From Chthonomonas sp. (GTDB lineage: Bacteria > Armatimonadota > Fimbriimonadia > Fimbriimonadales > Fimbriimonadaceae): a stretch of 64,000 nucleotides of DNA. Location: contig JAEURR010000009.1 in NCBI GenBank assembly GCA_016788115.1, positions 62,001-126,000 of the forward strand, given 5' to 3'. Position 1 is the first letter of the stretch. The number at the start of each line of letters is the position of its first letter. Under the pieces are notes generated by a model. The model made no database searches. It saw only the letters and a list, made by a program, of their open reading frames with translations, and was not told the DNA's origin. Made by a program: the position numbers and the translations under genes. Shown here one piece after another: positions 1 to 64,000 of this stretch.

Positions 1-575
1 GGTTCGCTGACGCCCACGACCTCCAGCGAGATGCCGTTCATTCCGATCCGGTTGCCGATGGGACTTGCGCCCCCAAAGAGTTCTTTCGAGACGTCTTCGC
101 TGATGACGGCAACGTTCGCTCGGGCATCCAGGTCCGCGCGGTTCAAGAACCTGCCCGACAGGAGTGTCACCCGGTTCAGTGTTGTGAATTCTGCATCGGA
201 GGCGTTTATCCGTACCGATTTCGACTTCTTCTCACCGAAGGTGACATCTTGGCGGCCAGCTTCTCGGAAGCCTGAGGCGACTTCGATTTCGGGAACGCGA
301 TCAGTGATGTACTTGATGTCATCGAGCTTCAACCCCTCGATCGATCCTTGACGATCGGCATCCTTCAGCCTCCAGGGCTCAAACGTCAGGAAGAGGGTGT
401 CCGAGCCGATCTTTGCAAACTGAGACTTGATGTAGCTTTGAAACCCGTTTGAGATCATGACGATGATCGTCACACTCATCACACCGATGATCACTCCAAG
501 CATGGTAAGGAATGCACGCAACTTGTGCAGCCGTAGCATGCCGAGGGCAATTCGGAAGCTCTCAAGGAAGTTCAT
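1..575 (-). CDS. MacB-type ABC transporter permease, partial (C-terminus beyond window)
   Basis: This is the N-terminal 191 residues of an FtsX/MacB-type permease; the rest lies beyond base 1. The start ATG is at 575. Residues about 20-45 form the first membrane helix (AFLTMLGVIIGVMSVTIIVMI), followed by a MacB-like periplasmic core with the usual run through NASDAEFTTLN, LLSGRF and NVAVIS. It begins one base after the stop of the HlyD-type adaptor gene, so the two are almost certainly co-transcribed and translationally coupled as a MacA-MacB-like exporter of the inner membrane. The ATP-binding subunit is not in view. The substrate cannot be told: lipoprotein release, peptide export and macrolide efflux are all possible for this family. 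Confidence 0.85.
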   Translation of the reverse strand, partial: MNFLESFRIALGMLRLHKLRAFLTMLGVIIGVMSVTIIVMISNGFQSYIKSQFAKIGSDTLFLTFEPWRLKDADRQGSIEGLKLDDIKYITDRVPEIEVASGFREAGRQDVTFGEKKSKSVRINASDAEFTTLNRVTLLSGRFLNRADLDARANVAVISEDVSKELFGGASPIGNRIGMNGISLEVVGVSE

Positions 576-576
576 G

Positions 577-2193
577 TCAGTCTCCGCCCGAGAACGCCCC
601 GAGCCGTTCGGGGCCCTTGTAATCCGGCTTGACCAGGGACTCGCCGCCCTTTAGCCCCGAGAGGACTTCGAGTTGGGCACCGCTCTCGGCACCCACGGTC
701 ACGTCTTTGCGAACTGGTTTGCCCTTGGCATCCTTTGCGGCGAGCATCACGAACCGTCCCTTGTCGTCCTTGCCGACGTACTCGATCGGGCACACGACGA
801 CGTTCTTGCGCTCAAGGGTTGTAACCGTGCACTTGGCGTTCATGCCGGACTTCAATCGGTCATCGACCTTGTCAAATGTGATCTCGACCTTGTACTTCAC
901 GACGGCGCTGCTTGCTCCAGCCGCTGGATCGTTGCTCGTTGGGGCGAGTTTGGTCACGACGCCGGTGAACTCACTGTTTGGGACCGCGTCCACGGTGATC
1001 TTTGCACCCATCTTCAGCTTCAGTCGCGCGACGTCGATCTCATTGATGTCGAGTCGAACCAGCATCTGGTGCCGATCTTCGATTTTGACGATCGGGCTGC
1101 CGCTACTGAAACCGCCGATGCTGGTGACGAGTTCGCCCTCTTGCACCAGCTTTTTCGTAACGATCCCGTCGATGGGGCTGCGAATCTCGGTCTCGCCGAG
1201 GAGTCGCTGTGACTCGCGGAGGGAATTCTGGATTTGCTCGGCGGTCGCCTGCGACTGCCGTACGCTCTGAGCCATGGCTTCGGGGTCACGCAGCGCCGCC
1301 TGTGCATCGCGCAGGCTCGCAAGGGCGGTCTGGTAGTCCTGACGCTTGGTGGAATCTTGAATGCGATTCGCGTTGGCGCGATCAAGCTCGGCTCGGCTCT
1401 GCTTGATGGTCTCTTCGGCACGGGCTAGCGCAAGCTGCTCCTCTTGCTTGAGTCGATCATATCGTGCCTGGGCGTTCACCACTTTGTTCTGCGACAGCGA
1501 CTCGTTCAGCTGTGCGTCCTGGTAATCGCGGAGGCTGATGTACCCTTTGTCGTACTGCGTCTTGCGACGGGCTAGCTCGCTCTGGGCATTGTCCCGGCTG
1601 GCCATGGCGTCTTGGAGTGCCGATTCAACGGCAGCGCGCTCATTCGGTTGGCGTACCTTGACGAGTTCGTCGCGTGCCTGCAGGGCCGACTTGTACGAGG
1701 CCTCTGCTTGAGAGATCGCGCTCTTCGTGAGCGTTGGCTGGATTTTCAACTCAGACTCCAGCTGCGCGACGCGCAGCTTTGCACGGTCGTAAGCCGCTGC
1801 TGCCGTCACGCGTCGTTGCTCCATCTCGATGGAGCTCCGCTTAACCGAGCTTTGTGCGCCGCGGAGCTGTGCGAGCTCGCCTTCGACCCGGTTGCGAGTC
1901 TCCTGTGGGTCGATCACCGCGATCAGCTGCCCCTTCGTCACAAGGTCGCCTTCCTTCACGAGGAGCTTGGCCAGCCGGCCGGACACCTGGCTCTTCACCT
2001 CGACGGCCAGGAGCGCGTCGATCGTGCCGGTTTCGATTACTTGGACCCGGATATCGCCGCGCGCGACGGTGTGGCCTTCTTTGCCCTTTAGGGCCGCGGC
2101 CTCCTTGGCCCTCTTGGCACCATTGAGTGCCATCACGCCGAAAAGGATTACAACGCCAAGAATGCCAGCAACGACAAAGAGAGTTCGCTTCAT
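577..2193 (-). CDS. HlyD/MacA-type periplasmic adaptor of an ABC exporter
   Basis: A 538-residue membrane-fusion protein. It has one N-terminal membrane anchor (residues about 4-24, VVAGILGVVILFGVMAL), a split biotinyl-lipoyl-like domain (VEVKSQVSGRLAKLLVKEGD near 65-85, returning at ETEIRSPIDGIVTKKLVQEG), a very long alpha-helical coiled-coil hairpin of about 230 residues rich in E, Q, R and A, and a beta-barrel/membrane-proximal C-terminal part. It is longer than a typical MacA (about 370) because of the extended hairpin, so it may reach a partner across a wide periplasm. An AGGAG sits 7 nt before the ATG. It is followed one base later by the permease, which supports a MacAB-like tripartite or bipartite exporter. 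No outer-membrane TolC-like gene is in view. Confidence 0.9.
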   Translation of the reverse strand: MKRTLFVVAGILGVVILFGVMALNGAKRAKEAAALKGKEGHTVARGDIRVQVIETGTIDALLAVEVKSQVSGRLAKLLVKEGDLVTKGQLIAVIDPQETRNRVEGELAQLRGAQSSVKRSSIEMEQRRVTAAAAYDRAKLRVAQLESELKIQPTLTKSAISQAEASYKSALQARDELVKVRQPNERAAVESALQDAMASRDNAQSELARRKTQYDKGYISLRDYQDAQLNESLSQNKVVNAQARYDRLKQEEQLALARAEETIKQSRAELDRANANRIQDSTKRQDYQTALASLRDAQAALRDPEAMAQSVRQSQATAEQIQNSLRESQRLLGETEIRSPIDGIVTKKLVQEGELVTSIGGFSSGSPIVKIEDRHQMLVRLDINEIDVARLKLKMGAKITVDAVPNSEFTGVVTKLAPTSNDPAAGASSAVVKYKVEITFDKVDDRLKSGMNAKCTVTTLERKNVVVCPIEYVGKDDKGRFVMLAAKDAKGKPVRKDVTVGAESGAQLEVLSGLKGGESLVKPDYKGPERLGAFSGGD

Positions 2194-2250
2194 CAGTGCT
2201 CCTATTTTTGTCTATTGCAGCCGTCGCTTGCCCAGGGTCAGTCCAAAGGC

Positions 2251-3261
2251 CTACTGATCCCAGGCCGCTCCGCGGACCCGAGGCACTTTCGAACCGTGCG
2301 GATAGACCAGGTACACGGCGCGTCCGCTGGTGTTCCAGGCGTCATCGAAGTCGCGACGCGGGATGATGTGGCGCTCTTGCGCGCGGCGGCCCGGGTCATT
2401 GATAATCGCATCTCCACTGGGGGTGAATCCGACCAGCGCGACCAGATGGCCATCGTTGTCCTCGCGCTGTCCGAGCCCCTTCAAGAATCCGTAGCTGACG
2501 CTGCATCCCACAGGAAATCCGGCTTCGATCCAAGCTTCGAGCTCACTCAAGTTGTTCAGTCTGGTGACGTAGCTGCGCAGACCGAGCGACGCGGCGTAGG
2601 CGGCGTTGAAGGTCCAATTGCCCGTGCCCTTCCAGACCTGGTCATAGACGCCAGCCTGCACTTCGGGGACGTCTTTGAACCAGCGCGGGGCGAACGCTTC
2701 TTCACTCCAATAGCTGATCAACATGGAAAGCGTGGTCGGGCTGCACAGGACGCCGCCATTCTCGTAGTCGCCCTGATTGCGTTTGACGACGGGGATGAGC
2801 CGATCCCATGCCGAGATGCGCGGCTTCCCGGCCGGACGCCTGGACTTGGAGTTTACGAACGAGACGTCAAATCCCTCCACGATCGGAAGTTCGCCGTTCG
2901 TGCCCGGCTGGCGGGTGATACGGATTTCGAACTCGGTCGCGGGTTGTTTGAGCACCAAGGTGTCGGTGTAGACCGTCCCGTCGGCGTCGCCTTGGCTGTC
3001 GATGCTGCGGCGTAGCGGTTCCCACTCGCTCCATTCGCCCAAGCTGTAGAACTTCGTCGCGCGGCCGGACGCGATGGCCCTGACTTCGAGGCGGACCAAG
3101 CTCTGGTCCTTCGCGCGGGCGGTCAGCGATAGAACCACATCGTCAAACGGGCTTGTCGTCTTGATTCGTTGCTCGATGACGATCGCGTCGCTCTGAACAT
3201 GGAACGACTGGAATGCGGTCGCTGGGGCCGTAGCGCCGACGAGCATGAGCGGGTGCAGCAT
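2251..3261 (-). CDS. Secreted C39-like (papain-fold) cysteine peptidase
   Basis: A 336-residue protein with a weak N-terminal export signal and a beta-rich region of about 140 residues, followed by a peptidase_C39_2-type catalytic domain. The probable catalytic residues are Cys173 in VLCSPTTLSML, His272 in DGHLVALVGF and Asp289 in AIINDP. The N-terminal part (SLGEWSEWEPL) looks like a substrate- or wall-contact domain. It lies upstream of the HlyD/MacB pair on the same strand with a 57-bp gap, so it could process an exported substrate, but it is not the C39 leader peptidase that is fused to bacteriocin ABC exporters. The start is supported by TACACT 7 nt upstream (leaderless-type promoter). 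The natural substrate is unknown. Confidence 0.8.
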   Translation of the reverse strand: MLHPLMLVGATAPATAFQSFHVQSDAIVIEQRIKTTSPFDDVVLSLTARAKDQSLVRLEVRAIASGRATKFYSLGEWSEWEPLRRSIDSQGDADGTVYTDTLVLKQPATEFEIRITRQPGTNGELPIVEGFDVSFVNSKSRRPAGKPRISAWDRLIPVVKRNQGDYENGGVLCSPTTLSMLISYWSEEAFAPRWFKDVPEVQAGVYDQVWKGTGNWTFNAAYAASLGLRSYVTRLNNLSELEAWIEAGFPVGCSVSYGFLKGLGQREDNDGHLVALVGFTPSGDAIINDPGRRAQERHIIPRRDFDDAWNTSGRAVYLVYPHGSKVPRVRGAAWDQ

Positions 3262-3268
3262 GCACCAC

Positions 3269-3274
3269 AGTGTA
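3269..3274 (-). promoter_or_regulatory. -10 element, leaderless-type (C39-like peptidase)
   Basis: On the minus strand TACACT ends 7 nt before the ATG at 3261, and there is no Shine-Dalgarno in between. Confidence 0.5.
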
Positions 3275-3330
3275 CGGAAGTTTCCGGAGCCATCGCATCC
3301 TTTGGTGCGGAATCTTGCGTCCCAAACGAT

Positions 3331-4581
3331 ATGCGTAGCGCTAACTCCAAGCGAGCGAGCACCGTCTTGGTGATCGCCGCCGCCGCACTCGGCTACTTTG
3401 TCGACGTGTACGACCTGTGGCTGTACTCGATCTTGCGGAAGTCGAGCCTTCAGGCGTTGGGGTTCCAGACGGATGCTCAGATCAAAGCGCTTGGCGAGGC
3501 ACTGCTCAACTGGCAGATGGGTGGGTTCGTTCTCGGCGCGATCTTCTTCGGGATTCTCGCAGATAAGCGCGGACGGCTGACCGTGCTTTTTGGATCCATC
3601 CTCCTGTACTCAGCTGCCAACATCGCGAACGGGTTTGTCCACTCGATTCCTCAGTACGCAGCATGCCGATTCGTTGCCGGCATCGGTTTGGCGGGTGAGT
3701 TGGGCGCAGGCATCGCGCTCGTGAGCGAACTCGTCAGCAAAGAGCATCGTGGTTGGGCCACAACGCTCGTCGCTACCGTGGGCGTCGCGGGCTCGGTCGC
3801 CGCGGCGATGTTCGGCAAGATGTTTGATTGGCGAATCAGCTACTGGATCGGCGGAGGTATGGGGCTCGCGCTGCTACTCCTACGCATCGGCGTCTACGAA
3901 TCGGGCATGTTCGCCAAGCTCGCAGAGCGCGATGATGTGCGACGGGGCGACCTCTTGGGGTTGGTATCGAGTTGGGAACAGTTCAAGCGGTACTTGGCAA
4001 CGATTTTTTGCGGCCTGCCGGTTTGGTACTTCGCCGGGCTGTTCATGGTCTTCAGTCCCGAGCTGCAGAAAGGGCTCGGCATCGATCCCGCCCGAAGTGC
4101 CCCTGAGATCATCATGATCTCGGCGATTGGCCTGACCGTCGGAGACGTTCTCTTCGGCGGTCTGAGCCAAGTTTGGAAGAGCCGCCGCTGGGCGTTCATT
4201 TCTGCCTTTGCGTTGATGACGGTCGCCATCGCCACGATCATCCTCGTCGCTCGGGATGCGACCCTGTTCTACTGGCTTATGTTCATCGCCGGAGTGGGGG
4301 CAGGCTACTGGGCGGTGTTCGTGACTACGGCGGGTGAGGTCTTTGGCACGAACCTCCGCGGCACCGTCGCTATCACCGCTCCTAGTTTCGTGCGGGGCAT
4401 GGTAATCCCGCTCACCATGCTGCGCAACGCACTCACGCCGAACATGGGGTTCATCGGATCGACGGTGGCGCTCGGAATTGGGGTGCTGGTGCTGGGAGTA
4501 CTCGCAGTGTGGAAGCTCCCGGAGACCTATGCTCGCGATCTCGACTTCTACGAAACCATTGCAGATCAGACTCCGGCGTAA
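3331..4581 (+). CDS. MFS transporter (metabolite:H+ symporter-like)
   Basis: A 416-residue inner-membrane protein with about 12 hydrophobic helices. The first carries FVDVYDLWLY, the acidic helix-1 motif of the sugar-phosphate/metabolite:H+ symporter branch, and the helix 2-3 loop has the MFS signature region ILADKRGRLTVLFGS (family A motif GxxxDRxGRR). The C-terminal half repeats this layout. The ATG at 3331 is chosen because the frame further upstream has no hydrophobic start and overlaps the divergent peptidase gene. The 69-bp space to the divergent C39-like gene at 3261 must hold both promoters. The substrate is not predictable: phosphate, organic acids and sugars are all seen in this branch. 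Confidence 0.85.
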   Translation: MRSANSKRASTVLVIAAAALGYFVDVYDLWLYSILRKSSLQALGFQTDAQIKALGEALLNWQMGGFVLGAIFFGILADKRGRLTVLFGSILLYSAANIANGFVHSIPQYAACRFVAGIGLAGELGAGIALVSELVSKEHRGWATTLVATVGVAGSVAAAMFGKMFDWRISYWIGGGMGLALLLLRIGVYESGMFAKLAERDDVRRGDLLGLVSSWEQFKRYLATIFCGLPVWYFAGLFMVFSPELQKGLGIDPARSAPEIIMISAIGLTVGDVLFGGLSQVWKSRRWAFISAFALMTVAIATIILVARDATLFYWLMFIAGVGAGYWAVFVTTAGEVFGTNLRGTVAITAPSFVRGMVIPLTMLRNALTPNMGFIGSTVALGIGVLVLGVLAVWKLPETYARDLDFYETIADQTPA

Positions 4582-4584
4582 ACT
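4579..4584 (+). promoter_or_regulatory. -10 element, leaderless-type (CorA gene)
   Basis: TAAACT overlaps the stop codon of the MFS gene and ends 6 nt before the GTG start of the CorA gene. Confidence 0.45.
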
Positions 4585-4590
4585 AGGCGG

Positions 4591-5580
4591 GTGTTAGGCG
4601 AGCTTCACCACGGCGACGGGTACGAGTACCAAGCGAGTTGCAGGCTTCATGGCGACGGCTGCAAACCGGTGGTCCCAGAAGACATCGACAAAATGGTCGC
4701 GACGCCGGGGGCGGTGGTGTGGATCAATCTTGTGGTGTCCGATCCCGAGCGCGCACGCGCCGATCTAACCGCACTCTTCGGACTCGATGCCTCCGCGATC
4801 GACCACGTCCTGGTAAACGAGGTCTCGACCTTTCAAGAGTCTGAGGGGGACTTGTTCCTGTGTGTCCGCAAGGTGAGCACCGAGGCATTGCCCGAGCGTT
4901 ACCAAGCCATCGGGGTCCGGCTGACCAATGAACTCATGATCACGATCAGCGGTCGCCGGTCAAAGTCGCTTGATCGCTGGTTCGAGCGCTGGCACCAGTA
5001 TCCTGAGCAAGTAGGGGATCGTCCCTCTCAACTCTTGGCTAATCTGATCGACGAAGTCGTCGACGACTACTATCCCGTGCTGGACCGACTCGAAGACGAC
5101 ATTGACGCGATGGAGACGCGAATCTTTTCGGACGAACCTCCTAGCAGCCAAGAGATGCTCGTCTTCAAGCGCAGAATGCTCGACCTCAGGCGGAACGCGA
5201 CACCGCTGCGAGATATCGTCAACTCGCTCTTGCGCAGGGATATCACGACGATCCCCATGGACGACAAGCCGCTCTTTCAAGATCTGTACGACCACGCACT
5301 TCGTCTGATCGAGCGAGTAGACATGAACCGCGATCTGCTCGGAGATCTGCTCGACGCTCGGCTTGGCGTGATCTCGAATAACATGAACCAAATCATGAAG
5401 GTGCTCACGGTGGTGAGTACGATCCTCATGTCGATCTCGCTCATCAGCGGCATCTACGGGATGAATTTCGACTCGATGCCCGAGCTCCACTGGCGGTATG
5501 GGTATCCACTCGTTCTCGGGAGCATGGCCGTGATCGTGGCCTTCGAACTGTGGATCTTTCGCCGGATCGGTTGGCTGTAG
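4591..5580 (+). CDS. corA: CorA-family divalent metal ion channel (Mg2+/Co2+)
   Basis: A 329-residue protein with an alpha/beta cytosolic domain, a long acidic helix bundle (about residues 150-260), and two C-terminal membrane helices. The signature GMN tripeptide occurs in ISGIYGMNFDSMPELHW, just after the first helix, and is the pore-mouth selectivity element of CorA pentamers. The C-terminus has basic residues (FRRIGWL) after helix 2, as is usual. The start is GTG at 4591. The gene follows the MFS gene by 9 bp. It probably mediates Mg2+ uptake; a ZntB- or Co2+-type role cannot be excluded from sequence alone. Confidence 0.93.
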   Translation: MLGELHHGDGYEYQASCRLHGDGCKPVVPEDIDKMVATPGAVVWINLVVSDPERARADLTALFGLDASAIDHVLVNEVSTFQESEGDLFLCVRKVSTEALPERYQAIGVRLTNELMITISGRRSKSLDRWFERWHQYPEQVGDRPSQLLANLIDEVVDDYYPVLDRLEDDIDAMETRIFSDEPPSSQEMLVFKRRMLDLRRNATPLRDIVNSLLRRDITTIPMDDKPLFQDLYDHALRLIERVDMNRDLLGDLLDARLGVISNNMNQIMKVLTVVSTILMSISLISGIYGMNFDSMPELHWRYGYPLVLGSMAVIVAFELWIFRRIGWL

Positions 5581-5614
5581 AACGATTTGGGCACACTTTC
5601 GCAGTCCATTGCGG

Positions 5615-5620
5615 TAAATA
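5615..5620 (+). promoter_or_regulatory. -10 element, leaderless-type (S9 peptidase)
   Basis: TAAATA ends 6 nt before the ATG at 5627. There is no Shine-Dalgarno, and the first codons run straight into the export signal. Confidence 0.45.
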
Positions 5621-5626
5621 CTCCGC

Positions 5627-7942
5627 ATGGTGACCTCCATCCTCGCCGCCTTGGCCGTCGGCTCAACGAGCCTCGCCCCCACCAACAAGAACATCAACTT
5701 TGACGACCTTTTTCCGCGCCAATCGTGGTTCGGGAAGATGCCGCAGAACATGTCGTGGTCGGAAGACGGCCGCTACTTGACCTACACCTGGAATGCTTAC
5801 GAAGAGCCCGTGGCCGACCTGTGGCTGTACGACGCCAAGGAGGGAAAGGCTCGTCGCCTGACCTCGATGGAGATCATGCAGCCGTTCGACAAGGACATCC
5901 CGCAAGCGATGGTGCGGTACCGACAGGAGAAGGTCGAGCAGGACAAACTGCTGACGCTCGGGGACGCTGAGTGGCGCGACGCCCTCCAGAAGCGCAAAGA
6001 GGAAGCCGAAGCCCGCGCGCGTCGCGGCGATCGGCAGCCGAGCTACGGTGCCTTCTCCCCGACGGCTTGGTCCAAGACGAGCGACGAGTTCATGTTCACC
6101 TACAAAGGGGACTTGTACCGTTGGAAGGTTGCCGACAAGCTTCCGACCCGTATCACGAAGACTCGCGATCAGGAAGCGCAGCCGGTGTACAGTGAGAAGC
6201 CGGGCACCTTCTACTTCCGCCGGGACGACGGCATCTACCGCGCGAGGTTCGACAGCGTCGCCATCGAGCAGCTCAATCCAGAACTCCCGAACAACATGAG
6301 CGTGGGCGGCTACGCACTCTCGCCCGACGAAACCAAGGTCGCCCTTGAGGCCGGTAGACCGCTTCCCGGCGGACGTCAGGTGGACTACATCACCTATCGC
6401 GATCGATTTGCGCAGGCGCAGCGGACCCAGCGCGATGTGGCGGACGATCCGTTCCGATTTGAGAATTACGTGTACGTAGTCGATCTGGGGCCGAGTTCAG
6501 ACGAGAAGCCATGGGAGGTATTCGCCTACAAGGGTGGGGACGACCTTATGGTGATGAGCATGGACGGCAAGCCCTGGAGCGCAGACTCGAAGAAGCTCGT
6601 CTTCTCGACTTACTCCCGGAACACGAAGGATGTGAAGTTCCAAGTCGCGGACACCGGCACCAAGAAGGTCGCCACGGTCTACCAGACCAAGCAGGACGGA
6701 GAGGAGAACACCGCGGGGATGGTGAGTCCGTTCTACATTCCTGACGGGCGGGTCATCGCGATGTTGGAGAACAGCGGGTACCGGCACGCGTGGATCGTCG
6801 ATCCCATCAGCCAGGGAGCACAGCAGCTCACCACCGGCGATTTTGAAGTCATTCCTGTGGGGCTCTCCAAGGACGGCAAGACGCTCTTCGTCCGTTCTTC
6901 GAGCGTCAATCCCGCAAACGGGCGGTTGGAGAAGGTCGATGTTGCGACGGGAAAGGTGACCCCGCTGGCAGCCGAAGTCGCACGCTACAGCGCCATGAGC
7001 CTTTCACTGGATGGCGGCAGCGTGGCCATGATCCGCGCAACTTGGAATCAGCCTCGCGAACTCGTGGTGCGAAAGACCGAGGAAGGTGCAGCCGAAAAGG
7101 TACTCACCAAGAGTCACCGTGACGGGTTCGCCGAGAAGTACAACAAGCTCCAGCCGTCCCTGTTCGATTTCAAGAATCGCAACGGGCAAACGGTACACGG
7201 CTATGTGATGCTTCCGCCAGGAATGAAGCCGGGCGAGAAGCGACCTCTGTTCATGTATGTGTACGGCGGTCCACTCGGGACCGACAACTCGGTGCAGAAT
7301 GGCGACTTCAACTCGACTGCTTACGCGTTTGCGCAGTACCTGACCCTGGAGTTGGGCTATATCACGGCGACGGTCGATCCGCGCGGCTCCTCGGGCTACG
7401 GGGCGGCCTTTGGCAAGGCCAACTTCAACAATCCAGGCGTGCCCCAAGTCGAAGACCTCTCGGACGCGGTGAAGTACCTGGACGCCACCTACGGTGTGGA
7501 TCGCGAACGGGTCGGGATCAATGGTTGGTCCTTCGGCGGCTTCCAGACCCAAATGTGCCTCTATACGGCTCCTGACGTGTTCACGCTGGGCATCGCCGGT
7601 GCTGGCCCCACCCAGTGGCAAAACTACAACAACTGGTACACAGGCAACACCATAACTCGGAGCCCCATTGGCGATCCAAAGCCCGCCGACGCGTTCTCTT
7701 TGACAAAGATGGTGAAGGGGCTGCGCTCGCCGCTGTTCCTGCTGCACGGCATGGAGGACACCAACGTCCTCTTCCAGGATACGGTGAAGGTCTATCAGGA
7801 GCTTCTGCGTGCAGGGAAGGGACCTCTGGTTGAGCTGGGCCTTGACCCGACGGGTGGCCACGGCATGGGAGGCGACATGAGTAATCGTGATCGGCACCTG
7901 ATGTACCTCGCCTTCATTCTCAAGCACTGGGAGCGGAAGTAA
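5627..7942 (+). CDS. S9 family (prolyl oligopeptidase/DPP IV-like) secreted serine peptidase
   Basis: A 771-residue protein with an N-terminal export signal (MVTSILAALAVGS), a beta-propeller-like region (about 40-510) and a C-terminal alpha/beta-hydrolase domain. The catalytic triad is readable: Ser635 in NGWSFGGFQ, Asp711 in LHGMEDTNV and His745 in GGHGMGG. Before the nucleophile comes DPRGSSGYG, typical of the S9B/S9C branch. It probably trims short peptides in the periplasm or outside the cell. It stands alone, bounded downstream by a strong hairpin terminator shared with the convergent dockerin gene. An aminoacyl-peptidase or X-Pro dipeptidyl-peptidase specificity cannot be separated here. 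Confidence 0.92.
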   Translation: MVTSILAALAVGSTSLAPTNKNINFDDLFPRQSWFGKMPQNMSWSEDGRYLTYTWNAYEEPVADLWLYDAKEGKARRLTSMEIMQPFDKDIPQAMVRYRQEKVEQDKLLTLGDAEWRDALQKRKEEAEARARRGDRQPSYGAFSPTAWSKTSDEFMFTYKGDLYRWKVADKLPTRITKTRDQEAQPVYSEKPGTFYFRRDDGIYRARFDSVAIEQLNPELPNNMSVGGYALSPDETKVALEAGRPLPGGRQVDYITYRDRFAQAQRTQRDVADDPFRFENYVYVVDLGPSSDEKPWEVFAYKGGDDLMVMSMDGKPWSADSKKLVFSTYSRNTKDVKFQVADTGTKKVATVYQTKQDGEENTAGMVSPFYIPDGRVIAMLENSGYRHAWIVDPISQGAQQLTTGDFEVIPVGLSKDGKTLFVRSSSVNPANGRLEKVDVATGKVTPLAAEVARYSAMSLSLDGGSVAMIRATWNQPRELVVRKTEEGAAEKVLTKSHRDGFAEKYNKLQPSLFDFKNRNGQTVHGYVMLPPGMKPGEKRPLFMYVYGGPLGTDNSVQNGDFNSTAYAFAQYLTLELGYITATVDPRGSSGYGAAFGKANFNNPGVPQVEDLSDAVKYLDATYGVDRERVGINGWSFGGFQTQMCLYTAPDVFTLGIAGAGPTQWQNYNNWYTGNTITRSPIGDPKPADAFSLTKMVKGLRSPLFLLHGMEDTNVLFQDTVKVYQELLRAGKGPLVELGLDPTGGHGMGGDMSNRDRHLMYLAFILKHWERK

Positions 7943-7949
7943 AAGGAAC

Positions 7950-7979
7950 GGCCCCGATCTGAAGATTCAGATCGGGGCC
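7950..7979. terminator. Bidirectional intrinsic terminator
   Basis: A perfect 13-bp stem (GGCCCCGATCTGA) with a 4-nt loop lies between the convergent S9 peptidase and dockerin genes. A-rich sequence flanks the left arm (aaaagg), so it works best for minus-strand transcription but suits both. Confidence 0.85.
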
Positions 7980-8012
7980 AATTCCCGATGAAGTGGACTT
8001 AGACTTCTAAGT

Positions 8013-9167
8013 TCAGAGATCCGGTTCCTTCTCGTAGTTGGCGTTCAGGATCAGGAAGTCGAAGAAGTCGATCGTTCCGTCACCATTCAGGTCAGCGTAC
8101 GGGTTGGCATCGTACAGCGATTCGCCTGCCGAAGTCTCGTAGGCACCGCTGAGGATAAGGTAATCGAAGAAGTCGATCGCGTTATCGTCGTTGATGTCGC
8201 CGTTGATCATGGTGATCGTGCCGACCGTGTTCGCTCCGTTATTGGCGGTGACGTCCAGCTTGTTGCGGGAGAGCCATTGGTTGCCCTTGATGTGAAGGTT
8301 AACTGCAGTCACGCTTGCAACCGTACCGATCGTGAAGCCACCGCCTGCGTCGGGCTTGACTCGGATGGTCTCGATCACCGCGTTGGTCCCGCCATGTCGA
8401 ACTTCCACCGTGAAGATGCGCGAGGAAGGATCGCCGGTGAAACCGTCGAGGTCAAGAGTGCCGCTGATCGTCTTGCTGAAGGCCTGAACCGTTCGGTATC
8501 GACCGCCCGCCAGGTCGAGCTCCCACGTGTGGAGACCAGCCACCGAAGGGGTGTACTTGATGTTGTTCGTGTTGCAAGCGAAGAGCTCGCCCACGTTGTA
8601 CGACCAGTCGATGTCGTTGGGGTTTGCCGTGACGTTGCCACCGGCGAACTTGCCTTCGACTTCAGTGTTGTTAACCATCTGGAGCGACGCGCGTCGGACG
8701 CCATCGCCACCGATGACGGTCGGGACGCCCGGTCGCGACCAGTTCGGGTTGACCAAGTTGCCGACGAGGATGTAGGGCGAAGGAACCCACGTTCCCGGCG
8801 AGACCTCGAAGTTCGAGTTCAGGATGCCGAGACGGCGAGTGTTCGGCTCCCAGCCATCGTTCGGAGTGTCGATGTTGTAGAAGCGAACGTTCAGCGTGCC
8901 GTTCTGGTTGACTCGAGATCGAGCGTTGCCGCCGAATACCGGAGCCTCGGGGCCGTCCCAGCCTGCCTGAGCGGCCTTGAACTCGAAGTCGGTGCCTGGG
9001 ACGAGACCCGTTGCCGATCCCTCGAAGATGTTCGATCCTGCGAACGTTTCGTTGAGCAGAACGTTAGCCTGCCATCCATCGAAACCGCCTCGAAGATAGA
9101 AAGGCTGTGCAAATGCGGAAACTGTGAGTGTTGCCAATCCGGCAATGAGAGTAATGCTGCGTCGCAT
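8013..9167 (-). CDS. Secreted dockerin-type protein with carbohydrate-binding E-set-like domains
   Basis: A 384-residue exported protein. The signal peptide is MRRSITLIAGLATLTVSAFA. Next comes a region starting FYLRGGFDGWQ with FEFKAAQAGWDG, which resembles the beta-sandwich add-on domains of amylases and pullulanases. A second similar block follows, then a CARDB/Hyr-like beta domain. The C-terminal 63 residues hold two Ca2+-binding dockerin type I repeats (GDINDDNAIDFFDYLIL and ADLNGDGTIDFFDFLIL). The start at 9167 is fixed by AGGAGG 6 nt upstream; the frame stays open further upstream but is non-coding there. No cohesin is in view, so the dockerin may act as a surface-anchoring or protein-protein module. 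A GAATTCGTATTC site in its upstream region matches the LacI-type operator at 53388. Confidence 0.85.
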   Translation of the reverse strand: MRRSITLIAGLATLTVSAFAQPFYLRGGFDGWQANVLLNETFAGSNIFEGSATGLVPGTDFEFKAAQAGWDGPEAPVFGGNARSRVNQNGTLNVRFYNIDTPNDGWEPNTRRLGILNSNFEVSPGTWVPSPYILVGNLVNPNWSRPGVPTVIGGDGVRRASLQMVNNTEVEGKFAGGNVTANPNDIDWSYNVGELFACNTNNIKYTPSVAGLHTWELDLAGGRYRTVQAFSKTISGTLDLDGFTGDPSSRIFTVEVRHGGTNAVIETIRVKPDAGGGFTIGTVASVTAVNLHIKGNQWLSRNKLDVTANNGANTVGTITMINGDINDDNAIDFFDYLILSGAYETSAGESLYDANPYADLNGDGTIDFFDFLILNANYEKEPDL

Positions 9168-9267
9168 AATGGTTCCTCCTGTGGTTTTCCTGTGTGAATT
9201 CAGTAGCCGACCCAAGGGACGACTTGTACTTCTCAAGAATACTTCAGAATTCTCAAATTTGAAGGTG

Positions 9268-9281
9268 GAATTCGTATTCAC
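9268..9281. promoter_or_regulatory. Candidate LacI-type operator upstream of the dockerin gene
   Basis: GGAATTCGTATTCA has arms GAAT/ATTC around a central TCGT. The 12-bp core differs by one base from the core of the palindrome at 53388-53403 and is identical to that at 54522-54533. It lies about 100 bp upstream of the dockerin gene start. Confidence 0.4.
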
Positions 9282-9429
9282 AACTCGGGCTTTGAAGGTC
9301 AAACTGGCCAATCTATCACCCAAATCCAGTAGTTTTGCTGGGGAATCAATCACCGCGGTCATGCGCGCATCGTTCGACCGGAGCGATCCGTCAAAATAGA
9401 CGCGGGAGTTTCTCCCCATCCCCCTTCGT

Positions 9430-12400
9430 ATGTGCGAATCGTTCTGCCATATCCATAACCACACCGAGTACAGCCTGCTCGACGGGGCTAACCGTATCCC
9501 GGAAATGGTGGCGCGGGCCAAGGAACTGGGGCAGAGTGCGCTCGCGATCACTGACCATGGCGTGATGTTCGGGGTGGTCGAGTTCTACGCCGAGTGCCAG
9601 AAGAAGGGAATCAAGCCGCTGATCGGGATGGAGGCGTACGTCGCTCCGAACGGACGGCTGAACAAAGCCGGGCGCGAAGAGAACCAAACCTTCCATCTCT
9701 TGCTTCTGGCCAAAGATGCCGACGGATACCGAAACCTCTGCAAGCTCCACACGGTGGCTGCGCTCGAAGGGTTTTACTACAAGCCGCGCATCGACCACGA
9801 CTTGCTTGCCCAGCACGCCAAGGGACTTATCGGCACGAGCGCCTGCCTGGGTTCGGAAGTCTGCCAGTTTCTGCTGAAGGGGCAGTACGATGAAGCCCAA
9901 AAGCGCGCTGGCTTCTACAAAGAGATCTTTGACCAGGACAGCTTCTTTATCGAGCTTCAGGATCACCGGCTCATGGAGCAAGCACGCATCAAGCCGGACC
10001 TACTCCGGATCGCCAAGGAACTTGACCTGCCCGTCATCGCTACTAACGATGCCCACTACCTGTGTCGCGACTCGAACCGAGCACACGACGTGCTTCTCTG
10101 CATTGGCACGGGTTCGCTTGTCTCGGATGAGAAGCGCCTGAAGTTCGAAACGGACGAGTTCTATCTCAAATCGACTGACGAAATGGCCGCTCTCTTTCCG
10201 GACAATCTGGAAGCGCTGACGAACACAGGCCACATCGCGGACATGTGTGATGTCGAGCTTGGGCAGTCACGTGCCCCCATGCCACAGCCGAACATCCCCG
10301 ACGGGGTCTCGAGCTCGGAGTACCTTCGCCAGCAGTGCGAACGAGGCTTGCGCGACCGCGCCAAGGATTTGGACGAGCAGACCATGGCGCGCCTGAACTA
10401 CGAGCTCGGAGTGATCGAGCGGACCGGCTACGAAGACTACATCTTGTTGGTACAGGAGTTCACCGACTACGCGCGCAAGCAAGGAATTGCCTTCGGCGCG
10501 AGAGGTTCGGCCGCAGGCTCGCTTGTGTCGTACTCCGTGGGAATCACGGACGTCGACCCGATCGAGTACGACCTGACTTTCGAACGGTTCCTCAACCCTG
10601 AGCGCGTCTCGATGCCCGATATCGACTTGGACTTCGAGGACGCCCGGCGTGAAGAGGTTATCCGATACGTGGTCGAGCGATTCGGCAAAGAGCAGACCGC
10701 GCAGATCATCACATTCGGGACTCTTGGCGCGAAGGCGGCGATCAAGGATGCGGGCCGGGTTCTTGGTTACGCCCCGATAGAAACCGACAAGCTTTGCAAG
10801 ACAATCCAAAACGTCCCGGGAATGACGCTTCAGAAGGCCGCCGAATCCAGCGCGGAGTTCCGCCAGATCGTCCAATCTAGCCCGCGGTATCAGCAGCTTG
10901 TGGACGTCGCGAAGGACATCGAGGGGATTGCTCGGCACCCTGGTGTCCACGCCGCCGGCGTTGTCATCTCGCGCGGCCCACTTACCGATTACATCCCTCT
11001 GTATCGCGGCAACGACGGCCAGACGGTCACCGCGTTTGAAATGGGGATCCTGGAGAAAATCGGATTGCTCAAGATGGACTTCTTGGGACTCTCGAACCTC
11101 ACCGTGCTGTCGCGAGCGGTCGAGAATCTGCAGGCGACTCGCCCTGAGCTCGGCCGCTTGGACTGGCGAAACTTCCCTCTGGACGACCAGAAGACTTACG
11201 AGATGCTCAGTCGAGGGGACACCGTCGGTGTCTTCCAACTTGAATCCGGCGGCATGCGCCGCAACATCATCGAGCTCAAGCCGCAAAACGTCCGTGAACT
11301 CGCAGCCATGGTCGCGCTCTATCGACCCGGTCCGATGGAGCACATCTCGACGTTTGTGGATTGCAAGTTCGGTCGTAAACCGATGAAGTTCATCGACGAG
11401 CGGATGCGCCCGGTCTTGGAAGAAACGTATGGCGTCATTGTCTATCAGGATCAGGTTCTGAAGCTGGTGCAGGCACTCGCCGGATTCAGCCTCGGGAAGG
11501 CCGACATCCTCCGCAGGGCGATGGGAAAGAAGGACAAGGACGCGATGGACTCGATGAAAGTCGAGTTCTTGGAAGGTTGCGCAGAGCGCGGCGTTGAGAC
11601 CGCGGCGGCGGAGACGGTTTGGGAGCTGCTGCTCCCGTTCGCGGGTTACGCGTTCAACAAAGCGCACGCCATTTGCTACGCGATGATCGCCTACCAGACC
11701 GCGTACCTCAAAGCGAACTATCCGGTGGAGTACATGACCGCGCTGCTCGCGGTCTATCAGAGCAAGGAGGACCGGGTCACGGCGTGCATCGAAGAATGCC
11801 GAAAGATGGATATCCGTGTCCTTCCGCCCAGCGTCAATCAATCTCAGTCTGACTTCAGCATCGAGCCGATCCAGGCTTCCAAGAAGTCGAAAGAAACCCA
11901 CAACGCGATCCGGTTCGGTCTCGCTGCCATCAAGGGCGTCGGCGAGGGGCTCGTCGCGGGAATCATCGAGGAGCGAGCCAAGGGACCTTTCACTCACCTA
12001 TACGAATTTTGCGAGCGCGTAAAGGAGGCTGGCCTGAATCGAACTGCGCTGGAGGCGCTCATCAAGGCCGGTGCCCTCAACGACATCGACAAAAACCGCG
12101 CCAAGCTCTTAGCGTACGTTGACGGCGCGCTCGTGTTCGCCGATCAAGCGGTGCGTATGCGTCAGGCGGGGCAGGATTCGCTGTTTGGCGGTACCTCAGA
12201 GCAAGCCACGGACGAGCCGCACTATCCGGTGCTCCCAGAGAAAGAGCCCTTTGGTCGGACCAAGACCCTTAGCGACGAGAAGGAAGTCATGGGGATCTAC
12301 ATTTCGGACCACCCACTCCGTGGGCTCGATCGATCTTTACGGACCGCGGCCACCCACTCTTGCGCGAGCATCGAGGAGGCAGAGGACGGCGCATCCGTTC

Positions 12401-12978
12401 GGATCGCGGGCGTCATCGCAGGCCTGCGCACGGTGATCACCAAGAGCCGGGGCGAGAAAATGGCGTCCCTGGTGGTGGAGGATTTTACCGGTCAGGTCGC
12501 GGCGACGGTCTTTCCGGCGACCTTCTCCAAGTTCACGCACGTGATCGAGAAGGATCGGGTCGTCGTCGTCCGTGGGGTGGTCAGCCACCGCGAGCGCATG
12601 GGTGGTGGTGAAAAGACCATCGAGATTCGGGTGGAAGAGATCGGTGAGCTTGAGGTTGTGGAGCAGGCAACGTCCATCGACGACGACGACACCCTTGAGG
12701 GGAGCATGACGGTCCGGATCCTGCGCGCAACCCGAACTCAGATGCGGGACTTCGCCCATGTCGTGACGAAGCATCCGGGTGCTTACCAGTGTTTGGTTGT
12801 CACCGGCGATTCGAACGACTATCTGCCGGTGGAACTCCGGGCGCGAGTGAGTGGCGATGATACGTTTGTCAATGCCGTCCGCGCTTGCTTCTCCTGCGAG
12901 ATCGAGCGTGCGCCAAAGCACATGATGCTTGCAAATCTCGTGGCCGAAGACAGCTACGCGAGCGCGACCAGCGCCTGA
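9430..12978 (+). CDS. dnaE: DNA polymerase III alpha subunit (replicative polymerase, DnaE)
   Basis: A 1182-residue C-family DNA polymerase. It has an N-terminal PHP domain (FCHIHNHTEYSLLDG, ITDHGVMFG), a palm domain with the catalytic acidic cluster PDIDLDFEDARR near residue 400, a helix-hairpin-helix region (about 830-930), and a C-terminal OB-fold (VRIAGVIAGLRTVITKS). The length matches DnaE1, not PolC, and there is no exonuclease insert or intein. It makes the bulk of new DNA with the sliding clamp. The start is ATG at 9430; a GCGGGAG lies too far upstream to be its Shine-Dalgarno. The last 25 bp overlap the convergent PLP-enzyme gene tail to tail. Confidence 0.97.
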   Translation: MCESFCHIHNHTEYSLLDGANRIPEMVARAKELGQSALAITDHGVMFGVVEFYAECQKKGIKPLIGMEAYVAPNGRLNKAGREENQTFHLLLLAKDADGYRNLCKLHTVAALEGFYYKPRIDHDLLAQHAKGLIGTSACLGSEVCQFLLKGQYDEAQKRAGFYKEIFDQDSFFIELQDHRLMEQARIKPDLLRIAKELDLPVIATNDAHYLCRDSNRAHDVLLCIGTGSLVSDEKRLKFETDEFYLKSTDEMAALFPDNLEALTNTGHIADMCDVELGQSRAPMPQPNIPDGVSSSEYLRQQCERGLRDRAKDLDEQTMARLNYELGVIERTGYEDYILLVQEFTDYARKQGIAFGARGSAAGSLVSYSVGITDVDPIEYDLTFERFLNPERVSMPDIDLDFEDARREEVIRYVVERFGKEQTAQIITFGTLGAKAAIKDAGRVLGYAPIETDKLCKTIQNVPGMTLQKAAESSAEFRQIVQSSPRYQQLVDVAKDIEGIARHPGVHAAGVVISRGPLTDYIPLYRGNDGQTVTAFEMGILEKIGLLKMDFLGLSNLTVLSRAVENLQATRPELGRLDWRNFPLDDQKTYEMLSRGDTVGVFQLESGGMRRNIIELKPQNVRELAAMVALYRPGPMEHISTFVDCKFGRKPMKFIDERMRPVLEETYGVIVYQDQVLKLVQALAGFSLGKADILRRAMGKKDKDAMDSMKVEFLEGCAERGVETAAAETVWELLLPFAGYAFNKAHAICYAMIAYQTAYLKANYPVEYMTALLAVYQSKEDRVTACIEECRKMDIRVLPPSVNQSQSDFSIEPIQASKKSKETHNAIRFGLAAIKGVGEGLVAGIIEERAKGPFTHLYEFCERVKEAGLNRTALEALIKAGALNDIDKNRAKLLAYVDGALVFADQAVRMRQAGQDSLFGGTSEQATDEPHYPVLPEKEPFGRTKTLSDEKEVMGIYISDHPLRGLDRSLRTAATHSCASIEEAEDGASVRIAGVIAGLRTVITKSRGEKMASLVVEDFTGQVAATVFPATFSKFTHVIEKDRVVVVRGVVSHRERMGGGEKTIEIRVEEIGELEVVEQATSIDDDDTLEGSMTVRILRATRTQMRDFAHVVTKHPGAYQCLVVTGDSNDYLPVELRARVSGDDTFVNAVRACFSCEIERAPKHMMLANLVAEDSYASATSA

Positions 12979-14120
12979 TTGAGGTCGCTGATCAGATCTT
13001 GGGCTGACTCTAGTCCGCAATAGATCCGCACGAGCTCTCTGGGTTCCGACCAGGCCATCGGCTGAGCCGTCATCGTGACCGCCAAGCTCTCAAAGCCGCC
13101 CCAACTGACACCGATCTGGAAGACCTTGAGCCGGTCCACAAAAGCGTGAACCTTGGCCCGATCGGTTTGGTGCACAGTGAACGAAATAAGCGCTCCGGGC
13201 TGGAGGCCAAGTTGCTGCGCTAGTGCAGCTTGCGGGTGACTGGGCGAACCGACATGGATGACTTGGTCGATCTCGGGTCGCGTGCCAAGCCAACTGGCGA
13301 CCTCGGTGGCGGTCTGCGCGTGGTGTTCCAGCCGCACTTTCAGCGTTCGCATGCCTCGTAGCACGAGCCAGCCGACGAACGGCGACATGATGTTGCCCAG
13401 TAGCTCAATCTCGTTCACCAGGATTGCGTCCAGGTGCGCGCGCGAGCCAGCGATGACGCCCCCGACGACGTCGCTGTGCCCGCCGAAAAACTTGCTGGCG
13501 GTGTGACACACAAGGTCTACACCCAGGGCGGCTGGCTTCCACCGGATGCCCGCGCTGAAGGTCGAGTCGATCATTGTCAGGATGCCGCGCTGGCGAGCGA
13601 AAGCTGTGATGCGCGGGATGTTTTGAACCTGAAAGAAGAGGCTTGAAGGGGTTTCGAGGTAAATCAGGCGCGTGTTCGGCTGGACCGCCGCGAGAATGGC
13701 TTCGGTATTCGAACCGTCCACAAAGGTCGTGGTGATACCGAACTTGGTACCCAAGTACTCCTTCAGGAAACGCATCGTAGGCCCGTAACCCGTGTCGATT
13801 GACACGATATGGTCGCCGGCATTGACGCAGTGGAGAATCGCCGAGCTCATGGCCGCCATTCCGCTGCCGACTAGCCGCGCAGATTCGGTCCCTTCCAAGG
13901 CGGCGAGCTTTGCCTCGACAACGGCAAGCGTGGGGTTCGTCAGCCTGCTATAGACGTATGGCGCGAGCGGGTCGGCGGGGTCCGTGACCGCCTGCCACGC
14001 TGCGACGGACTCGTGCACGAAAGTTGACGTCTGAAAGATCGGTGGTGTAACGGCACCGAGATGGTGCACGGACTCACCTTCGTGCTGAAGGATCCACTCA
14101 TCGCTGCGGGAGTCTAACAT
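12954..14120 (-). CDS. Cys/Met-metabolism PLP enzyme (cystathionine gamma-synthase/beta-lyase type)
   Basis: A 388-residue fold-type I PLP enzyme of the transsulfuration family. It has an N-terminal GAVTPPIFQTSTFVH-like substrate region, the PLP-phosphate part SGMAAMSSAI near residues 80-90, and the Schiff-base lysine in CHTASKFFGGHSDVVGG. It acts between cysteine, homocysteine and cystathionine in the cytosol. Whether it is MetB, MetC, CGL or a methionine gamma-lyase cannot be set from sequence; the SKFFGGHSDVVGG context and the C-terminal SWGGFESL fit MetC-like beta-lyases slightly better. TAAACT 9 nt before the ATG suggests a leaderless mRNA. The 3' end overlaps dnaE by 25 bp. Confidence 0.9.
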   Translation of the reverse strand: MLDSRSDEWILQHEGESVHHLGAVTPPIFQTSTFVHESVAAWQAVTDPADPLAPYVYSRLTNPTLAVVEAKLAALEGTESARLVGSGMAAMSSAILHCVNAGDHIVSIDTGYGPTMRFLKEYLGTKFGITTTFVDGSNTEAILAAVQPNTRLIYLETPSSLFFQVQNIPRITAFARQRGILTMIDSTFSAGIRWKPAALGVDLVCHTASKFFGGHSDVVGGVIAGSRAHLDAILVNEIELLGNIMSPFVGWLVLRGMRTLKVRLEHHAQTATEVASWLGTRPEIDQVIHVGSPSHPQAALAQQLGLQPGALISFTVHQTDRAKVHAFVDRLKVFQIGVSWGGFESLAVTMTAQPMAWSEPRELVRIYCGLESAQDLISDLNQALVALA

Positions 14121-14129
14121 GACCGCCCG

Positions 14130-14135
14130 AGTTTA
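14130..14135 (-). promoter_or_regulatory. -10 element, leaderless-type (PLP enzyme)
   Basis: On the minus strand TAAACT ends 9 nt before the ATG at 14120, just after the rpmB terminator. No Shine-Dalgarno is present. Confidence 0.5.
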
Positions 14136-14150
14136 CTGAACGCTGCAAAA

Positions 14151-14180
14151 AGAGACCCGAGCGCTATCGCTCGGGTCTCT
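14151..14180 (-). terminator. Intrinsic terminator of rpmB
   Basis: A perfect 13-bp stem (AGAGACCCGAGCG) with a CTAT-type 4-nt loop, followed on the minus strand by TTTTTGC. It separates rpmB from the PLP-enzyme gene on the same strand. Confidence 0.9.
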
Positions 14181-14202
14181 CAAACTGGGATCGGGTCGAG
14201 GC

Positions 14203-14469
14203 TTAGACGCCGTAAGTTGCCTTGGCAAGCCAGGCCTTCGGGATCGGTCGGATGCCGGCCACGACGGCGGCGAACATCTGCGACTTCATGACCGAAGTTG
14301 CGATCGTCAACCGGACCTTGCCGTGGGGGGTCTTGATGGTGACGGTCTGAAGGTTGGGCTTTTGGAATCGCGGCTTGTGCGGCGCGCGGAATTTCCACGC
14401 CGAGTGTCGGTGGCGGCAGTGCTGAGCACTGTTCGCCTTCTTTCCGCTAACTTGACAAATCTTCGCCAT
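14203..14469 (-). CDS. rpmB: 50S ribosomal protein bL28
   Basis: An 88-residue ribosomal protein that starts MAKICQVSGKKAN, the standard bL28 beginning, and is rich in basic residues (HCRHRHSAWKFRAPHKPRFQKP). It binds 23S rRNA near the E site. The ATG at 14469 is set by AAAAGGAATT upstream and by family alignment. It is transcribed divergently from the rpsS operon out of a 311-bp shared region and is monocistronic, ending in its own terminator at 14151-14180. Cys5 is the only cysteine in the usual zinc-ligand places apart from Cys18, so this looks like a zinc-independent (C-) form. Confidence 0.95.
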   Translation of the reverse strand: MAKICQVSGKKANSAQHCRHRHSAWKFRAPHKPRFQKPNLQTVTIKTPHGKVRLTIATSVMKSQMFAAVVAGIRPIPKAWLAKATYGV

Positions 14470-14508
14470 GATCCAATTCCTTTTGACGCACCTGGGGCGC
14501 GAACACAA

Positions 14509-14538
14509 ATTATGCACCACGGCGCGGGCGATTTGCAA
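14509..14538 (-). promoter_or_regulatory. rpmB promoter
   Basis: On the minus strand TTGCAA (14538-14533) and CATAAT (14514-14509) are 18 nt apart, about 40 nt before the rpmB ATG. Confidence 0.55.
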
Positions 14539-14573
14539 CTGGGTACCACTCCGAAAATTCTGACCCTGGGGGA

Positions 14574-14603
14574 TTGAACCTGACGAGGTGGCTCGGGTAT
14601 CCT
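14574..14603 (+). promoter_or_regulatory. rpsS operon promoter
   Basis: TTGAAC and TATCCT are separated by 18 nt. The predicted start near 14610 leaves a leader of about 170 nt before rpsS, long enough for a ribosomal-protein or attenuation control element. Confidence 0.55.
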
Positions 14604-14780
14604 CCCTTGTTGCGTCGGTGACGACGTGCTCTCTGCGTGTGCCTATGGGCTGATCGCAGAACGGCTACCGTTCACTTGCGTTCGACGCGTCCGATTCAGT
14701 GCGACTTTGTCTCTAGAGACGGAGCCCAAGAATCAGACGTTTCGACCGTTGAACAACTATCCGGAGAAAGAACACAGACA

Positions 14781-15068
14781 ATGGCAAGAAGTATTAAGAA
14801 GGGGTTCTTCGTCGATGACCACCTCGTAAAGAAGGTGGACGCGATGAATGCCGCTGGAGAAAAGAAACTCATCAAAACTTGGTCGAGGCGCTCGACCATC
14901 ATTCCTGACATGATCGGTCATACGATCGCTGTTCACGACGGCCGCAAGCACGTGCCCGTCTTTGTGACGGAGAACATGATCGGCCACAAGCTGGGCGAGT
15001 TTGCCCCGACCCGCACCTACAAGGGTCACGCAACCGGAATCCCCGACCGAGGAGTGAAGCTGCGATAA
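14781..15068 (+). CDS. rpsS: 30S ribosomal protein uS19
   Basis: A 95-residue protein, [20 protein letters not shown] at the start and [15 protein letters not shown] near the end, which are the uS19 hallmarks. It binds the 3' major domain of 16S rRNA in the head of the small subunit. It is the first gene of a nine-gene operon here; in most bacteria rplB precedes it, but here a promoter and leader do. The start is ATG at 14781; upstream in-frame codons belong to the leader. CCGGAGAAAG about 15 nt upstream is a weak, distant Shine-Dalgarno. Confidence 0.97.
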
Positions 15069-15124
15069 GGACAACCGGTGTCCGGTGAGGGTTCTCCTTC
15101 GCCTACCACGCAGTGAAAAGAATC

Positions 15125-15685
15125 ATGGAAGTTAGAGCAGTTGCAAAATACGTTAAGGTGCAGCCCCGCAAGGTCCGACTCGTCGCAAACGAGATCAAGG
15201 GTGGACCGGCGGTCATGAGCGCCCACAAGCTTCAGTACCACCCGAGCAAGGGTGCGAAGCTCCTCCGCAAGGTTTTGGTCAGCGCGATCGCTAACGCAAT
15301 CGAGAACAACGGCGCACAAGCCGACGCTCTGCGGATTGCTCGCATCAGCATCGACGAGGGCCCTCGCATGAAGCGAGTCAGTCAGCGAGCCCAGGGTCGC
15401 GGAAATCGCATCCTGAAGAAGACCTCGCACATCACCGTCGTGCTGGAAGATTTCGAGCCAGCCGCCGAAGTGAAGCCGCACGGTACCAAGGCGAAGCCAA
15501 GACCGAAGTTCGAGGCTCCGAAGAAGTCGAAGAAGGCAGAGCCGAAGGCGTCTGCACCGGCTGCGGAAGAGACTCCAGCGGTTGAGGAAGAAGTGAAGAC
15601 CGAAGCAGAAGCTCCGGTCGTGACCGAGGCAGAAGCCGCGCCAGAAGCGCCCGTCGCCGATGCCGAAGGCGAGAAGGCGGAATAA
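15125..15685 (+). CDS. rplV: 50S ribosomal protein uL22 with long acidic/Ala-rich tail
   Basis: The core (residues 1-115, MEVRAVAKYVKVQPRKVRLV to SHITVVLED) is normal uL22, which lines the peptide exit tunnel with its beta-hairpin (RGNRILKKTSH). It is followed by about 70 extra residues: a Lys/Pro part (KPRPKFEAPKKSKKAEPK) then an Ala/Glu/Val part ending EGEKAE. The total is 186 residues against about 110 usual. ATG 15125 matches the family start; a GTG at 15113 would add MKRI. Two bases separate it from rpsC. The tail would project from the exit-tunnel side of the ribosome; its role is unknown. Confidence 0.95.
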   Translation: MEVRAVAKYVKVQPRKVRLVANEIKGGPAVMSAHKLQYHPSKGAKLLRKVLVSAIANAIENNGAQADALRIARISIDEGPRMKRVSQRAQGRGNRILKKTSHITVVLEDFEPAAEVKPHGTKAKPRPKFEAPKKSKKAEPKASAPAAEETPAVEEEVKTEAEAPVVTEAEAAPEAPVADAEGEKAE

Positions 15686-15687
15686 CG

Positions 15688-16494
15688 ATGGGTCAGAAAA
15701 TTCATCCAGTTGGTTTTCGTATCGGCGTCATCCGAGGGCATGACAGCCATTGGTTCTATGACAAGAAGGGCTACTCGGTAGCGCTGGAGCAGGATCACCG
15801 AATCCGCACGGCACTGCGCAAGCGACTCGGCATCGGAAACGTGAGCCGCGTCGAAATTGAGCGCGCTGCAAACCGGATCAAGGTGAACATCTTCACTTCG
15901 CGACCGGGCGCGATCATTGGCCGCGGCGGTAAGGGTATCGACGAGCTTAGCGACAACTTGAACCGAATGGTTCGCCGCGACGATCCCACTTCGGTTGTCC
16001 AGGTGAACGTTTCGGAAGTTCGACAGCCCGAGCTCGATGCTCAGCTGATCGCCGAGAACATCGCAATTCAACTTGAGAAGCGCGTAAGCCACCGTCGAGC
16101 CATGCGCCAGGCCATGACCCGATGCGTCCGAATGAACGGTCGCGGAATCAAGGTCCAGGTCTCGGGCCGACTCAACGGTTCGGACATCGCTCGCCGCGAG
16201 CAGGACAAGGTCGGCAAGATCCCCCTGCACACGCTCCGAGCGGACATCGACTACGGCACCGCGACCGCGTTCACCATCTACGGATCAGTCGGCGTGAAGG
16301 TCTGGGTCTATAAGGGCGAAGTCCTTCCCGATAAGCAGCGCGCCGAAATGGCCCGCCGTGCAGAGGAAGCCGAGATGAGCGCTCGACCGCGCCGAACCCG
16401 AGAGGCAGTCGCCCCGGGCCAGGCCGAAGCGCTCGCCACTCCGCAGCCCGCACCACAAGCAACAGAGGAGAAACCCGCAAATGTTGATGCCTAA
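15688..16494 (+). CDS. rpsC: 30S ribosomal protein uS3
   Basis: A 268-residue protein, [20 protein letters not shown] at the start. It has the KH domain ([12 protein letters not shown]) and the C-terminal uS3 domain ([12 protein letters not shown]). It forms part of the mRNA entry tunnel and helicase of the small subunit. The last 35-40 residues ([15 protein letters not shown] onward) are an Ala/Pro/Glu-rich extension. It ends inside the start of rplP, with a 14-bp overlap, and the rplP Shine-Dalgarno (GAGGAGAAA) lies in its last codons, so the two are translationally coupled. Confidence 0.97.
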
Positions 16495-17074
16495 ACGAGT
16501 TAAGCACCGAAAGATGCACCGCGGACGCATGTGCGGCATCGCCACGCGAGGAAACTTCCTCGACTTCGGCGACTTCGCCATCATTGCGCTGGAGTGTGGC
16601 TGGATTACGAGCCGACAGATTGAAGCCGCTCGTATCGCCATGACCCGCCACATTCGACGTGGTGGTAAGGTCTGGATCCGCATCTTCCCCGATAAGTCGT
16701 ACACCAAGAAGCCGCTTGAGCAGCGCATGGGTAAGGGCAAAGCTCCCGTCGAAGGATGGGTGGCCGTTGTCAAGCCCGGACGCGTGATGTTCGAAATGGC
16801 TGGCCCGACGGAAGATGTGGCAAAGGAAGCCATGCGCTTGGCCATCATGAAGATGCCCATCCGCTGCAAGTTTGTTACCAAGGCTGACTATGAGAACGGC
16901 GCCCCCCTGGAAGCCGGCAAGGAGCACGCACTCGCTGTCGCGGCTCGCAAGAAGGAGATTCGAGCGAAGCGCGGTGAGGTCCATTACGGACCAAAGAAGG
17001 TGACTGCTGCTGATCTCGAAGCCGCCGAAGCAGGCGCGCCTGCGACGCAGACCGCAACGGGGGACAACGAATAA
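16481..17074 (+). CDS. rplP: 50S ribosomal protein uL16 with extended C-terminus
   Basis: A 197-residue protein; the core ([19 protein letters not shown] to about residue 137) is uL16, which sits near the A-site tRNA elbow. The usual length is about 137-145, so about 55 residues are added ([20 protein letters not shown], then an Ala/Thr-rich acidic end). The start at ATG 16481 fits the MLMPKR family start and GAGGAG upstream; ATG 16487 is the alternative. It overlaps rpsC by 14 bp and rpmC by 1 bp (TAATG). Confidence 0.96.
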
Positions 17075-17280
17075 TGAAAGACACGAAAGCCGCTGAGATG
17101 CGTGATAAGAGCGTGCCCGAACTTGAAGAGATGCTGGCCAAGGAGCGAGCAGAGCTTTACAAGGCGCGACGTGACTTGGTGTTCCGCCAGATGACCGATG
17201 TGTCGAGCCTCAAGGTTCGACGACACAACATCGCGCGCATCTTGACGATCATCGAAGAGAAGAAGCGAGGGAACGCCTAA
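17074..17280 (+). CDS. rpmC: 50S ribosomal protein uL29
   Basis: A 68-residue, all-helical protein ([20 protein letters not shown], then [17 protein letters not shown]) that fits uL29 in size and pattern. It sits at the exit of the peptide tunnel, where trigger factor and SRP dock. Start and stop codons overlap those of rplP and rpsQ by one base (TAATG at both ends), so expression is tightly coupled in the operon. Confidence 0.94.
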
Positions 17281-17552
17281 TGAGTGAAGTACGCAATCGC
17301 CGCAAGATCCGCCAAGGTCTCGTCGTTAGCGCCAAGATGGAAAAGACTGTCGTCGTCAAGGTCGAGCGACGCGTTCAGCACCCGCTGTACGGAAAGACGG
17401 TTCTTAAGTCCGAGCGCTTCAAGGCGCACGTCGATGACGCAGCACTGGGCCAGAAGGTCGATGAAGGGGATACGGTAGAGATCATGGAGACTCGCCCGAT
17501 CAGCCGCGACAAGCACTGGCGCGTGACTCGCATCATCGAAAAGGTCAAGTAA
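17280..17552 (+). CDS. rpsQ: 30S ribosomal protein uS17
   Basis: A 90-residue OB-fold protein with the family signature [21 protein letters not shown] and [21 protein letters not shown]. It binds helix 11 of 16S rRNA and helps early 30S assembly. The start overlaps the rpmC stop by one base. A 34-bp gap with AAGGAAAAGC follows before rplN. Confidence 0.96.
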
Positions 17553-17586
17553 ACGGCCGGACATTCCCGCTTAAGGAAAAGCAAAA

Positions 17587-17958
17587 ATGGTACAGCAATT
17601 TTCTCGACTCAAGGTAGCAGACAACTCCGGTGCCCGCGAAATCATGTGTATTCGCGTGCTCAAGGGATCTCAGCCCCGATACGGCGGCGTGGGTGACCTC
17701 ATTGTGGGTTCGGTCAAGTCTGCAACCCCCAACATGCCGGTCAAGAAGGGCGAAGTGGTTAAGGCCGTAATCGTCCGCACGCGCAAAGCGATTCGACGGG
17801 CCGACGGATCCATGCTTCGATTCGATGACAACGCCTGCGTCGTCATCAACCCGAACAACATGGAGCCGCGCGGAACCCGAATCTTTGGCCCGGTCGCACG
17901 CGAACTGCGAGACGCGAACTTCATGAAGATCGTGTCGCTCGCACCGGAGGTGCTTTAA
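17587..17958 (+). CDS. rplN: 50S ribosomal protein uL14
   Basis: A 123-residue protein of standard length, [20 protein letters not shown] at the start and [20 protein letters not shown] at the end. It lies at the subunit interface and is the contact site for RsfS and bridge B8. AAGGAAAAGC upstream is its ribosome binding site. Three bases separate it from rplX. Confidence 0.97.
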
Positions 17959-17961
17959 CTC

Positions 17962-18372
17962 ATGCCTACGAAGAAAGAAATCAAGGAATTGGCCAAGCAC
18001 ACCAAGCTGAAGATTCGAACCGGCGATAAGGTTGTGATCATCAGCGGTAAGGATAAGGGCAAGACCGGCTTCGTCGCCGCCGTCAGCCCGAAAGAGCAGA
18101 AGGTGATCGTGCTCCAGGAGAACCCGGAGAACGCCGACCAGCCAATCCCCCTCAACCGCGTCATCAAGCACCGAAAGCCGCGCTCGCAAGGCGAGCGAGG
18201 CGCACGCATCGCGCTTCCTGCACCGATCCATGTCAGCAATGTCATGGTTCTGGACAATGCGGGTAAAGCAAGCCGCGTGGGCCGCCGGGTCGAAGGTGAG
18301 AAGATCGTCCGCTACTCGAAGAGCGATGGCAAGACGATCGTCGATACCCCCAACATTGTTAAGAAGGACTAA
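17962..18372 (+). CDS. rplX: 50S ribosomal protein uL24
   Basis: A 136-residue protein with the KOW motif GDKVVIISGKDKGKTGFV near residues 20-40, which starts 50S assembly by binding the 5' end of 23S rRNA. It is about 30 residues longer than the E. coli form; the extra length is mostly in a middle loop (GERGARIALPAPIHVSNVMV and nearby) and the C-terminus. It sits 6 bp before rplE in the operon. Confidence 0.96.
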   Translation: MPTKKEIKELAKHTKLKIRTGDKVVIISGKDKGKTGFVAAVSPKEQKVIVLQENPENADQPIPLNRVIKHRKPRSQGERGARIALPAPIHVSNVMVLDNAGKASRVGRRVEGEKIVRYSKSDGKTIVDTPNIVKKD

Positions 18373-18378
18373 CGACGA

Positions 18379-18963
18379 ATGGCTAAGAAATCCGCCCCCG
18401 AGAAGACGCCGACTGGCGCATTGCCGGCGCCGCGCCTGAAAAAGGTGTATCGCGAGCAGGTGACCGCCAAGCTGACGGAACAGTTCAACTACAAGTCGCC
18501 GATGGAGTTGCCAAAGCTCGACAAGATCGTGCTTAACATGGCCGTCAAGGCCGGTGATGACAAGGGTCTTGAGAACTGCATGCGAGATATGCAGATCATT
18601 ACGGGTCAAAAGCCCATCGTGACCGTAGCTCGACAAGCCGTTTCTAACTTCAAGCTCCGCGAAGGATACAAGATCGGCTGCAAAGTGACATTGCGCGGCG
18701 ATCGCGCGCTGCACTGGCTGGACAAGCTGTGCACCGTGGTTCTCCCGCGTATCCGAGACTTCCAAGGTCTGTCTGCGAACAGCTTCGACGGCCGTGGCAA
18801 CTATGCCCTCGGTCTGAAGGAGCAGCTCGTGTTCCCGGAGATCTCGTACGATACGTTTGACAAAATCCGAGGCATGGACGTGATCATCTGCACCACGGCC
18901 AAGACTGACGACGAAGCGCGCGTATTCCTGAAGGCTATGGGCCTTCCGCTTCGCGACAAGTAA
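18379..18963 (+). CDS. rplE: 50S ribosomal protein uL5
   Basis: A 194-residue protein: an N-terminal extension of about 18 residues (KKSAPEKTPTGALPAPR), then the uL5 core with KIVLNMAVKAGD, GQKPIVTVARQAVSNFKLRE, and EISYDTFDKIRGMDV. It binds 5S rRNA in the central protuberance. It is the last gene of this operon, with a strong terminator 22 bp downstream; the usual next genes (rpsN, rpsH, rplF and so on) are missing here. Confidence 0.96.
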   Translation: MAKKSAPEKTPTGALPAPRLKKVYREQVTAKLTEQFNYKSPMELPKLDKIVLNMAVKAGDDKGLENCMRDMQIITGQKPIVTVARQAVSNFKLREGYKIGCKVTLRGDRALHWLDKLCTVVLPRIRDFQGLSANSFDGRGNYALGLKEQLVFPEISYDTFDKIRGMDVIICTTAKTDDEARVFLKAMGLPLRDK

Positions 18964-18984
18964 GCGAGGCTTCTCGCTTCGTTA

Positions 18985-19021
18985 AACTGGCCCGTACTTC
19001 TTGTTGAAGTACGGGCCAGTT
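18985..19021 (+). terminator. Intrinsic terminator of the rpsS-rplE operon
   Basis: A perfect 16-bp stem (AACTGGCCCGTACTTC) with loop TTGTT, followed by TGCTTTGT. It ends the ribosomal operon right after rplE. A smaller hairpin (AGCGAG/CTCGCT) precedes it at 18963-18978. Confidence 0.92.
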
Positions 19022-19071
19022 GCTTTGTCCTATGGAACCGAATGCGCCGATCGAGCATACTTAGTGGACGC

Positions 19072-21003
19072 ATGCTTCGAATTCGCCACCTTCTCCTCAT
19101 GCTGACCGTACTGGCGCTGTCAGCTCTTTCCCTAGCTCAGCCCGTGGTGGTCAATTGGAGCGCGATGGTCGAACCGCAAGACCTGCGTCCCGGCGAGTTC
19201 GGGCGGGTTGTGGTTACCGCCGACATCAAGGAAGGGTGGAAGATCTACGCTTTCCAGCCCTACGGTGACGAGGGGCCAATCCCGACGAAGCTCACGCTTG
19301 CCCCGGGGGATGCCAAAGTTGCCGCCGCTGGCAAGGTTTTAGAACCGAAGCCGGCTGACCGGTTCGACGCCAACTTCAAACTCGACATCAAGTACCACTC
19401 TGGGCAGGTCCGGTTTGCGATGCCGTTCCAACTGGGTGCTGACGCAAAGGGGTCGCAGAGTTTCAAGATCGACATCTTGTACCAGGCGTGCGATGCCACG
19501 AGCTGTCTCCGCCCCACGCAAGAATCGCTCAACGTAGCGCTCATCCCCGCAGGTGGCCCGATACGACCGGAGTTCGATGCGGCGAGCACCGCGATTCCCG
19601 ACCAGCCGGGCAACACTTCGATGAGCCACGCCGCTGAGAAGCCGACAGCCGCTCCCAAGTCAGACGCCTCCCCGGTGGACAAGGCCAAGAGGGAAGGGCT
19701 GCTGGCTTTCATGGCCGTGGCGTTTGGCGCTGGGTTGCTGGCGCTCCTCACCCCGTGCGTCTTCCCGATGATCCCGATCACGGTCAACTACTTCATCAAA
19801 TCGACCGGCGGGGACGGCCGCTCGCAAGTACGAGGCGCAGCGGCCTATAGCCTTGGCATCATCTCGTCGTTCACGATCGTTGGGCTAGCGATGACGCTGC
19901 TTTTCGGAGCTAGTGGCATCCAAAAGCTGGCGACCAATCCCGTGGTGAACCTGTTCTTGGCAGGTCTCTTCATCGTGTTGGCGTTGAGTTTGTTTGGCAT
20001 CTTCGAGCTCGCGCTGCCAAGCGGACTGGTGAATCGGTTTAGCTCTGGCGGCTCCAAGGGTGGCTTGCTCGGCCCAATTCTCATGGGGGTAACGTTCAGT
20101 CTGACCACGTTCACTTGTACCGTCCCGTTCGTGGGAACGGTCCTGATCGCGGCGACCCAAGGCGACCTTTTGTATCCGGCCCTGGGGATGCTTGCATTCA
20201 GTAGCGCCTTTGCAATTCCGTTTTTCCTCCTAGCACTGTTCCCGCAGTGGTTGGCAAAGTTGCCCAAGTCGGGCTCATGGCTTGCCACCGTCAAGGCGTT
20301 CATGGGATTCCTGGAACTCGCCGCCGCGCTTAAGTTTATCTCGAACGTTGATTTGGTCTACCAGTGGGGGCTTCTCACCCGGCCGGCGTTCCTTTCGATC
20401 TGGTCTACCATCATGGTCCTCGCCGCGTTGTATCTGGCGGGCTGGATCCATATGGCGCATGACTCGAGCGCACAGAAGATCGGGTGGGTGCGGCGCGCAG
20501 TTGCGGTTGGAAGCGCCGCGTGTGCAGTGTGGTTCCTTGCGGGCATCCAGGGAGCCCATCTGGGCACTCTAGGTTCGTTCATGCCGCCCGACCCGTACCC
20601 TGGCAAGAAGGGCACAATGGTCGCGGGAGAGCTCGAGTGGTCGGAGGACTATAAGGGCTCGCTGGCTTCGGCTTCGGCAAAGAACGGGCTCGTTTTCATC
20701 GATTTCACCGGCGTGACATGCACGAACTGCCGTTGGGTTGAGCAAAACATTTTCCCAGATGGCAAGGTGAGGGAAGAACTGGAACGTTACACCCGCGTCA
20801 AGCTCTATACAGACCGGATAGGCAAGGACGAGGCGAACTTTCACTTGCAAGTTAAGCTCACCAAGCAAACCACGCTGCCGATCTACGTGATCCTCGATCC
20901 GAAGACCGAGCAGGTCGTCGCTTTGCACGCGGGGAGCGATCTGACGCCCGAATCGTTCACCGCATTCTTGCAGTCGGGCCACCAAGCGGTGGCTCAGCGC
21001 TAA
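19072..21003 (+). CDS. dsbD: Thiol:disulfide interchange protein, DsbD family
   Basis: A 643-residue inner-membrane protein. It has a signal peptide (MLRIRHLLLMLTVLALSALS), an N-terminal DsbD-alpha-like domain with the Cys pair in YQACDATSCLRP, an eight-helix DsbD/CcdA core with its two cysteines in LLTPCVFPMIP and FTCTVPFVG, and a C-terminal thioredoxin domain with CTNC (FTGVTCTNCRWVEQ). It passes electrons from cytosolic thioredoxin to periplasmic or envelope proteins. ATG 19072 gives the best signal peptide; ATG 19042 in frame would add 10 residues (MRRSSILSGR). A stand-alone relative of its N-terminal domain is at 46469. Confidence 0.93.
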   Translation: MLRIRHLLLMLTVLALSALSLAQPVVVNWSAMVEPQDLRPGEFGRVVVTADIKEGWKIYAFQPYGDEGPIPTKLTLAPGDAKVAAAGKVLEPKPADRFDANFKLDIKYHSGQVRFAMPFQLGADAKGSQSFKIDILYQACDATSCLRPTQESLNVALIPAGGPIRPEFDAASTAIPDQPGNTSMSHAAEKPTAAPKSDASPVDKAKREGLLAFMAVAFGAGLLALLTPCVFPMIPITVNYFIKSTGGDGRSQVRGAAAYSLGIISSFTIVGLAMTLLFGASGIQKLATNPVVNLFLAGLFIVLALSLFGIFELALPSGLVNRFSSGGSKGGLLGPILMGVTFSLTTFTCTVPFVGTVLIAATQGDLLYPALGMLAFSSAFAIPFFLLALFPQWLAKLPKSGSWLATVKAFMGFLELAAALKFISNVDLVYQWGLLTRPAFLSIWSTIMVLAALYLAGWIHMAHDSSAQKIGWVRRAVAVGSAACAVWFLAGIQGAHLGTLGSFMPPDPYPGKKGTMVAGELEWSEDYKGSLASASAKNGLVFIDFTGVTCTNCRWVEQNIFPDGKVREELERYTRVKLYTDRIGKDEANFHLQVKLTKQTTLPIYVILDPKTEQVVALHAGSDLTPESFTAFLQSGHQAVAQR

Positions 21004-21100
21004 GTCCGAAGATACGGGAACATCACCGGGGGATCTCCGTTCCAAATGTGGTGTAACTCCTGCGGGGGCTCGCTTGAGCCCGCCTGGGAGGAGAGGCTTC

Positions 21101-21259
21101 ATGAGCTATCGATGGGACCAGAGACCGGGCAATGTGCCCGCACGGGACTTGGATCACGATGATCAGGCGCGTCGCGACGAGCAGGAAACGCTTGTGCTTG
21201 AGTGTTGGCGTCGGCAGAACGAACGCTTGAACAGCACTGACGATCCTATCGAAGACTAG
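21101..21259 (+). CDS. Small hydrophilic protein of unknown function
   Basis: A 52-residue, highly charged protein (MSYRWDQRPGNVPARDLD at the start, STDDPIED at the end) with one Cys-Trp pair (ECWRRQ). I do not recognise it. Support for it being real: GGGAGGAG lies 7 nt before the ATG and the ORF fills the gap between dsbD and the convergent S51 gene, whose stop it overlaps by 4 bp. A small hairpin (GGCTCGCTTGAGCC) lies just upstream at about 21066-21079. Codon use is unremarkable. It could be a false ORF. Confidence 0.5.
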   Translation: MSYRWDQRPGNVPARDLDHDDQARRDEQETLVLECWRRQNERLNSTDDPIED

Positions 21260-21900
21260 CGCGTGAAAACTTCGGGTGTCCCGTGGCTTTCGATCACGCG
21301 ATCCCCAGAGATAACGACCCACTCACCGGTCTCTATGCCCACCGCGCCGGAAGCCGAAAGGGTCTGCTCGAACGCAGACTTGAGCCGCGAATGGCGCTTG
21401 CGCTCCCGGTAGTGGGTGTCGATCATGAGCCGGGTGAGTCCAAGCCCTTGCTGGAGCACCGGCGCGCCCGCGTGGTCGCTGTAGGCGATCATCGTATCGC
21501 TGCAGATCATTGATCCCGCGCTTGTCCCGAAGAACACGACCCCTTCGCTTAGGCGTCGTTGGAAGTAGCTGCGCGCCCACCTGCGGCCGAACCGAGTCAT
21601 GAACTGTTCCTGGTCACCGCCCGGCACCCAGAAGCCACGGACGCTAGCCCAATCCTGCTCTAGGGCCTTCAGTGAGTGACGGTCGAAGGTCGTCGAATCG
21701 CAAAGCGAGACGTTCGTTGCGCCGTGCTCTTTCAGCAACTCCACCGAAGACTGCGCTCGCTTGGGGTCCTCGCGCGTTTGTCCCAGGACAACGATGCGCT
21801 GGTTCTTTCCGCCGATCTCATGTAGGAAACGCTCGACGACCTCGTCAGGCGTCGTCCCGCCTCCCGCGAGTAGCAGCACGCCTGCGGCTATCGCAACCAT
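21256..21900 (-). CDS. Peptidase S51 (cyanophycinase/dipeptidase E-like)
   Basis: A 214-residue class-I-glutamine-amidotransferase-fold serine peptidase. It has LLAGGGTTPDEVV at the start, VPGGDQEQF in the middle, the nucleophile elbow FFGTSAGSMIC and the family block IDTHYRERKRHSRL. These match cyanophycinase and related S51 enzymes that hydrolyse beta-aspartyl or Asp-X bonds. It lacks a signal peptide of its own. Its ATG lies in the last 13 bp of the upstream esterase gene, so the two are co-transcribed. No cyanophycin synthetase is in the window, so a dipeptidase-E-like role is as likely. Confidence 0.85.
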   Translation of the reverse strand: MVAIAAGVLLLAGGGTTPDEVVERFLHEIGGKNQRIVVLGQTREDPKRAQSSVELLKEHGATNVSLCDSTTFDRHSLKALEQDWASVRGFWVPGGDQEQFMTRFGRRWARSYFQRRLSEGVVFFGTSAGSMICSDTMIAYSDHAGAPVLQQGLGLTRLMIDTHYRERKRHSRLKSAFEQTLSASGAVGIETGEWVVISGDRVIESHGTPEVFTR

Positions 21901-22715
21901 TTGCGTAGGTAGTCAATCCCGTCCTGGAGCGCCTTCCCTGTCCCAGGGACTTTCATATCGATCCCGTGCGCCATGCCCGGCACGATACGCGTCTCATGGG
22001 GGACGTTGAGCTCGGTGAGCTTCGCCTCCAGAACTTTGGCTTGGTTCACGGGAACGAGCGGGTCCTTATCCCCGTGGATGGTGAACGTTGGGGCAGACTC
22101 GCGAGTGAAAGAATAGTACGGGCTCGCCGCCTTGATCAGCGCAGCAGCTTCGGCTCGCGGTTTTCCGAGAACCGCCGAAAAGACGGGGTCAAGTGCACGG
22201 CCGTAGTCTTGCGCGATTGTCATGTCGACCGGCCCAAAGAGATTAAGAACCACTTGGACCTTGCTCGATTGGTTCGTGGCTTCGCGACTGGTTCGCATGC
22301 GGGACTCGGTGCTGCCGAGCATAAGCGACAGTTGGCCTCCCGCACTAGCTCCGGCGGCCCCAATTTTGTCGCGACGGATGTTGAGCGCCTTGGAGTTTGC
22401 CCGGAGGTACCGGACGGCCGTCTGGACGTCCTGGATCATCGTCGGGTACTTGAACTTGGGTGCTAGGCGATAGCTCACGCTGGCTGCCACGAACCCTTGT
22501 TTGGTAAGCGCGGTGCAGAGATCGCGCATGTCGACGCGATTGCCGCCCATCCAAGCTCCACCGTGGATCACCACGACGGCAAACGCAGGCGTTTTCGCTG
22601 CGGTCGCAGCCGGCCGATAGACATCCATTTGCAGGTCGACCCCGTCAATCTTGGAGTATGTGATCGTCTCCGGAGCTTGCGCGAGGAGAGTGAGGCTGAG
22701 CAGTGTCGCGAGCAT
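21888..22715 (-). CDS. Secreted alpha/beta-hydrolase (esterase/BD-FAE-like)
   Basis: A 275-residue exported hydrolase: signal MLATLLSLTLLAQA, oxyanion motif VVIHGGAWMGG, nucleophile GAAGASAGGQLS, acid HGDKDPLVP and histidine GMAHGID. This is the pattern of carboxylesterases and lipases of the HSL/BD-FAE type. The start at 22715 is chosen from the signal peptide and from TAGAAT 5 nt before the ATG; further upstream the frame only overlaps hspR. The gene overlaps the S51 gene start by 13 bp. The substrate is unknown. Confidence 0.88.
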   Translation of the reverse strand: MLATLLSLTLLAQAPETITYSKIDGVDLQMDVYRPAATAAKTPAFAVVVIHGGAWMGGNRVDMRDLCTALTKQGFVAASVSYRLAPKFKYPTMIQDVQTAVRYLRANSKALNIRRDKIGAAGASAGGQLSLMLGSTESRMRTSREATNQSSKVQVVLNLFGPVDMTIAQDYGRALDPVFSAVLGKPRAEAAALIKAASPYYSFTRESAPTFTIHGDKDPLVPVNQAKVLEAKLTELNVPHETRIVPGMAHGIDMKVPGTGKALQDGIDYLRKWLR

Positions 22716-22720
22716 GCCCA

Positions 22721-22726
22721 ATTCTA
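22721..22726 (-). promoter_or_regulatory. -10 element, leaderless-type (esterase)
   Basis: On the minus strand TAGAAT ends 5 nt before the ATG at 22715, at the very 3' end of hspR. Confidence 0.5.
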
Positions 22727-22728
22727 CG

Positions 22729-23133
22729 TTAAATGTCCGGCTTTCGCCACTGCAGGTGGGGCGTTGGTAAGAGTTGCTCGTCGCGGCGGATCGGCAAGTT
22801 GCTGTTCTGAAGCAGGTTCGCGATTCTCTCTTCTGCCGTTCGGCGAAAATCGTCCATTTGCGACTCCATGTCCGAACGCATTTCCTCAACGTCGTCGAGG
22901 AGTTTGAGAATGATTTCCACGCCCGCGAGGTTGACTCCCATTTCCTGTGTCAGCCGCTGGATGCGCCGGACCCGATGGATGTCTTGCTCGCTGAAGAGCC
23001 GGTTCTTCGCCCCGACTCGCGCGGGGACGACCAGCCCGAGCCGCTCGTACTGCCGTAAAGTCTGCGGGTGCACACCGCAGAGCTGGGCCGCGACCCCGAT
23101 CATGTACACCGGCTGCTGGCGGTCGCGGTTCAT
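22729..23133 (-). CDS. hspR: HspR, MerR-family heat-shock repressor
   Basis: A 134-residue MerR-type protein. Residues about 10-75 form the winged helix-turn-helix ([44 protein letters not shown]), followed by a coiled coil ([20 protein letters not shown]). This is the HspR type, which represses dnaK/clpB/dnaJ operons at HAIR sites together with DnaK. It overlaps the dnaJ stop by 4 bp (ATGA), with AGGAGGTGA in the end of dnaJ as its ribosome binding site. A HAIR-like operator precedes dnaJ at 24224-24244, so it should repress its own operon. Confidence 0.9.
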
Positions 23134-24203
23134 GCGGTCACCTCCTGGGCGGCGGCGAGCTTCTCGATGATCGCACGCTCTTCGGCTGATATGGTCTTTG
23201 GCACGGAAATCTTCACTCGGACCAGCAGATTGCCGCGGCCTTTGTCACCCAACTGCGTGATCCCCTTGCCCTGCAAGCGAAAAGTCTGGCCGTTCTGGGT
23301 GCATTCGGGTACCTGCATGCTCACCGTTCCGCTCAGGGTTGGAACGCGTATCTCGCCGCCGAGCGCTGCGCGGGCAAAGGGAACGGAAACTTCCGTCTCT
23401 AGCTCCTCGCCCTTTCGATGAAACGTGGAGTGGGGGAGTTCGATCACGCTGACATACAGGTCGCCCGTCCGGCCGTTCGCCCCCGCCGAACCTCGGCCCT
23501 TCACGCGGAGCTTCTTACCGCTTTGCATGCCCGCAGGAATCGAGACCTCGACCCGACGCGTGGTTGGCAGGGTTTGAGTACCTCGGCAAGTCGGGCAGCG
23601 CTCCAGGGTACTGTTCCCGGTGCCATCGCATTCTGGGCATGCTTGGCTCATGCCGAAGACCCCCGAAACATGCCCCGTGCCCCGGCATGCTCCGCAGGTT
23701 CTCGGTGACCTCAGCCGGACGTAGCCTGTGCCGTCACAACTCTTGCACGCATCGTTCACTTGGAAGACCAGCGTACGTTTGGTGCCGGAATCTATCTCTT
23801 CCAAGGTGAGTTCAATCGACTGCTGGACGTCTTGGGGCTCGACGCTACGTGGACGCGGAGAATGCGCCGCGCCGCCACCGCCGAAAAACTGCTCAAAGAT
23901 GCTGCCGAAGTCGCCTCCGAACCCGCCCGCTCCCCCAAACCCGAAGTCGGTTGGGGCTCCTTGGTCTTGGGCCTGTTTGACCCGATCCCAGTCGGAGCCG
24001 TATCGGTCGTAGAGCTCGCGCTTCTTCGGGTCGCTCAGCACTTCGTAGGCTTCACTGACCTGCTTGAACTTCGCCTCTGCCGCCTTGTCATTGGGGTTGA
24101 GGTCGGGATGATACTTACGAGCGAGTTTGCGGTAGGCCGTTTTTATGGCCTTGTCGTCCGCTCCGCGTGACAGTCCCAAGGTGGCGTAAAGGTCGGGTTT
24201 CAT
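23130..24203 (-). CDS. dnaJ: DnaJ-type co-chaperone (full J/GF/zinc-finger form)
   Basis: A 357-residue type I J-protein. It has a J domain with HPD at 32-34 ([17 protein letters not shown]), a Gly/Phe-rich linker ([14 protein letters not shown]), four CxxCxGxG-type zinc motifs from residue 153 ([32 protein letters not shown]) and the C-terminal substrate-binding domains. It delivers unfolded proteins to DnaK and stimulates its ATPase. The fourth motif ends in GTQ instead of GxG. The start at 24203 follows the DnaJ family; an upstream in-frame start would fall inside the HAIR operator. hspR follows with a 4-bp overlap. Confidence 0.95.
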
Positions 24204-24223
24204 GATGTTCTTAAGCTCAACTA

Positions 24224-24244
24224 CATGAGTATATAACACTCAAG
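24224..24244. promoter_or_regulatory. HAIR operator (HspR-binding inverted repeat)
   Basis: On the minus strand it reads CTTGAGT, 7 nt, ACTCATG; the known HAIR consensus is CTTGAGT-N7-ACTCAAG, so one base differs. The AT-rich spacer carries the likely -10 (TATACT-like) of dnaJ-hspR, so binding would block the promoter. Confidence 0.85.
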
Positions 24245-24283
24245 TCGGGCAGATGGTTCGCAGGCACTTTTGACCTATGCAAC

Positions 24284-25177
24284 TTGCCATCACTTACCGA
24301 CCATCTGGGTAGGGCCTGGAAGCGCATGGAGTTGTCGAGAATCGAGTTGCTGGCGAAGCGCAGCGAGAATCTACCCATTCACGAAGACGTGTGTCGTTGG
24401 GGAGTCGAGCTTTGCTATAACCGAAAGGCAACCCTCGAGCAGTTTGTAACCCTGTTTGAGCAGGACGTCAGCTTGGCTTCGAAGCTCCTGCGGGTCGTCT
24501 TGACTTCGCCCGGACGACCGGCACCTCCGATCACTGTGCGCAAGGCAGTCGAACACATGGGGCTTGAAGGCGTTCGACGGACCATCTTCCAACTGGAGGC
24601 GTTCCGACAGGCGTTCGAGTCAGCGGATGAGCGTGTCGAGCGCCGAACCGTGCACTATTCGAAGCATTCATATGCGGTGGCATTGATCGCACGACAAATG
24701 GCCACGACCCGTGGCGATGCGGACCCGGACGAGCTGTACGCGGCGGGCCTGTTCCATGATGCGGGGCTCCTTCTCCTTGAACGTTACCGACCTCACATGT
24801 TGGACATTATCTCCGCCAAGTCTGAGGAGACCGGTCTCGCGCTTGACGCCATCGAGCGGGACGAATGGGGTTGGGATCACTATGCCATCAGCGCAGTTGT
24901 GGCGGAGGAGCGAGGCATGAGCCGTCGTACTGTCTCTGCGATACGGTCGGCCGGTCTTCCGGCGATAGAGCAAGAGTTTCTGATTGAGACCAGCATCGTT
25001 TCCATTGCCGACGCTCTGGCCCTGAAGGCGGGAATTCACCACCATGCTCCTTGGCTGAGCGGGGTCGTCGATGAGTTGGCGGCGGACATTGTTGGTCTTT
25101 CCGAAGAAGAGTCGATGGAACTCATGAAACTGGCCACCCAATGCGTAACTGGTAAGTATCTGAATCATGCGGCGTAG
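24284..25177 (+). CDS. HDOD-domain signalling protein (copy 1)
   Basis: A 297-residue protein with an HDOD domain over most of its length (SENLPIHEDVCRWGVELC onward). It keeps a His-Asp pair in GLFHDAGLLLLERY and a conserved YSKHSYAVALIARQ helix. HDOD proteins are non-canonical HD relatives linked to chemotaxis, c-di-GMP and type IV pilus signalling; most are thought to be non-catalytic scaffolds. TTG 24284 gives the full frame; ATG 24326 (MELSRIELLAKRSENLP) matches the start of the paralogue at 25238 better and may be the true start. It pairs with copy 2 downstream. The exact role is unknown. Confidence 0.8.
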   Translation: MPSLTDHLGRAWKRMELSRIELLAKRSENLPIHEDVCRWGVELCYNRKATLEQFVTLFEQDVSLASKLLRVVLTSPGRPAPPITVRKAVEHMGLEGVRRTIFQLEAFRQAFESADERVERRTVHYSKHSYAVALIARQMATTRGDADPDELYAAGLFHDAGLLLLERYRPHMLDIISAKSEETGLALDAIERDEWGWDHYAISAVVAEERGMSRRTVSAIRSAGLPAIEQEFLIETSIVSIADALALKAGIHHHAPWLSGVVDELAADIVGLSEEESMELMKLATQCVTGKYLNHAA

Positions 25178-25237
25178 ATCGCAATAACTGTATTCACCAG
25201 GTAAGAATTGTCGCCTGGCGGACCGATTTATACACCG

Positions 25238-26089
25238 GTGAACGTTGAAAGCTTAGAGCTGCGACTTGCTCGGACAGAGAACTTGCCGAGCATTCCGCAC
25301 GTGGCAATGTCGATCCTGAAGCAAATTGACTCAGGATCGTATTCCGCCGGGAGTCTTGAACGGCTGATGGAGGCTGATCCTGCCATCACGGCCAAGGTTC
25401 TGAAAGTCGTCCAGACGGCCCAGTACGGTGGGCAAGACGTTCAAAGTATCGCTCGTGCCATTCAGCTGCTGGGCTCGGCGGAAATCAAGCGGATTGTCCT
25501 AGGAATCTCGTTCCAGCAGTCCGTCTTCGAGGAGTCGGGCGAGAGCGCCTACGAGAAGCTTGAATACTGGCGCCACAGCTATGCGGTTGCAGTAGCGGCT
25601 CGCGAGATCAGTCGACAGTCGAAGATTGGCAAGCCCGATGAGCTCTTTGTCGCTGGACTCATGCACGACCTGGGAATGCTCGTGATCGAGCGCTTCGCCT
25701 TCGCGCACTGCCGAGCCGCCCTTATCCTCGCCAAGCGCGATCAGTGCTCACTTGCCGAAGCCGAGCGCCGTGTTTTGGGTTGGGATCACTGCGATGCAGG
25801 CAAAAAGCTCGCCGAGATGTGGAAGCTCCCGCGGGTCGTCGGAAACGCGATGCAGTTCCACCACAATCCAGGGCTTGACGGAGAGGAATTTGAATCGACG
25901 TGCATCATCACGCTCGCGGACGTGCTCGCCTACAATGTGGGGTTCAACATTGGCCTCACGATCCTTCCACCGGAGCTGGATGTCGTCGCGCAGCTAACGG
26001 TCAACCTCAGCCAAGAGGACATGGACGCCATCTCGGCGAAGGTGGTCGAAGAGGTCATGCGCGCGGAGCAGGAATTCGGGATCAGGTGA
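25238..26089 (+). CDS. HDOD-domain signalling protein (copy 2)
   Basis: A 283-residue HDOD protein, similar in layout to its upstream neighbour: ARTENLPSIPHVAMSIL, YWRHSYAVAVAAREISR and AGLMHDLGMLVIERF align with the same blocks of copy 1, so the pair arose by tandem duplication and then diverged. GTG 25238 (VNVESLELRLAR) is preferred; TTG 25208 is in frame and adds 10 residues with no Shine-Dalgarno. TTTATAC just before the GTG may be a -10 element. Its 3' end overlaps that of uppS by 8 bp, tail to tail. Confidence 0.8.
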   Translation: MNVESLELRLARTENLPSIPHVAMSILKQIDSGSYSAGSLERLMEADPAITAKVLKVVQTAQYGGQDVQSIARAIQLLGSAEIKRIVLGISFQQSVFEESGESAYEKLEYWRHSYAVAVAAREISRQSKIGKPDELFVAGLMHDLGMLVIERFAFAHCRAALILAKRDQCSLAEAERRVLGWDHCDAGKKLAEMWKLPRVVGNAMQFHHNPGLDGEEFESTCIITLADVLAYNVGFNIGLTILPPELDVVAQLTVNLSQEDMDAISAKVVEEVMRAEQEFGIR

Positions 26090-26834
26090 CGAGGCCCCCG
26101 AACTTCCGGGTTCGCTTCTGGTACTCAGCGACGGCTTGAAGGAGCTGTTCCGCACCAAACTCTGGCCACGGCACAGGAGTCACACACAGCTCCGAGTAGG
26201 CCGCCTGCCAAAGCAGGAAGTTGCTCCACCGCATCTCACCCGCGGTCCGAATCATTAGGTCCGGTTCGGGGATGTCTGGATTGTACAGGTGCGCAGCGAT
26301 AAGCTCTTCGGTGACTGTCTCCGGTTCTACACCGGATGCGACGATATCTCGAACCGCGTCCACGATTTCTGCACGCCCGCCGTAATTGATGGCTAGTGTA
26401 AACGTGATTCCGGTGTTCTGCGCCGTCGTCTCCATTCCGTTCACGAGGGCTTCCCGGAGCGTCGCAGGGACCTCGTCGATGCGGCCCGCCACCCGGACGC
26501 GGACATTGTTTCGGTGCATCACGCGGAGTTCGTTGCGTGCGGCTTGCTCGATGAGTTGCATCAAGCCGCGCACCTCCTCCTCAGGGCGACGCCAGTTCTC
26601 GGCCGAGAAGGCGTAAACGGTGAGGTACTTGATCCCGAGTTCGCTGGCATCCAGCAGCACGCCACGCAGCGTCTTGTATCCTTCGCGGTGGCCGATGAGT
26701 CGTCCCATCCCGCGTGAGTTTGCCCAGCGACCGTTCCCGTCCATGATCACCGCCACGTGCGCAGGGAGTGCTTCCAGGTTGATCCCAATCTGAACGGCCT
26801 GCTGCTGGATCGAATTCATCACCGTCGTCGCCAT
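26082..26834 (-). CDS. uppS: Isoprenyl transferase (undecaprenyl diphosphate synthase)
   Basis: A 250-residue cis-prenyltransferase. It has the catalytic block HVAVIMDGNGRWANSRG (Asp32), the GHREGYKTLRGVL helix, YAFSAENWRRPEEEV and the C-terminal DLMIRTAGEMRWSNFLLWQ. It adds isopentenyl units to make the C55 lipid carrier for peptidoglycan and LPS building blocks. The ATG at 26834 follows frr by 13 bp; an in-frame ATG at 26819 is possible. The order pyrH-frr-uppS is a common bacterial operon. Confidence 0.95.
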   Translation of the reverse strand: MATTVMNSIQQQAVQIGINLEALPAHVAVIMDGNGRWANSRGMGRLIGHREGYKTLRGVLLDASELGIKYLTVYAFSAENWRRPEEEVRGLMQLIEQAARNELRVMHRNNVRVRVAGRIDEVPATLREALVNGMETTAQNTGITFTLAINYGGRAEIVDAVRDIVASGVEPETVTEELIAAHLYNPDIPEPDLMIRTAGEMRWSNFLLWQAAYSELCVTPVPWPEFGAEQLLQAVAEYQKRTRKFGGLVT

Positions 26835-26847
26835 AAGGTGTCTTTAC

Positions 26848-27402
26848 TTAGACTTCCATCAACTCGGCTTCTTTTTTCTTTTGTGCGCCGTGAGCTTCTT
26901 CGACCATCTTATCTGTGAGCTTCTGGATTTTCGTCTCGAAGCTCTTCAAGTCGTCCTCGCTCAGATGCTGGTCCTTCTGCTGCTTCTTCGCGTGCTCGTT
27001 CGCATCACGACGCACGTTGCGGATGGCAATGATGGCCTGTTCCGCGCGGGCGTTCACCTGCTTTACCAATTCCTTGCGGCGCTCTTCGGTCATCTGCGGA
27101 AAGTTCAATCGGATGCCAGCGCTGTCCGACGTCGGAGTGATGCCCAAATCGCTCTTGAGGATCGCCTTCTCGATAACCGGAATCATGTTCTTCTCGTACG
27201 GCGAAATCAACAACTGCCGCGGATCGGGCGTAGAGACGCTCGCGATCTGGTTGATTGGCGTCTCGGTACCGTAGTACTCCACGTGGACTCGCTCAAGCAC
27301 GAGCGGGCTCGCGCGTCCCGTGCGAATGGTCGAAAAGTCATGTACCATGACCTCAATTGCGTGCTTCATTCGCCGCTCGGCGTCGCTGAAAAATTCTTCC
27401 AT
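26848..27402 (-). CDS. frr: Ribosome recycling factor
   Basis: A 184-residue two-domain protein of standard length. The three-helix bundle has FSTIRTGRASPLVLERV and LNFPQMTEERRKELVKQV, and domain II holds YYGTETPINQIASVSTPDPR. Together with EF-G it splits post-termination ribosomes. ACGGAGAG in the end of pyrH is its ribosome binding site; only 6 bp separate the genes. Confidence 0.97.
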   Translation of the reverse strand: MEEFFSDAERRMKHAIEVMVHDFSTIRTGRASPLVLERVHVEYYGTETPINQIASVSTPDPRQLLISPYEKNMIPVIEKAILKSDLGITPTSDSAGIRLNFPQMTEERRKELVKQVNARAEQAIIAIRNVRRDANEHAKKQQKDQHLSEDDLKSFETKIQKLTDKMVEEAHGAQKKKEAELMEV

Positions 27403-27408
27403 GGCTAT

Positions 27409-28143
27409 TTACTCTCCGTCTACGAGGGTACCCACCGGTTCGCCCATAAGCGCCTGGCGGATCGATCCTTCTTGATTCAAGTCTAACACGATGATGGGCA
27501 TCGAGTTCTCGCGGCACAGCGTGAAGGCGGTCTGATCCATGACGGCAAGTCGTTTAGCAAGTACTTCGGTGTATCCAACCGTCGAATATCGCACGGCATC
27601 GTCATGCTTGCGCGGATCCTTGTCATAGATTCCATCGACCTTGGTGGCCTTGATCAGCACGTCCGCCCCGATCTCCAGGGCCCGGAGGGCGGACGCCGTA
27701 TCCGTACTGAAGAACGGGTTCCCCGTTCCAGCGGCAAAGACAACGACCCGCCCCTTTTCCAGGTGGCGTACCGCCCTGCGCTTGATGAACGACTCCGCGA
27801 CCTGGTTGACCGCGATCGCGCTCTGTACACGCACGGCTACTCCGAGTCGCTCAATCGCAGATTGGAGGGCCAAAGCGTTGATCACGGTGCCCATCATCCC
27901 CATTTGGTCGGCAGATGTCCGGTCGATCTGACCCTTCTCGCTGAAGATGCCACCGCGGATGATGTTGCCACCTCCCACGACGACGGCGGTCTGGACCCCG
28001 AGGTTGTGGGCACTGACGATTTCGGCAGCCACGTCATTCAGGGTTGCCGGGTCGATGCCGGTTTCGCCAGCCCCTGCCAGCGCCTCCCCACTGATCTTCA
28101 ATAGAACTCGTCGATAGCGGGGTTCGCTGGTAGGAGTGCTCAT
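27409..28143 (-). CDS. pyrH: UMP kinase
   Basis: A 244-residue amino-acid-kinase-fold enzyme: [13 protein letters not shown] at the start, [29 protein letters not shown], and the aspartate [11 protein letters not shown]. It phosphorylates UMP to UDP and is hexameric and GTP/UTP-regulated in bacteria. ATG 28143 is preferred over TTG 28152 (which adds MPA), since TACACT lies 8 nt upstream and the mRNA may be leaderless. It begins a pyrH-frr-uppS operon; the usual rpsB-tsf are not upstream. Confidence 0.96.
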
Positions 28144-28151
28144 CGCTGGCA

Positions 28152-28157
28152 AGTGTA
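28152..28157 (-). promoter_or_regulatory. -10 element, leaderless-type (pyrH)
   Basis: On the minus strand TACACT ends 8 nt before the ATG at 28143, in the 21-bp gap after the dipeptidase gene. Confidence 0.5.
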
Positions 28158-28164
28158 TCTTAAC

Positions 28165-29559
28165 TTAGGGCAGAGTCGCGAGGCGGTACAGGATGTGGGC
28201 GTAGATTCGACTCATTTTGAACAGCGATTCCACGGCGCAGCGCTCGTCGGTCTGGTGCGCCTCACCGTCTCCCAGCCAACCGGTTCCGATGGCCACCGCG
28301 TTCGGGACGGCTCGGGCATAAGTCCCTCCACCCATGACACCAGGCTTGCGCGAGGTGTCGCCGGTCTCCTCAACGTAAACCTCACAAACCGTCTTGACGA
28401 GTGGATGATCAAGTGGGAAGTACAAAGGCGTGCTGTCAGTGGTGCTGACCAGTTCCGCACCCAGCGCGAGCGTCGCCAAATGGGTCCGAGTCTTTGCGAA
28501 GAGGTCTTCGCCCTTCCAAGTGACCGGGTATCGGATGTTAAAGAGCATGTCGATGGCCGTCTCCTCGGTCGTGACCACGCCGAGATTACAGGTCAGGTAG
28601 CTGATGTCGTCGCGGCCATCAATGCCGAGGCCTTCGCCACCCAAATAGGTGAGCTCGAACATCTCCACAAAGGCCTCTTGCACGCTCAGCGGGGCGATGT
28701 CCATGAGGAACCGCAGAATTCGAATGATCGCATTGTCACCGCCGAACGGCCACGAACCGTGCGCAGCCTTGCCAACGGCATCGATGGAGAGTACGTCACC
28801 GTCCCAGCGGGTCGCAATGTTGCGGTCCCAGCCGTCGGCGATTTTCGCTTCGACGTGCGCTCGCGCACCCGCAGAAACCCGTACCTTCGCGGTGCCCGAG
28901 TCGATCACGATGTTCGGACGCTGACCCCCGGTGAGCTCAAGGAGCTCCATGTCTCCGCGAATCTTCGGAACGCGGACAACAAGGCTCGTGATCCCCTTTT
29001 CGGCATGGATCAGGGGCCAACCCGCATCTGGAGCGATGCCGAACGTCGGAGACTCCTCGGTGCGGGTGTAGCGGTGGATGCACTCGAAACCGCTCTCCTC
29101 GTCGCAACCGAAGACGATCCGGATGCGTGAACCGATCTCGGGGAAAGAAACTTGCAGCGCACGAGCGGCATAGAACGCGGCCATTGTAGGCCCCTTGTCG
29201 TCGGTCGCACCGCGCGCGTACACGTAGCCCTCGTGGATCGTCGCATCGAAGGGCTCAAACTTCCATCCGGGGCCTACTGGGACCACATCCAGGTGACCAA
29301 AGACTCCGACCATGCGCTCACCGGACCCGAACTCCGCGAATCCGCAGAAGCCTTCAAGGTCCGTCGTCTTCATCCCCCACTCGTTGGCTTTGGCGAGCGC
29401 GAAATCGAGTGCGTCACGGTTAGCTCGGCCAAACGGAGCATTGGGCTCAGCGGGCCCTTCGATGCTAGGAAACCGGAGCATTGTCTGGTAGTCAGCGAGG
29501 AGCTCAGACTCGTGTTCCTTGAGCCATGCATGTAGTTTGGTTACCACCGGATCGGTCAT
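28165..29559 (-). CDS. M20 dipeptidase (PepV/Sapep-like)
   Basis: A 464-residue di-zinc peptidase of the M20 family. It has ligand motifs VFGHLDVVPVGPGWKFEPF, ARGATDDKGP and FGCDEESGFECI, and the long lid domain with EKGITSLVVRVP typical of PepV and Sapep. It cleaves dipeptides, probably in the cytosol since no signal is seen. The start at 29559 is backed by TATTCT 6 nt upstream and by alignment of the first helix. pyrH follows 21 bp after but has its own candidate -10. Confidence 0.92.
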   Translation of the reverse strand: MTDPVVTKLHAWLKEHESELLADYQTMLRFPSIEGPAEPNAPFGRANRDALDFALAKANEWGMKTTDLEGFCGFAEFGSGERMVGVFGHLDVVPVGPGWKFEPFDATIHEGYVYARGATDDKGPTMAAFYAARALQVSFPEIGSRIRIVFGCDEESGFECIHRYTRTEESPTFGIAPDAGWPLIHAEKGITSLVVRVPKIRGDMELLELTGGQRPNIVIDSGTAKVRVSAGARAHVEAKIADGWDRNIATRWDGDVLSIDAVGKAAHGSWPFGGDNAIIRILRFLMDIAPLSVQEAFVEMFELTYLGGEGLGIDGRDDISYLTCNLGVVTTEETAIDMLFNIRYPVTWKGEDLFAKTRTHLATLALGAELVSTTDSTPLYFPLDHPLVKTVCEVYVEETGDTSRKPGVMGGGTYARAVPNAVAIGTGWLGDGEAHQTDERCAVESLFKMSRIYAHILYRLATLP

Positions 29560-29565
29560 GCCCGA

Positions 29566-29571
29566 AGAATA
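29566..29571 (-). promoter_or_regulatory. -10 element, leaderless-type (dipeptidase)
   Basis: On the minus strand TATTCT ends 6 nt before the ATG at 29559. Confidence 0.5.
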
Positions 29572-29579
29572 CCGAAAGG

Positions 29580-31715
29580 TCAGCGCGCGCGAATGCGGGC
29601 GGCAAGATCGGTTGCCCGCAGCTCGATGCTGAGCGATCCCGACTGCAACCGGACGGTTAGCTCGATCGGGGTCAGGGTCACATCCCAGACGGTGCCGTCC
29701 CGCTCCTCGAATGAGAGGAGGTCGCCCTTGGCCCCGATGGACAGCAACTCGGCAAGTTCGATCCTCCGCTTACGGAGGGTCCCTCCGAGGCTCAGTCGGG
29801 TTGTACCGACGAGTAGGGTCCCTGTGCGGTTCTCCCAAACGGCCGGTCCTCGCCAGAGGGCCTCGTCCTCGCGAGAGGAAATCTGAAGCAGGCCCGACCG
29901 ATATTCGGCCCGGGCACGATCCCGCATCGCTTCGTCGAGCTCTGCTTCGTTCCCGACCAGAGGCAAGCCATGAGCAATACGATGCCAGTCTTCGAGCGCA
30001 AACTCGGCGTCAACATGTCTCCGCAGACGCTCGTGATTCGACCGCACCAACGCGAGCACATCCCCCTCAAAGTCGAACTCCGTGGGGCACAGCGAGCAGA
30101 CTAGGCCGGCGTTTCCGCTCGTTTTGCCGACGCCCACCCAACGCATCGACTCTGGGTCGAGCTTCACGCTTTGGTACATCTGGCCGATATGGTAGGGGTC
30201 TTCGTGGGCGGTGAGCAGCGTCGTTGCCCCCGTCTCGACGAAGTAGTCCGCGCCGCATTGGTCGCACTCTGCATTCCCCTGGCCGGGTTCATACCCGCTG
30301 GCGACCATGGCCCATTCGTCCGGATAGAGCTCGTGGAAGCCATCGCGGGTCACTTTGGGCGCGCACTGTCTCCAACGTCCGTCCGGCAGATGATCGAACT
30401 GGCCGCTACAAGAATCGCATCGCTCCAGGACAGCCGACCGTCCTGCCGCGATCACCCACTCGGACCAGGGTGCGACGGCGTCGTGCCCGTCTTTCACAAT
30501 CCCATCGCGGGTCTGAATCCACGCGACCGCACACGTGTCGCACGTCCAGCGTTTCTTTAGGAGTCCTGTGCGCCGCAGAGGGCCGCCTTGGCATGCAGGG
30601 CAGTAGGGCGGCTCACCCTCGAAACGCAGCGTCCTGAGGTATCCCGTCTTGCAACTGGGGCACAAGCGCTGATAGATCTTCCGAACTCGGACAGTCCCGC
30701 GCCGGCACACGAAGCACTGGCCAACCTTTAGCGGTTTGGGTTGCTCCAGGACGCCGGGGCAGGCTGGACACGCTCGCTTGCCGGGCCGGAGTGATCGGAG
30801 AAGCATGGCGCGTCGGTCGAGCTCTTCCAGGCTCAGTGCGTCATCGTCGAAACTCGCGCCTCCGAGTAGATCCAGCCACTCGGCGACCGTGCCCGGCCGC
30901 TGGTCGAACTTGACTGCGAGGCCTGAGCGGATGGCTTGGATGAGCCGGTTGGGTGCATCGACAGTCTCCAGCCCGTCTTCGTCGAGCGGCGTGCCGTTCA
31001 CTCGTTCTGTTGCCGCGGGCGGCGCAACTCCCAACAGCATGTGATACAGGGTCGCGCAGAGCCCGTACAGGTCAGTTGCCGGTCCGTGTCGCCCTCGCTC
31101 GCTCAGTTGTTCGAGCGGAGCGTAGTTGGGCGTAAAGAACACGGTCCGATCTTGCGTCTCGCCCGCATGAAATTCGCGGGCTGCGCCGAAGTCAATGAGG
31201 ACCACTTCGCCCGCGGGGGTCAGCAGCAGGTTCGACGGCTTGATATCGCGGTGGAGCACCGATAACGCGTGCAGCGGACTGAGAATCGCACACGCCTTTC
31301 GACCAAACTCCTCGACCGCATCAGCTCGGAACTGGTGGTTGGAGGTCAGCAGCGCGGCCAAGCTTCGAACCCCTTCGATGTAGTCCGAAACAAAGTAGGC
31401 CGTGCCGTTTTCATTGAATGCGTCGCGCACTCGGGGGACGCCTCGGATGTTGAGGCTGCGCACGGTCTTCGCTTCGCGAAGGAACTGCTGCCGGAGGCGC
31501 TGGGCGGCGGTCGAGCCAACGCCCGAGAAATCAAGTTGCCCATCGGGTTGCCGCTGGCAGGCGGTAGGGGCCATCTCTTTGATTGCGCAAGAGTCGCCAC
31601 GTGCGGTGTCCCGCGCCAGGTAAGTAATGCCAAAGCTGCCTTGTCCCAACACTCGCACGACCTCGTAGCGCGAGTTCAGTAAGGTTCCTCCTGGCAAGGG
31701 CTCGGGGCCGCGCAT
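29580..31715 (-). CDS. Ser/Thr protein kinase fused to multiple zinc ribbons
   Basis: A 711-residue protein. Residues about 17-285 are a Hanks-type kinase that looks active: GQGSFG loop at 24-29, Lys46 in CAIKEM, HRD at 155-157 (SVLHRDIKPSN) and DFG at 175-177 (VLIDFGAAREF). From about 310 to 590 come at least seven CxxC pairs (CPACPG, CFVCRR, CPSCKTG, CPACQGG, CDTCAV, CDSCSG, CDQCGA, CSLCPTE), which suggests a string of zinc ribbons. The last 90 residues are beta-rich (WENRTGTLLVGTTRLSL), PH/GRAM-like. There is no membrane helix, so it is cytosolic, unlike PknB. ATG 31715 is preferred to GTG 31754. Its target is unknown. Confidence 0.85.
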   Translation of the reverse strand: MRGPEPLPGGTLLNSRYEVVRVLGQGSFGITYLARDTARGDSCAIKEMAPTACQRQPDGQLDFSGVGSTAAQRLRQQFLREAKTVRSLNIRGVPRVRDAFNENGTAYFVSDYIEGVRSLAALLTSNHQFRADAVEEFGRKACAILSPLHALSVLHRDIKPSNLLLTPAGEVVLIDFGAAREFHAGETQDRTVFFTPNYAPLEQLSERGRHGPATDLYGLCATLYHMLLGVAPPAATERVNGTPLDEDGLETVDAPNRLIQAIRSGLAVKFDQRPGTVAEWLDLLGGASFDDDALSLEELDRRAMLLRSLRPGKRACPACPGVLEQPKPLKVGQCFVCRRGTVRVRKIYQRLCPSCKTGYLRTLRFEGEPPYCPACQGGPLRRTGLLKKRWTCDTCAVAWIQTRDGIVKDGHDAVAPWSEWVIAAGRSAVLERCDSCSGQFDHLPDGRWRQCAPKVTRDGFHELYPDEWAMVASGYEPGQGNAECDQCGADYFVETGATTLLTAHEDPYHIGQMYQSVKLDPESMRWVGVGKTSGNAGLVCSLCPTEFDFEGDVLALVRSNHERLRRHVDAEFALEDWHRIAHGLPLVGNEAELDEAMRDRARAEYRSGLLQISSREDEALWRGPAVWENRTGTLLVGTTRLSLGGTLRKRRIELAELLSIGAKGDLLSFEERDGTVWDVTLTPIELTVRLQSGSLSIELRATDLAARIRAR

Positions 31716-31773
31716 TCTTTCATCTTGACGCCCCGCGCACGGGAAAGTGCGCAACGCTCCGGGGCGAGAGACG

Positions 31774-31779
31774 TAAAAT
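31774..31779 (+). promoter_or_regulatory. -10 element, leaderless-type (secreted protein 31790)
   Basis: TAAAAT ends 10 nt before the ATG at 31790. No Shine-Dalgarno lies between them. Confidence 0.5.
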
Positions 31780-31789
31780 CAGAGAGACT

Positions 31790-32752
31790 ATGACGAGCCT
31801 GCTCTTAGCCGCCGCGCTGAGCCCGTTTGCCTACGGGTTCTCGCCGACCGTCCCCTTGGAATACAAGATGGCGGTGCAGTTCGATGGCTTCCTCCCCATT
31901 TTCGGCGGGAACGAAGGCAAGGTGGAGGTGGCGATGACGGTGCCAGTGACGGTCCTGAAGTCCGACAAGGCAGAAGAGTTCAAGGTACAGAGCGAAATCA
32001 GCGCCGCGGAAATCAAGTTCAATGACGCGCCCCTCCCGCTCGGCGTGGAGTCGGTGCAGGGCTACTTTCCCAAAACGACCATCACGACTTCGCCGCTGGG
32101 CAAGACACTGACAACCGACGCGCCCAACGTCAACGTTCCCATCAAACTTCCCGGACTCGACGTCAAGCGGTTCCCCGAGTTGACGTACATCCCGGTGGAG
32201 TTCTCTCCCGAGTCAAAGAAGGTTGGAGAATCGTGGACGTATTCTCGGGACTTCGGGGGCAGTGACGTAACCTACAAGTGTACGGTCGAGTCCGCAACCG
32301 CGGACAAGGTCGTGATCGTCATCAGCGTGGGTCAGACTTACACGGTCCTCGAAGACGACTCGCTCCAGAGTGTAAAAGACAAGGCGGAAGCCGTCAACGA
32401 AGTAACGACCCGAGTGGAAGGATCCGGCAAGGCGACGTTCGACCCCAAGCTGGGGGTTTTCCGCGCAGTCAAGGTCACTGCGGTAGCCTCGAGCGCCGGG
32501 ACAGTTCTGAAGACAGGAACCAAGTTCTCTCGAAAGCTCACCACGACTCTGGATGTCCAGCTTTCGAAACCTGCGGCCAAAGGCACCGAGGAGGTGCCAG
32601 ACCGATCGGGAGAAGTGACTTGGTGGGACCGAGCACGCGGAGCTTATGAAGGGGCGCAAGTTGCCGTGAAGCCTGCGCTCCAATCCACGACCGCGTATTT
32701 GCGGACTTGGTCGCTCAAGCTTCTGCAACAGCTCTTTGGAGGTACCCGATGA
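31790..32752 (+). CDS. Secreted beta-rich protein of unknown function
   Basis: A 320-residue protein with a signal peptide (MTSLLLAAALSPFAYG) and a long beta-rich body. It has the motif SKKVGESWTYSRDFGGSDV, which also appears in modified form (VSVGETWKKTVGYS) in the protein at 35514, so the two look like distant relatives. The region KATFDPKLGVFRAVKVTAV also fits the DUF6263-like layout (test surface proteins with repeated beta-strands), but I do not recognise the family with confidence. It overlaps the next lipoprotein gene by 4 bp (ATGA), which makes a two-gene operon of envelope proteins. Confidence 0.75.
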   Translation: MTSLLLAAALSPFAYGFSPTVPLEYKMAVQFDGFLPIFGGNEGKVEVAMTVPVTVLKSDKAEEFKVQSEISAAEIKFNDAPLPLGVESVQGYFPKTTITTSPLGKTLTTDAPNVNVPIKLPGLDVKRFPELTYIPVEFSPESKKVGESWTYSRDFGGSDVTYKCTVESATADKVVIVISVGQTYTVLEDDSLQSVKDKAEAVNEVTTRVEGSGKATFDPKLGVFRAVKVTAVASSAGTVLKTGTKFSRKLTTTLDVQLSKPAAKGTEEVPDRSGEVTWWDRARGAYEGAQVAVKPALQSTTAYLRTWSLKLLQQLFGGTR

Positions 32753-33195
32753 AATTTTGGATCACACTTTGCACGTCGTGCCTGGCGCTCGCCGGTTGCG
32801 GCGAGGTCGCGGTGGATACGAAGCCGCTGGCCGACGCTCAACACAAGATTGAGCAGGCCAAAGAGGAAGCGGGAGCCATGACCGAGAAGGTCAAGCAGTT
32901 CCAAGCCGACGTGGGGCGCTGGAAGAGTGAAGGCGACCGTTTGGCGGCGCAGCTTTCCTCGGCGCAGGCAACGGCGCAAGATGGCTGGGCGTTTGTTCAC
33001 TCTTCGGTCGCGTCTGCAGACGAGAAGGTCCAGGCCACCGCCGCTCCAGTTCTTGCCGCGCTCGCAAAGCAGAGCCCGGAATCAGCTGCTCAGGTCAAAG
33101 CCACGGTGGAAGAGAAGTTGAAGACGGCCACCGGGGCGGCCAAGACGATGTGGGAGAATCTTCTGAAGTCCTTGGAATCGGCCAACGCGAAGTGA
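32749..33195 (+). CDS. Lipoprotein with helical/coiled-coil body
   Basis: A 148-residue protein with a lipoprotein signal (FWITLCTSCLALAGC), with the lipobox cysteine at LAGC, followed by a long, strongly helical stretch rich in K, E, A and Q (ADAQHKIEQAKEEAGAM, then VKATVEEKLKTATGAAK). It probably forms an extended coiled coil anchored in the membrane. ATG 32749 is set by GGAGG upstream and overlaps the stop of the secreted protein gene (ATGA), so the two are translationally coupled. The function is unknown. Confidence 0.75.
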   Translation: MKFWITLCTSCLALAGCGEVAVDTKPLADAQHKIEQAKEEAGAMTEKVKQFQADVGRWKSEGDRLAAQLSSAQATAQDGWAFVHSSVASADEKVQATAAPVLAALAKQSPESAAQVKATVEEKLKTATGAAKTMWENLLKSLESANAK

Positions 33196-33207
33196 GTCGC
33201 AGCTAGT

Positions 33208-34158
33208 TCAGTCGTCGGTTGTCGCGCTGCCTACCGGTGAGGGCAGGGCGAGGTTCGGGAGAACCTCTTCCAGAAACTCGGCCAGCGATTGGGCCATGAA
33301 GTGCGGGTTCAGTTCGCGGAACAGATCTGGATTCTCGTTCACCGCCCGTCCGCCGAGACCGATCAGGAACCGCTTCTGGATGTCCGAAGCGCGAAGCTTT
33401 TGAATGAGGTCTTGGCAGTGCGGGAAGCCATCAATCCTGGCGCAGGAGATCATGATCACATCGGGTTTGTGTTCACGGCTTGCGCTGATGAAAGACTCGG
33501 CCGGCACGTTAGCTCCCAAGTAGATGGTTCGCCACCCGTGCATGCGCAGCATGTCGCTGAGCATTCGGATTCCGATTGCGTGCTGGTTTTCTGGGACACA
33601 ACCCAGGACGGCCACACGCGCACCATCGCGAAGCGGGCTGGCGAACTGCATCAGCTGGGTCATCATCCGCTCGGTGATCGCGCTGGCAAGGTGCTCCTCG
33701 GCAACATCGACGGCCTGAACTTCATACCATCGCCCGACGTGTTGCATGCTTGTGGCCAGAACCTCGCTGTAGATACGGCTGAGGTCAACCCCCTGGCGAT
33801 TCAGGCGGTGGATGAGAGCGGAACAGCGCTCTTCGTTGCCGTGGACTGCGAGCTTGGCAAACTCAACCGCGACCTCGTGCAGCGGAAACGGCTCTTCGGC
33901 GAGCTCTGCTTCGCGGCTGAGGAGAATCTGGAGCGAATTGGCGATGTCGCCGCTGGCGAGTGAGTAATAAACCTGGCGACCGAGCTTGGTCGCGCGGACG
34001 AACCCCTTGGCTCGCATTTTTGCCAGGTGATTGCTGATATTTGGCTGTTTAAGCCCCGTCGTCGAAACGAGCTCCGAGACATTGCGGGGGCCGTTGTGCA
34101 ACTCCGCGAGCAGCACGCGCTTGGAAGGTTCGGCAATCTCTCGAATAAGGTCTTTCAC
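33208..34158 (-). CDS. ArsR-type HTH regulator with cobalamin-binding domain
   Basis: A 316-residue transcription regulator. Residues 1-75 are an ArsR-type winged helix (PSKRVLLAELHNGPRNVSEL, LKQPNISNHLAKMRAKGFV, GRQVYYSL). Residues about 90-190 are a four-helix B12-binding cap with WYEVQAVDVAEEHLAS, and 190-300 a Rossmann B12-binding domain with the histidine motif NQHAIG and GLGGRAV. CarH/LitR light sensors have this B12 part but a MerR-type head. The cap motif here is W-x10-EH, one residue longer than W-x9-EH. The start is GTG 34158. A perfect palindrome lies just upstream at 34179-34196, and an acyl-CoA dehydrogenase gene is divergent. Light or B12 sensing is likely but untested. Confidence 0.85.
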   Translation of the reverse strand: MKDLIREIAEPSKRVLLAELHNGPRNVSELVSTTGLKQPNISNHLAKMRAKGFVRATKLGRQVYYSLASGDIANSLQILLSREAELAEEPFPLHEVAVEFAKLAVHGNEERCSALIHRLNRQGVDLSRIYSEVLATSMQHVGRWYEVQAVDVAEEHLASAITERMMTQLMQFASPLRDGARVAVLGCVPENQHAIGIRMLSDMLRMHGWRTIYLGANVPAESFISASREHKPDVIMISCARIDGFPHCQDLIQKLRASDIQKRFLIGLGGRAVNENPDLFRELNPHFMAQSLAEFLEEVLPNLALPSPVGSATTDD

Positions 34159-34178
34159 TCGATGCAGTCCTCAGGATG

Positions 34179-34196
34179 TATCACTCGACAGTGATA
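34179..34196. promoter_or_regulatory. Perfect palindrome, candidate operator of the B12-ArsR regulator
   Basis: TATCACT, CGAC, AGTGATA: a 7-bp perfect inverted repeat with a 4-bp centre. It lies 21 bp upstream of the regulator start and inside the region shared with the divergent acyl-CoA dehydrogenase gene. A half site GTGATA recurs at about 34222. Confidence 0.6.
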
Positions 34197-34335
34197 ACAG
34201 CATCTACGGGAGAGTATACGGTGATATTTCAGACTTCCCGCAAGAATATTCATATTCGTGCGTACCGGTGTTCAGCCGCGGGCATGTGAGCCAGGTAGTA
34301 CAATAGCGGAGATTCACTAGGAGAACTATCGAACG

Positions 34336-35454
34336 ATGCTGTTTGAACTTTGCCCAGAAGAGGCCTCATTTATTGGTCGGGTCCGAAACTTTGTTGCCGA
34401 AGAGGTCTTGCCCGTCACGCGCGAATGGGAAAAGAATGCAGGCTTTGACCCGGCCATTTGGAATCGACTGGGCGCGCTCGGTCTTCTGAGCATGACGCTG
34501 GAGAAAGAGAAAGGCGGCATGGGGCTCTCGTGCGCCGCTTACGTGGAAGCGTGCCGGGAACTCGCCAAAGGCGACCCCGCGCTGTCGATGAATATCGCCG
34601 CGATCAATGCCCTTTGCGTCGGCCACATCGCGACCTTCGGGACAAAGGAGCAGCAAGACAAGTATTTGCCCGGGATCGTCAAGGGCGACATCAAGCTCGC
34701 GTGGGGATTGACCGAGCCCGACGCAGGCAGTGATGCCCGGCGAGTTCGGACGGTCGCGAATCCGATCGCCGATCGGCCTGGCTTCTACCACTTGAACGGT
34801 CAGAAGATGTTCATCACGAACGGTGGCAACGCCAATCTGATCGTCATGGTCGCGCGCACCAGCGAGACTGAACTTTCGGCCTTCCTCATGGAGACCGATC
34901 AACCAGGCTTCACGCTCGAAGAACGGATCCACACGGTTGGCGTCAGCGCTTCGAACACTGTACGTTTTTCGCTCAAGGACGCCGTCGCATGGCACACGCC
35001 CTGTTCGTTCGAGCAGGCGATTTCGCTGCTTTATCGTGGTCGTTTGGGCATCGCCGCCATGGCTGTGGGGATCGCCGAGAAGGCTCAGGAACTGGCGATC
35101 GAATACTCCAAGCAGCGCGAGCAGTTCAACCGACGGCTTTGCGATATGCAGAGCGTGCAGAACATGCTGGCGGACGGCGAAGTGGACCTTGAGGCCGCAC
35201 GTCTGCTTCTTCACAAGGGCGCGATGATGTTTGATCGTGGTGAGAACGTCGTGAAGATCTCCTCGATCGCCAAGCTCTTCGCGAGCGAAGCGGCGAATCG
35301 CATCACCAACCGCGCAATCCAAATTCACGGTGGCCGAGGCATGACGCAGATGTTTCTGGTCGAGAAGCTGTGGCGAGATGCCAAGCTCACCGAGATCGGT
35401 GAAGGGTGCAGCGAAATCCAGCGTCTGGTCATCAGCAAGACCGTCTTGAAGTAG
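34336..35454 (+). CDS. Acyl-CoA dehydrogenase
   Basis: A 372-residue FAD enzyme. It has the helical N-terminal domain, the beta-domain with AWGLTEPDAGSDARRVRT (FAD/acyl-CoA site), the C-terminal helical domain with NRRLCDMQSVQNML, and the FAD-binding end QIHGGRGM, EGCSEIQRLVISK. It makes a 2,3-trans-enoyl-CoA from an acyl-CoA and passes electrons to ETF. Chain-length specificity is not readable. CTAGGAG about 16 nt before the ATG may be its ribosome binding site. The gene is divergent from the B12-ArsR regulator and may be its target. Confidence 0.93.
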   Translation: MLFELCPEEASFIGRVRNFVAEEVLPVTREWEKNAGFDPAIWNRLGALGLLSMTLEKEKGGMGLSCAAYVEACRELAKGDPALSMNIAAINALCVGHIATFGTKEQQDKYLPGIVKGDIKLAWGLTEPDAGSDARRVRTVANPIADRPGFYHLNGQKMFITNGGNANLIVMVARTSETELSAFLMETDQPGFTLEERIHTVGVSASNTVRFSLKDAVAWHTPCSFEQAISLLYRGRLGIAAMAVGIAEKAQELAIEYSKQREQFNRRLCDMQSVQNMLADGEVDLEAARLLLHKGAMMFDRGENVVKISSIAKLFASEAANRITNRAIQIHGGRGMTQMFLVEKLWRDAKLTEIGEGCSEIQRLVISKTVLK

Positions 35455-35513
35455 AGTCACCGGAACTTTTGCGCCGTTCAACATCATAGGACTTATAGGG
35501 AACACACCGCACC

Positions 35514-36599
35514 ATGTCGATTGCATCCATCATTCTCACCACCGCCATTTTGTCGCAGACCGCGCCGCCGGTCGCCGGACCTGAGGTCGCTCCCAAGCCG
35601 GCCGAGAAGGTCACGCTTGAGCGGGTGTATCCCCAGGGTAAGCGGCTGACTTACAAGCTCGTGAGCAAGCTGTTCAGCGAGGAACGCGACTACTCGATGG
35701 ACACGTTCATGCCTGAGGTCTCGGGTACCGAGTACACGTTCATGATCGATGTGCTGCAGCGCAAGCCCGATGGGATCGCGACGGTCCTCTACCGCCGACC
35801 GACGATCACGGCAGTCGTGGGTGAGACCGCGCTCAGCGATGAAAGGCGGGTGAACGTCAAGCTGGATTGGATCCTGCGAATGACGGTTTCGCCCGTGAAC
35901 GAAGTGCTCGGGATGGTGGACGAGACCCCCAAGAAGCCGGAGCCTAAAAAGAAGCCAGAGGAATCAACACCCGAGAGTAGCGAGTGGATTCGGTCCACGT
36001 CGGCAGCGTCCGCAGTTCAGCCGGAGTTGATCGTCTACTTTGCACCGTACATTTCGGAAATCTATCGTCTGGCGTCGTTCACCGGCAGCTTCGACAGTTC
36101 CCTCGATCTCGCGCCGAGCTTCCCGTTTGACCCCGTCTCCGTCGGGGAGACTTGGAAGAAGACCGTGGGTTATTCTCCGCAACCGCTGCGAGGGTCAAAG
36201 AAGGCCGCCATGCAGAGGCTGGACTACAACTACACCTACAGGGGCATGACCACATTCGAAGGGAAGTCGTACCAGTGGGTCACGGCGGAACTCAAAGTGA
36301 ATTCGGACATCGCTGGCTTCTTCAAGGGCCAGTTCAGCAATGGCGACGAGATCCCCATTACTAAGGTCCCGTTAAAATTGAATGCCAATGTGGACTTCTA
36401 CTTGGACCCAGTGACTCTCTCACCGATAAAGACCCGCGCTCGCTCTGAGGGTGAGTGGGCCATGTGGTCGACCTTGACACCGGGTCAGGCGTCGGCTGAA
36501 GGTCGGCTGAAGGGCGACACCACCCTTGACTTCGTCTCGGCAACCGCGATTCCTGCTGCCAAGCCATCGAAACCAGCTTCCAAGCCCAAGCGCAAGTAA
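35514..36599 (+). CDS. Secreted protein of unknown function (Lys/Pro-rich tail)
   Basis: A 361-residue exported protein (signal ASIILTTAILSQ). The beta-rich body contains VSVGETWKKTVGYSPQPL, similar to a block in the secreted protein at 31790, and ends in a Ser/Pro/Lys-rich tail (AKPSKPASKPKRK). An inner Pro/Lys/Glu-rich linker (KKPEPKKKPEESTPES) splits the body into two halves. I do not recognise the family. The ATG at 35514 has no clear Shine-Dalgarno. The gene stands alone between the acyl-CoA dehydrogenase and HD-GYP genes. Confidence 0.7.
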   Translation: MSIASIILTTAILSQTAPPVAGPEVAPKPAEKVTLERVYPQGKRLTYKLVSKLFSEERDYSMDTFMPEVSGTEYTFMIDVLQRKPDGIATVLYRRPTITAVVGETALSDERRVNVKLDWILRMTVSPVNEVLGMVDETPKKPEPKKKPEESTPESSEWIRSTSAASAVQPELIVYFAPYISEIYRLASFTGSFDSSLDLAPSFPFDPVSVGETWKKTVGYSPQPLRGSKKAAMQRLDYNYTYRGMTTFEGKSYQWVTAELKVNSDIAGFFKGQFSNGDEIPITKVPLKLNANVDFYLDPVTLSPIKTRARSEGEWAMWSTLTPGQASAEGRLKGDTTLDFVSATAIPAAKPSKPASKPKRK

Positions 36600-36657
36600 T
36601 TTGCGCGGCGAATTGGGGAGCGATACCGTCTTTACGGGCGGGTCACTCCCCTTTTCT

Positions 36658-37917
36658 ATGCGTGCCCGACGAACACTCTATCTACACTTGGCGATAGGAT
36701 TTGCCGCCAGTGCGAGCATCGTGGCTTTATGGCTAACACCGTCGGGCGGGGTCGTCTCACCGCTTCTACTAGCATTTCTAGCAGGGTGCATGATTGCGTC
36801 GGAGCTCATCCCGATTCACCTCAGCCGCTGGAACCTGCGCATCACCGTGACCCTTCCATTTCTCGCGGCTCTGTCGGCCACGGCGGGTCCGCTCACTGCA
36901 ATTGCGATCGACTTTCTGGCCTTCAGCATCGCCGCCATCGGATTCTGGTTAGTCCAGCGCCATCGGATCCACACCAGTCAGTTCTTCTTGAACGCGCTCG
37001 TGAGCGCGACGAGCGCTGGCGTGGCGGGCCTTGTTCAGGTGGCGGCTTCGGGCGGGGCTGGAGGCTCGATCATGAGCGAAGTGACGGTTTTTGGCGCAAT
37101 CTACTCATTGACCAACATTTTGCTGGTGGCGGTAGCGCAGGGCGAGTCGTGGCGGGACGTCCGTGGACTGGTGACTCGCGACGCGGTTTCGATGGTCGCA
37201 GCGGTCGGGCTGCTTTTACTTTTGGGACTCGGCGTGGCGGCGGCGATCGAGACGGGAGCGAACTTCCTCCTGCCGTTCATGCTTATTCCGGTCCTGATGC
37301 TTCGGGCCGCTATGGACCTGAAAGCGCGCAGCATCGATCACACCTTTGAGACCGTCATCGCGCTAATGCTCATGCTGCAGCGTGCGCATCCGTACTCCCA
37401 CGGGCACCTGGAGCGCGTCGCTTCACTCGCCGAGAAAGTCGCGCTCAAACTGGGTCTCTCAGCGCGGCGCGCACATCAAGTCCGCGAGGCGGCGATCCTC
37501 CACGACATCGGAAAGATTGCGATCGACGAGCAAGTCTTAGAGAAGCCCGGCAAGCTCACAGAGGAGGAGTTTGAGCATGTCAAGAAGCACGCTGAGTATG
37601 GAGCGCTGATTCTCGGGGAATGCGATCATTTCCTCCCGTTGGTGCCGTGGATCCGTAGCCACCACGAACGTCCGGACGGCGGAGGTTATCCCCAGCGATT
37701 GCCCGATGCAGAGATCCCCATTGAAAGCAAAATCATCGCTGTGACGGACGCGTTTGACGCCATGGTTGGTGGGGGCATGCCCGGTGAGAAGCGTAGCTAC
37801 CGCGACCCGATGGACCTGCAAGGCGCCCTTGCTGAGCTAGATCGTTGCGCGGGCACCCAGTTCGATCGCCGTGTCGTGATTGCGTTTCGAGATGTGCTGT
37901 TGGGAGGTGAAGCATGA
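36658..37917 (+). CDS. HD-GYP c-di-GMP phosphodiesterase, membrane-anchored
   Basis: A 419-residue protein. Residues about 10-225 hold 6-7 membrane helices (LHLAIGFAASASIVALW, LLLAFLAGCMIASELIP and others), a sensor-like membrane part. Residues about 230-400 are an HD-GYP domain with all catalytic marks: HPYSHGHLERVA, ILHDIGKIAIDEQVLEKPG, and HHERPDGGGYP. It should split c-di-GMP to pGpG or GMP. ATG 36658 gives the shortest frame with a good first helix. It overlaps the next gene by 4 bp (ATGA), with GGAGGTGA as the ribosome binding site. Confidence 0.9.
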   Translation: MRARRTLYLHLAIGFAASASIVALWLTPSGGVVSPLLLAFLAGCMIASELIPIHLSRWNLRITVTLPFLAALSATAGPLTAIAIDFLAFSIAAIGFWLVQRHRIHTSQFFLNALVSATSAGVAGLVQVAASGGAGGSIMSEVTVFGAIYSLTNILLVAVAQGESWRDVRGLVTRDAVSMVAAVGLLLLLGLGVAAAIETGANFLLPFMLIPVLMLRAAMDLKARSIDHTFETVIALMLMLQRAHPYSHGHLERVASLAEKVALKLGLSARRAHQVREAAILHDIGKIAIDEQVLEKPGKLTEEEFEHVKKHAEYGALILGECDHFLPLVPWIRSHHERPDGGGYPQRLPDAEIPIESKIIAVTDAFDAMVGGGMPGEKRSYRDPMDLQGALAELDRCAGTQFDRRVVIAFRDVLLGGEA

Positions 37918-38558
37918 TCGTCAGCGTCGTGTTGGGGCTGTGCGTGCTGAGCGTCCTTGGTTTGGGTTGGTACATCCGAATTGGCCTTCCTCGCGAACTG
38001 GACGAACGGTACCGATCGTCGTTCGCTGCCCTCAATCGCGCATTGGAACTGCGGTTCCCGCAGTACGTCGACATGACCACCCAGGTCACCGAGCTTGCGC
38101 TGGCTTTGGGGGCAGAGATGAAGCTGTCCAAGCGCGACTTGCAGGCGCTGGAGTGGTCGGCAGCGTTGCGCGATCTAGGCTTGTGCTCGGTGCCGTACGT
38201 CCTGATCAACGAAAAGAACCCGGCGCAGTGGTCCGACTCCGAGACGGCGTCTTTCGAGCGGCACGCAGAGGTCGGGGCAAGCCTGCTAGACCTGGTTCCG
38301 AATCTGAGTTACCTTGCGCCGATCGTCCGACATCACCACACCCCGTACCGGCAGATGAAGGATGCGCCGGTGCAGAGCCGGATTTTGAACGTCGTCACGG
38401 GCTACCTGATGCAAGAGCGCGCGGCAGGGAGTGTCTTCGCCCGAGATCACATCGCAAGCCAACAGGGGCAGCTTTACGACCCTGCCGTGGTGCGAGCGTT
38501 GCAAGCGGTACTATCCGAGCACTATGTCGGAACAGCCCGAGACCTCGCCCTCAGTTAG
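37914..38558 (+). CDS. Degenerate HD-GYP-like protein, coupled to the active HD-GYP
   Basis: A 214-residue protein with one N-terminal membrane helix (MIVSVVLGLCVLSVLGLGWY). Its body aligns with the HD-GYP upstream, but the HD pair is now RD (AALRDLGLCSVPYVL) and the GYP block is HHHTPYRQMK, with no GGGYP. It should therefore not be catalytic and may serve as a subunit or c-di-GMP sensor of the intact enzyme. It starts within the stop of that gene and ends inside the next gene (35 bp overlap), which makes a chain of overlapping genes. Duplication then decay is the likeliest origin. Confidence 0.78.
   Translation: MIVSVVLGLCVLSVLGLGWYIRIGLPRELDERYRSSFAALNRALELRFPQYVDMTTQVTELALALGAEMKLSKRDLQALEWSAALRDLGLCSVPYVLINEKNPAQWSDSETASFERHAEVGASLLDLVPNLSYLAPIVRHHHTPYRQMKDAPVQSRILNVVTGYLMQERAAGSVFARDHIASQQGQLYDPAVVRALQAVLSEHYVGTARDLALS
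38509..38514 (+). promoter_or_regulatory. -10 element, leaderless-type (glycosyltransferase)
   Basis: TACTAT ends 9 nt before the ATG at 38524, inside the end of the degenerate HD-GYP gene. No Shine-Dalgarno is seen. Confidence 0.4.
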
Positions 38559-40197
38559 CCAGTGGCTGCGGTGGATCGGGCCGGCGGTCTTTGCTGTCGC
38601 GCTACTCATCCGCTTGATGGGAATCCAGTGGGGGTTGCCTGACGCCACCAAGCAGTTCAGCCTGCATCCTGATGAACCGATCATCCTCGCGTACGCGCGG
38701 CAGATCAACCTCGCCGAAGGGAAGCTGGATCCTGGCTTCTACAATTATGGAACGCTTTATCTCACGACGCTGAACTTCGCGAGCAAGGTGGTTGCTGCAT
38801 ACGCCGCACCGGACGCGACCGACCGCAACGCACACCTAGCCGGGCGCGTGATCAGCGCACTCGCCGGCGCAGGTCTGGCCTGGCTGGTGGTGGTGGCACT
38901 GCGACGCATGGGTGTGGGTGCCATCGGTGCCGCTGTTGGAGGCCTCAGTATTGCGTTTTCTCCGGCCCTGGTTGTCCATTCCCGGTTCCAAACGGTGGAT
39001 ATGCTCGCCGTCTTTTTGCTCATGGCCGGACTCGTCTATGCGCTCAGATGGTGCTATCCAATCGACGGCATCGACCCGTCTCCGAACCGAACGGCAGTGT
39101 GGGCTGGGCTGCTCGTTGGGCTCAGCGCGGGGACCAAGTACACCGGAATATTGGGGCTGCTGGCGCTGGGGCTCATGGCTTGGACGCTCGCTCCAACGGT
39201 CCGGTGGAAGACCCTCGGAACGGCGCTGGCGACGTGCATGGCGGGCTTCTTCATCGGCACTCCCGGGTTGATCCTCAACTTTTCGAAGTTCAAGGTGGAC
39301 TTCAAGTACGAGATGGCCCACACCAGCACCGGCCACGGTCTCGTCTTCATGGCCACCCCGAGCGGCTTCGAGATGCACTTCACCAACCTTCTGATGGGAT
39401 TGGGCGGGATCGCGGTACTCATGGGCGGGGCCGGACTGATCTGGATGTGCATCAAGCGAGTACCGGGGGCGCTAGCGCTCGTGCTCTTCGGACTCGCTTA
39501 CTACATCCTCATCGGCCGAGCCGAAGTCAAGTTCATGCGGTATGTCTTTCCGCTCATTCCGCTGCTGAGCATAGGGCTCGGTTGGCTCGTGCATCATGCC
39601 CATGTCGCGGGTGGGAAGCTCCGAGTCACCTTGGTCCCGCTCAGCTTCCTCGCTCTGGCGGGGTTCGGTTCTGGGGGACTTGCAGGTGCGGCGGCCGAGA
39701 CGGTGTGGATGCAGGGCGAGGACCCGCGAGACGCAGCAGCAGGTCTCTTGCGCAAGGAAGGAGTAGGGAAGACCGTGGGGATCGTTTCGGATGCCTGGTT
39801 CTACACGCCGACTTTGTGGCCAACCTCCGCCGCACCAAGGCCGATCCCCTTCGCGAGTCGATTGGAGTTTCAAAGCCAAACGAACAATCCCAAGGTTGTG
39901 CAGTACATCCCTCCCGACGGGCTTGACGCCCGCAAGCCTTGGGCCCCCGAACTCATCGATGAAGTCGCCCCCGATTTCATCGTGATCAGCAGTTTCGAGC
40001 TGGAGGACGTCGAGCGGATTTGGAACGCTGGCATTGATAAGAGTCCTGAGGCCGAGTGGAATCGGGCCGAGCGGTTCATGAAGCGGCTCGCCGAGCAGTA
40101 CACGCCTTACCGAGTGTTTGGCCCGGCGAAGCCGTCGGTGCACGACATGGAGTACACCCATCCCACGGTGCGGATTTGGAAGCGAACGAAGACCTAA
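38524..40197 (+). CDS. Membrane glycosyltransferase, GT39/PMT-like
   Basis: A 557-residue polytopic inner-membrane protein (about 11-12 helices). The first periplasmic loop carries FSLHPDEPIILAYA, the acidic active-site loop typical of GT-C/PMT family enzymes (ArnT, PMT, DUF2723-like), and a C-terminal soluble domain of about 150 residues follows. It would move a sugar from a polyprenyl-phosphate donor to a lipid, protein or polymer in the envelope. ATG 38524 is used because the frame before it overlaps the HD-GYP-like gene in another frame. The acceptor is unknown. Confidence 0.85.
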   Translation: MSEQPETSPSVSQWLRWIGPAVFAVALLIRLMGIQWGLPDATKQFSLHPDEPIILAYARQINLAEGKLDPGFYNYGTLYLTTLNFASKVVAAYAAPDATDRNAHLAGRVISALAGAGLAWLVVVALRRMGVGAIGAAVGGLSIAFSPALVVHSRFQTVDMLAVFLLMAGLVYALRWCYPIDGIDPSPNRTAVWAGLLVGLSAGTKYTGILGLLALGLMAWTLAPTVRWKTLGTALATCMAGFFIGTPGLILNFSKFKVDFKYEMAHTSTGHGLVFMATPSGFEMHFTNLLMGLGGIAVLMGGAGLIWMCIKRVPGALALVLFGLAYYILIGRAEVKFMRYVFPLIPLLSIGLGWLVHHAHVAGGKLRVTLVPLSFLALAGFGSGGLAGAAAETVWMQGEDPRDAAAGLLRKEGVGKTVGIVSDAWFYTPTLWPTSAAPRPIPFASRLEFQSQTNNPKVVQYIPPDGLDARKPWAPELIDEVAPDFIVISSFELEDVERIWNAGIDKSPEAEWNRAERFMKRLAEQYTPYRVFGPAKPSVHDMEYTHPTVRIWKRTKT

Positions 40198-41069
40198 ACC
40201 TCGTCATCGAGGAGTTTCTGGACGAGTTTCGCCACGAGAGGGGGGTGAGCGAGAACACCATCCTCGCGTACCGCAACGACCTGACCATCGCTGCGCAACT
40301 GTTCGAGACGGCGGGTCTGGAGCGGTGGGCCGATTTGGATGCAGCGAGGATCTTGCAGTTCGAGCGGTCGCTCGGTGCGCCGCTCGCCCCAACCACGGCC
40401 GCCCGCCGCCTGAGCGCGCTCCGCTCGCTGCTAAAGTACCTCCAGCGACGTCGCGGGATCGCCATCGAGATGCCCGAGACTGGCCAGCGGAAAAACCGTC
40501 GACCGGTGCCCAAAGCACTCAGCGTGGACGACTGCAACCGACTCTTGGAGTCCGCCGATCTTTCGACCCCGAGCGGTTTGCGCGATCGAGCTCTACTCGA
40601 ACTCCTGTACGGCGCGGGGCTGCGAATATCGGAAGCCGTGACGCTTCCGATCAGCGCAATTGACCGCGAAAGCGTGACCCTAAGAGTTCACGGTAAGCGA
40701 AACAAGACGCGGCTGATTCCGATCCCAGGGGAGACGCTGGAGTGGATCGAGCGGTACCTGCGCGATGCCCGTCCGCGTCTCGTGAAAAAGCCCCGCGAGG
40801 AGGTACTGCTTAGCGATCGTGGGTTGCAAATGCGCCGCACAACCGCATTTGCTAATCTTGAGCGGCTCAGCGTGCGGGCGGGACTTCCCCCGGTTTCGCC
40901 GCATGACCTACGTCATACCTACGCGGTGCACCTGTTGAAAGGCGGAGCCGATCTGCGCGCCGTGCAAGAGTTGCTCGGGCACGAGTCGATCTCGACGACG
41001 CAGATCTACACGCAACTTGATATGGACGAGGTCCGGCGCAAATACGCCAAGGCTCACCCTCGACCTTAA
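40176..41069 (+). CDS. Tyrosine recombinase XerC/XerD
   Basis: A 297-residue site-specific recombinase of normal length. It has a SAM-like N-terminal core-binding domain (FLDEFRHERGVSENTILAY) and a catalytic domain with Arg in GAGLRISEAV, Lys in VHGKRNKTRLIPI, HxxR in SPHDLRHTYAVHLL, His in LLGHESISTTQ and Tyr in IYTQLD. It resolves chromosome dimers at dif with a partner. No ATG is in frame; TTG 40176 inside the end of the glycosyltransferase gene gives the family length. XerC and XerD cannot be told apart here. It ends in a 4-bp overlap with the convergent ferredoxin-like gene. Confidence 0.92.
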   Translation: MEANEDLNLVIEEFLDEFRHERGVSENTILAYRNDLTIAAQLFETAGLERWADLDAARILQFERSLGAPLAPTTAARRLSALRSLLKYLQRRRGIAIEMPETGQRKNRRPVPKALSVDDCNRLLESADLSTPSGLRDRALLELLYGAGLRISEAVTLPISAIDRESVTLRVHGKRNKTRLIPIPGETLEWIERYLRDARPRLVKKPREEVLLSDRGLQMRRTTAFANLERLSVRAGLPPVSPHDLRHTYAVHLLKGGADLRAVQELLGHESISTTQIYTQLDMDEVRRKYAKAHPRP

Positions 41070-41269
41070 AACTGATGCGCGCGGAGAATTGGGAATTCCG
41101 TCTTGCCCGATTCGAGCATCATCTCGATGTACACCTCGCACATGCCGCACCCTTGGGCACAGCCGAATCGCTCGCGGGCGTCATCCACGCTCTCAATCTT
41201 TTCCGCCTTGAGGGCCTTGAAACTGATTCCGGCGCACAGACACATCTTGACCGGGCACGGATCGACCAT
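41066..41269 (-). CDS. BFD-like [2Fe-2S] protein
   Basis: A 67-residue protein with four cysteines in the BFD pattern: CLCAG near the start and CAQGCGMC near residues 36-43. This fold binds a [2Fe-2S] cluster; it is known from bacterioferritin-associated ferredoxin, nitrite reductase and NifU-like proteins. The extra Cys5 (MVDPCPVK) is outside the set. The start is ATG 41269 with TAGAGT 5 nt upstream. It lies after tsaD on the same strand with a 21-bp gap but likely has its own promoter. Confidence 0.8.
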   Translation of the reverse strand: MVDPCPVKMCLCAGISFKALKAEKIESVDDARERFGCAQGCGMCEVYIEMMLESGKTEFPILRAHQF

Positions 41270-41274
41270 AGTGC

Positions 41275-41280
41275 ACTCTA
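41275..41280 (-). promoter_or_regulatory. -10 element, leaderless-type (BFD-like)
   Basis: On the minus strand TAGAGT ends 5 nt before the ATG at 41269; CTGACC lies about 18 nt upstream as a possible -35. Confidence 0.5.
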
Positions 41281-41290
41281 CGCGATCCAG

Positions 41291-42298
41291 TCAGGGTAGG
41301 TCAGCATTAGGAAAAACATCGAGGGTGAAATCGCTGACCTCGCCGCCAGCCAATCTGACGGATCCCGCAAGTGCGATCATGGCGGCGTTGTCGGTGCAGT
41401 AGATCGGCTCCGGAGTCGCGAACACGACCCCGGCGCGCTCGGCTTCGCGGCGTAGAGTCTCCCGTAGAGGTGTATTCGCAGCGACCCCGCCGACGAGCGT
41501 GAGCGCGCTCAACGATTCCTGCTCACAGGCGCGGACCGCTTTGGTCACGAGTGCGTCAACCACGGCCGCTTGCAGCGAGGCAGCAAGATCGGCCGGGTTG
41601 AGCCGGTCGCCTTCGGTCTGTACCGTGCGCATCACCGCTGTTTTGAGCCCACTAAAGCTGAAGTTGAACGGCTGGTTGGGGACACCCCGGGGAAGTCGGT
41701 ACCGCCTCGGATCGCCCTGGCGTGCGCACTCTTCGACGGCGCGCCCCCCGGGATAGCCCAGTCCGAGCAAACGAGCGCACTTGTCGAACGCTTCGCCCGC
41801 GGCATCATCCAGCGTTTGACCGAGTAGCGTCTGCTTGCCCGGCGCGTTCACCCGAACAAGCTCGGTATGACCTCCGCTGGCGATGAGGCAGAGGTGGGGG
41901 AACGGGAAGTCGGGGGAAGTCAGGTAGGGGCTGAGAATGTGTCCTTCGAGGTGGTGTATGCCGATGAGAGGCACTGCGAGGCCAAACGAGAGAGCCTTGG
42001 CAGCCGAGACTCCGACGGAGAGAGCTCCTATCAAACCTGGGCGATTGGTCACCGCAATGGCTCTGACTTCTGCCAGTGAAAGCTTGGCTTGCTCTAGGCA
42101 CTCGGCCAGTCCCGGCAGCAGCGCTTCCACGTGAGCGCGCGCGGCCGCTTCGGGTACGACCCCGCCCCACTTGGCGTGCATGTCCACCTGACTCGCAATG
42201 TGCAACCCACGTACCCGGGTGCCTTCCAGGAGCGCAAGAGAGGTTTCGTCGCAGCTCGATTCGATGCCGAGGACAACACCAGGGTAGGTTGAAATCAA
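41291..42298 (-). CDS. tsaD: tRNA N6-threonylcarbamoyladenosine transferase subunit TsaD
   Basis: A 335-residue ASKHA-fold protein: VVLGIESSCDETSLALL, IGIHHLEGHILSPYL (metal-binding HxxGH), CLIASGGHTELVRV, and GGVAANTPLRETL. It joins threonylcarbamoyl to A37 of ANN-reading tRNAs with TsaB, TsaE and TsaC. TTG 42298 is chosen: it overlaps the stop of rimI (TTGA) and gives the family start (MISTYPGVVLGIESS). rimI-tsaD is a common pair, often with tsaB, which is not in view. Confidence 0.95.
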   Translation of the reverse strand: MISTYPGVVLGIESSCDETSLALLEGTRVRGLHIASQVDMHAKWGGVVPEAAARAHVEALLPGLAECLEQAKLSLAEVRAIAVTNRPGLIGALSVGVSAAKALSFGLAVPLIGIHHLEGHILSPYLTSPDFPFPHLCLIASGGHTELVRVNAPGKQTLLGQTLDDAAGEAFDKCARLLGLGYPGGRAVEECARQGDPRRYRLPRGVPNQPFNFSFSGLKTAVMRTVQTEGDRLNPADLAASLQAAVVDALVTKAVRACEQESLSALTLVGGVAANTPLRETLRREAERAGVVFATPEPIYCTDNAAMIALAGSVRLAGGEVSDFTLDVFPNADLP

Positions 42299-42774
42299 CT
42301 GGGCGTCTCCCAATGGCCTAGACCATGGAGCCACATGACAATCGCATTCTCCCGGTTGTCGGGATAGTAACCCTTGCGCACGGCTGCCTGGCGGAACCCC
42401 AGTTTTTCGTACATCGCGATGGCGGCCGTGTTGCTGGCCCGTACTTCGAGGGTCGAGCAGGTCATTCCGGCATCGCACGCAGTCTCCAACAGTGCCACCA
42501 TCAGCCGTTCGCCAATGCCAAGCCGGCGATGGTTAGGGTCAACCGCGATGGTGGTGACATGAGCTTCGTCGACGACGTGCCAGCAACCGCCGTAGGCTAC
42601 GAGCTTGCCATCGAGCAGCGCGACCAAGAACGACGAGGCAGCCTGATCGAGTTCATTCTTGAACGATTGCTCGGACCACGCTGCCCCATTCACGCGCTGC
42701 TCGATTTCCAAGATCGCGGGAATGTGCTCGGTCAGAAGCCGCGTAAACCGTATCGTCTTGAGATCAGGCTTCAT
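42295..42774 (-). CDS. rimI: Ribosomal-protein-alanine N-acetyltransferase-like GNAT
   Basis: A 159-residue GNAT protein. It has the acetyl-CoA block VDPNHRRLGIGERLMVALLE, the motif ASNTAAIAMYEKLGFRQAAV, and the terminal YYPDNRENAIVMWL typical of RimI (acetylates the N-terminus of bS18). ATG 42774 lies one base after the livF stop, and it overlaps tsaD by 4 bp (TTGA), so livF-rimI-tsaD are translationally linked. Confidence 0.92.
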   Translation of the reverse strand: MKPDLKTIRFTRLLTEHIPAILEIEQRVNGAAWSEQSFKNELDQAASSFLVALLDGKLVAYGGCWHVVDEAHVTTIAVDPNHRRLGIGERLMVALLETACDAGMTCSTLEVRASNTAAIAMYEKLGFRQAAVRKGYYPDNRENAIVMWLHGLGHWETPS

Positions 42775-42775
42775 C

Positions 42776-43477
42776 TCAGCCGCCCAGATACGCCTCTTTG
42801 ACCTTCGGATTCGTAAGCAAAGCCTTGCCAGTGTCGCTGAGGACCACCGATCCCGTCTCAAGCACGTAGGCGCGGTGGGCGATCTCCAAGGCGCGGTGGG
42901 CGTTCTGCTCGACGAGCAATACTGTGGTGCCCTCTTTGTTGATGTCCAAAACGATGCGGAAGATCTCCGCGACGAGGTTCGGAGCGAGTCCAAGACTGGG
43001 TTCGTCCAGCAAGAGCATCTTGGGGCGCGACATGAGCGCTCTGCCAATGGCAAGCATTTGCTGTTCGCCACCGCTCAGGGTGCCCGCGCTCTGGCGGAGC
43101 CGTTCGCGGATGCGGGGAAAGCGAACCATGACTGCGTCCATATCCTTCTCGGTCTCATCATCGGTGCGGATGAACGCGCCAAGCTGGAGGTTTTCGAGAA
43201 CCGTCATGTTGGTGAAGATGCGCCGACCCTCGGGAGAGTGACCGATGCCGCGCTTGACGATCGCGTCCGCGTCCTCGCCAATCAGGGGCTGATCCATGAA
43301 TTGGATCGAACCTGACCGCGCACGAATCATGCCGCTGATCGATCGGAGGAGCGTGCTCTTACCCGCGCCGTTGGATCCAATGATGCTGACGATCTCGCCC
43401 GCATTGACGTCGAGATTGACACTCTTCAGCGCGTGGATGGCTCCGTAATAGACGTTCAGATCCCGGACGGTCAGCAT
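42776..43477 (-). CDS. livF: Branched-chain amino-acid-type ABC ATP-binding protein LivF
   Basis: A 233-residue ABC ATPase: Walker A GSNGAGKSTLLRSI, signature LSGGEQQMLAIGRAL, Walker B KMLLLDEPSLGLAP, switch histidine region LLVEQNAHRAL. Length and motifs match LivF, which energises LIV-type high-affinity uptake with LivG, LivH, LivM and a binding protein. None of these partners is nearby; instead rimI-tsaD follow one base later. The ATG at 43477 has TACCCT 13 nt upstream. Confidence 0.92.
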   Translation of the reverse strand: MLTVRDLNVYYGAIHALKSVNLDVNAGEIVSIIGSNGAGKSTLLRSISGMIRARSGSIQFMDQPLIGEDADAIVKRGIGHSPEGRRIFTNMTVLENLQLGAFIRTDDETEKDMDAVMVRFPRIRERLRQSAGTLSGGEQQMLAIGRALMSRPKMLLLDEPSLGLAPNLVAEIFRIVLDINKEGTTVLLVEQNAHRALEIAHRAYVLETGSVVLSDTGKALLTNPKVKEAYLGG

Positions 43478-43502
43478 GATGTCGCGTCAGAGGGTACCCG
43501 GT

Positions 43503-44528
43503 CTAACCTCCGTCGACTTCCAACGCATTGATCACCAGCTGATCGAGGTCTTGCGCGATAGTCTGAACGTCAAGGTCGGCGGCGTTGGCCATCACCACGA
43601 TACCAAGCCCGCTCGGCATGCGACGGTAGAAACAAGTGACGCCGGCATCGGATCCGCCTTCGCTTCCGAGCGTAGTACCGTCCTCGTCGGTGTAGACCGT
43701 GAGGCCCAGTCCCGATGCGGTGAGCACGCCGTTGAGCGACACGGGACGGCAAGCGATCTTCCACGTCGCGACTTTCAGCAGACTCTGCTTCACAATGGCC
43801 GCGTCGAACTTCAGAAGATCGTCGGCGGTAGCGGAGAGGTGATATCCAGCGAAGGGGTAGTACGCGCTGAGGTGCGGTTCGACGGGAGTGAATCCTGACG
43901 AGCTTGCTTCGTAGCCTCGTGCATTACCGTCGCGCTTCCCATAAGCTGCGCTGTTCATGCCCAGCGGTTTCAGCACGAGGGTCCTCACGGCGTCCTCAAA
44001 AGTGCGATTGCTGCCGCGCCTAAGTGCTTCGGTGAGCAGGAGCCCGTTGGTCGAGCTGGTCTCATCCTTGGGAACCAGAGACTTGGGCCGCACAGCCTTC
44101 CAGATCGAATCGAAGTTTGCGTCAGGCTCCAGATAGGTCTCATCAGCGAAGAAATCGTCCACGCCGCAGGACCTCGAGAGCACGTTGCGAAGGGTGAGCG
44201 GCGACGCAAACTCCAAAGGGGCGTCGAGCTTCATCCGTCCTTGATCGACGGCAGCCAGCGCTGCAGTCGATGCGAACATAAACGACAACTCGCCAAGGGC
44301 GAACGGGGTTTCTCTGGTCATCGGCTTGCGCGTCGAGACATCGGCGACACCCGCGGTGGCCGACAGAAGCGGTTTTCCGTCTTTGGCGATGGCGACGACG
44401 ACGCCCGGGGCTTGGCGAGTCTGGATAATGTCGTCCAGATAACTCTGTACGTCTTCGCGCAAAGATTGTCCATGGGAGATCAATACTAGGCAAGTGGCTA
44501 CGGTGACCACGCAAATCTTCTTGAACAT
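43503..44528 (-). CDS. Degenerate class-C beta-lactamase-like (serine hydrolase fold) protein
   Basis: A 341-residue exported protein (signal ICVVTVATCLVLISHG) of the beta-lactamase/DD-peptidase fold: GVVVAIAKDGKPLLSATAG, then PFALGELSFMFASTAAL where an SxxK site (FRIGSVSKxFTA) is expected. Here the SxxK lysine is missing (SFMF), and the later YxN is SSTNG. The overall fold, including YPFAGYHLSATADDLLKFD, is kept. It is therefore probably non-catalytic, or uses another mechanism. ATG 44528 follows GTG 44531. It is divergent from kdsB. Confidence 0.8.
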   Translation of the reverse strand: MFKKICVVTVATCLVLISHGQSLREDVQSYLDDIIQTRQAPGVVVAIAKDGKPLLSATAGVADVSTRKPMTRETPFALGELSFMFASTAALAAVDQGRMKLDAPLEFASPLTLRNVLSRSCGVDDFFADETYLEPDANFDSIWKAVRPKSLVPKDETSSTNGLLLTEALRRGSNRTFEDAVRTLVLKPLGMNSAAYGKRDGNARGYEASSSGFTPVEPHLSAYYPFAGYHLSATADDLLKFDAAIVKQSLLKVATWKIACRPVSLNGVLTASGLGLTVYTDEDGTTLGSEGGSDAGVTCFYRRMPSGLGIVVMANAADLDVQTIAQDLDQLVINALEVDGG

Positions 44529-44561
44529 CACATTTCAGACGCACGGTCGTGCCGGAAAGTG

Positions 44562-44567
44562 TAGTCT
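44562..44567 (+). promoter_or_regulatory. -10 element, leaderless-type (kdsB)
   Basis: TAGTCT ends 9 nt before the ATG at 44577. Confidence 0.45.
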
Positions 44568-44576
44568 TACGGCTAG

Positions 44577-45314
44577 ATGGACTGCTGTATCGTCATTCCG
44601 AGTCGGATGGACTCGACTCGATTTCCCGGGAAGCCCCTCGTGGACCTGCAGGGCAAGCCGATGGTCCAGTGGGTCTGGGAGGCGGCCATGTCAAGCGGAG
44701 TGGCCGAGCGCGTGGTCGTCGCAACACCCGACGACGCGATTCTTAAGGCTTGCGCAAATTTCGGAGCCGAGGCGATTCGCACCCGGGCCGATCATCCGAG
44801 CGGCACTGACCGACTTGCGGAAGTTTCTCACGCGGTCCATGCGGAGGTGTACGTCAACGTTCAAGGTGACGAGCCATTGATCAGTCCCGAGACTATCAAG
44901 ACGTGCGCACAACCGCTTTTGCGGGATGCCACCATCGCCATGGGGAGCATCTACACCCGGTGCGCGCACCAAGACGTGGACAACCCAGCAGTGGTGAAGG
45001 TCGTTACCGATCAGAATGGGTTCGCTCTGTACTTCAGTCGCCACGCCATACCCTTCGCCAGGAATCCGCGCCCCCTCGAAGTCAAGAAGCACGTGGGCAT
45101 TTATGCGTATCGTAAGCTGGCGCTTCAGTCGTTCGCGGCGTGGCCCGTTTCCCCACTTGAGTTTGCGGAGGGCTTGGAGCAATTGCGGTTCCTTGAGAAT
45201 GGCGTCCGAATCATGATGTCCGAGGGGGCCGCAAGCGAGTTAGCGATCGACACGCCCGAGCAAGCGGCAGAAGTGCGGAAGATCCTCGCCGGGCGACGTC
45301 GCCGTTCGGGCTAA
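44577..45314 (+). CDS. kdsB: 3-deoxy-manno-octulosonate cytidylyltransferase (CMP-Kdo synthetase)
   Basis: A 245-residue nucleotidyltransferase: VIPSRMDSTRFPGKPL (CTP loop), ATPDDAILKAC, VNVQGDEPLI and HVGIYAYRKLAL are KdsB hallmarks. It activates Kdo for lipid A-core synthesis, which implies an LPS-type outer membrane. The stop codon overlaps the -10 of the next gene (TAAAAT), 12 bp before the NIL gene start. Confidence 0.95.
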   Translation: MDCCIVIPSRMDSTRFPGKPLVDLQGKPMVQWVWEAAMSSGVAERVVVATPDDAILKACANFGAEAIRTRADHPSGTDRLAEVSHAVHAEVYVNVQGDEPLISPETIKTCAQPLLRDATIAMGSIYTRCAHQDVDNPAVVKVVTDQNGFALYFSRHAIPFARNPRPLEVKKHVGIYAYRKLALQSFAAWPVSPLEFAEGLEQLRFLENGVRIMMSEGAASELAIDTPEQAAEVRKILAGRRRRSG

Positions 45315-45317
45315 AAT
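45312..45317 (+). promoter_or_regulatory. -10 element, leaderless-type (NIL gene)
   Basis: TAAAAT overlaps the kdsB stop and ends 9 nt before the ATG at 45327. Confidence 0.5.
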
Positions 45318-45326
45318 AACGAGCAC

Positions 45327-45566
45327 ATGAATACCGTCGATCTCACCATCACTGCGCGTCAAGAAGCTGTTAGCCGACCTTGGCTGTGGCAGCTCGGCCA
45401 GGAGTTCCGCGTCCAGGTGAACATCGTGAAGGCGAATGTGGACACCGACTACGGTTGGGTTCATGTGCAGTTGACCGGTCCGATTGAGGAGATCCATCGC
45501 GCGACCGCATGGCTGATGACTACCGGGCTGCACATCGAAGCCCAGCAGCGCGCCGTCGGTGCATGA
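45327..45566 (+). CDS. NIL-domain protein
   Basis: A 79-residue protein that is one NIL domain: LTITARQEAVSRPWLWQL, FRVQVNIVKANVDTDYGWVHVQL, then IHRATAWLMTTGLHIE. NIL domains are ferredoxin-like regulatory modules seen at the C-terminus of MetN methionine transporters and alone. No partner with a methionine role is adjacent; the Cys/Met PLP enzyme is 30 kb away. The next gene overlaps by 4 bp (ATGA). Confidence 0.78.
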   Translation: MNTVDLTITARQEAVSRPWLWQLGQEFRVQVNIVKANVDTDYGWVHVQLTGPIEEIHRATAWLMTTGLHIEAQQRAVGA

Positions 45567-46456
45567 GTCAACTCTTCTCGACCATGCCCGAGGACTTTGA
45601 CGAGTTCTGGGCTGAGGTCGCGCACGAAGCCCAAAGTGTGCGGCTGGACTATCATCGCTCTCTGCGCAAGGACTTTCCGCTCGATGGTTTCGTCGTCGAG
45701 CGTCTTGAGTTCACAAGTGTAGGAAACCGCCGCATTTCGGGATGGTTTGCTTACCCCGAGGGGGCGCGTCGCCTCCCCGGATTCGTTTGGATTCCGCCGT
45801 ATGGGCGCGAGTCGCTGTTACCGAACTCATACGGCACGCGCGAGGGGTTCACGTCGCTCAGCTTCAACCTTCATGGAGAAGACGCCTTTCACCAGGAGAA
45901 ATACGTTCCCGCGCGGGGTTACTTCGCCGAGGGAGCAGGCTCGCCCCAGACTTTTGTGTTCAAGACGCTCGTCCAGCACGTGATGGTTGGAGCGCGTGTG
46001 CTTCAGGCTCAGATCGAGACGGATGAGGACAAAGTTGCGGCGATGGGAATGAGCCAAGGCGCTGGGCTCGCCATCTGGGCAGGTGCACATTCGCCGGTGA
46101 TCAAAGCGGTCGCGGCCGACATGCCGTTCTTGGGGTCAATGACGACCGCGCTTGGTCGCAACGCGTACCGGTATCCGCTGAAGGAACTTGTCGACTTCAT
46201 GGAAAGGGAACCGCTCGGGCCCGAAAAAGTTCGGCACACCCTTAGCTACTTCGACACGGTACACCAGGCGTCGCGATGCAAAGTCCCCACGCTCGTCTCG
46301 GCGGGGCTCAAGGATCCCTCGGTACGTCCGGAGACGGTCGAGGCCATCGTGGCAGCACTGCCCGGTGAGCATCGTCACGTAATTTACGATTGGGGGCACG
46401 ACTGGCACCCGGAGATGATCGGCAACAACCGAGATTGGCTTTTAGCGCATCTCTAG
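45563..46456 (+). CDS. Acetylxylan esterase-like (AXE1/cephalosporin-C deacetylase) hydrolase
   Basis: A 297-residue alpha/beta-hydrolase of the AXE1 type: FDEFWAEVAHEAQS at the start, GFVWIPPYGRES, nucleophile AAMGMSQGAGLAIW, acid VSAGLKDPSVRPET and histidine YDWGHDWHPE. It deacetylates sugars or small esters. No signal is seen, so it acts in the cytosol. Start ATG 45563 overlaps the NIL gene stop (ATGA), which makes a coupled pair. The true substrate is unknown. Confidence 0.88.
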   Translation: MSQLFSTMPEDFDEFWAEVAHEAQSVRLDYHRSLRKDFPLDGFVVERLEFTSVGNRRISGWFAYPEGARRLPGFVWIPPYGRESLLPNSYGTREGFTSLSFNLHGEDAFHQEKYVPARGYFAEGAGSPQTFVFKTLVQHVMVGARVLQAQIETDEDKVAAMGMSQGAGLAIWAGAHSPVIKAVAADMPFLGSMTTALGRNAYRYPLKELVDFMEREPLGPEKVRHTLSYFDTVHQASRCKVPTLVSAGLKDPSVRPETVEAIVAALPGEHRHVIYDWGHDWHPEMIGNNRDWLLAHL

Positions 46457-46462
46457 TATCCT
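46435..46462 (+). promoter_or_regulatory. Promoter, leaderless-type (DsbD-N-like gene)
   Basis: TTGGCT and TATCCT lie 16 nt apart. TATCCT (46457-46462) ends 6 nt before the ATG at 46469. Confidence 0.6.
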
Positions 46463-46468
46463 AAGCGC

Positions 46469-46975
46469 ATGCGAACCCTATCGATTTGCATCGCTGCATT
46501 GCTCGCAAGCATGGCCGCCGCCCAGACTGAGAAGGTCATCACCTGGATGGCGGCGCTGCAGCCGGACAAGAAAGACGCCAATGTGCTCCACCTGTACGTT
46601 CGCGGTGAGATTGCCCGCGGTTGGCACATCTACGGCATGGAGTCCAGCCCGGACGTGCCTTATCCGACTTCGTTCGTCGTGAAAGCTCCGAGCCTGAAGC
46701 TGGGCAAGTCGGCTGCCTCGGAAGCGAGCTTGGAGTACGACGGCACAGTCGGCAAGGAGTTGCCTCTCTTCACTGACGAGGTGATCTTCAGAACTCCAAT
46801 CACCCTGCGCAAGGATAAGAGGCCGTCGGACGTTACGATTGAGATCAGCTACCAAGCGTGCGACGGCCAGAAGTGCCTGCGCCCGACCAACGATGTCGTG
46901 AAATACCGGCTGACGTGGGATGCGAAGAAGTCCGTTTGGACGCTGGTCCCCGAAAAGAAGAAAGTGGCGAAGTAG
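46469..46975 (+). CDS. Exported DsbD N-terminal-domain-like protein
   Basis: A 168-residue protein: signal MRTLSICIAALLASMAAA, then a DsbD-alpha/DsbC-like domain. The block ISYQACDGQKCLRPTNDV has the same Cys pair as YQACDATSCLRP in the full DsbD at 19072. It carries no membrane helices or thioredoxin domain. It may act as a separate periplasmic thiol-disulfide shuttle or a substrate-specific arm. It has its own leaderless-type promoter, and the gap to the next, convergent gene is 9 bp. Confidence 0.8.
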   Translation: MRTLSICIAALLASMAAAQTEKVITWMAALQPDKKDANVLHLYVRGEIARGWHIYGMESSPDVPYPTSFVVKAPSLKLGKSAASEASLEYDGTVGKELPLFTDEVIFRTPITLRKDKRPSDVTIEISYQACDGQKCLRPTNDVVKYRLTWDAKKSVWTLVPEKKKVAK

Positions 46976-46984
46976 CTGGGACCC

Positions 46985-47458
46985 TTAGAGGATCCCAGCA
47001 ATGATTGTGCGGCTGCGCTCGTCCATCTTCGACACGTCGGGTAACTCGAACTTGTTGCCGTCCACGTCGGTGAGCAGGAGGTGGTTCTCTTCCAGCCATT
47101 GCACGTTCTCCTGGAGGCTTTGCGTGATGAACTCGCGTACTCCGCGGTCGGTTTCTACCGTCCAGTAAGTCGCTCCCCATTCGCCCTTGGCATCGACGAC
47201 CCGGTAAATCGTCGCCGTCAAGTAGCGCCGGCGGAGCTCTTCCCGCACTGCCGCGAGCGATTCGGGAGTCAGCGATTCTGGATCGGCCACGGTCGCGATC
47301 TCCTGGTCCTTGCCGTCGAGCATGGCCAAGAACCGGTTCGGATGCGTCAGGGGAGACGCCCATACGGGCTTGACCGTAGGGTAACTCCGGTCTTCAATGG
47401 TGAGCCGGAGTCGATCCTCGGGATGGTAGAAGAGATTCAGGGTCTTTGGTTGTTTCAT
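46985..47458 (-). CDS. DUF1854 protein linked to an ABC exporter
   Basis: A 157-residue protein with the DUF1854 pattern: LTIEDRSYPTVKPVWASPL, DPESLTPESLAAVREEL, RRRYLTATIYRV, and YWTVETDRGVREFI. It starts in the last base of the ABC exporter's stop (TAATG). DUF1854 next to an ABC exporter recurs in other bacteria and NCBI families label such pairs as cyanophycin-linked (from memory). It may regulate or load the exporter. No signal or membrane segment is seen. Confidence 0.82.
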   Translation of the reverse strand: MKQPKTLNLFYHPEDRLRLTIEDRSYPTVKPVWASPLTHPNRFLAMLDGKDQEIATVADPESLTPESLAAVREELRRRYLTATIYRVVDAKGEWGATYWTVETDRGVREFITQSLQENVQWLEENHLLLTDVDGNKFELPDVSKMDERSRTIIAGIL

Positions 47459-49674
47459 TACGCGCCCTCCGTTTCACTGTAAGCAAGGCCAAGGATTTCT
47501 TGAACCGCGGATTGGGTCTGCACTAGGTTGTAGAAGACCCCTTTCCTTTCCATGAGCTCCTCGTGGGTGCCGATCTCGGCAATTTCACCGCGTTCGAGCA
47601 CAACCAGACGATCCGCGTTGCGCAGCGTCGAGAGACGGTGGGCGATGGCGAAGGTTGTTCGCCCGGCCACCAAGTGCGTGATTGCCTCTTGGATTTGTTT
47701 CTCGGTTTCGACGTCCACGCTGCTTGTCGCCTCATCCAAGATGAGGATGCGAGGATTGTGGAGAATCGCACGCGCGATGCTCACGCGCTGACGCTCGCCT
47801 CCGGATAGCTTTGAACCTCGTTCGCCTACCATCGTGTCGTAGCCATCGGCCTTCGCGAGGATGAAGCTATGCGCGTTGGCTGCGCGCGCGGCTTCAATAA
47901 TCTCGTCGAGGCTCGCTCCGGCCTTGCCGTAAGCGATGTTCTCCGCGATGGTCCCGTTGAACAGGAACGGCTCTTGCAAGACGATACCGATCTGCTCGCG
48001 TAGATCTTGGAGCGCAAACTCCCGGTAGTCCTTGCCGTCAATCAGGATCGACCCGGAGTCGGGTTCGTAGAATCGGCAGATCAGGTTGATCGTGGTGGAC
48101 TTGCCTGCGCCGCTCTTTCCAACGAGGCCGATCATTTCACCCGGCTTGGCGGTGAACGTGATCCCCTTGAGCACAGGATTCGACTTGTCGTATCCGAACC
48201 GGACGTTCTGGAACTGGACTTCGCCCTCTATGTACTGGCGCGCGACCTCATGCCGGTAACTCTCCCGTTCCATGTCGATGACCTCGAAGATCCGGTCTGC
48301 GCCAGCCATCGCCCGGCTGAACCAGTTGTTGACCGCTGCGAACCACTGGATCGGACCGTAGACGAGCTCGAGATACGCGACGGATGACCAGAATTGGCCC
48401 AGCGTGAGCTTCTGCGCGTACACCATGTAGCCGCCGACTGTCCAGCAGATGATCTTGCCAAGGCCGGTGCAGAACATCATCGCGCCGAAGATCGTAAACC
48501 ACCGCGTATCGGCCCGCACGCCCGCGTCGCGAAGCTCATTGTTGCGCTGTTGGAACTTGGAGTACTCCCGATCCTCCTTCGCAAACGCCTTGACGACTCG
48601 GATCCCCTGGAGCGACTCATTCAGGTGGACATAGAACCGGGCCCACTTTTGGCCGACGCGGTGGAACATCTGCGACATCGGCCGCCAAAAGATCACACCG
48701 ATCAGGATGATGACGGGGACGGGCGCAAGGATCGCAAGACCCAAGGTCAGGTTCGTGCTCAGCAGGAATACTGACACGCCGATGAGCGTGAGGCCATTCA
48801 GGAGAAAGTAGGGCATACCCTCCACGAGGAATCCCCACACGCGGTCGGTGTCACTCGTGACGCGGCTAGCGATCGCTCCGACTTGCTTCTTGTCAAAGAA
48901 CGTGATCTGCAAGAACTCGATCGCGCGGTAGACCGTCGCTCGAATGTCTGCCGCGATGCATCCGGCAAGCTTTGCATTCAGACGGTCGCGGGTGATGTTG
49001 ATGACGTTGCCCGCGATGACCACGAGTAGCCATATCCCGACCATCTGATACAGGAACGGCAGGTTCCGGTGGGTACGGAAGACTTCGTCAATCAGTGCGC
49101 CTTGGATCTTGGGTGGTCCCAAGTTCACGATTGTCGTGCCGAAAGACAGCAGGGCCAACCCCACGGCCTGCTTCTTGTACGGCTTCATAAACTGGGCGAC
49201 GCGGAGCATCGTCCGACCGCGGTTCACGCAGCTCGGGCACACGCCGTCCTTTTCTGGCAGAAGCCGGTTGCACTTGGCGCAACGAGTGCGTTCCCGCTTG
49301 AGGTTTATGAGAAGCGGCTCGCCCTGTGCAAGTTGCTCGATACCACGCGCAGCCTCGCTGAACCGAGCTGCCAGCGAGTTCGAATAGGTGATGATGGGGA
49401 GGATCTGCCCGAGCTTCGTTTTGACTTCCAACCGACCGCCACCCACGAGGGGTTCGTTCCGTGCGCTGGCGATGTCCGCCATGTCGATCCGCTCAAGCTG
49501 GGTACCGTCGCTGCCCAATACCGAAACGCCCAGCGCCGTGACGACTAGGGTTCGGTGACCAAAGTTGCCGTCGGCATCGAAGTCCGCGTCAAGCTCAATG
49601 AGGCGCTCTGCGAGGACATCGAGGACGGCGGAACGTTGTTCAGGTTCCTTACTATTTTCTGTTGAGAGTTCCAT
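47458..49674 (-). CDS. ABC exporter (ATPase/permease fusion) with N-terminal zinc-ribbon extension
   Basis: A 738-residue type IV ABC exporter half. An N-terminal part of about 160 residues (DVLAERLIELDADFDADGN at the start, ending with a CAKCN/CPSC zinc ribbon) precedes six membrane helices (about 165-450), then the nucleotide-binding domain: Walker A GLVGKSGAGKSTTI, signature KLSGGERQRVSIARAI, Walker B ILILDEATSSVD. The extension is not part of MsbA-type exporters. AAGGA precedes ATG 49674. It is coupled with the DUF1854 gene. The upstream palindrome at 49692-49709 may control it. The substrate is unknown. Confidence 0.9.
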   Translation of the reverse strand: MELSTENSKEPEQRSAVLDVLAERLIELDADFDADGNFGHRTLVVTALGVSVLGSDGTQLERIDMADIASARNEPLVGGGRLEVKTKLGQILPIITYSNSLAARFSEAARGIEQLAQGEPLLINLKRERTRCAKCNRLLPEKDGVCPSCVNRGRTMLRVAQFMKPYKKQAVGLALLSFGTTIVNLGPPKIQGALIDEVFRTHRNLPFLYQMVGIWLLVVIAGNVINITRDRLNAKLAGCIAADIRATVYRAIEFLQITFFDKKQVGAIASRVTSDTDRVWGFLVEGMPYFLLNGLTLIGVSVFLLSTNLTLGLAILAPVPVIILIGVIFWRPMSQMFHRVGQKWARFYVHLNESLQGIRVVKAFAKEDREYSKFQQRNNELRDAGVRADTRWFTIFGAMMFCTGLGKIICWTVGGYMVYAQKLTLGQFWSSVAYLELVYGPIQWFAAVNNWFSRAMAGADRIFEVIDMERESYRHEVARQYIEGEVQFQNVRFGYDKSNPVLKGITFTAKPGEMIGLVGKSGAGKSTTINLICRFYEPDSGSILIDGKDYREFALQDLREQIGIVLQEPFLFNGTIAENIAYGKAGASLDEIIEAARAANAHSFILAKADGYDTMVGERGSKLSGGERQRVSIARAILHNPRILILDEATSSVDVETEKQIQEAITHLVAGRTTFAIAHRLSTLRNADRLVVLERGEIAEIGTHEELMERKGVFYNLVQTQSAVQEILGLAYSETEGA

Positions 49675-49691
49675 GCAATTCCTTTATGAAG

Positions 49692-49709
49692 GTGGACGCG
49701 CGCGTCCAC
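49692..49709. promoter_or_regulatory. Perfect 18-bp palindrome upstream of the ABC exporter
   Basis: GTGGACGCG and CGCGTCCAC, with no spacer. It is 17 bp upstream of the ATG at 49674, in the mRNA leader. It may be a regulator site or a stable hairpin next to the ribosome binding site. Confidence 0.45.
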
Positions 49710-49974
49710 AAAGACGGGTGCAACAATCAACCGCCAGAGATAGCGCGGCCCAGAAAGCTGCAGAGATAGATTAGGGGCTGACATAGATAGACACGATGCG
49801 CCTCCCAAGTTGGAGGTCCACGAGTTTCGCGGTGTCTAATGTGGTTGTGGTGTCAGCGTAATCGGTTCATGATCATTCAGATCACCTAGGGCGCGTATCG
49901 CCCTGTCCCTATCGGGGTCCTATCCGCACATTCTGCCTCAGTCATGGTCTCGATTTCAACACTCACCGAGGGTG

Positions 49975-49980
49975 TAAGCT
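49975..49980 (+). promoter_or_regulatory. -10 element, leaderless-type (metallophosphoesterase)
   Basis: TAAGCT ends 7 nt before the ATG at 49988. Confidence 0.45.
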
Positions 49981-49987
49981 GAAATTT

Positions 49988-52036
49988 ATGAGCTTTTGGC
50001 CAAGTCGTCGCGAAGTACTGGGCGCAGGGTTTTCCCTGGCGGTGCTCCCGACATTGGGTTTTGCACGCCGCAGCCCGAGCAGTTTCGGATTCCACTACTT
50101 CAGCGATACGCACGTGAGTTTGAACCGGAACATCGAAGAGAACCGGGCGATGCTGCGCGAGATGGCGACAGCGCCACAGTCGTTCGCCATCAACGGCGGC
50201 GATATCACCGATTACGGTTGGGCCGGTGAGTACGAGAACTACACTGCGCTCAAGAAAGAGGTGTCTTTCCCAATCTACGAGATCCCCGGGAACCACGACG
50301 TGCGCTGGTCACCGCTCGCTATGAAGGCGTTTTCTGAGCCGTTGGGTCCCCCGACGCGCGTCATCTTTCACGAGGGAGTCGCCATCGCGCTGCTCGATAG
50401 CACTGTCCCACTTTCGCATTACGGTCACTTCGAGGCCAAGCAGCTTGTGTGGCTGCGCGGCGAACTCGAGAAAGTTGAGCCAGGTACTCCCATCATCCTC
50501 GCGACCCACCACTGGGTCGGGCGCGACTCGATCATGATCGACAATGAGGCGGAGCTGCTAGACGTGCTTGACGAGCTCAACGTAAAGCTCATTCTGACGG
50601 GCCACGGGCATAGTGACCTCGATTGGGATTGTGACGGCATCGCCTGCACCATGAACAAAGGGCTGTATCAAGGGTCCTATCAGCGGGTAGAGATCGACCA
50701 TGCGGCATCGATGATACGGCTATTCCGCCGGACGAACGAGACGCCCACCATGACGCTGGTGCGGGAGATCAAGCTCGCTCCGGAGCGAGCCAAGAGGCCG
50801 TTCTGGCCAGTGATCGGGCAAGACGGTGAGGTGATGCGCGTTCGCACAAAGGCCAGCAATCGTCCGACCCATTACCGCTGGAACCAGTCTAAATGGACTC
50901 CATTCCCGGCGGATTCAGGGCTCGCGATGCCACCCACTCGAGGACAGCAGCGTCTCACCATCCGCAAGGGCGATACGAGTCGGTGGTCGATCAGCGATTT
51001 CCCGCTGGAGCGTGAGGGGATTCTGGGTGCGAAATGGAAGGTCAAGCTCTCCGGAGGTGTCATGTCGCACCTGGTGCTGGACGATCGACTCTACGTCAGC
51101 ACAATGGGCGGATCGCTAGTTGCAATGGAAGCCGAAACGGGCAATCAAGTGTGGGAGGCAAAGGGCTTGGGCTACGCGCACTCTTCGCCGGTGTTGAGCC
51201 CAAACGATGTGTTCGTCGGCCGCTCGGATGGGTCGTTGACTTGTGTGAAGCGGTCGAATGGACATATGCGCTGGTCGGCCAAGACGGGTGGTCCAGTGTA
51301 TGCGACGTCCGTAGTTGCCGGTGACCTGGTAGTTTTGGCTTCCGGCGATGGCTCAGTTCGGGCACTGGAGATTGCATCGGGCAGGGAAGTGTGGCGATAC
51401 GACTTACCCAAGAGCGACACGGCCTTTGTCCAGTCGATGCTTCGCGCAGCGGATGGCAAGATCGTTTTTGGTGCGTGGGACAAGTGTGTGTATGCGCTGG
51501 ACCAGCACACGGGCAAGCTGCTGTGGCGGGTGCCCGCGACGGAGAAGAGCTTCGCCTATTCGCCCGCCATCGGTTCGGTTGTGGTCGATGGAAGGCATGT
51601 GCTGGGGGTCGCCAACAGCAATAGTCTCTTTTGTCTGGAGTTAGGCACGGGGAAGACCGTGTGGACTGCGACGGCGGACGGAGACAAGTTCGGTTACAGC
51701 GGCCCAGCGGTTGACGCCAAACGCGGGTTGATCGTCGCGGGTTGCCTTGGGGACACCGGCCAAGTGCGGGCGGTCGATCGTGCGACCGGCGAGGAGCGAT
51801 GGATGTGCAAGGTCGGACTGACGGTCTACGACAGCTCCCCCGCGTTGAATTCGAAGTACGCGGCGATCGGAAGTGTCGATTCGACTTTGAACCTTATCGA
51901 CCTGGATCAGGGTCAGTTAGTCGATCAGTTGCGTCTCGCGCCCGGACACTTCCTGAGTTCTCCGGCGATGAATGAGAAGTTGCTTTTCGCTGCGACTTAC
52001 TCGAATGTGGTCGAGTGTTACGCCTTCCCAAGTTAG
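49988..52036 (+). CDS. Exported metallophosphoesterase fused to a PQQ-type beta-propeller
   Basis: A 682-residue protein. The N-terminus has a Tat-like signal (SRREVLGAGFSLAVLPTLG). Residues about 35-270 are a calcineurin-like phosphoesterase with FHYFSDTH, NGGDITD, PGNHDVRW, ATHHWVGRD and TGHGHSD. Residues about 340-680 hold 6-7 PQQ-like beta-blades (LYVSTMGGSLVAMEAETGN, VRALEIASGREVWRY, VYALDQHTGKLLWR). Phosphoesterases and PQQ propellers are each common, but their fusion is unusual. The propeller might bind a polymer or partner. The substrate is unknown. It is followed 3 bp later by an FmdB-type gene. Confidence 0.85.
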   Translation: MSFWPSRREVLGAGFSLAVLPTLGFARRSPSSFGFHYFSDTHVSLNRNIEENRAMLREMATAPQSFAINGGDITDYGWAGEYENYTALKKEVSFPIYEIPGNHDVRWSPLAMKAFSEPLGPPTRVIFHEGVAIALLDSTVPLSHYGHFEAKQLVWLRGELEKVEPGTPIILATHHWVGRDSIMIDNEAELLDVLDELNVKLILTGHGHSDLDWDCDGIACTMNKGLYQGSYQRVEIDHAASMIRLFRRTNETPTMTLVREIKLAPERAKRPFWPVIGQDGEVMRVRTKASNRPTHYRWNQSKWTPFPADSGLAMPPTRGQQRLTIRKGDTSRWSISDFPLEREGILGAKWKVKLSGGVMSHLVLDDRLYVSTMGGSLVAMEAETGNQVWEAKGLGYAHSSPVLSPNDVFVGRSDGSLTCVKRSNGHMRWSAKTGGPVYATSVVAGDLVVLASGDGSVRALEIASGREVWRYDLPKSDTAFVQSMLRAADGKIVFGAWDKCVYALDQHTGKLLWRVPATEKSFAYSPAIGSVVVDGRHVLGVANSNSLFCLELGTGKTVWTATADGDKFGYSGPAVDAKRGLIVAGCLGDTGQVRAVDRATGEERWMCKVGLTVYDSSPALNSKYAAIGSVDSTLNLIDLDQGQLVDQLRLAPGHFLSSPAMNEKLLFAATYSNVVECYAFPS

Positions 52037-52039
52037 CCT

Positions 52040-52333
52040 ATGCCTATCTACGAATATGAGCCGGTGGGTCGGCAGTGCCTGATGTGCGAAGGGCGGATTG
52101 AGATCCTTCAGAGTGCCAGCGAAGATGCGCTCGCGCTCTGCCCTTGGTGTGGGCTGGAGGTCAAGCGAGTCATCAGTCGAGCGGAGATCTCAATGAGATC
52201 GGCGAAAACCGACTTCGACAAGGCGGCCAAACGAGGCTTCACGACGTTTCGGCGGTCGGAGAGCGGCGTGTGGGAGCGGATTGCGGGAGACGGCGCGGAC
52301 GTGATCAAGCGAGATGATAGCGGCGCTCCATAA
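52040..52333 (+). CDS. FmdB-type zinc-ribbon protein
   Basis: A 97-residue protein that starts MPIYEYEPVGRQCLMCEGR, with a second pair LCPWCGLEVKRV. This is the zinc-ribbon of the FmdB/CxxC_CxxC_SSSS family, of unknown but perhaps regulatory role. Residues after 50 are charged and probably flexible. It sits 3 bp after the phosphoesterase gene, so it is co-transcribed. Confidence 0.8.
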   Translation: MPIYEYEPVGRQCLMCEGRIEILQSASEDALALCPWCGLEVKRVISRAEISMRSAKTDFDKAAKRGFTTFRRSESGVWERIAGDGADVIKRDDSGAP

Positions 52334-52389
52334 TTGCGGGACCTTTCGAACCTTTCGCTTGCGTACTCGTCTGATAGAAGGAGGGTGGC

Positions 52390-52746
52390 ATGAAGAAGGT
52401 TCTCATCTGTGAAGACGACTCCAGCATTGGACGACTGATTCAAACGAATCTGCACTCCAGCGGCCATGAGACCGTGTTGGTGGCGCACGAGCCGCACCCC
52501 TTGAGCCGAATCCGCGATGAGGCACCCGGAGTGATCGTCATGGACGTCATGCTTGAAATGGTCGATGGCTTTGATCTCCTGCAGCGCCTCAAGAGCGATC
52601 CGGCGACCGCGCACCTCCCGATCATCGTGGTCTCGGCGCGTGTGGAAGACGACGCAATGCAGCGCGGGTACGACCTCGGAGCGTTCGTTTATTTGCCAAA
52701 GCCGTTCGAGCCGTACGAGTTGGCGCATTACGTGTCGCTGGCGTGA
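52390..52746 (+). CDS. Stand-alone response regulator receiver (1)
   Basis: A 118-residue CheY-like receiver with no output domain: acidic pocket ICEDDSS, phospho-Asp in VIVMDVMLEMVDGFDLL, Thr/Ser site VVSARVE and Lys in LPKPFEP. AAGGAGGG precedes the ATG. It probably takes part in a phosphorelay or motility-type switch. No histidine kinase is nearby. A closely related receiver follows at 52847 with its own promoter. Confidence 0.9.
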   Translation: MKKVLICEDDSSIGRLIQTNLHSSGHETVLVAHEPHPLSRIRDEAPGVIVMDVMLEMVDGFDLLQRLKSDPATAHLPIIVVSARVEDDAMQRGYDLGAFVYLPKPFEPYELAHYVSLA

Positions 52747-52783
52747 ACATCGCGTATCAATTTCCCGTCCAACTGTTGGCCCT

Positions 52784-52812
52784 TTGACAGGCCCCCCTGC
52801 ATCGGGTAGGAT
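52784..52812 (+). promoter_or_regulatory. Sigma-70-type promoter of response regulator 2
   Basis: TTGACA, 17 nt, TAGGAT: a near-consensus promoter. It leaves a 5' leader of about 27 nt with GTAGGAGACGC as ribosome binding site before ATG 52847. Confidence 0.85.
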
Positions 52813-52846
52813 AACGCGACGACCCAATTGGAGCGTAGGAGACGCA

Positions 52847-53251
52847 ATGGCCCTTAGAGTATTGGTGTGTGACGACGAACGCCATATTGTGCGATTGATC
52901 CAGGTGAACCTGGAAAAGCAAGGCTATCAAGTCATCACGGCATTTGACGGAAAAGACGGACTCGAGAAGATTCGGGCTGAGAAGCCTGACCTCGTCGTTT
53001 TGGACGTGATGATGCCCTACATGGATGGTTTTGAAGTTCTGAAGAACCTGCGGCGAGACCCCGCAACCGAGAGTTTGCCCGTAATTATGTTGACGGCCAA
53101 GGCTCAGGACAAGGACGTGTTCGAGGGCTATCACTACGGCGCTGACATGTACCTCACCAAGCCGTTCAACCCGATGGAACTCGTGTCGTTCGTAAAGCGC
53201 ATTGCAACCACGACCGGCGACACCGGTGGCCCCAAACGCTACGATCTCTAG
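52847..53251 (+). CDS. Stand-alone response regulator receiver (2)
   Basis: A 134-residue receiver: VCDDERHIVRLI, phospho-Asp in LVVLDVMMPYMDGFEVL, MLTAKAQDKD, and LTKPFNPMELVSF. There is no output domain; the C-terminal 15 residues (TTGDTGGPKRYDL) are flexible. It shares its layout with receiver 1 upstream, so the two may have arisen by duplication. TAGGAG gives the start at 52847. It ends in a strong hairpin terminator. Confidence 0.92.
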   Translation: MALRVLVCDDERHIVRLIQVNLEKQGYQVITAFDGKDGLEKIRAEKPDLVVLDVMMPYMDGFEVLKNLRRDPATESLPVIMLTAKAQDKDVFEGYHYGADMYLTKPFNPMELVSFVKRIATTTGDTGGPKRYDL

Positions 53252-53285
53252 ACCCGATACGTTCAAGAACAATCTTCAACAAGCA

Positions 53286-53324
53286 GCCAGCCGATCCCCT
53301 GCGGAACGGCTGGCATGTTTTTTG
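53286..53324 (+). terminator. Intrinsic terminator after response regulator 2
   Basis: An 8-bp GC-rich stem (GCCAGCCG/CGGCTGGC) with a 13-nt loop, followed by ATGTTTTTTG. Confidence 0.88.
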
Positions 53325-53351
53325 CTGCCATCAGAAAATGTCTGAATATTC

Positions 53352-53380
53352 TTGACTCGACCCACATTTCGTGTGATAAG
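53352..53380 (+). promoter_or_regulatory. lacI-amylase operon promoter
   Basis: TTGACT, 17 nt, GATAAG (or TAAGAT with 19). The palindrome at 53388-53403 begins right after the -10, over the likely start site. Confidence 0.7.
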
Positions 53381-53387
53381 ATGAGAT

Positions 53388-53403
53388 GAGAATACGTATT
53401 CTC
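53388..53403. promoter_or_regulatory. LacI-family operator (perfect 16-bp palindrome)
   Basis: GAGAATACGTATTCTC is a perfect palindrome with a central CG, as in LacI/GalR operators. It overlaps the transcription start of the lacI-amylase operon, so auto-repression is expected. Similar cores occur at 9269-9280 and 54522-54533. Confidence 0.8.
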
Positions 53404-53439
53404 TCCGTCAGCGATGCCGCAGGCGGAACGGGTGAATCG

Positions 53440-54468
53440 ATGAGGATTACACAACAAGACATCGCAAGGATTGCGGGAGTTTCACAGGCGACGGTGTCGC
53501 GTGTGGTCGGCGGGGACGTGCGCGTCGAATCCGACATTCGCGATCGCGTGCTGGGTGCCATGCGGGACAACAACTACAGTCCTGATGCGAGAGCTCGCTC
53601 ACTGCGCCAGCAGCGCACCCACCTTATTGGCCTCGTAATGCGGCGCGAAGCGCGCGATCTTCAGGGCGATCCGTTCTTTTCAATTCTTAGTGCCGAAATT
53701 CTGGGCTATCTGTCCAGCACCCCGTACCACCTCTGCGTGGACATCGCTGCGAGCGCCCTGCGACAAGAGTACATTTACGACGAAATGCTCCGCACCCGCC
53801 GCGTGGACGGCCTGATCTTGGTCGAAAGCGAGCCGAAGGACGATAGAATTGCTCGCCTCCAGCGCGATGAATTCCCGTTCGTTTTGATCGGCAACCCGGG
53901 CGACGTAGAAGCGATGCACTCGGTCGACAACGATAACGTGCGGGCCGGTGTCATTGCTACCAGCCACCTCGTCGAGCAGGGATTCAAGCGCATTGCCTTT
54001 CTGTCCGGCCCGGAGAGCTTGACCGTCAGCCGGGACCGATTGGACGGATACGCTCAGGTGCTCAAGGCATCAAACCTGCCTGCCAAGGTCTACCATAGCG
54101 AATTTGGCTTCGAGGCCACCCGCCGTAGCGCGATCAACGCACTGCGCGACCCGTTCTCGCCCGATGCTCTGGTGGTTCTGGATGACTTCATGGCCATGGC
54201 GGTGGCAGACGCTGCGCGCGAACTTGGCCTCGCGATTCCGGCTCGGCTCGGGCTGGTGAGCTTCAACGACACCAATATCTGTCACCTGATTCCGGGTGGT
54301 CTGACGTCTGTCAGCCTGAACATTCCCGAGATCGTCCGCCAATCGTGCGGTCGACTCCTGCGAATCATCGAAGATTCGGCTGATGGGGAAGATCGCCGCA
54401 AGATCGTTCCGACCGAACTCAAGGTCCGCGGATCCTCACTCAGGCGTCCTGAGGTCGCAATGCTATGA
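53440..54468 (+). CDS. LacI-family transcription regulator
   Basis: A 342-residue regulator. Its HTH (MRITQQDIARIAGVSQATVS) and hinge helix (PDARARSLRQQR) lead to a periplasmic-binding-like effector domain (LIGLVMRREARD, GLVSFNDTN). An ATG at 53386 in the same frame would start inside the operator palindrome and adds a poor N-terminus, so 53440 is chosen. It overlaps the amylase start by 4 bp (ATGA), so it is likely a local glucan-use repressor, with a sugar as the effector. Confidence 0.93.
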   Translation: MRITQQDIARIAGVSQATVSRVVGGDVRVESDIRDRVLGAMRDNNYSPDARARSLRQQRTHLIGLVMRREARDLQGDPFFSILSAEILGYLSSTPYHLCVDIAASALRQEYIYDEMLRTRRVDGLILVESEPKDDRIARLQRDEFPFVLIGNPGDVEAMHSVDNDNVRAGVIATSHLVEQGFKRIAFLSGPESLTVSRDRLDGYAQVLKASNLPAKVYHSEFGFEATRRSAINALRDPFSPDALVVLDDFMAMAVADAARELGLAIPARLGLVSFNDTNICHLIPGGLTSVSLNIPEIVRQSCGRLLRIIEDSADGEDRRKIVPTELKVRGSSLRRPEVAML

Positions 54469-56582
54469 CCCTTGCGCTCGCCTCAGCGATTACCGCACTC
54501 CTTAGCGCTCAAGTGAAGCATGAATTCGTATTCACGGCTCCGAGTGCTGGCGTCAAGACGGTCCACGTGGCGGGCACGTTTAACGGTTGGAGCTACGGAA
54601 CCAACCCGATGACGGTCGATCCTGATGGTCGGACATGGCGCACGGACGTGACGCTTGATGTCGGTAAGCACCTGTACAAGTTTGTTCTCAACGGCACCGA
54701 TTGGATCACTGATCCGAACGCGAAGACCGAGACCGACGGCGGCGGTCACGTGAACTCTGTGTTGCTTCTCGCGCCGGAGGGGTACGGCACGCCAGCCAAG
54801 CGAGGCGATGGGGTCCTGACCGAGACTGCAATTCGCCACGCCCAAGCGTCCCCCATGATCAACTTCGACCGTGGGCGACTTTCACTCCGGGTGGACGTCC
54901 GAAGCAACGACGCCCAGAGAGTTGAGGCGAAAGTGACGCGCGGCGGGAAGGCTGAGACCGCGCCAATGCGGGTCATCGATTCGAACGAGTTGCGGGAGCG
55001 GTACGAGTACGCGATGCCTTGGGACGGCAAGTCGCCCTTAAGCTATCGCTTCGTGATCACCGATGGAGCGACCCGGCGTGCGGTGACCATGGGCGGGAAG
55101 GACTTCCAGGTTACTGCGACTTCGTATGTCGGTCCGAGAGTCCCCAACTGGGTTGAGAAGACGATCTTCTATCAGATTTTTCCTGATCGATTTGAGAACG
55201 GCGATGCGAAGAACGATCCTGCGGAAGTGTCGCCTTGGTCGGCGATGCCGACGTACCTGACCCGGTTCGGTGGCGATGCGGTCGGAATCGAGAAGCGACT
55301 CGACCACCTCAAGAAGCTGGGCGTCAATGGCGTTTACATCAACCCGATCATGAAGGCCCCGGCCTACCATCGGTACGACCCGGTTGACTTCTACCAAGTC
55401 GATCCGGAGTTTGGGACCAACCAAGAGTTCGGCAGGCTGACTCGGGCGATGCAGAGCAACGGTATCCGAGTGGTACTTGACCAGATCTTTGATCACGTCG
55501 GGACCACGTTTCCGCCGTTTGTTGACCTTCTCAAGAACCAGCAGGCCTCGAAGTTTAAGGATTATTTCTTCGTGAACGAATGGCCCGTCGAGGTCCGAAA
55601 GAACCCGCCCTACCTGGGTTGGTACAACGTAGAGTCTATGCCAAAGGTGAACTTGGCGAATCCGGAGCTCAAGAAGTACTTGCTCGATTCGGTCAACTTC
55701 TGGCATGAGCACGCTCAACTCAGCGGCTGGAGGCTGGACGTCGCCAACGAAGTGCCGCAGTGGTTTTGGCGTGAGTTTCGCCAGCGCGTGAAGACGATCG
55801 ATCCGGATGCTTGGATTGTGGGCGAGGTTTGGTCCGACGCCAACCAGTGGCTGCAGGGTGACCAGTGGGATGCGAGCATGAACTACCCGTTCCAATATGC
55901 GGTCCGCGACTTCCTGGCAAAGAAGACCATGACTGCCAAAGAGTTCACGTTCCAGCTCATGCAGGTTTATGGCCTGTATGCTCCGCAGGTCAGCCGTAAC
56001 CAACTCAATTTCCTCAGCACGCATGATACGCCTCGGTTCATTCATGAGGCGGGAAACGACCGGTCTGCGCAGAAGCTAGCCGCGGTGGTTCAGTTCACGT
56101 GGCCGGGCGCGCCGAGTGTGTACTACGGCGAAGAGCTGGGCATGGAAGGTGCGCACGACCCAGACAATCGCCGTCCTATGCGATGGGACCTCGCGAACGA
56201 CGGCAACGACATGTTTGCCCACTACCGCAAGCTGATCGCCCTGCGACATCGCCACCCGATCTTGGTGGAGGGCGATCCGGTCGCGCTTGAGACTTCGAAC
56301 AGCACGGATGTGGCAGCGTTCGGACGCACGCTCGGCGCGCAGCGAGCGGTGATCGCAATCAACCGCGCGAACTCGCCGCAAACTGCCGTAGTCAAAGTAA
56401 ATAACTTCGGAAAAGGTGCGGACGTGCTTGGCAGCCAAGCGGTCACCTCGCAGAGCAGATCGTTGACCATCCGGCTTGCACCCAGAAGCGCCGCCGTCGT
56501 GCTGAACCGTCGCGCATACCCAGAAACAGTTTCTATCTATCATTTCGATCACAGCAATCATTCAATGGAGGCTCCTCAATGA
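54465..56582 (+). CDS. GH13 alpha-amylase-family enzyme with N-terminal E-set domain (neopullulanase-like)
   Basis: A 705-residue protein. It has a signal-like start ([15 protein letters not shown]), a CBM48/E-set domain ([17 protein letters not shown]), a second beta domain (about 120-225), the (beta/alpha)8 GH13 barrel from about 230 with [13 protein letters not shown], nucleophile Asp425 in GWRLDVANE, Glu454 in WIVGEVWSD and Asp521 in FLSTHDTPR, and a C-terminal beta domain. These fit the cyclomaltodextrinase/neopullulanase group. It overlaps lacI by 4 bp and the pseudopilin by 4 bp. A LacI-operator-like site (54522-54533) lies in its 5' coding part. Confidence 0.93.
54522..54533. promoter_or_regulatory. 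LacI-operator-like site inside the amylase 5' end
   Basis: GAATTCGTATTC within TGAATTCGTATTCAC. It matches the site upstream of the dockerin gene over 14 bases and the lacI palindrome in 11 of 12 core bases. It could act as an auxiliary or roadblock operator. Confidence 0.4.
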
Positions 56583-57433
56583 ATCGTCAACGAAGACTGG
56601 GCTTTACGCTCATTGAACTTCTCGTCGTTATCGCGATTATCGCGATCCTTGCTGCCATTCTGTTCCCGGTGTTCGCCCAGGCGAAGGTCGCGGCCAAGAA
56701 GACGCAAGACCTGTCCAACGTCCGCCAGATTGCAACCGCCAGCATCATGTATGCCGGTGACCAGGACGATACGTTGCCGCAGTACAAGTGGCCGGACTTC
56801 TATGCCATCGCCACAAAGTTGCTGCCTTATACGAAGAACAAGGACATCTTCAAGAATCCGACTTCTCCGTACAAGGTCGGTTCGGTCCAGCAGAAGCAGG
56901 GCCGCAACCCCTATGGTAACTACGTCACGGCTCCGAACGATCCGTGTATTGGACTCCCAGCATCGACTCGCGGTGCTGCAAACCTGTACGACGATATCTA
57001 TCCGCCGCTTGACTACGCTTGGAACGACTCCATGCGACAAGACTGGTCGGGCGCCCTCCCTGGCTGCAGCGGTGGTGTCGATCTCGGCATGTCGATGACT
57101 GCGAGCAAGATCACGGACCAGGCGAAGGCCGCTATGTGGATCGGCTTCCCGAGCATCGGTACCATGTGGCCGGGCGGCTGCGTGGATGGAACCTGCGACT
57201 ACGGTGCAACTCCCACTAGCCTTACCGCTCGATACTGGGGTACCGACTTCAAGGGCTACTTCAGCCAGGGCTCGAACGTGAACCACCTCGATGGCCACGC
57301 TCAGTACTACAAGTACTCGCGCATGCACCCGGGCAACAAGGAGACCTTTGCGAAGGCTTCCGCCGAGGGTGGGACCAAGCGCATCGACGTCAAGGCTTGG
57401 GGCTTCGACTGGGGCCACGAGTCCGTTCGATAA
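56579..57433 (+). CDS. DUF1559-type pseudopilin (prepilin N-methylation motif)
   Basis: A 284-residue protein with a type IV pilin/pseudopilin start: a short basic leader NRQRRLG, cleavage before [18 protein letters not shown], then a globular domain with CVDGTCDYG and the end motif [15 protein letters not shown] of H-X9-DG proteins. These are abundant in Planctomycetes and Armatimonadota and likely sit in pilus-like export machines. It overlaps the amylase stop by 4 bp (ATGA) with GGAGG upstream, so it is made with the amylase. Confidence 0.88.
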
Positions 57434-57444
57434 TCCTTACCTAA

Positions 57445-57476
57445 GCCGTCCACGCTGGATTGCCTGAGTGGACGGC
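57445..57476 (+). terminator. Hairpin after the pseudopilin gene
   Basis: A 9-bp stem (GCCGTCCAC/GTGGACGGC) with a 14-nt loop. No T-run follows, so it may be a weak or partial terminator, or an mRNA-stability element. Confidence 0.55.
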
Positions 57477-57496
57477 TCGCCTTGCTGGAGGAACAC

Positions 57497-57790
57497 TTGC
57501 AAAAACTATTCTCGATTCTCGTCGGTACCATTCTGCTCGGATCCGTCTTGGGCGTAGCAGGATGCGCAAAGGATGCCAATCCGGCGGAAGACGTCAATGC
57601 TCAGATTCAGGCATTGCCTGCTGAAGAGCGCTTCCAGATGATCAAGAACGACACGGTGCTGACGCTTGAGCAGAAGGACATCGCCGTGGACAACCTGCCC
57701 ATCACCGATCAGCAAAAGACTGATTACAAGGCTAAGCTGCGTGAGGCTGCCCCAGCGGGCGCTTCGACGGCGGCTCCTGGTCAACGTTAA
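57497..57790 (+). CDS. Small lipoprotein of unknown function
   Basis: A 97-residue protein. The signal QKLFSILVGTILLGSVLGVAGC ends in the lipobox cysteine (VAGC). A short helical domain with EERFQMIKNDTVLTLEQKD follows, and a Pro/Ala/Ser tail. TTG 57497 is preferred: GGAGG lies 7 nt upstream, and the TTG at 57482 is further out. No family is recognised. Confidence 0.75.
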   Translation: MQKLFSILVGTILLGSVLGVAGCAKDANPAEDVNAQIQALPAEERFQMIKNDTVLTLEQKDIAVDNLPITDQQKTDYKAKLREAAPAGASTAAPGQR

Positions 57791-57796
57791 GATCGC

Positions 57797-57832
57797 TTTG
57801 CGTCGACTCCCGACTCTGGGGGTCGGCGCAAA
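57797..57832 (+). terminator. Long hairpin after the lipoprotein gene
   Basis: A 15-bp stem with two G-T wobbles (TTTGCGTCGACTCCC/GGGGGTCGGCGCAAA) and a 6-nt loop. There is no T-run, so termination is likely but not certain. Confidence 0.65.
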
Positions 57833-57929
57833 CCTCCGTTTGGCATCATAATTGCGATGCTTGGGTCCATTGAACCCCTGGTGTGCCCTGCGGTACAGTG
57901 ACCAGCAAGAGTACGAGGAGAGACCACTT

Positions 57930-58298
57930 ATGTTGCCGATTTTTCTAAACCTTTTCGCCGAGCCGGGCAAAACTCAAGCGGGTGAGCTTGCGCTCATGGT
58001 CGCCATCCCCTGCTTCCTCGCAGTCGCGATTTTCGGGTTTGGCATCAGCAAAGAGCGAGACGGCGGCAACCCTTTGGTCAAGTACGTTTCCTTCGCACCC
58101 CTTCTCATCGGATGCTACATCGGCTGGCCGTACTTCAAGTACGCCAACGATAAGATGGTCAAGAATCTGGGCATGATCGGCGGCAAGAGCGAGCTGGCCT
58201 ACAACGCTGCACTCATCGTTCCCGCTGGCTTGCTCGTGCTCTTCCTCGTCATCTCGTTCCTCTTCAATCGGCTGATCCACAACGAGTCCCGCATCTGA
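57930..58298 (+). CDS. Small membrane protein of unknown function
   Basis: A 122-residue protein with about three membrane helices (AGELALMVAIPCFLAVAIFGF, YVSFAPLLIGCYIGWPYF, AALIVPAGLLVLFLVISFLF). ATG 57930 follows GAGGAGAGAC; upstream in-frame codons lack a Shine-Dalgarno. No family is recognised, and the conserved pattern seems to be only hydrophobic. Confidence 0.72.
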   Translation: MLPIFLNLFAEPGKTQAGELALMVAIPCFLAVAIFGFGISKERDGGNPLVKYVSFAPLLIGCYIGWPYFKYANDKMVKNLGMIGGKSELAYNAALIVPAGLLVLFLVISFLFNRLIHNESRI

Positions 58299-58306
58299 TC
58301 CGTTAC

Positions 58307-58327
58307 AATGTTCTTATACAGAACATT
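58307..58327. promoter_or_regulatory. Inverted repeat before phhA, candidate operator
   Basis: AATGTTCT, TATAC, AGAACATT: an 8-bp perfect inverted repeat with a 5-bp centre. It overlaps TACAAT (58304-58309), a likely -10, and is about 11 bp before the GTG. Confidence 0.55.
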
Positions 58328-58338
58328 GGAGGAGCAGT

Positions 58339-59259
58339 GTGGCTCAACCCGTATCATTCATTGGCTTAACGACGACGGAAGCTCCGTTCATTGAGCAGGC
58401 TCGCAAGGACGGCAACCTCTACATCGAGCAACCGTACGAGCTGTATTCCGAGGAGAATCACGAAGTCTGGCGCGCCCTGTACGAGCGCATGACCCAGCAC
58501 TGGCAGACGTATGCCAACGAGCACTTTCTCAAGGGCATTGAGAACCTGTGCTTGGATCCGACGCGCGTGCCCAAGCTTGAGGATGTAAACCAGTTCCTGA
58601 ACCCGCTCACCGGATTTCGGGCTAAGGCAGTCAGTGGTTACGTCCCGGCATTCTTGTTCTTCGATTGCCTCCGCAATCGGGAGTTCCCGACGACCATCAC
58701 GATCCGGCGCGGCGATCGACTCGACTATTTGCCCGAGCCAGATATCTTCCACGACATCGCAGGCCACGTCCCCATGCATACCGATCGTGCGTTTGCGGAC
58801 ACCCTCGTTCGGTTCGGTGATTGCGCACATTTGGCCGCGGAGATGGGTCGGGGGATTTCCGACGGGCACGAAAGAGTCCGCAGGTTGAGCAGCATCATCA
58901 AGGCGATGGCGCGGTTCTTCTGGTTCACCGTGGAATTCGGACTGATGCGCGATCGCCAGTCGGGCGCGCTCAAAGCGTATGGCAGCGGACTCCTGTCCTC
59001 GCATGGGGAGTTGGAATACAGCATAGAATCGCCGGACGTACAGCGCTACCCAGCTCAGCTAGAGTGGATCATAAACCAGGGTTTCGAGATTGACCACTAT
59101 CAGCCGCTGCTGTTCATCGTTGACTCGTTTGACAGTCTGTTTGACATGGTCGGCGAGCTTGAGCGATGGATGAAGGACGGACGGCTGGACAACGTCGCCC
59201 CCGGGGAGCCATTGCTGGAGGAGGCGGACATCCAGAGTTTCTTGGATGGCGGCCAGTGA
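58339..59259 (+). CDS. phhA: Phenylalanine 4-monooxygenase
   Basis: A 306-residue aromatic amino acid hydroxylase: the iron ligands are His138 and His143 in DIFHDIAGHVPMHTD and Glu199 in WFTVEFGLM, with SGLLSSHGELEYSI as the C-terminal catalytic part. It turns Phe to Tyr with a pterin and O2. No N-terminal ACT domain is present, as in other bacterial forms. GTG 58339 follows GGAGGAG. The pterin recycler phhB is not in view. It overlaps the GNAT gene by 4 bp (GTGA). Confidence 0.92.
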   Translation: MAQPVSFIGLTTTEAPFIEQARKDGNLYIEQPYELYSEENHEVWRALYERMTQHWQTYANEHFLKGIENLCLDPTRVPKLEDVNQFLNPLTGFRAKAVSGYVPAFLFFDCLRNREFPTTITIRRGDRLDYLPEPDIFHDIAGHVPMHTDRAFADTLVRFGDCAHLAAEMGRGISDGHERVRRLSSIIKAMARFFWFTVEFGLMRDRQSGALKAYGSGLLSSHGELEYSIESPDVQRYPAQLEWIINQGFEIDHYQPLLFIVDSFDSLFDMVGELERWMKDGRLDNVAPGEPLLEEADIQSFLDGGQ

Positions 59260-59876
59260 GTGATCCTTGGATCAGACCGGTGGAACTGGTCGGTCCCTCG
59301 ATCATCCTACGCCCGTTGGCAGTAGAGGATGCGAACGAGCTCTTCGCCGCGTCCACCGCCGAGACGTATCAGTACTACGTCGCCGTTGCGCCATTGCGGT
59401 GGGACATCGAGGCGTATCGCGAGTACATTCAGAAGCGCCTTGCGCTGCATGATGCGGTCTCGCTTGTCATGGTTGACCGGGACAGCGGCAGGCTCATTGG
59501 AGAGTCTGCCTTCATGGAGATTCGCGCCGCGAGCAAGGGGCTAGAGATCGGGTTGACCTGGATTGCCGAGCCTTGGCGGGGCACCCACGTGAACCCAGAA
59601 GCCAAGTTCCTGATGTTGCGCCACGCGTTTGAGGTCGCAGGGGCGATCCGCGTGCAATTGAAGACCGATGCGAGGAATCAGCACAGCCAAGCTGCAATCC
59701 GCAAGCTGGGAGCGATGTACGAGGGAACTCTGCGCAAACACGGGATACAGATCAACGGATACGTGCGCGATACTGCGATGTTCAGCATCGTGGATACCGA
59801 GTGGCCTGATGTGAAGCTGCGCCTGCTAGATCGGCTTCCACCCGAAAAGCCGCGGGACCTCGAAGGAACATCGTAG
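59256..59876 (+). CDS. GNAT acetyltransferase (RimJ/RimL-like)
   Basis: A 206-residue GNAT protein: LVGPSIILRPLAVEDANELF at the start, LIGESAFMEI, and an acetyl-CoA block with WRGTHVNPEAKFLMLRHAF, followed by VQLKTDARNQHSQAAIRKLG. These fit the RimJ/RimL group, which modifies ribosomal proteins or small amines. GTG 59256 overlaps the phhA stop (GTGA), so the two are coupled. The acceptor is unknown. Confidence 0.85.
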   Translation: MSDPWIRPVELVGPSIILRPLAVEDANELFAASTAETYQYYVAVAPLRWDIEAYREYIQKRLALHDAVSLVMVDRDSGRLIGESAFMEIRAASKGLEIGLTWIAEPWRGTHVNPEAKFLMLRHAFEVAGAIRVQLKTDARNQHSQAAIRKLGAMYEGTLRKHGIQINGYVRDTAMFSIVDTEWPDVKLRLLDRLPPEKPRDLEGTS

Positions 59877-59883
59877 AAAGGGC

Positions 59884-59889
59884 TAGAAT
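59884..59889 (+). promoter_or_regulatory. -10 element, leaderless-type (E2 gene)
   Basis: TAGAAT ends 11 nt before the ATG at 59901. Confidence 0.45.
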
Positions 59890-59900
59890 AGGGATTAACT

Positions 59901-61223
59901 ATGCCAGTTGAAATCTTGATGCCCGAGCTGGGCGAATCTGTTCACGAAGGAACTGTCAGCCGGTGGCTCAAAGCCGAAGGCGACTACGTCAAGGAAGACG
60001 AGCCCGTGGTCGAGATCATGACCGATAAGGTCAACACTGAACTCCAGGCTCCGGCTTCCGGCGTACTCGTCAAGATTCTGATCCCCGAGGGTGGTCAGGT
60101 CGAAGTTTTCAAAGCGATGGGGCTCATCGATGATGGCTCCGCCGCTGCCGCCACGCCAGCCGCTCCGGCCGCGCCCGAACCCAAGAAGTCGTTCGCTCCG
60201 CCGAATACGACCTCGCAGTTTGCGAGCGCGCCGGGTGCGTCCGAGCCGCCGGTTCCCTCAAGCGAGCCTGCAGCCGCCAGCGATGGCGAGCGACGGTGGT
60301 ATTCGCCAGTTGTGCGAAGCATCGCCAAGGGTCACGGGCTCTCGGAGGGACAATTGGCAACCATCGCCGGAACCGGTACGGGTGGCCGCGTCACGAAGAA
60401 AGATTTGGAAGCGTACCTGGGCGGAGAGGCGCCTGCGCCAGCGCCCGCCGCTCCTGCAGCGGTAACCCCAGCCCCAGTTCCCGCCGCCGCACCGAAGACC
60501 GAGTCTGCGGCTGTGGTTGCGGGCGAGGGTCAAGAGATCATCCCGCTGGTGGGGATGCGCAAAATGATCGCCGACGCGATGGTGCGCAGTAGCCAAGTCC
60601 CAACCGTTAGTACGCTCACCGAGGTGGACGTGACGAACATGGTCAAGTTCCGTGAGCGCAACAAGGACAGCTTCGTCGAGCAGTTTGGAGTTAAGCTCAC
60701 CTACACTCCGTTCTTCATCAAAGCGATCACCGAGGCGTTGATTGAATTTCCACTCGTGAACGCCTCGCTGCAGGACGGAAACATCGTGATGTCTAAGAAC
60801 GTCCACATGGGCGTGGCCGTTTCGCTGGGTGCAAAGGGCGACCAGGGACTCATCGTTCCAGTCATCCGCGATGCGAATTCTAAGACGCTGATCGAGATTG
60901 CCAAGGATCTGGAGGCGATTGCGGCCAAGGCCCGTTCGAACGCGCTCGGTGTCGCAGATGTCCAGGGAGGCACCTTCACGCTGACCAACCCCGGCAGCTA
61001 CGGCGCGATGTTGGGGACCCCCATGATCAACGCCCCACAAGCGGCGATCCTGGGTACCTACACGATCAAGCAAGTGCCGGCGGTGGTGGACGGCATGATC
61101 GGCATTCGGTCGATCATGAACCTGGTGCTGACGTACGACCACCGATTGATCGACGGCATGCTCGCAGGTCGATTCCTTCAGAGCGTGAAGAAGCGATTGG
61201 AGACGTTCGACTTCTACAAATAA
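59901..61223 (+). CDS. 2-oxoacid dehydrogenase E2 (dihydrolipoamide acyltransferase)
   Basis: A 440-residue E2: lipoyl domain (1-75, lipoyl-lysine Lys43 in IMTDKVNTE), Ala/Pro linkers, an E3/E1-binding domain (about 135-175, SPVVRSIAKGHGLSEGQL), a second Ala/Pro linker, and a catalytic domain ending LTYDHRLIDGMLAG with His414 and Asp418. These fit a BKDE2 or SucB-type. It forms the core of a 2-oxoacid dehydrogenase complex. The E1 and E3 genes are not in view. A strong terminator follows. Confidence 0.93.
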   Translation: MPVEILMPELGESVHEGTVSRWLKAEGDYVKEDEPVVEIMTDKVNTELQAPASGVLVKILIPEGGQVEVFKAMGLIDDGSAAAATPAAPAAPEPKKSFAPPNTTSQFASAPGASEPPVPSSEPAAASDGERRWYSPVVRSIAKGHGLSEGQLATIAGTGTGGRVTKKDLEAYLGGEAPAPAPAAPAAVTPAPVPAAAPKTESAAVVAGEGQEIIPLVGMRKMIADAMVRSSQVPTVSTLTEVDVTNMVKFRERNKDSFVEQFGVKLTYTPFFIKAITEALIEFPLVNASLQDGNIVMSKNVHMGVAVSLGAKGDQGLIVPVIRDANSKTLIEIAKDLEAIAAKARSNALGVADVQGGTFTLTNPGSYGAMLGTPMINAPQAAILGTYTIKQVPAVVDGMIGIRSIMNLVLTYDHRLIDGMLAGRFLQSVKKRLETFDFYK

Positions 61224-61236
61224 GCTCGTACGGGAC

Positions 61237-61273
61237 AAGGCGGGGTGGCATCGGTCTGATGCCACCCCGCCTT
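61237..61273. terminator. Bidirectional intrinsic terminator
   Basis: A perfect 16-bp stem (AAGGCGGGGTGGCATC) with a 5-nt loop between the convergent E2 and leuA-type genes, followed by TTGTGTGTTCT on the plus strand. Confidence 0.9.
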
Positions 61274-61281
61274 TGTGTGTT

Positions 61282-62427
61282 CTAGCCCGCGATGAGGGCT
61301 CGTAGGTCTTCGTCGTCGACTTCCGACTTGGTGTCTGCGACCGCCAAGAACCGCGTGTAGATCGTCTCGAACCGGTCGGTTGGGAAGTCGTAGCCGAGCT
61401 CATGCAGCCGATGTTTCAGTCCGTGGCGTCCGCTCCTCGCGGTGAGGATGATCTCCGTCTTTGCCGCGCCCACGAGCACGGGATCGATGATCTCGTACGT
61501 CGAACGTTCCTTGAGCACGCCATCTTGGTGGATGCCGCTGCTATGGGCATAGGCGTTCGCTCCCACAACCGCCTTGTTGCGCTGGATCACCATGCCGGTA
61601 TGGCGGCAAACGAGGCTTGAAACGGGGACCAGCTTTGTCGTGTCGATCCCTGATTCGATCCCGAACAGGTCCTTCCGAATGTACAGCGCCATGATGACCT
61701 CTTCGAGGGCGGTGTTGCCAGCGCGCTCGCCGATGCCGTTTACGGTGACTTCAACCTGACGTGCACCGGCCATCACACCCGCGAGGGTGTTTGCGGTCGC
61801 CATCCCTAGGTCGTTGTGGCAATGGCAGCTCAAGACGGCTTTGTCTACGTTCGGCACATTGTCGATGATCCCCTTGATCAGCCGGTAGTACTCGGAAGGG
61901 TAGGTGTACCCGGTCGTGTCGGGGACGTTGATGGTGGTCGCTCCGGCATCGATGATCGACTCCACGACCTTGTAAACGTAATCCGGATCGGCTCGACCCG
62001 AATCCTCCATGAAGTACTCGATGTTATCCGTGTACTGGCGAGCGTGGCGCACGGCCCGGACGCCGACTTCGAGTGCCTGCGCGCGGGTCATCTTGAGCTT
62101 GTGCTCAAGGTGATTGTCGCTGACGCCAAGACCCGTGTGAATCCGCCGACTGGCTGCGGGCTTGAGCGCCTCGGCGGCGACATCGATGTCGTTCTCCTTG
62201 GCGCGCGTGAGGGCGCAGACGGTCACACCTTTGAGCTCGCGCGCAAGCATGTTGACCGCTTCAAAATCGCCAGGCGAACTGACGGGGAAACCGGCTTCGA
62301 TAATGTCCACACCCAAGGCCGCAAGCTGGTGCGCGATCTCGAGCTTCTGCTCGTTGCTCAGGCGGACGCCCGGGCTCTGCTCACCGTCGCGGAGAGTCGT
62401 ATCGAAAACCAAAAGCCGGTTGGACAT
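61282..62427 (-). CDS. leuA: 2-isopropylmalate synthase-like protein, short form without the LeuA regulatory domain
   Basis: A 381-residue DRE-TIM metallolyase: LLVFDTTLRDGEQSPGVRL, CHCHNDLGMATANTLAG (metal His pair), VNGIGERAGNTALEEV, and GANAYAHSSGIHQDGVL. These match LeuA closely. It ends at LRALIAG soon after the barrel, without the about 120-residue C-terminal dimer domain that binds leucine. A homocitrate- or citramalate-synthase role is thus possible. AGGGAG lies before ATG 62427. Confidence 0.9.
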   Translation of the reverse strand: MSNRLLVFDTTLRDGEQSPGVRLSNEQKLEIAHQLAALGVDIIEAGFPVSSPGDFEAVNMLARELKGVTVCALTRAKENDIDVAAEALKPAASRRIHTGLGVSDNHLEHKLKMTRAQALEVGVRAVRHARQYTDNIEYFMEDSGRADPDYVYKVVESIIDAGATTINVPDTTGYTYPSEYYRLIKGIIDNVPNVDKAVLSCHCHNDLGMATANTLAGVMAGARQVEVTVNGIGERAGNTALEEVIMALYIRKDLFGIESGIDTTKLVPVSSLVCRHTGMVIQRNKAVVGANAYAHSSGIHQDGVLKERSTYEIIDPVLVGAAKTEIILTARSGRHGLKHRLHELGYDFPTDRFETIYTRFLAVADTKSEVDDEDLRALIAG

Positions 62428-62462
62428 ACTGAGGAATCTCCCTGGAACGTAACTAGATCATT

Positions 62463-62500
62463 ATACGAGCAACTCGGCAATAACGCCGGGTTGCTCGTAT
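62463..62500 (-). terminator. Intrinsic terminator of gcvPB
   Basis: A stem of 15 pairs with one mismatch (ATACGAGCAAC.CGGC/GCCG.GTTGCTCGTAT), loop AATAAC. On the minus strand it is followed by AATGATC. It separates gcvPB from leuA. Confidence 0.75.
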
Positions 62501-62504
62501 GGGA

Positions 62505-63998
62505 TTAGACGTTCAGCTTCGACGGTTCGGCGCTGCGGAAGCGTACATCGAGGTTCTTCACCGCCGCTGCCTCATCCAGCCGTCCGACAATCTGAGTCGT
62601 CGGTGCATCGTGAAGGAGCTGCGGGTTCGTGCGGGCCTCTTCGCAGATGGCAATCACCGCATCGCAGAACTGATCGAGGGTCTCTTTGCACTCGGTTTCG
62701 GTTGGCTCGATCATCAGCGCCTCGGGCACGATGAGAGGGAAGTAGTTCGTCGGGGGGTGGAATCCATAGTCGATGAGCCGCTTGGAGATGTCTAGTGCAC
62801 GCACTCCGTACTCTCGCTTGTACTTCTCGGCGGTCAACACGCACTCGTGCATGCACGGGCGATCGTGAGCTGCGGGCAGGACATCCTTGAGGCGTGCCTT
62901 GATGTAGTTCGCGTTAAGCACTGCATGGCGCGAGATGTCGGCCATGTGCTCTCGTCCAAAGGCCAGTAGGTAGGTGAGCGCACGCACTTCCATGAGGAAC
63001 TGACCGAAGTACGCTGAGACCCGGCCGATGCTGTGGGGGCGCGTGTAGTCAAGCTCCACCGAACCTGAAGCGCGAGAACGTCTTACCACCGGCACCGGCA
63101 AGTACGGCTCGAGATGCGACTTCAGGCCGATCGCTCCGCAGCCAGGGCCGCCGCCACCATGCGGGGTGGAAAACGTCTTGTGGAGGTTTAGGTGCATGCA
63201 GTCGAAGCCGTGATCGCCTGGGCGAGTCGTGCCGACCATGGCGTTCATGTTCGCACCGTCGCAGAACACCTGACCCCCGACCGCGTGCACCATGTCGCAG
63301 ATCTCGCGAATGTTGGTCTCAAACAGTCCAAGTGTGGATGGGTTGGTGACCATGAAAGCCGCGACGTCAGGACCGAGCGCTGCGCGCAACGCGTTCAGGT
63401 CGCACCCTCCGTCGGTATCCGTTGGGACGGTCTTGACCGAGTATCCGCAGATCGCGGCGGAGGCCGGGTTGGTCCCGTGGGCCGAGTCCGGCACGAGAAC
63501 GACCGTACGCTGGTCGCCTTCACCGTTCTCCGCGTGAAATGCCTTGATGAGCATGAGGCACGTGAGTTCACCGTGCGCCCCCGCAAGCGGCTGCAGCGTG
63601 ATCTCGTCGAAGCCGGTGACCTGGCACAAGATCTCTTGCGTCTGAGCGAGGACTTCCAGGGCTCCCGGCACAGTCGCGGGCGGCTGCATCGGGTGGATGT
63701 GGGTGAATCCGGGGATGCCTGCGGTCCGCTCGTTGATGCGCGGGTTGTACTTCATGGAGCACGAACCCAGAGGGTAAAAGCCGGTGTCGATGCCGTAATT
63801 GAGGTGGCTCAGATTGGTAAAGTGGCGGACCACGTCGAGTTCACCAAGCTCAGGGAGTTGAAGTTCGCGGCGCAGATCGCCAAGGGCGGCCGAAAGATCG
63901 ACCTCGGGCGTATCGGCGACCGGGAGGTTGCAGCCGATGCGACCTGGGGACGACTTATCGAAGATGAGCTGAGGTTGTTGAACCTTCTTGGTTGGCAT
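62505..63998 (-). CDS. gcvPB: Glycine dehydrogenase (decarboxylating) subunit 2
   Basis: A 497-residue PLP enzyme, the C-terminal half of split P-protein: GSCSMKYNPRINE, PLAGAHGELTCLMLI, and PLP-lysine in LHLNLHKTFSTPHGGGGPG. It decarboxylates glycine and passes the methylamine group to the H-protein lipoyl arm. The partner gcvPA and gcvT/gcvH should lie beyond base 64000. The ATG is at 63998; a terminator lies after the stop. Confidence 0.95.
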   Translation of the reverse strand: MPTKKVQQPQLIFDKSSPGRIGCNLPVADTPEVDLSAALGDLRRELQLPELGELDVVRHFTNLSHLNYGIDTGFYPLGSCSMKYNPRINERTAGIPGFTHIHPMQPPATVPGALEVLAQTQEILCQVTGFDEITLQPLAGAHGELTCLMLIKAFHAENGEGDQRTVVLVPDSAHGTNPASAAICGYSVKTVPTDTDGGCDLNALRAALGPDVAAFMVTNPSTLGLFETNIREICDMVHAVGGQVFCDGANMNAMVGTTRPGDHGFDCMHLNLHKTFSTPHGGGGPGCGAIGLKSHLEPYLPVPVVRRSRASGSVELDYTRPHSIGRVSAYFGQFLMEVRALTYLLAFGREHMADISRHAVLNANYIKARLKDVLPAAHDRPCMHECVLTAEKYKREYGVRALDISKRLIDYGFHPPTNYFPLIVPEALMIEPTETECKETLDQFCDAVIAICEEARTNPQLLHDAPTTQIVGRLDEAAAVKNLDVRFRSAEPSKLNV

Positions 63999-64000
63999 GG

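Follow-up and report, generated by a model that had tools for sequence, protein, structure and literature searches.

What does a CarH-like B12-binding module do when it is carried by a DNA-binding head of another family, and which genes would such a protein control? This question is raised by a gene of Chthonomonas sp. (Fimbriimonadaceae) located in the window, the whole 64,000-nucleotide stretch of DNA that was analysed. A preliminary description of the locus had pointed to a regulator of this composition, to a palindrome before its gene and to a divergent acyl-CoA dehydrogenase gene, and had suggested B12- or light-controlled fatty acid use.

An ArsR-type head and a B12-binding module in one protein

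The regulator gene (33208-34158, minus strand; GTG start in the ORF listing) encodes 316 amino acids arranged into a helix-turn-helix (HTH, about residues 1-88), a helical cap (about 93-170) and a Rossmann B12 domain (about 180-304). Pfam matches above the curated cut-offs were obtained for HTH_5 (13-55, 4.3e-9), B12-binding_2, which represents the helical cap (99-169, 7.3e-10), and B12-binding, which represents the Rossmann domain (183-286, 4.3e-20). MarR_2 also passed its cut-off marginally (28.7 vs 27 bits), and no MerR match was found by Pfam at E 0.01. The NCBIfam model for ArsR-type HTHs gave 61 bits against a cut-off of 55 and the CarH model 41 bits against a cut-off of 400, with the B12 part alone matched. 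An AlphaFold model (mean pLDDT 92; 28 aligned sequences as input) agrees with Pfam and NCBIfam on a winged helix-turn-helix of the ArsR type, and neither the model nor Pfam contains an additional domain in the 316 residues that could represent the bilin-binding globin-like domain. Among solved structures, photocobilins come closest (Z 25.7, with 1.9 A for 208 residues), followed by the light-receptor domain of CtMerR (Z 24.4), with lower values for a corrinoid protein (21.8), MetH (21.6), AerR (20.7), AppA (19.7) and CarH (19.2). CtMerR and the photocobilins are likewise at the top of a Foldseek search, and the closest match in sequence is 8jbs (5e-32 with the family profile), which belongs to the CtMerR/photocobilin set of 8jbs, 8j2w and 8j2y. 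Domain matches and structural neighbours thus confirm that an ArsR-type head and a CarH-like B12 module are united in one protein. Metal- or thiol-sensing cysteines in the HTH are frequent, though not universal, in the ArsR/SmtB family. The regulator has cysteines only at positions 112, 187, 239 and 248 and none in its HTH, and therefore no usual metal site is predicted.

Cap motif and cobalamin-contact residues

The preliminary description had read the cap as W-x10-EH, one residue longer than in CarH. This was a mis-registration, as the alignments to photocobilins, CtMerR and 37 other fusions are free of gaps in this region. They place Tyr145 at the position of the CarH tryptophan, nine residues before E155-H156, with Trp144 adjoining, and the GxxW of known light-sensing domains aligns with G142-R143-W144-Y145. 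By alignment, the cap has the usual spacing and differs by a change from Trp to Tyr, so that the intact Wx9EH of CarH/LitR is represented in the window by Tyr145-x9-EH. Among the window protein and the 37 named fusions, the canonical position is occupied by Tyr in 26 of 38, Trp in 11 and Ala in one, and it is Trp in all 18 aligned cobalamin domains outside the fusions.

The residues expected to contact cobalamin are strongly conserved. E155, H156, the cobalt-ligand histidine H193, G196 and P219, the proline of GxxxP, are retained in 37/38 fusions; the conservation of EH in the named fusions is partly built in, because one of the two peptide patterns used to collect them contained EH. The same five residues, together with G269 and G270, are invariant in the alignment of 28 relatives, which were collected without any cap pattern. 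The arrangement N191-x-H193-x2-G196-x41-S238 followed by GG269-270 fits the spacing of the B12 motif. Compared to E/DxHx2Gx41SxT/V...GG, the window protein reads NxHx2Gx41SxA, with the His, Gly, spacing and GG retained and the E/D and T/V altered; the E/D is replaced by Asn in 28/38 fusions, including the window, and by Ser in 8/38. Residue 190 is Gly in 26/38 fusions and Glu in the window. The signature of light-responsive cobalamin domains given by SignatureFinder consists of GxxW, EH, GxxH and GxxxP (PMC11796333, excerpt), of which the window protein presents GxxY, EH, ExxH and GxxxP, i.e. two of the four elements exactly rather than the full set. A stand-alone cobalamin domain from Chloroflexaceae (L100:4941-5636) was observed to contain GxxW, EH, GxxH and GxxxP and fits the published light-receptor signature. 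In Thermus CarH, His132 following Trp131 is described as required for dissociation (PMC10442372, excerpt), and its position is Glu146 in the window protein; CtMerR and the photocobilins also lack this histidine (PMC11796333, excerpt).

Two relatives deviate at the B12 site. The fusion L098 has lost EH and carries Cys in place of the ligand His, and the distant relative L060 has Asn at the latter position. L098 may be a B12-independent derivative, for which CarA offers a comparison: CarA is B12-independent, retains EH and loses the Trp (PMC9304148, excerpt), whereas L098 loses the EH that CarA keeps. These deviations, and the AerR (Z 20.7) and AppA (Z 19.7) domains among the structural neighbours, would suit a regulator that acts independently of B12 or with another ligand, either through CarA-like decay or as a heme or redox sensor like AppA and AerR. 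Such a regulator is improbable in view of the ligand His, EH and GxxxP proline shared by 37/38 fusions, the window included, their invariance in the 28-sequence alignment and the position of B12 light receptors as the closest matches. A cobalamin-dependent regulator is the preferred reading: the protein is likely to bind B12, and adenosylcobalamin and light are a plausible signal by analogy with these receptors.

Distribution of the fusion

A search of 101 relative genomes identified fusion-length matches in the genome under study and 30 others. Of the fusion-bearing genomes, 28 (this genome included) belong to the family and three (G090, G094 and G095) lie further out; in G024, a regulator fragment is present at a contig end. 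A separate collection scan identified both domains in 37 of the 80 relatives retained out of 313; it used two peptide patterns, so divergent fusions are possible beyond this set. Among these 80 relatives, other phyla presented single domains only. The 37 carriers are labelled Armatimonadetes, Fimbriimonadaceae, Fimbriimonas, Chthonomonas, Chthonomonadaceae or Chthonomonadales in 30 cases, 'bacterium' in five and other groups in two. These last two are metagenome-assembled genomes (MAGs) labelled Methanoregulaceae (L090) and Actinomycetota (L097); both labels are probably wrong, as the contigs tie to G013:C8 (same family) and G094:C272 (same phylum). A tree of 56 cobalamin domains unites 37 of the 38 fusions in a single group (SH-aLRT 99), and L097 stands apart from the other fusions on a long branch. 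The search for other ArsR-B12 fusions and their neighbours, which the preliminary description had proposed as a check, thus yielded further fusions, and the acyl-CoA dehydrogenase recurs as their immediate divergent neighbour at 20 of 31 regulator loci.

The predicted operator beside the regulator gene

The predicted operator, TATCACTGTCGAGTGATA as read on the minus strand, lies at 34179-34196, corresponding to positions -38 to -21 from the regulator start codon. The perfect palindrome TATCACT-CGAC-AGTGATA described earlier is present at this site and is the sole copy with fewer than two mismatches in the 2.4-Mb genome. An inverted repeat alone is cheap by chance, because perfect repeats with 7-base arms and gaps of 0-8 are present in 40 of the 222 control upstreams, as well as in 3 of 28 regulator upstreams; the controls lie before ORFs of the same loci that were listed mechanically with a minimum of 200 amino acids, some of which are perhaps not genes. 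It is the sequence of the palindrome together with its 8-base spacing that lifts it above chance. The exact palindrome sequence is unique to the window, and the motif itself is conserved.

De novo motif analysis of the 28 regulator upstreams, at 110 bp each, retrieved the palindromic motif nATCAntntananTGATn with a log-likelihood of 60.9, compared to 34.1 +/- 3.7 (maximum 41.5, n=20) for dinucleotide shuffles and 39.3 +/- 3.5 (maximum 44.9, n=20) for GC-matched upstream sets. The set of 28 omits L044 and L056, which nearly duplicate L038 and L055, as well as L059, the distant L060 and L062, which has no HTH, and it retains L061, whose regulator is truncated by a contig end. When upstreams of orthologous neighbour genes were compared with the regulator upstreams of the same loci, the respective scores were 95.3 and 39.8 for C2, 40.7 and 33.6 for C3, 44.9 and 32.0 for C5, and 30.9 and 38.2 for C4; the three neighbour sets that score higher probably do so because conserved coding sequence is included. 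Since neighbour-gene upstreams can score as high or higher, independent evidence for the operator was sought. A matrix was built from 17 sites upstream of an extracytoplasmic function (ECF) sigma factor gene in other genomes, with zero regulator sites used. This matrix assigns 20.7 bits to the window palindrome, which ranks first of 28; the best control reaches 11.3 bits (0/222 at the window's score). Five of the 28 regulator upstreams score above all 222 controls and six more are matched by only 2/222, and 16/28 have values below 6.3 bits. Among 14 further regulator loci, three reach at least 14 bits and eleven stay below 12 bits. In sequence terms the operator is therefore real, supported by the de novo motif, the ECF-trained matrix and the shuffles, but many regulator genes carry a degenerate or different form of it. 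An inverted-repeat operator at the own promoter is a trait of ArsR/SmtB regulators, and from its sequence the regulator gene is predicted to have one.

Between the operator and the dehydrogenase gene, a putative -10 element of the regulator gene, TATACT, is located at 34213-34218 (minus strand). A second box, TGAAATATCA (34222-34231, minus strand), differs by one mismatch from TGATATATCA, which is found within two mismatches in 11/28 regulator upstreams and 2/222 controls. As a genome-wide regulon word, TGATATATCA was rejected, as TGAWATATCA occurs only once more in the genome, over the start of an unassigned ORF.

An ECF sigma factor gene as probable second target

The pattern ATCA-N8-TGATA is found at four places in the genome, the window included, which is not above a reversed-pattern control; the site at the ECF sigma gene is distinguished by conservation alone and not by genome count. 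This gene (G000:C7:333207-333797; loci L213 and L216) encodes a protein with Pfam Sigma70_r2 and r4_2 domains and has the operator about 39 bases upstream. A second operator-like site of 16 bits was noted farther upstream. ECF orthologues were defined as the best match per genome with at least 56% identity, which gave 27 genomes (the weaker L243-L245 were omitted; G005 and G034 nearly duplicate each other; G024, with only the regulator start on its contig, was counted as regulator-bearing). TATCA-N8-TGATA with up to two mismatches precedes the ECF gene in 18 of the 19 genomes with the regulator and in none of the eight without it; when the genome under study is excluded, the figures are 17/18 and 0/8 (Fisher 5.8e-6). 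The exception is G002, a member of the window's genus, which has the regulator and no ECF site within two mismatches. Perfect sites (7/19) occur at a spacing of 8 only, among spacings of 4-12, and shuffling of the ECF upstreams (n=17, 200 runs) left on average 1.70 and at most 6 of them with a site, compared to 16 observed. With the looser ATCA-N8-TGAT, searched from -170 to +40, one-mismatch matches appear in 2/8 regulator-less genomes, at -126 (G023) and +11 (G029). Two supported independent pairs in an rpoB tree bear on the tie between operator and regulator; both agree, and they are too few for significance. In about 759 kb of collected sequence, 22 rows reach at least 13 bits, of which 5 lie at regulators and 12 at the ECF gene; the others are L213 (which duplicates an ECF row), L048, L058 (second site), L211 and L212, and L211-L213 had been collected by pattern.

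The ECF sigma gene, located elsewhere in the genome, is the clearest candidate for a second target. Because the shared operator is found before both genes and is tied to the presence of the regulator, the regulator most likely represses its own gene and the ECF gene; the location of the sites near both starts suggests repression. An alternative is that another regulator binds the palindrome and the ArsR-B12 gene merely co-occurs, as might be argued from the few phylogenetically independent contrasts behind the correlation and from the many regulator upstreams in which a strong site is missing. It is the least probable of the explanations considered, given that the operator sequence also precedes the regulator's own gene, that the ECF-gene operator is missing where the regulator is missing (0/8) and that 4-N8-4 inverted repeats suit ArsR proteins, as in ATTC-N8-GAAT of SqrR (PMC9774250, excerpt).

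No anti-sigma gene was recognised beside the ECF gene, where the two neighbours given to Pfam had no match; the small gene on its divergent side, represented by that of relative L247, has no Pfam match. Two further operator-like sites were noted. At L212:1500-1517, a site of 13.5 bits is flanked by a different ECF sigma gene and by a gene for a protoglobin-type chemoreceptor. At L058:8031-8048, the 11-8-11 inverted repeat GTGATATATCA-N8-TGATATATCAC precedes a fasciclin-domain gene directly after the regulator gene; the RpoE regulon of Rhodobacter sphaeroides, which singlet oxygen induces, includes a fasciclin gene (PMC7074977, excerpt).

Acyl-CoA dehydrogenase and the supply of B12

Across from the palindrome, the divergent acyl-CoA dehydrogenase gene (34336-35454, plus strand, 372 amino acids) was found by ORF listing and Pfam as previously described. 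The neighbouring dehydrogenases of other loci are 60-82% identical to it, three of them truncated by contig ends, and in L036 an additional ORF separates regulator and dehydrogenase. A putative -10 element of the dehydrogenase gene, TACAAT, is located at 34299-34304 (plus strand), and AGTAGAAT occurs with at most one mismatch in 16/22 regulator-dehydrogenase spacers (34290-34310 in the window); this word probably represents the -10. Some 100 bp separate this element from the palindrome, and the operator is on the regulator's side. The conserved pairing suggests that the regulator may also control the dehydrogenase, and the earlier suggestion of B12- or light-controlled fatty acid use has weak support. 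Twelve loci contain a fadB-type cluster, which in nine cases is situated about 2-2.7 kb downstream and in some is followed by ETF genes; one fadB and two ETF proteins from this group were examined with Pfam. In the genome under study, fadB, ETF-alpha and a MetH-like gene are on a different contig. Direct control of fadB was discarded, as the upstreams of 12 members of the fadB cluster (one a fragment, L049) and of the genome's own fadB and ETF-alpha showed no TGATATATCA-like site in a reading by eye, without motif count.

These neighbours also raise the possibility that the regulator senses B12 supply: it would respond to the level of adenosylcobalamin and keep acyl-CoA oxidation in step with what methylmalonyl-CoA mutase, an adenosylcobalamin-dependent enzyme, can process. 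Besides the divergent dehydrogenase and the nearby fadB/ETF genes of some relatives, this would accord with the three Pfam B12-binding proteins of the genome, namely the regulator, a MetH-like protein and methylmalonyl-CoA mutase, and with its corrinoid adenosyltransferase, whose presence is non-discriminating because it is found in 88/101 genomes, this one included. The mutase is also found in 12/28 family genomes with the regulator and in 5/32 without it (Fisher 0.024). On the other side, 16 of the 28 regulator-bearing genomes have no mutase match, so coupling to this enzyme is not required, and the ECF sigma target is unexplained by such logic. Supply sensing is thus an unlikely explanation, albeit the strongest of the alternatives.

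Light as candidate signal

Within the family, photolyase is present in 27/28 genomes with the regulator and in 17/32 without it (Fisher 1.2e-4), in 26/27 and 14/23 when only genomes at least 90% complete are counted, and in 16/17 and 8/14 by genus (p 0.028, G024 excluded). Outside the family it occurs in 27/40 genomes, nearly all without the fusion. In the rpoB tree, which covers 48/50 genomes (G014 and G031 are absent), photolyase and regulator can be compared in three supported independent pairs, of which on average 2.0 agree, 0.0 oppose and 1.0 show no difference. Being common outside the family and with too few tree contrasts, photolyase co-occurrence was rejected as proof of light and taken as a hint only. 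As a direct target, photolyase was also rejected: when 601 bases around its start were scanned in each of 20 regulator-bearing genomes, the best matrix score was 3.6 bits. The resemblance to light receptors, the photolyase co-occurrence and the one fasciclin gene hint at light without proof.

Proposed mechanism

The favoured reading, to which a probability of roughly 0.55 is given, is that of an ArsR-type cobalamin-binding repressor acting on TATCA-N8-TGATA, in which loss of the adenosyl group would free the regulator's own gene and the ECF sigma gene. The repressor would be a homodimer whose C-terminal domain holds cobalamin, most likely adenosylcobalamin, in the base-off form, with His193 below the cobalt and Glu155, His156 and Tyr145 above the adenosyl group. 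In this state it would occupy the sites next to its own start codon and before the ECF sigma gene. Upon loss of the adenosyl group, for which light would be the likeliest cause, both genes would be released and the freed sigma factor would amplify the response. The domain make-up, the conserved ligand and cap residues and the shared operator with its tie to regulator presence are computational observations, whereas the B12 species, repression over activation, the dimer, the light signal and control of the dehydrogenase are inferred. More tentatively, and at somewhat less than even odds, the fusions may represent lineage-specific B12 light-receptor repressors (mostly with Armatimonadota labels) in which the head changed from MerR to ArsR, the operator from direct to inverted repeat and the cap Trp to Tyr, with a regulon of light or photo-oxidative ECF sigma factor and acyl-CoA oxidation.

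Relation to known systems and implications

The regulator shares with CarH/LitR an N-terminal DNA-binding domain, a helical cap and a Rossmann B12 domain, with the cap EH and ligand His retained, and differs in its ArsR-type instead of MerR-type head and in the cap, where most members have Tyr for Trp. The DNA sites bound by CarH are direct repeats of 11 bp (PMC8156234, excerpt), whereas the predicted operator of the regulator is an inverted repeat with an 8-base spacer. The cobalamin domains of CtMerR and the photocobilins are closest in sequence and fold, yet the regulator has neither the MerR head nor the bilin domain and carries the cap Tyr. With SqrR, BigR and YgaV of the ArsR/SmtB family it shares the ArsR HTH and a 4-N8-4 inverted-repeat site near its own promoter (ATTC-N8-GAAT for SqrR/YgaV; PMC9774250, excerpt), but its HTH is without cysteines and sensing would have moved to the fused B12 domain. 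Because it has neither a MerR head nor an intact Wx9EH, the regulator is judged from its sequence not to be a member of CarH; it would represent a kind of B12 photoreceptor-regulator with an ArsR head. In Streptomyces coelicolor, light-induced carotenogenesis reportedly proceeds via an ECF sigma factor with a linked B12-type light regulator, a system said to differ from that of the window in regulator class and operator. Among the open-access papers, in the portions available, no ArsR-headed B12 or CarH-like photoreceptor fusion was found, and the titles and abstract starts on CarH, LitR and photocobilins are silent on this class; the SignatureFinder paper reports HTH fusions, and 'ArsR' is absent from its main text. 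The open-access papers also yielded no light-control circuit for Fimbriimonadaceae-type bacteria.

A B12 module of the light-sensing type on a second DNA-binding family, with a predicted operator and a sigma factor target, is directly testable. If it is light-responsive, the regulator would offer a green-light switch in which an ArsR protein acts on inverted repeats, and it would provide Fimbriimonadaceae-type bacteria with a circuit for light control. It would then also be a natural case in which to test how the cap Trp/Tyr and the CarH His132 shape the photochemistry of B12.
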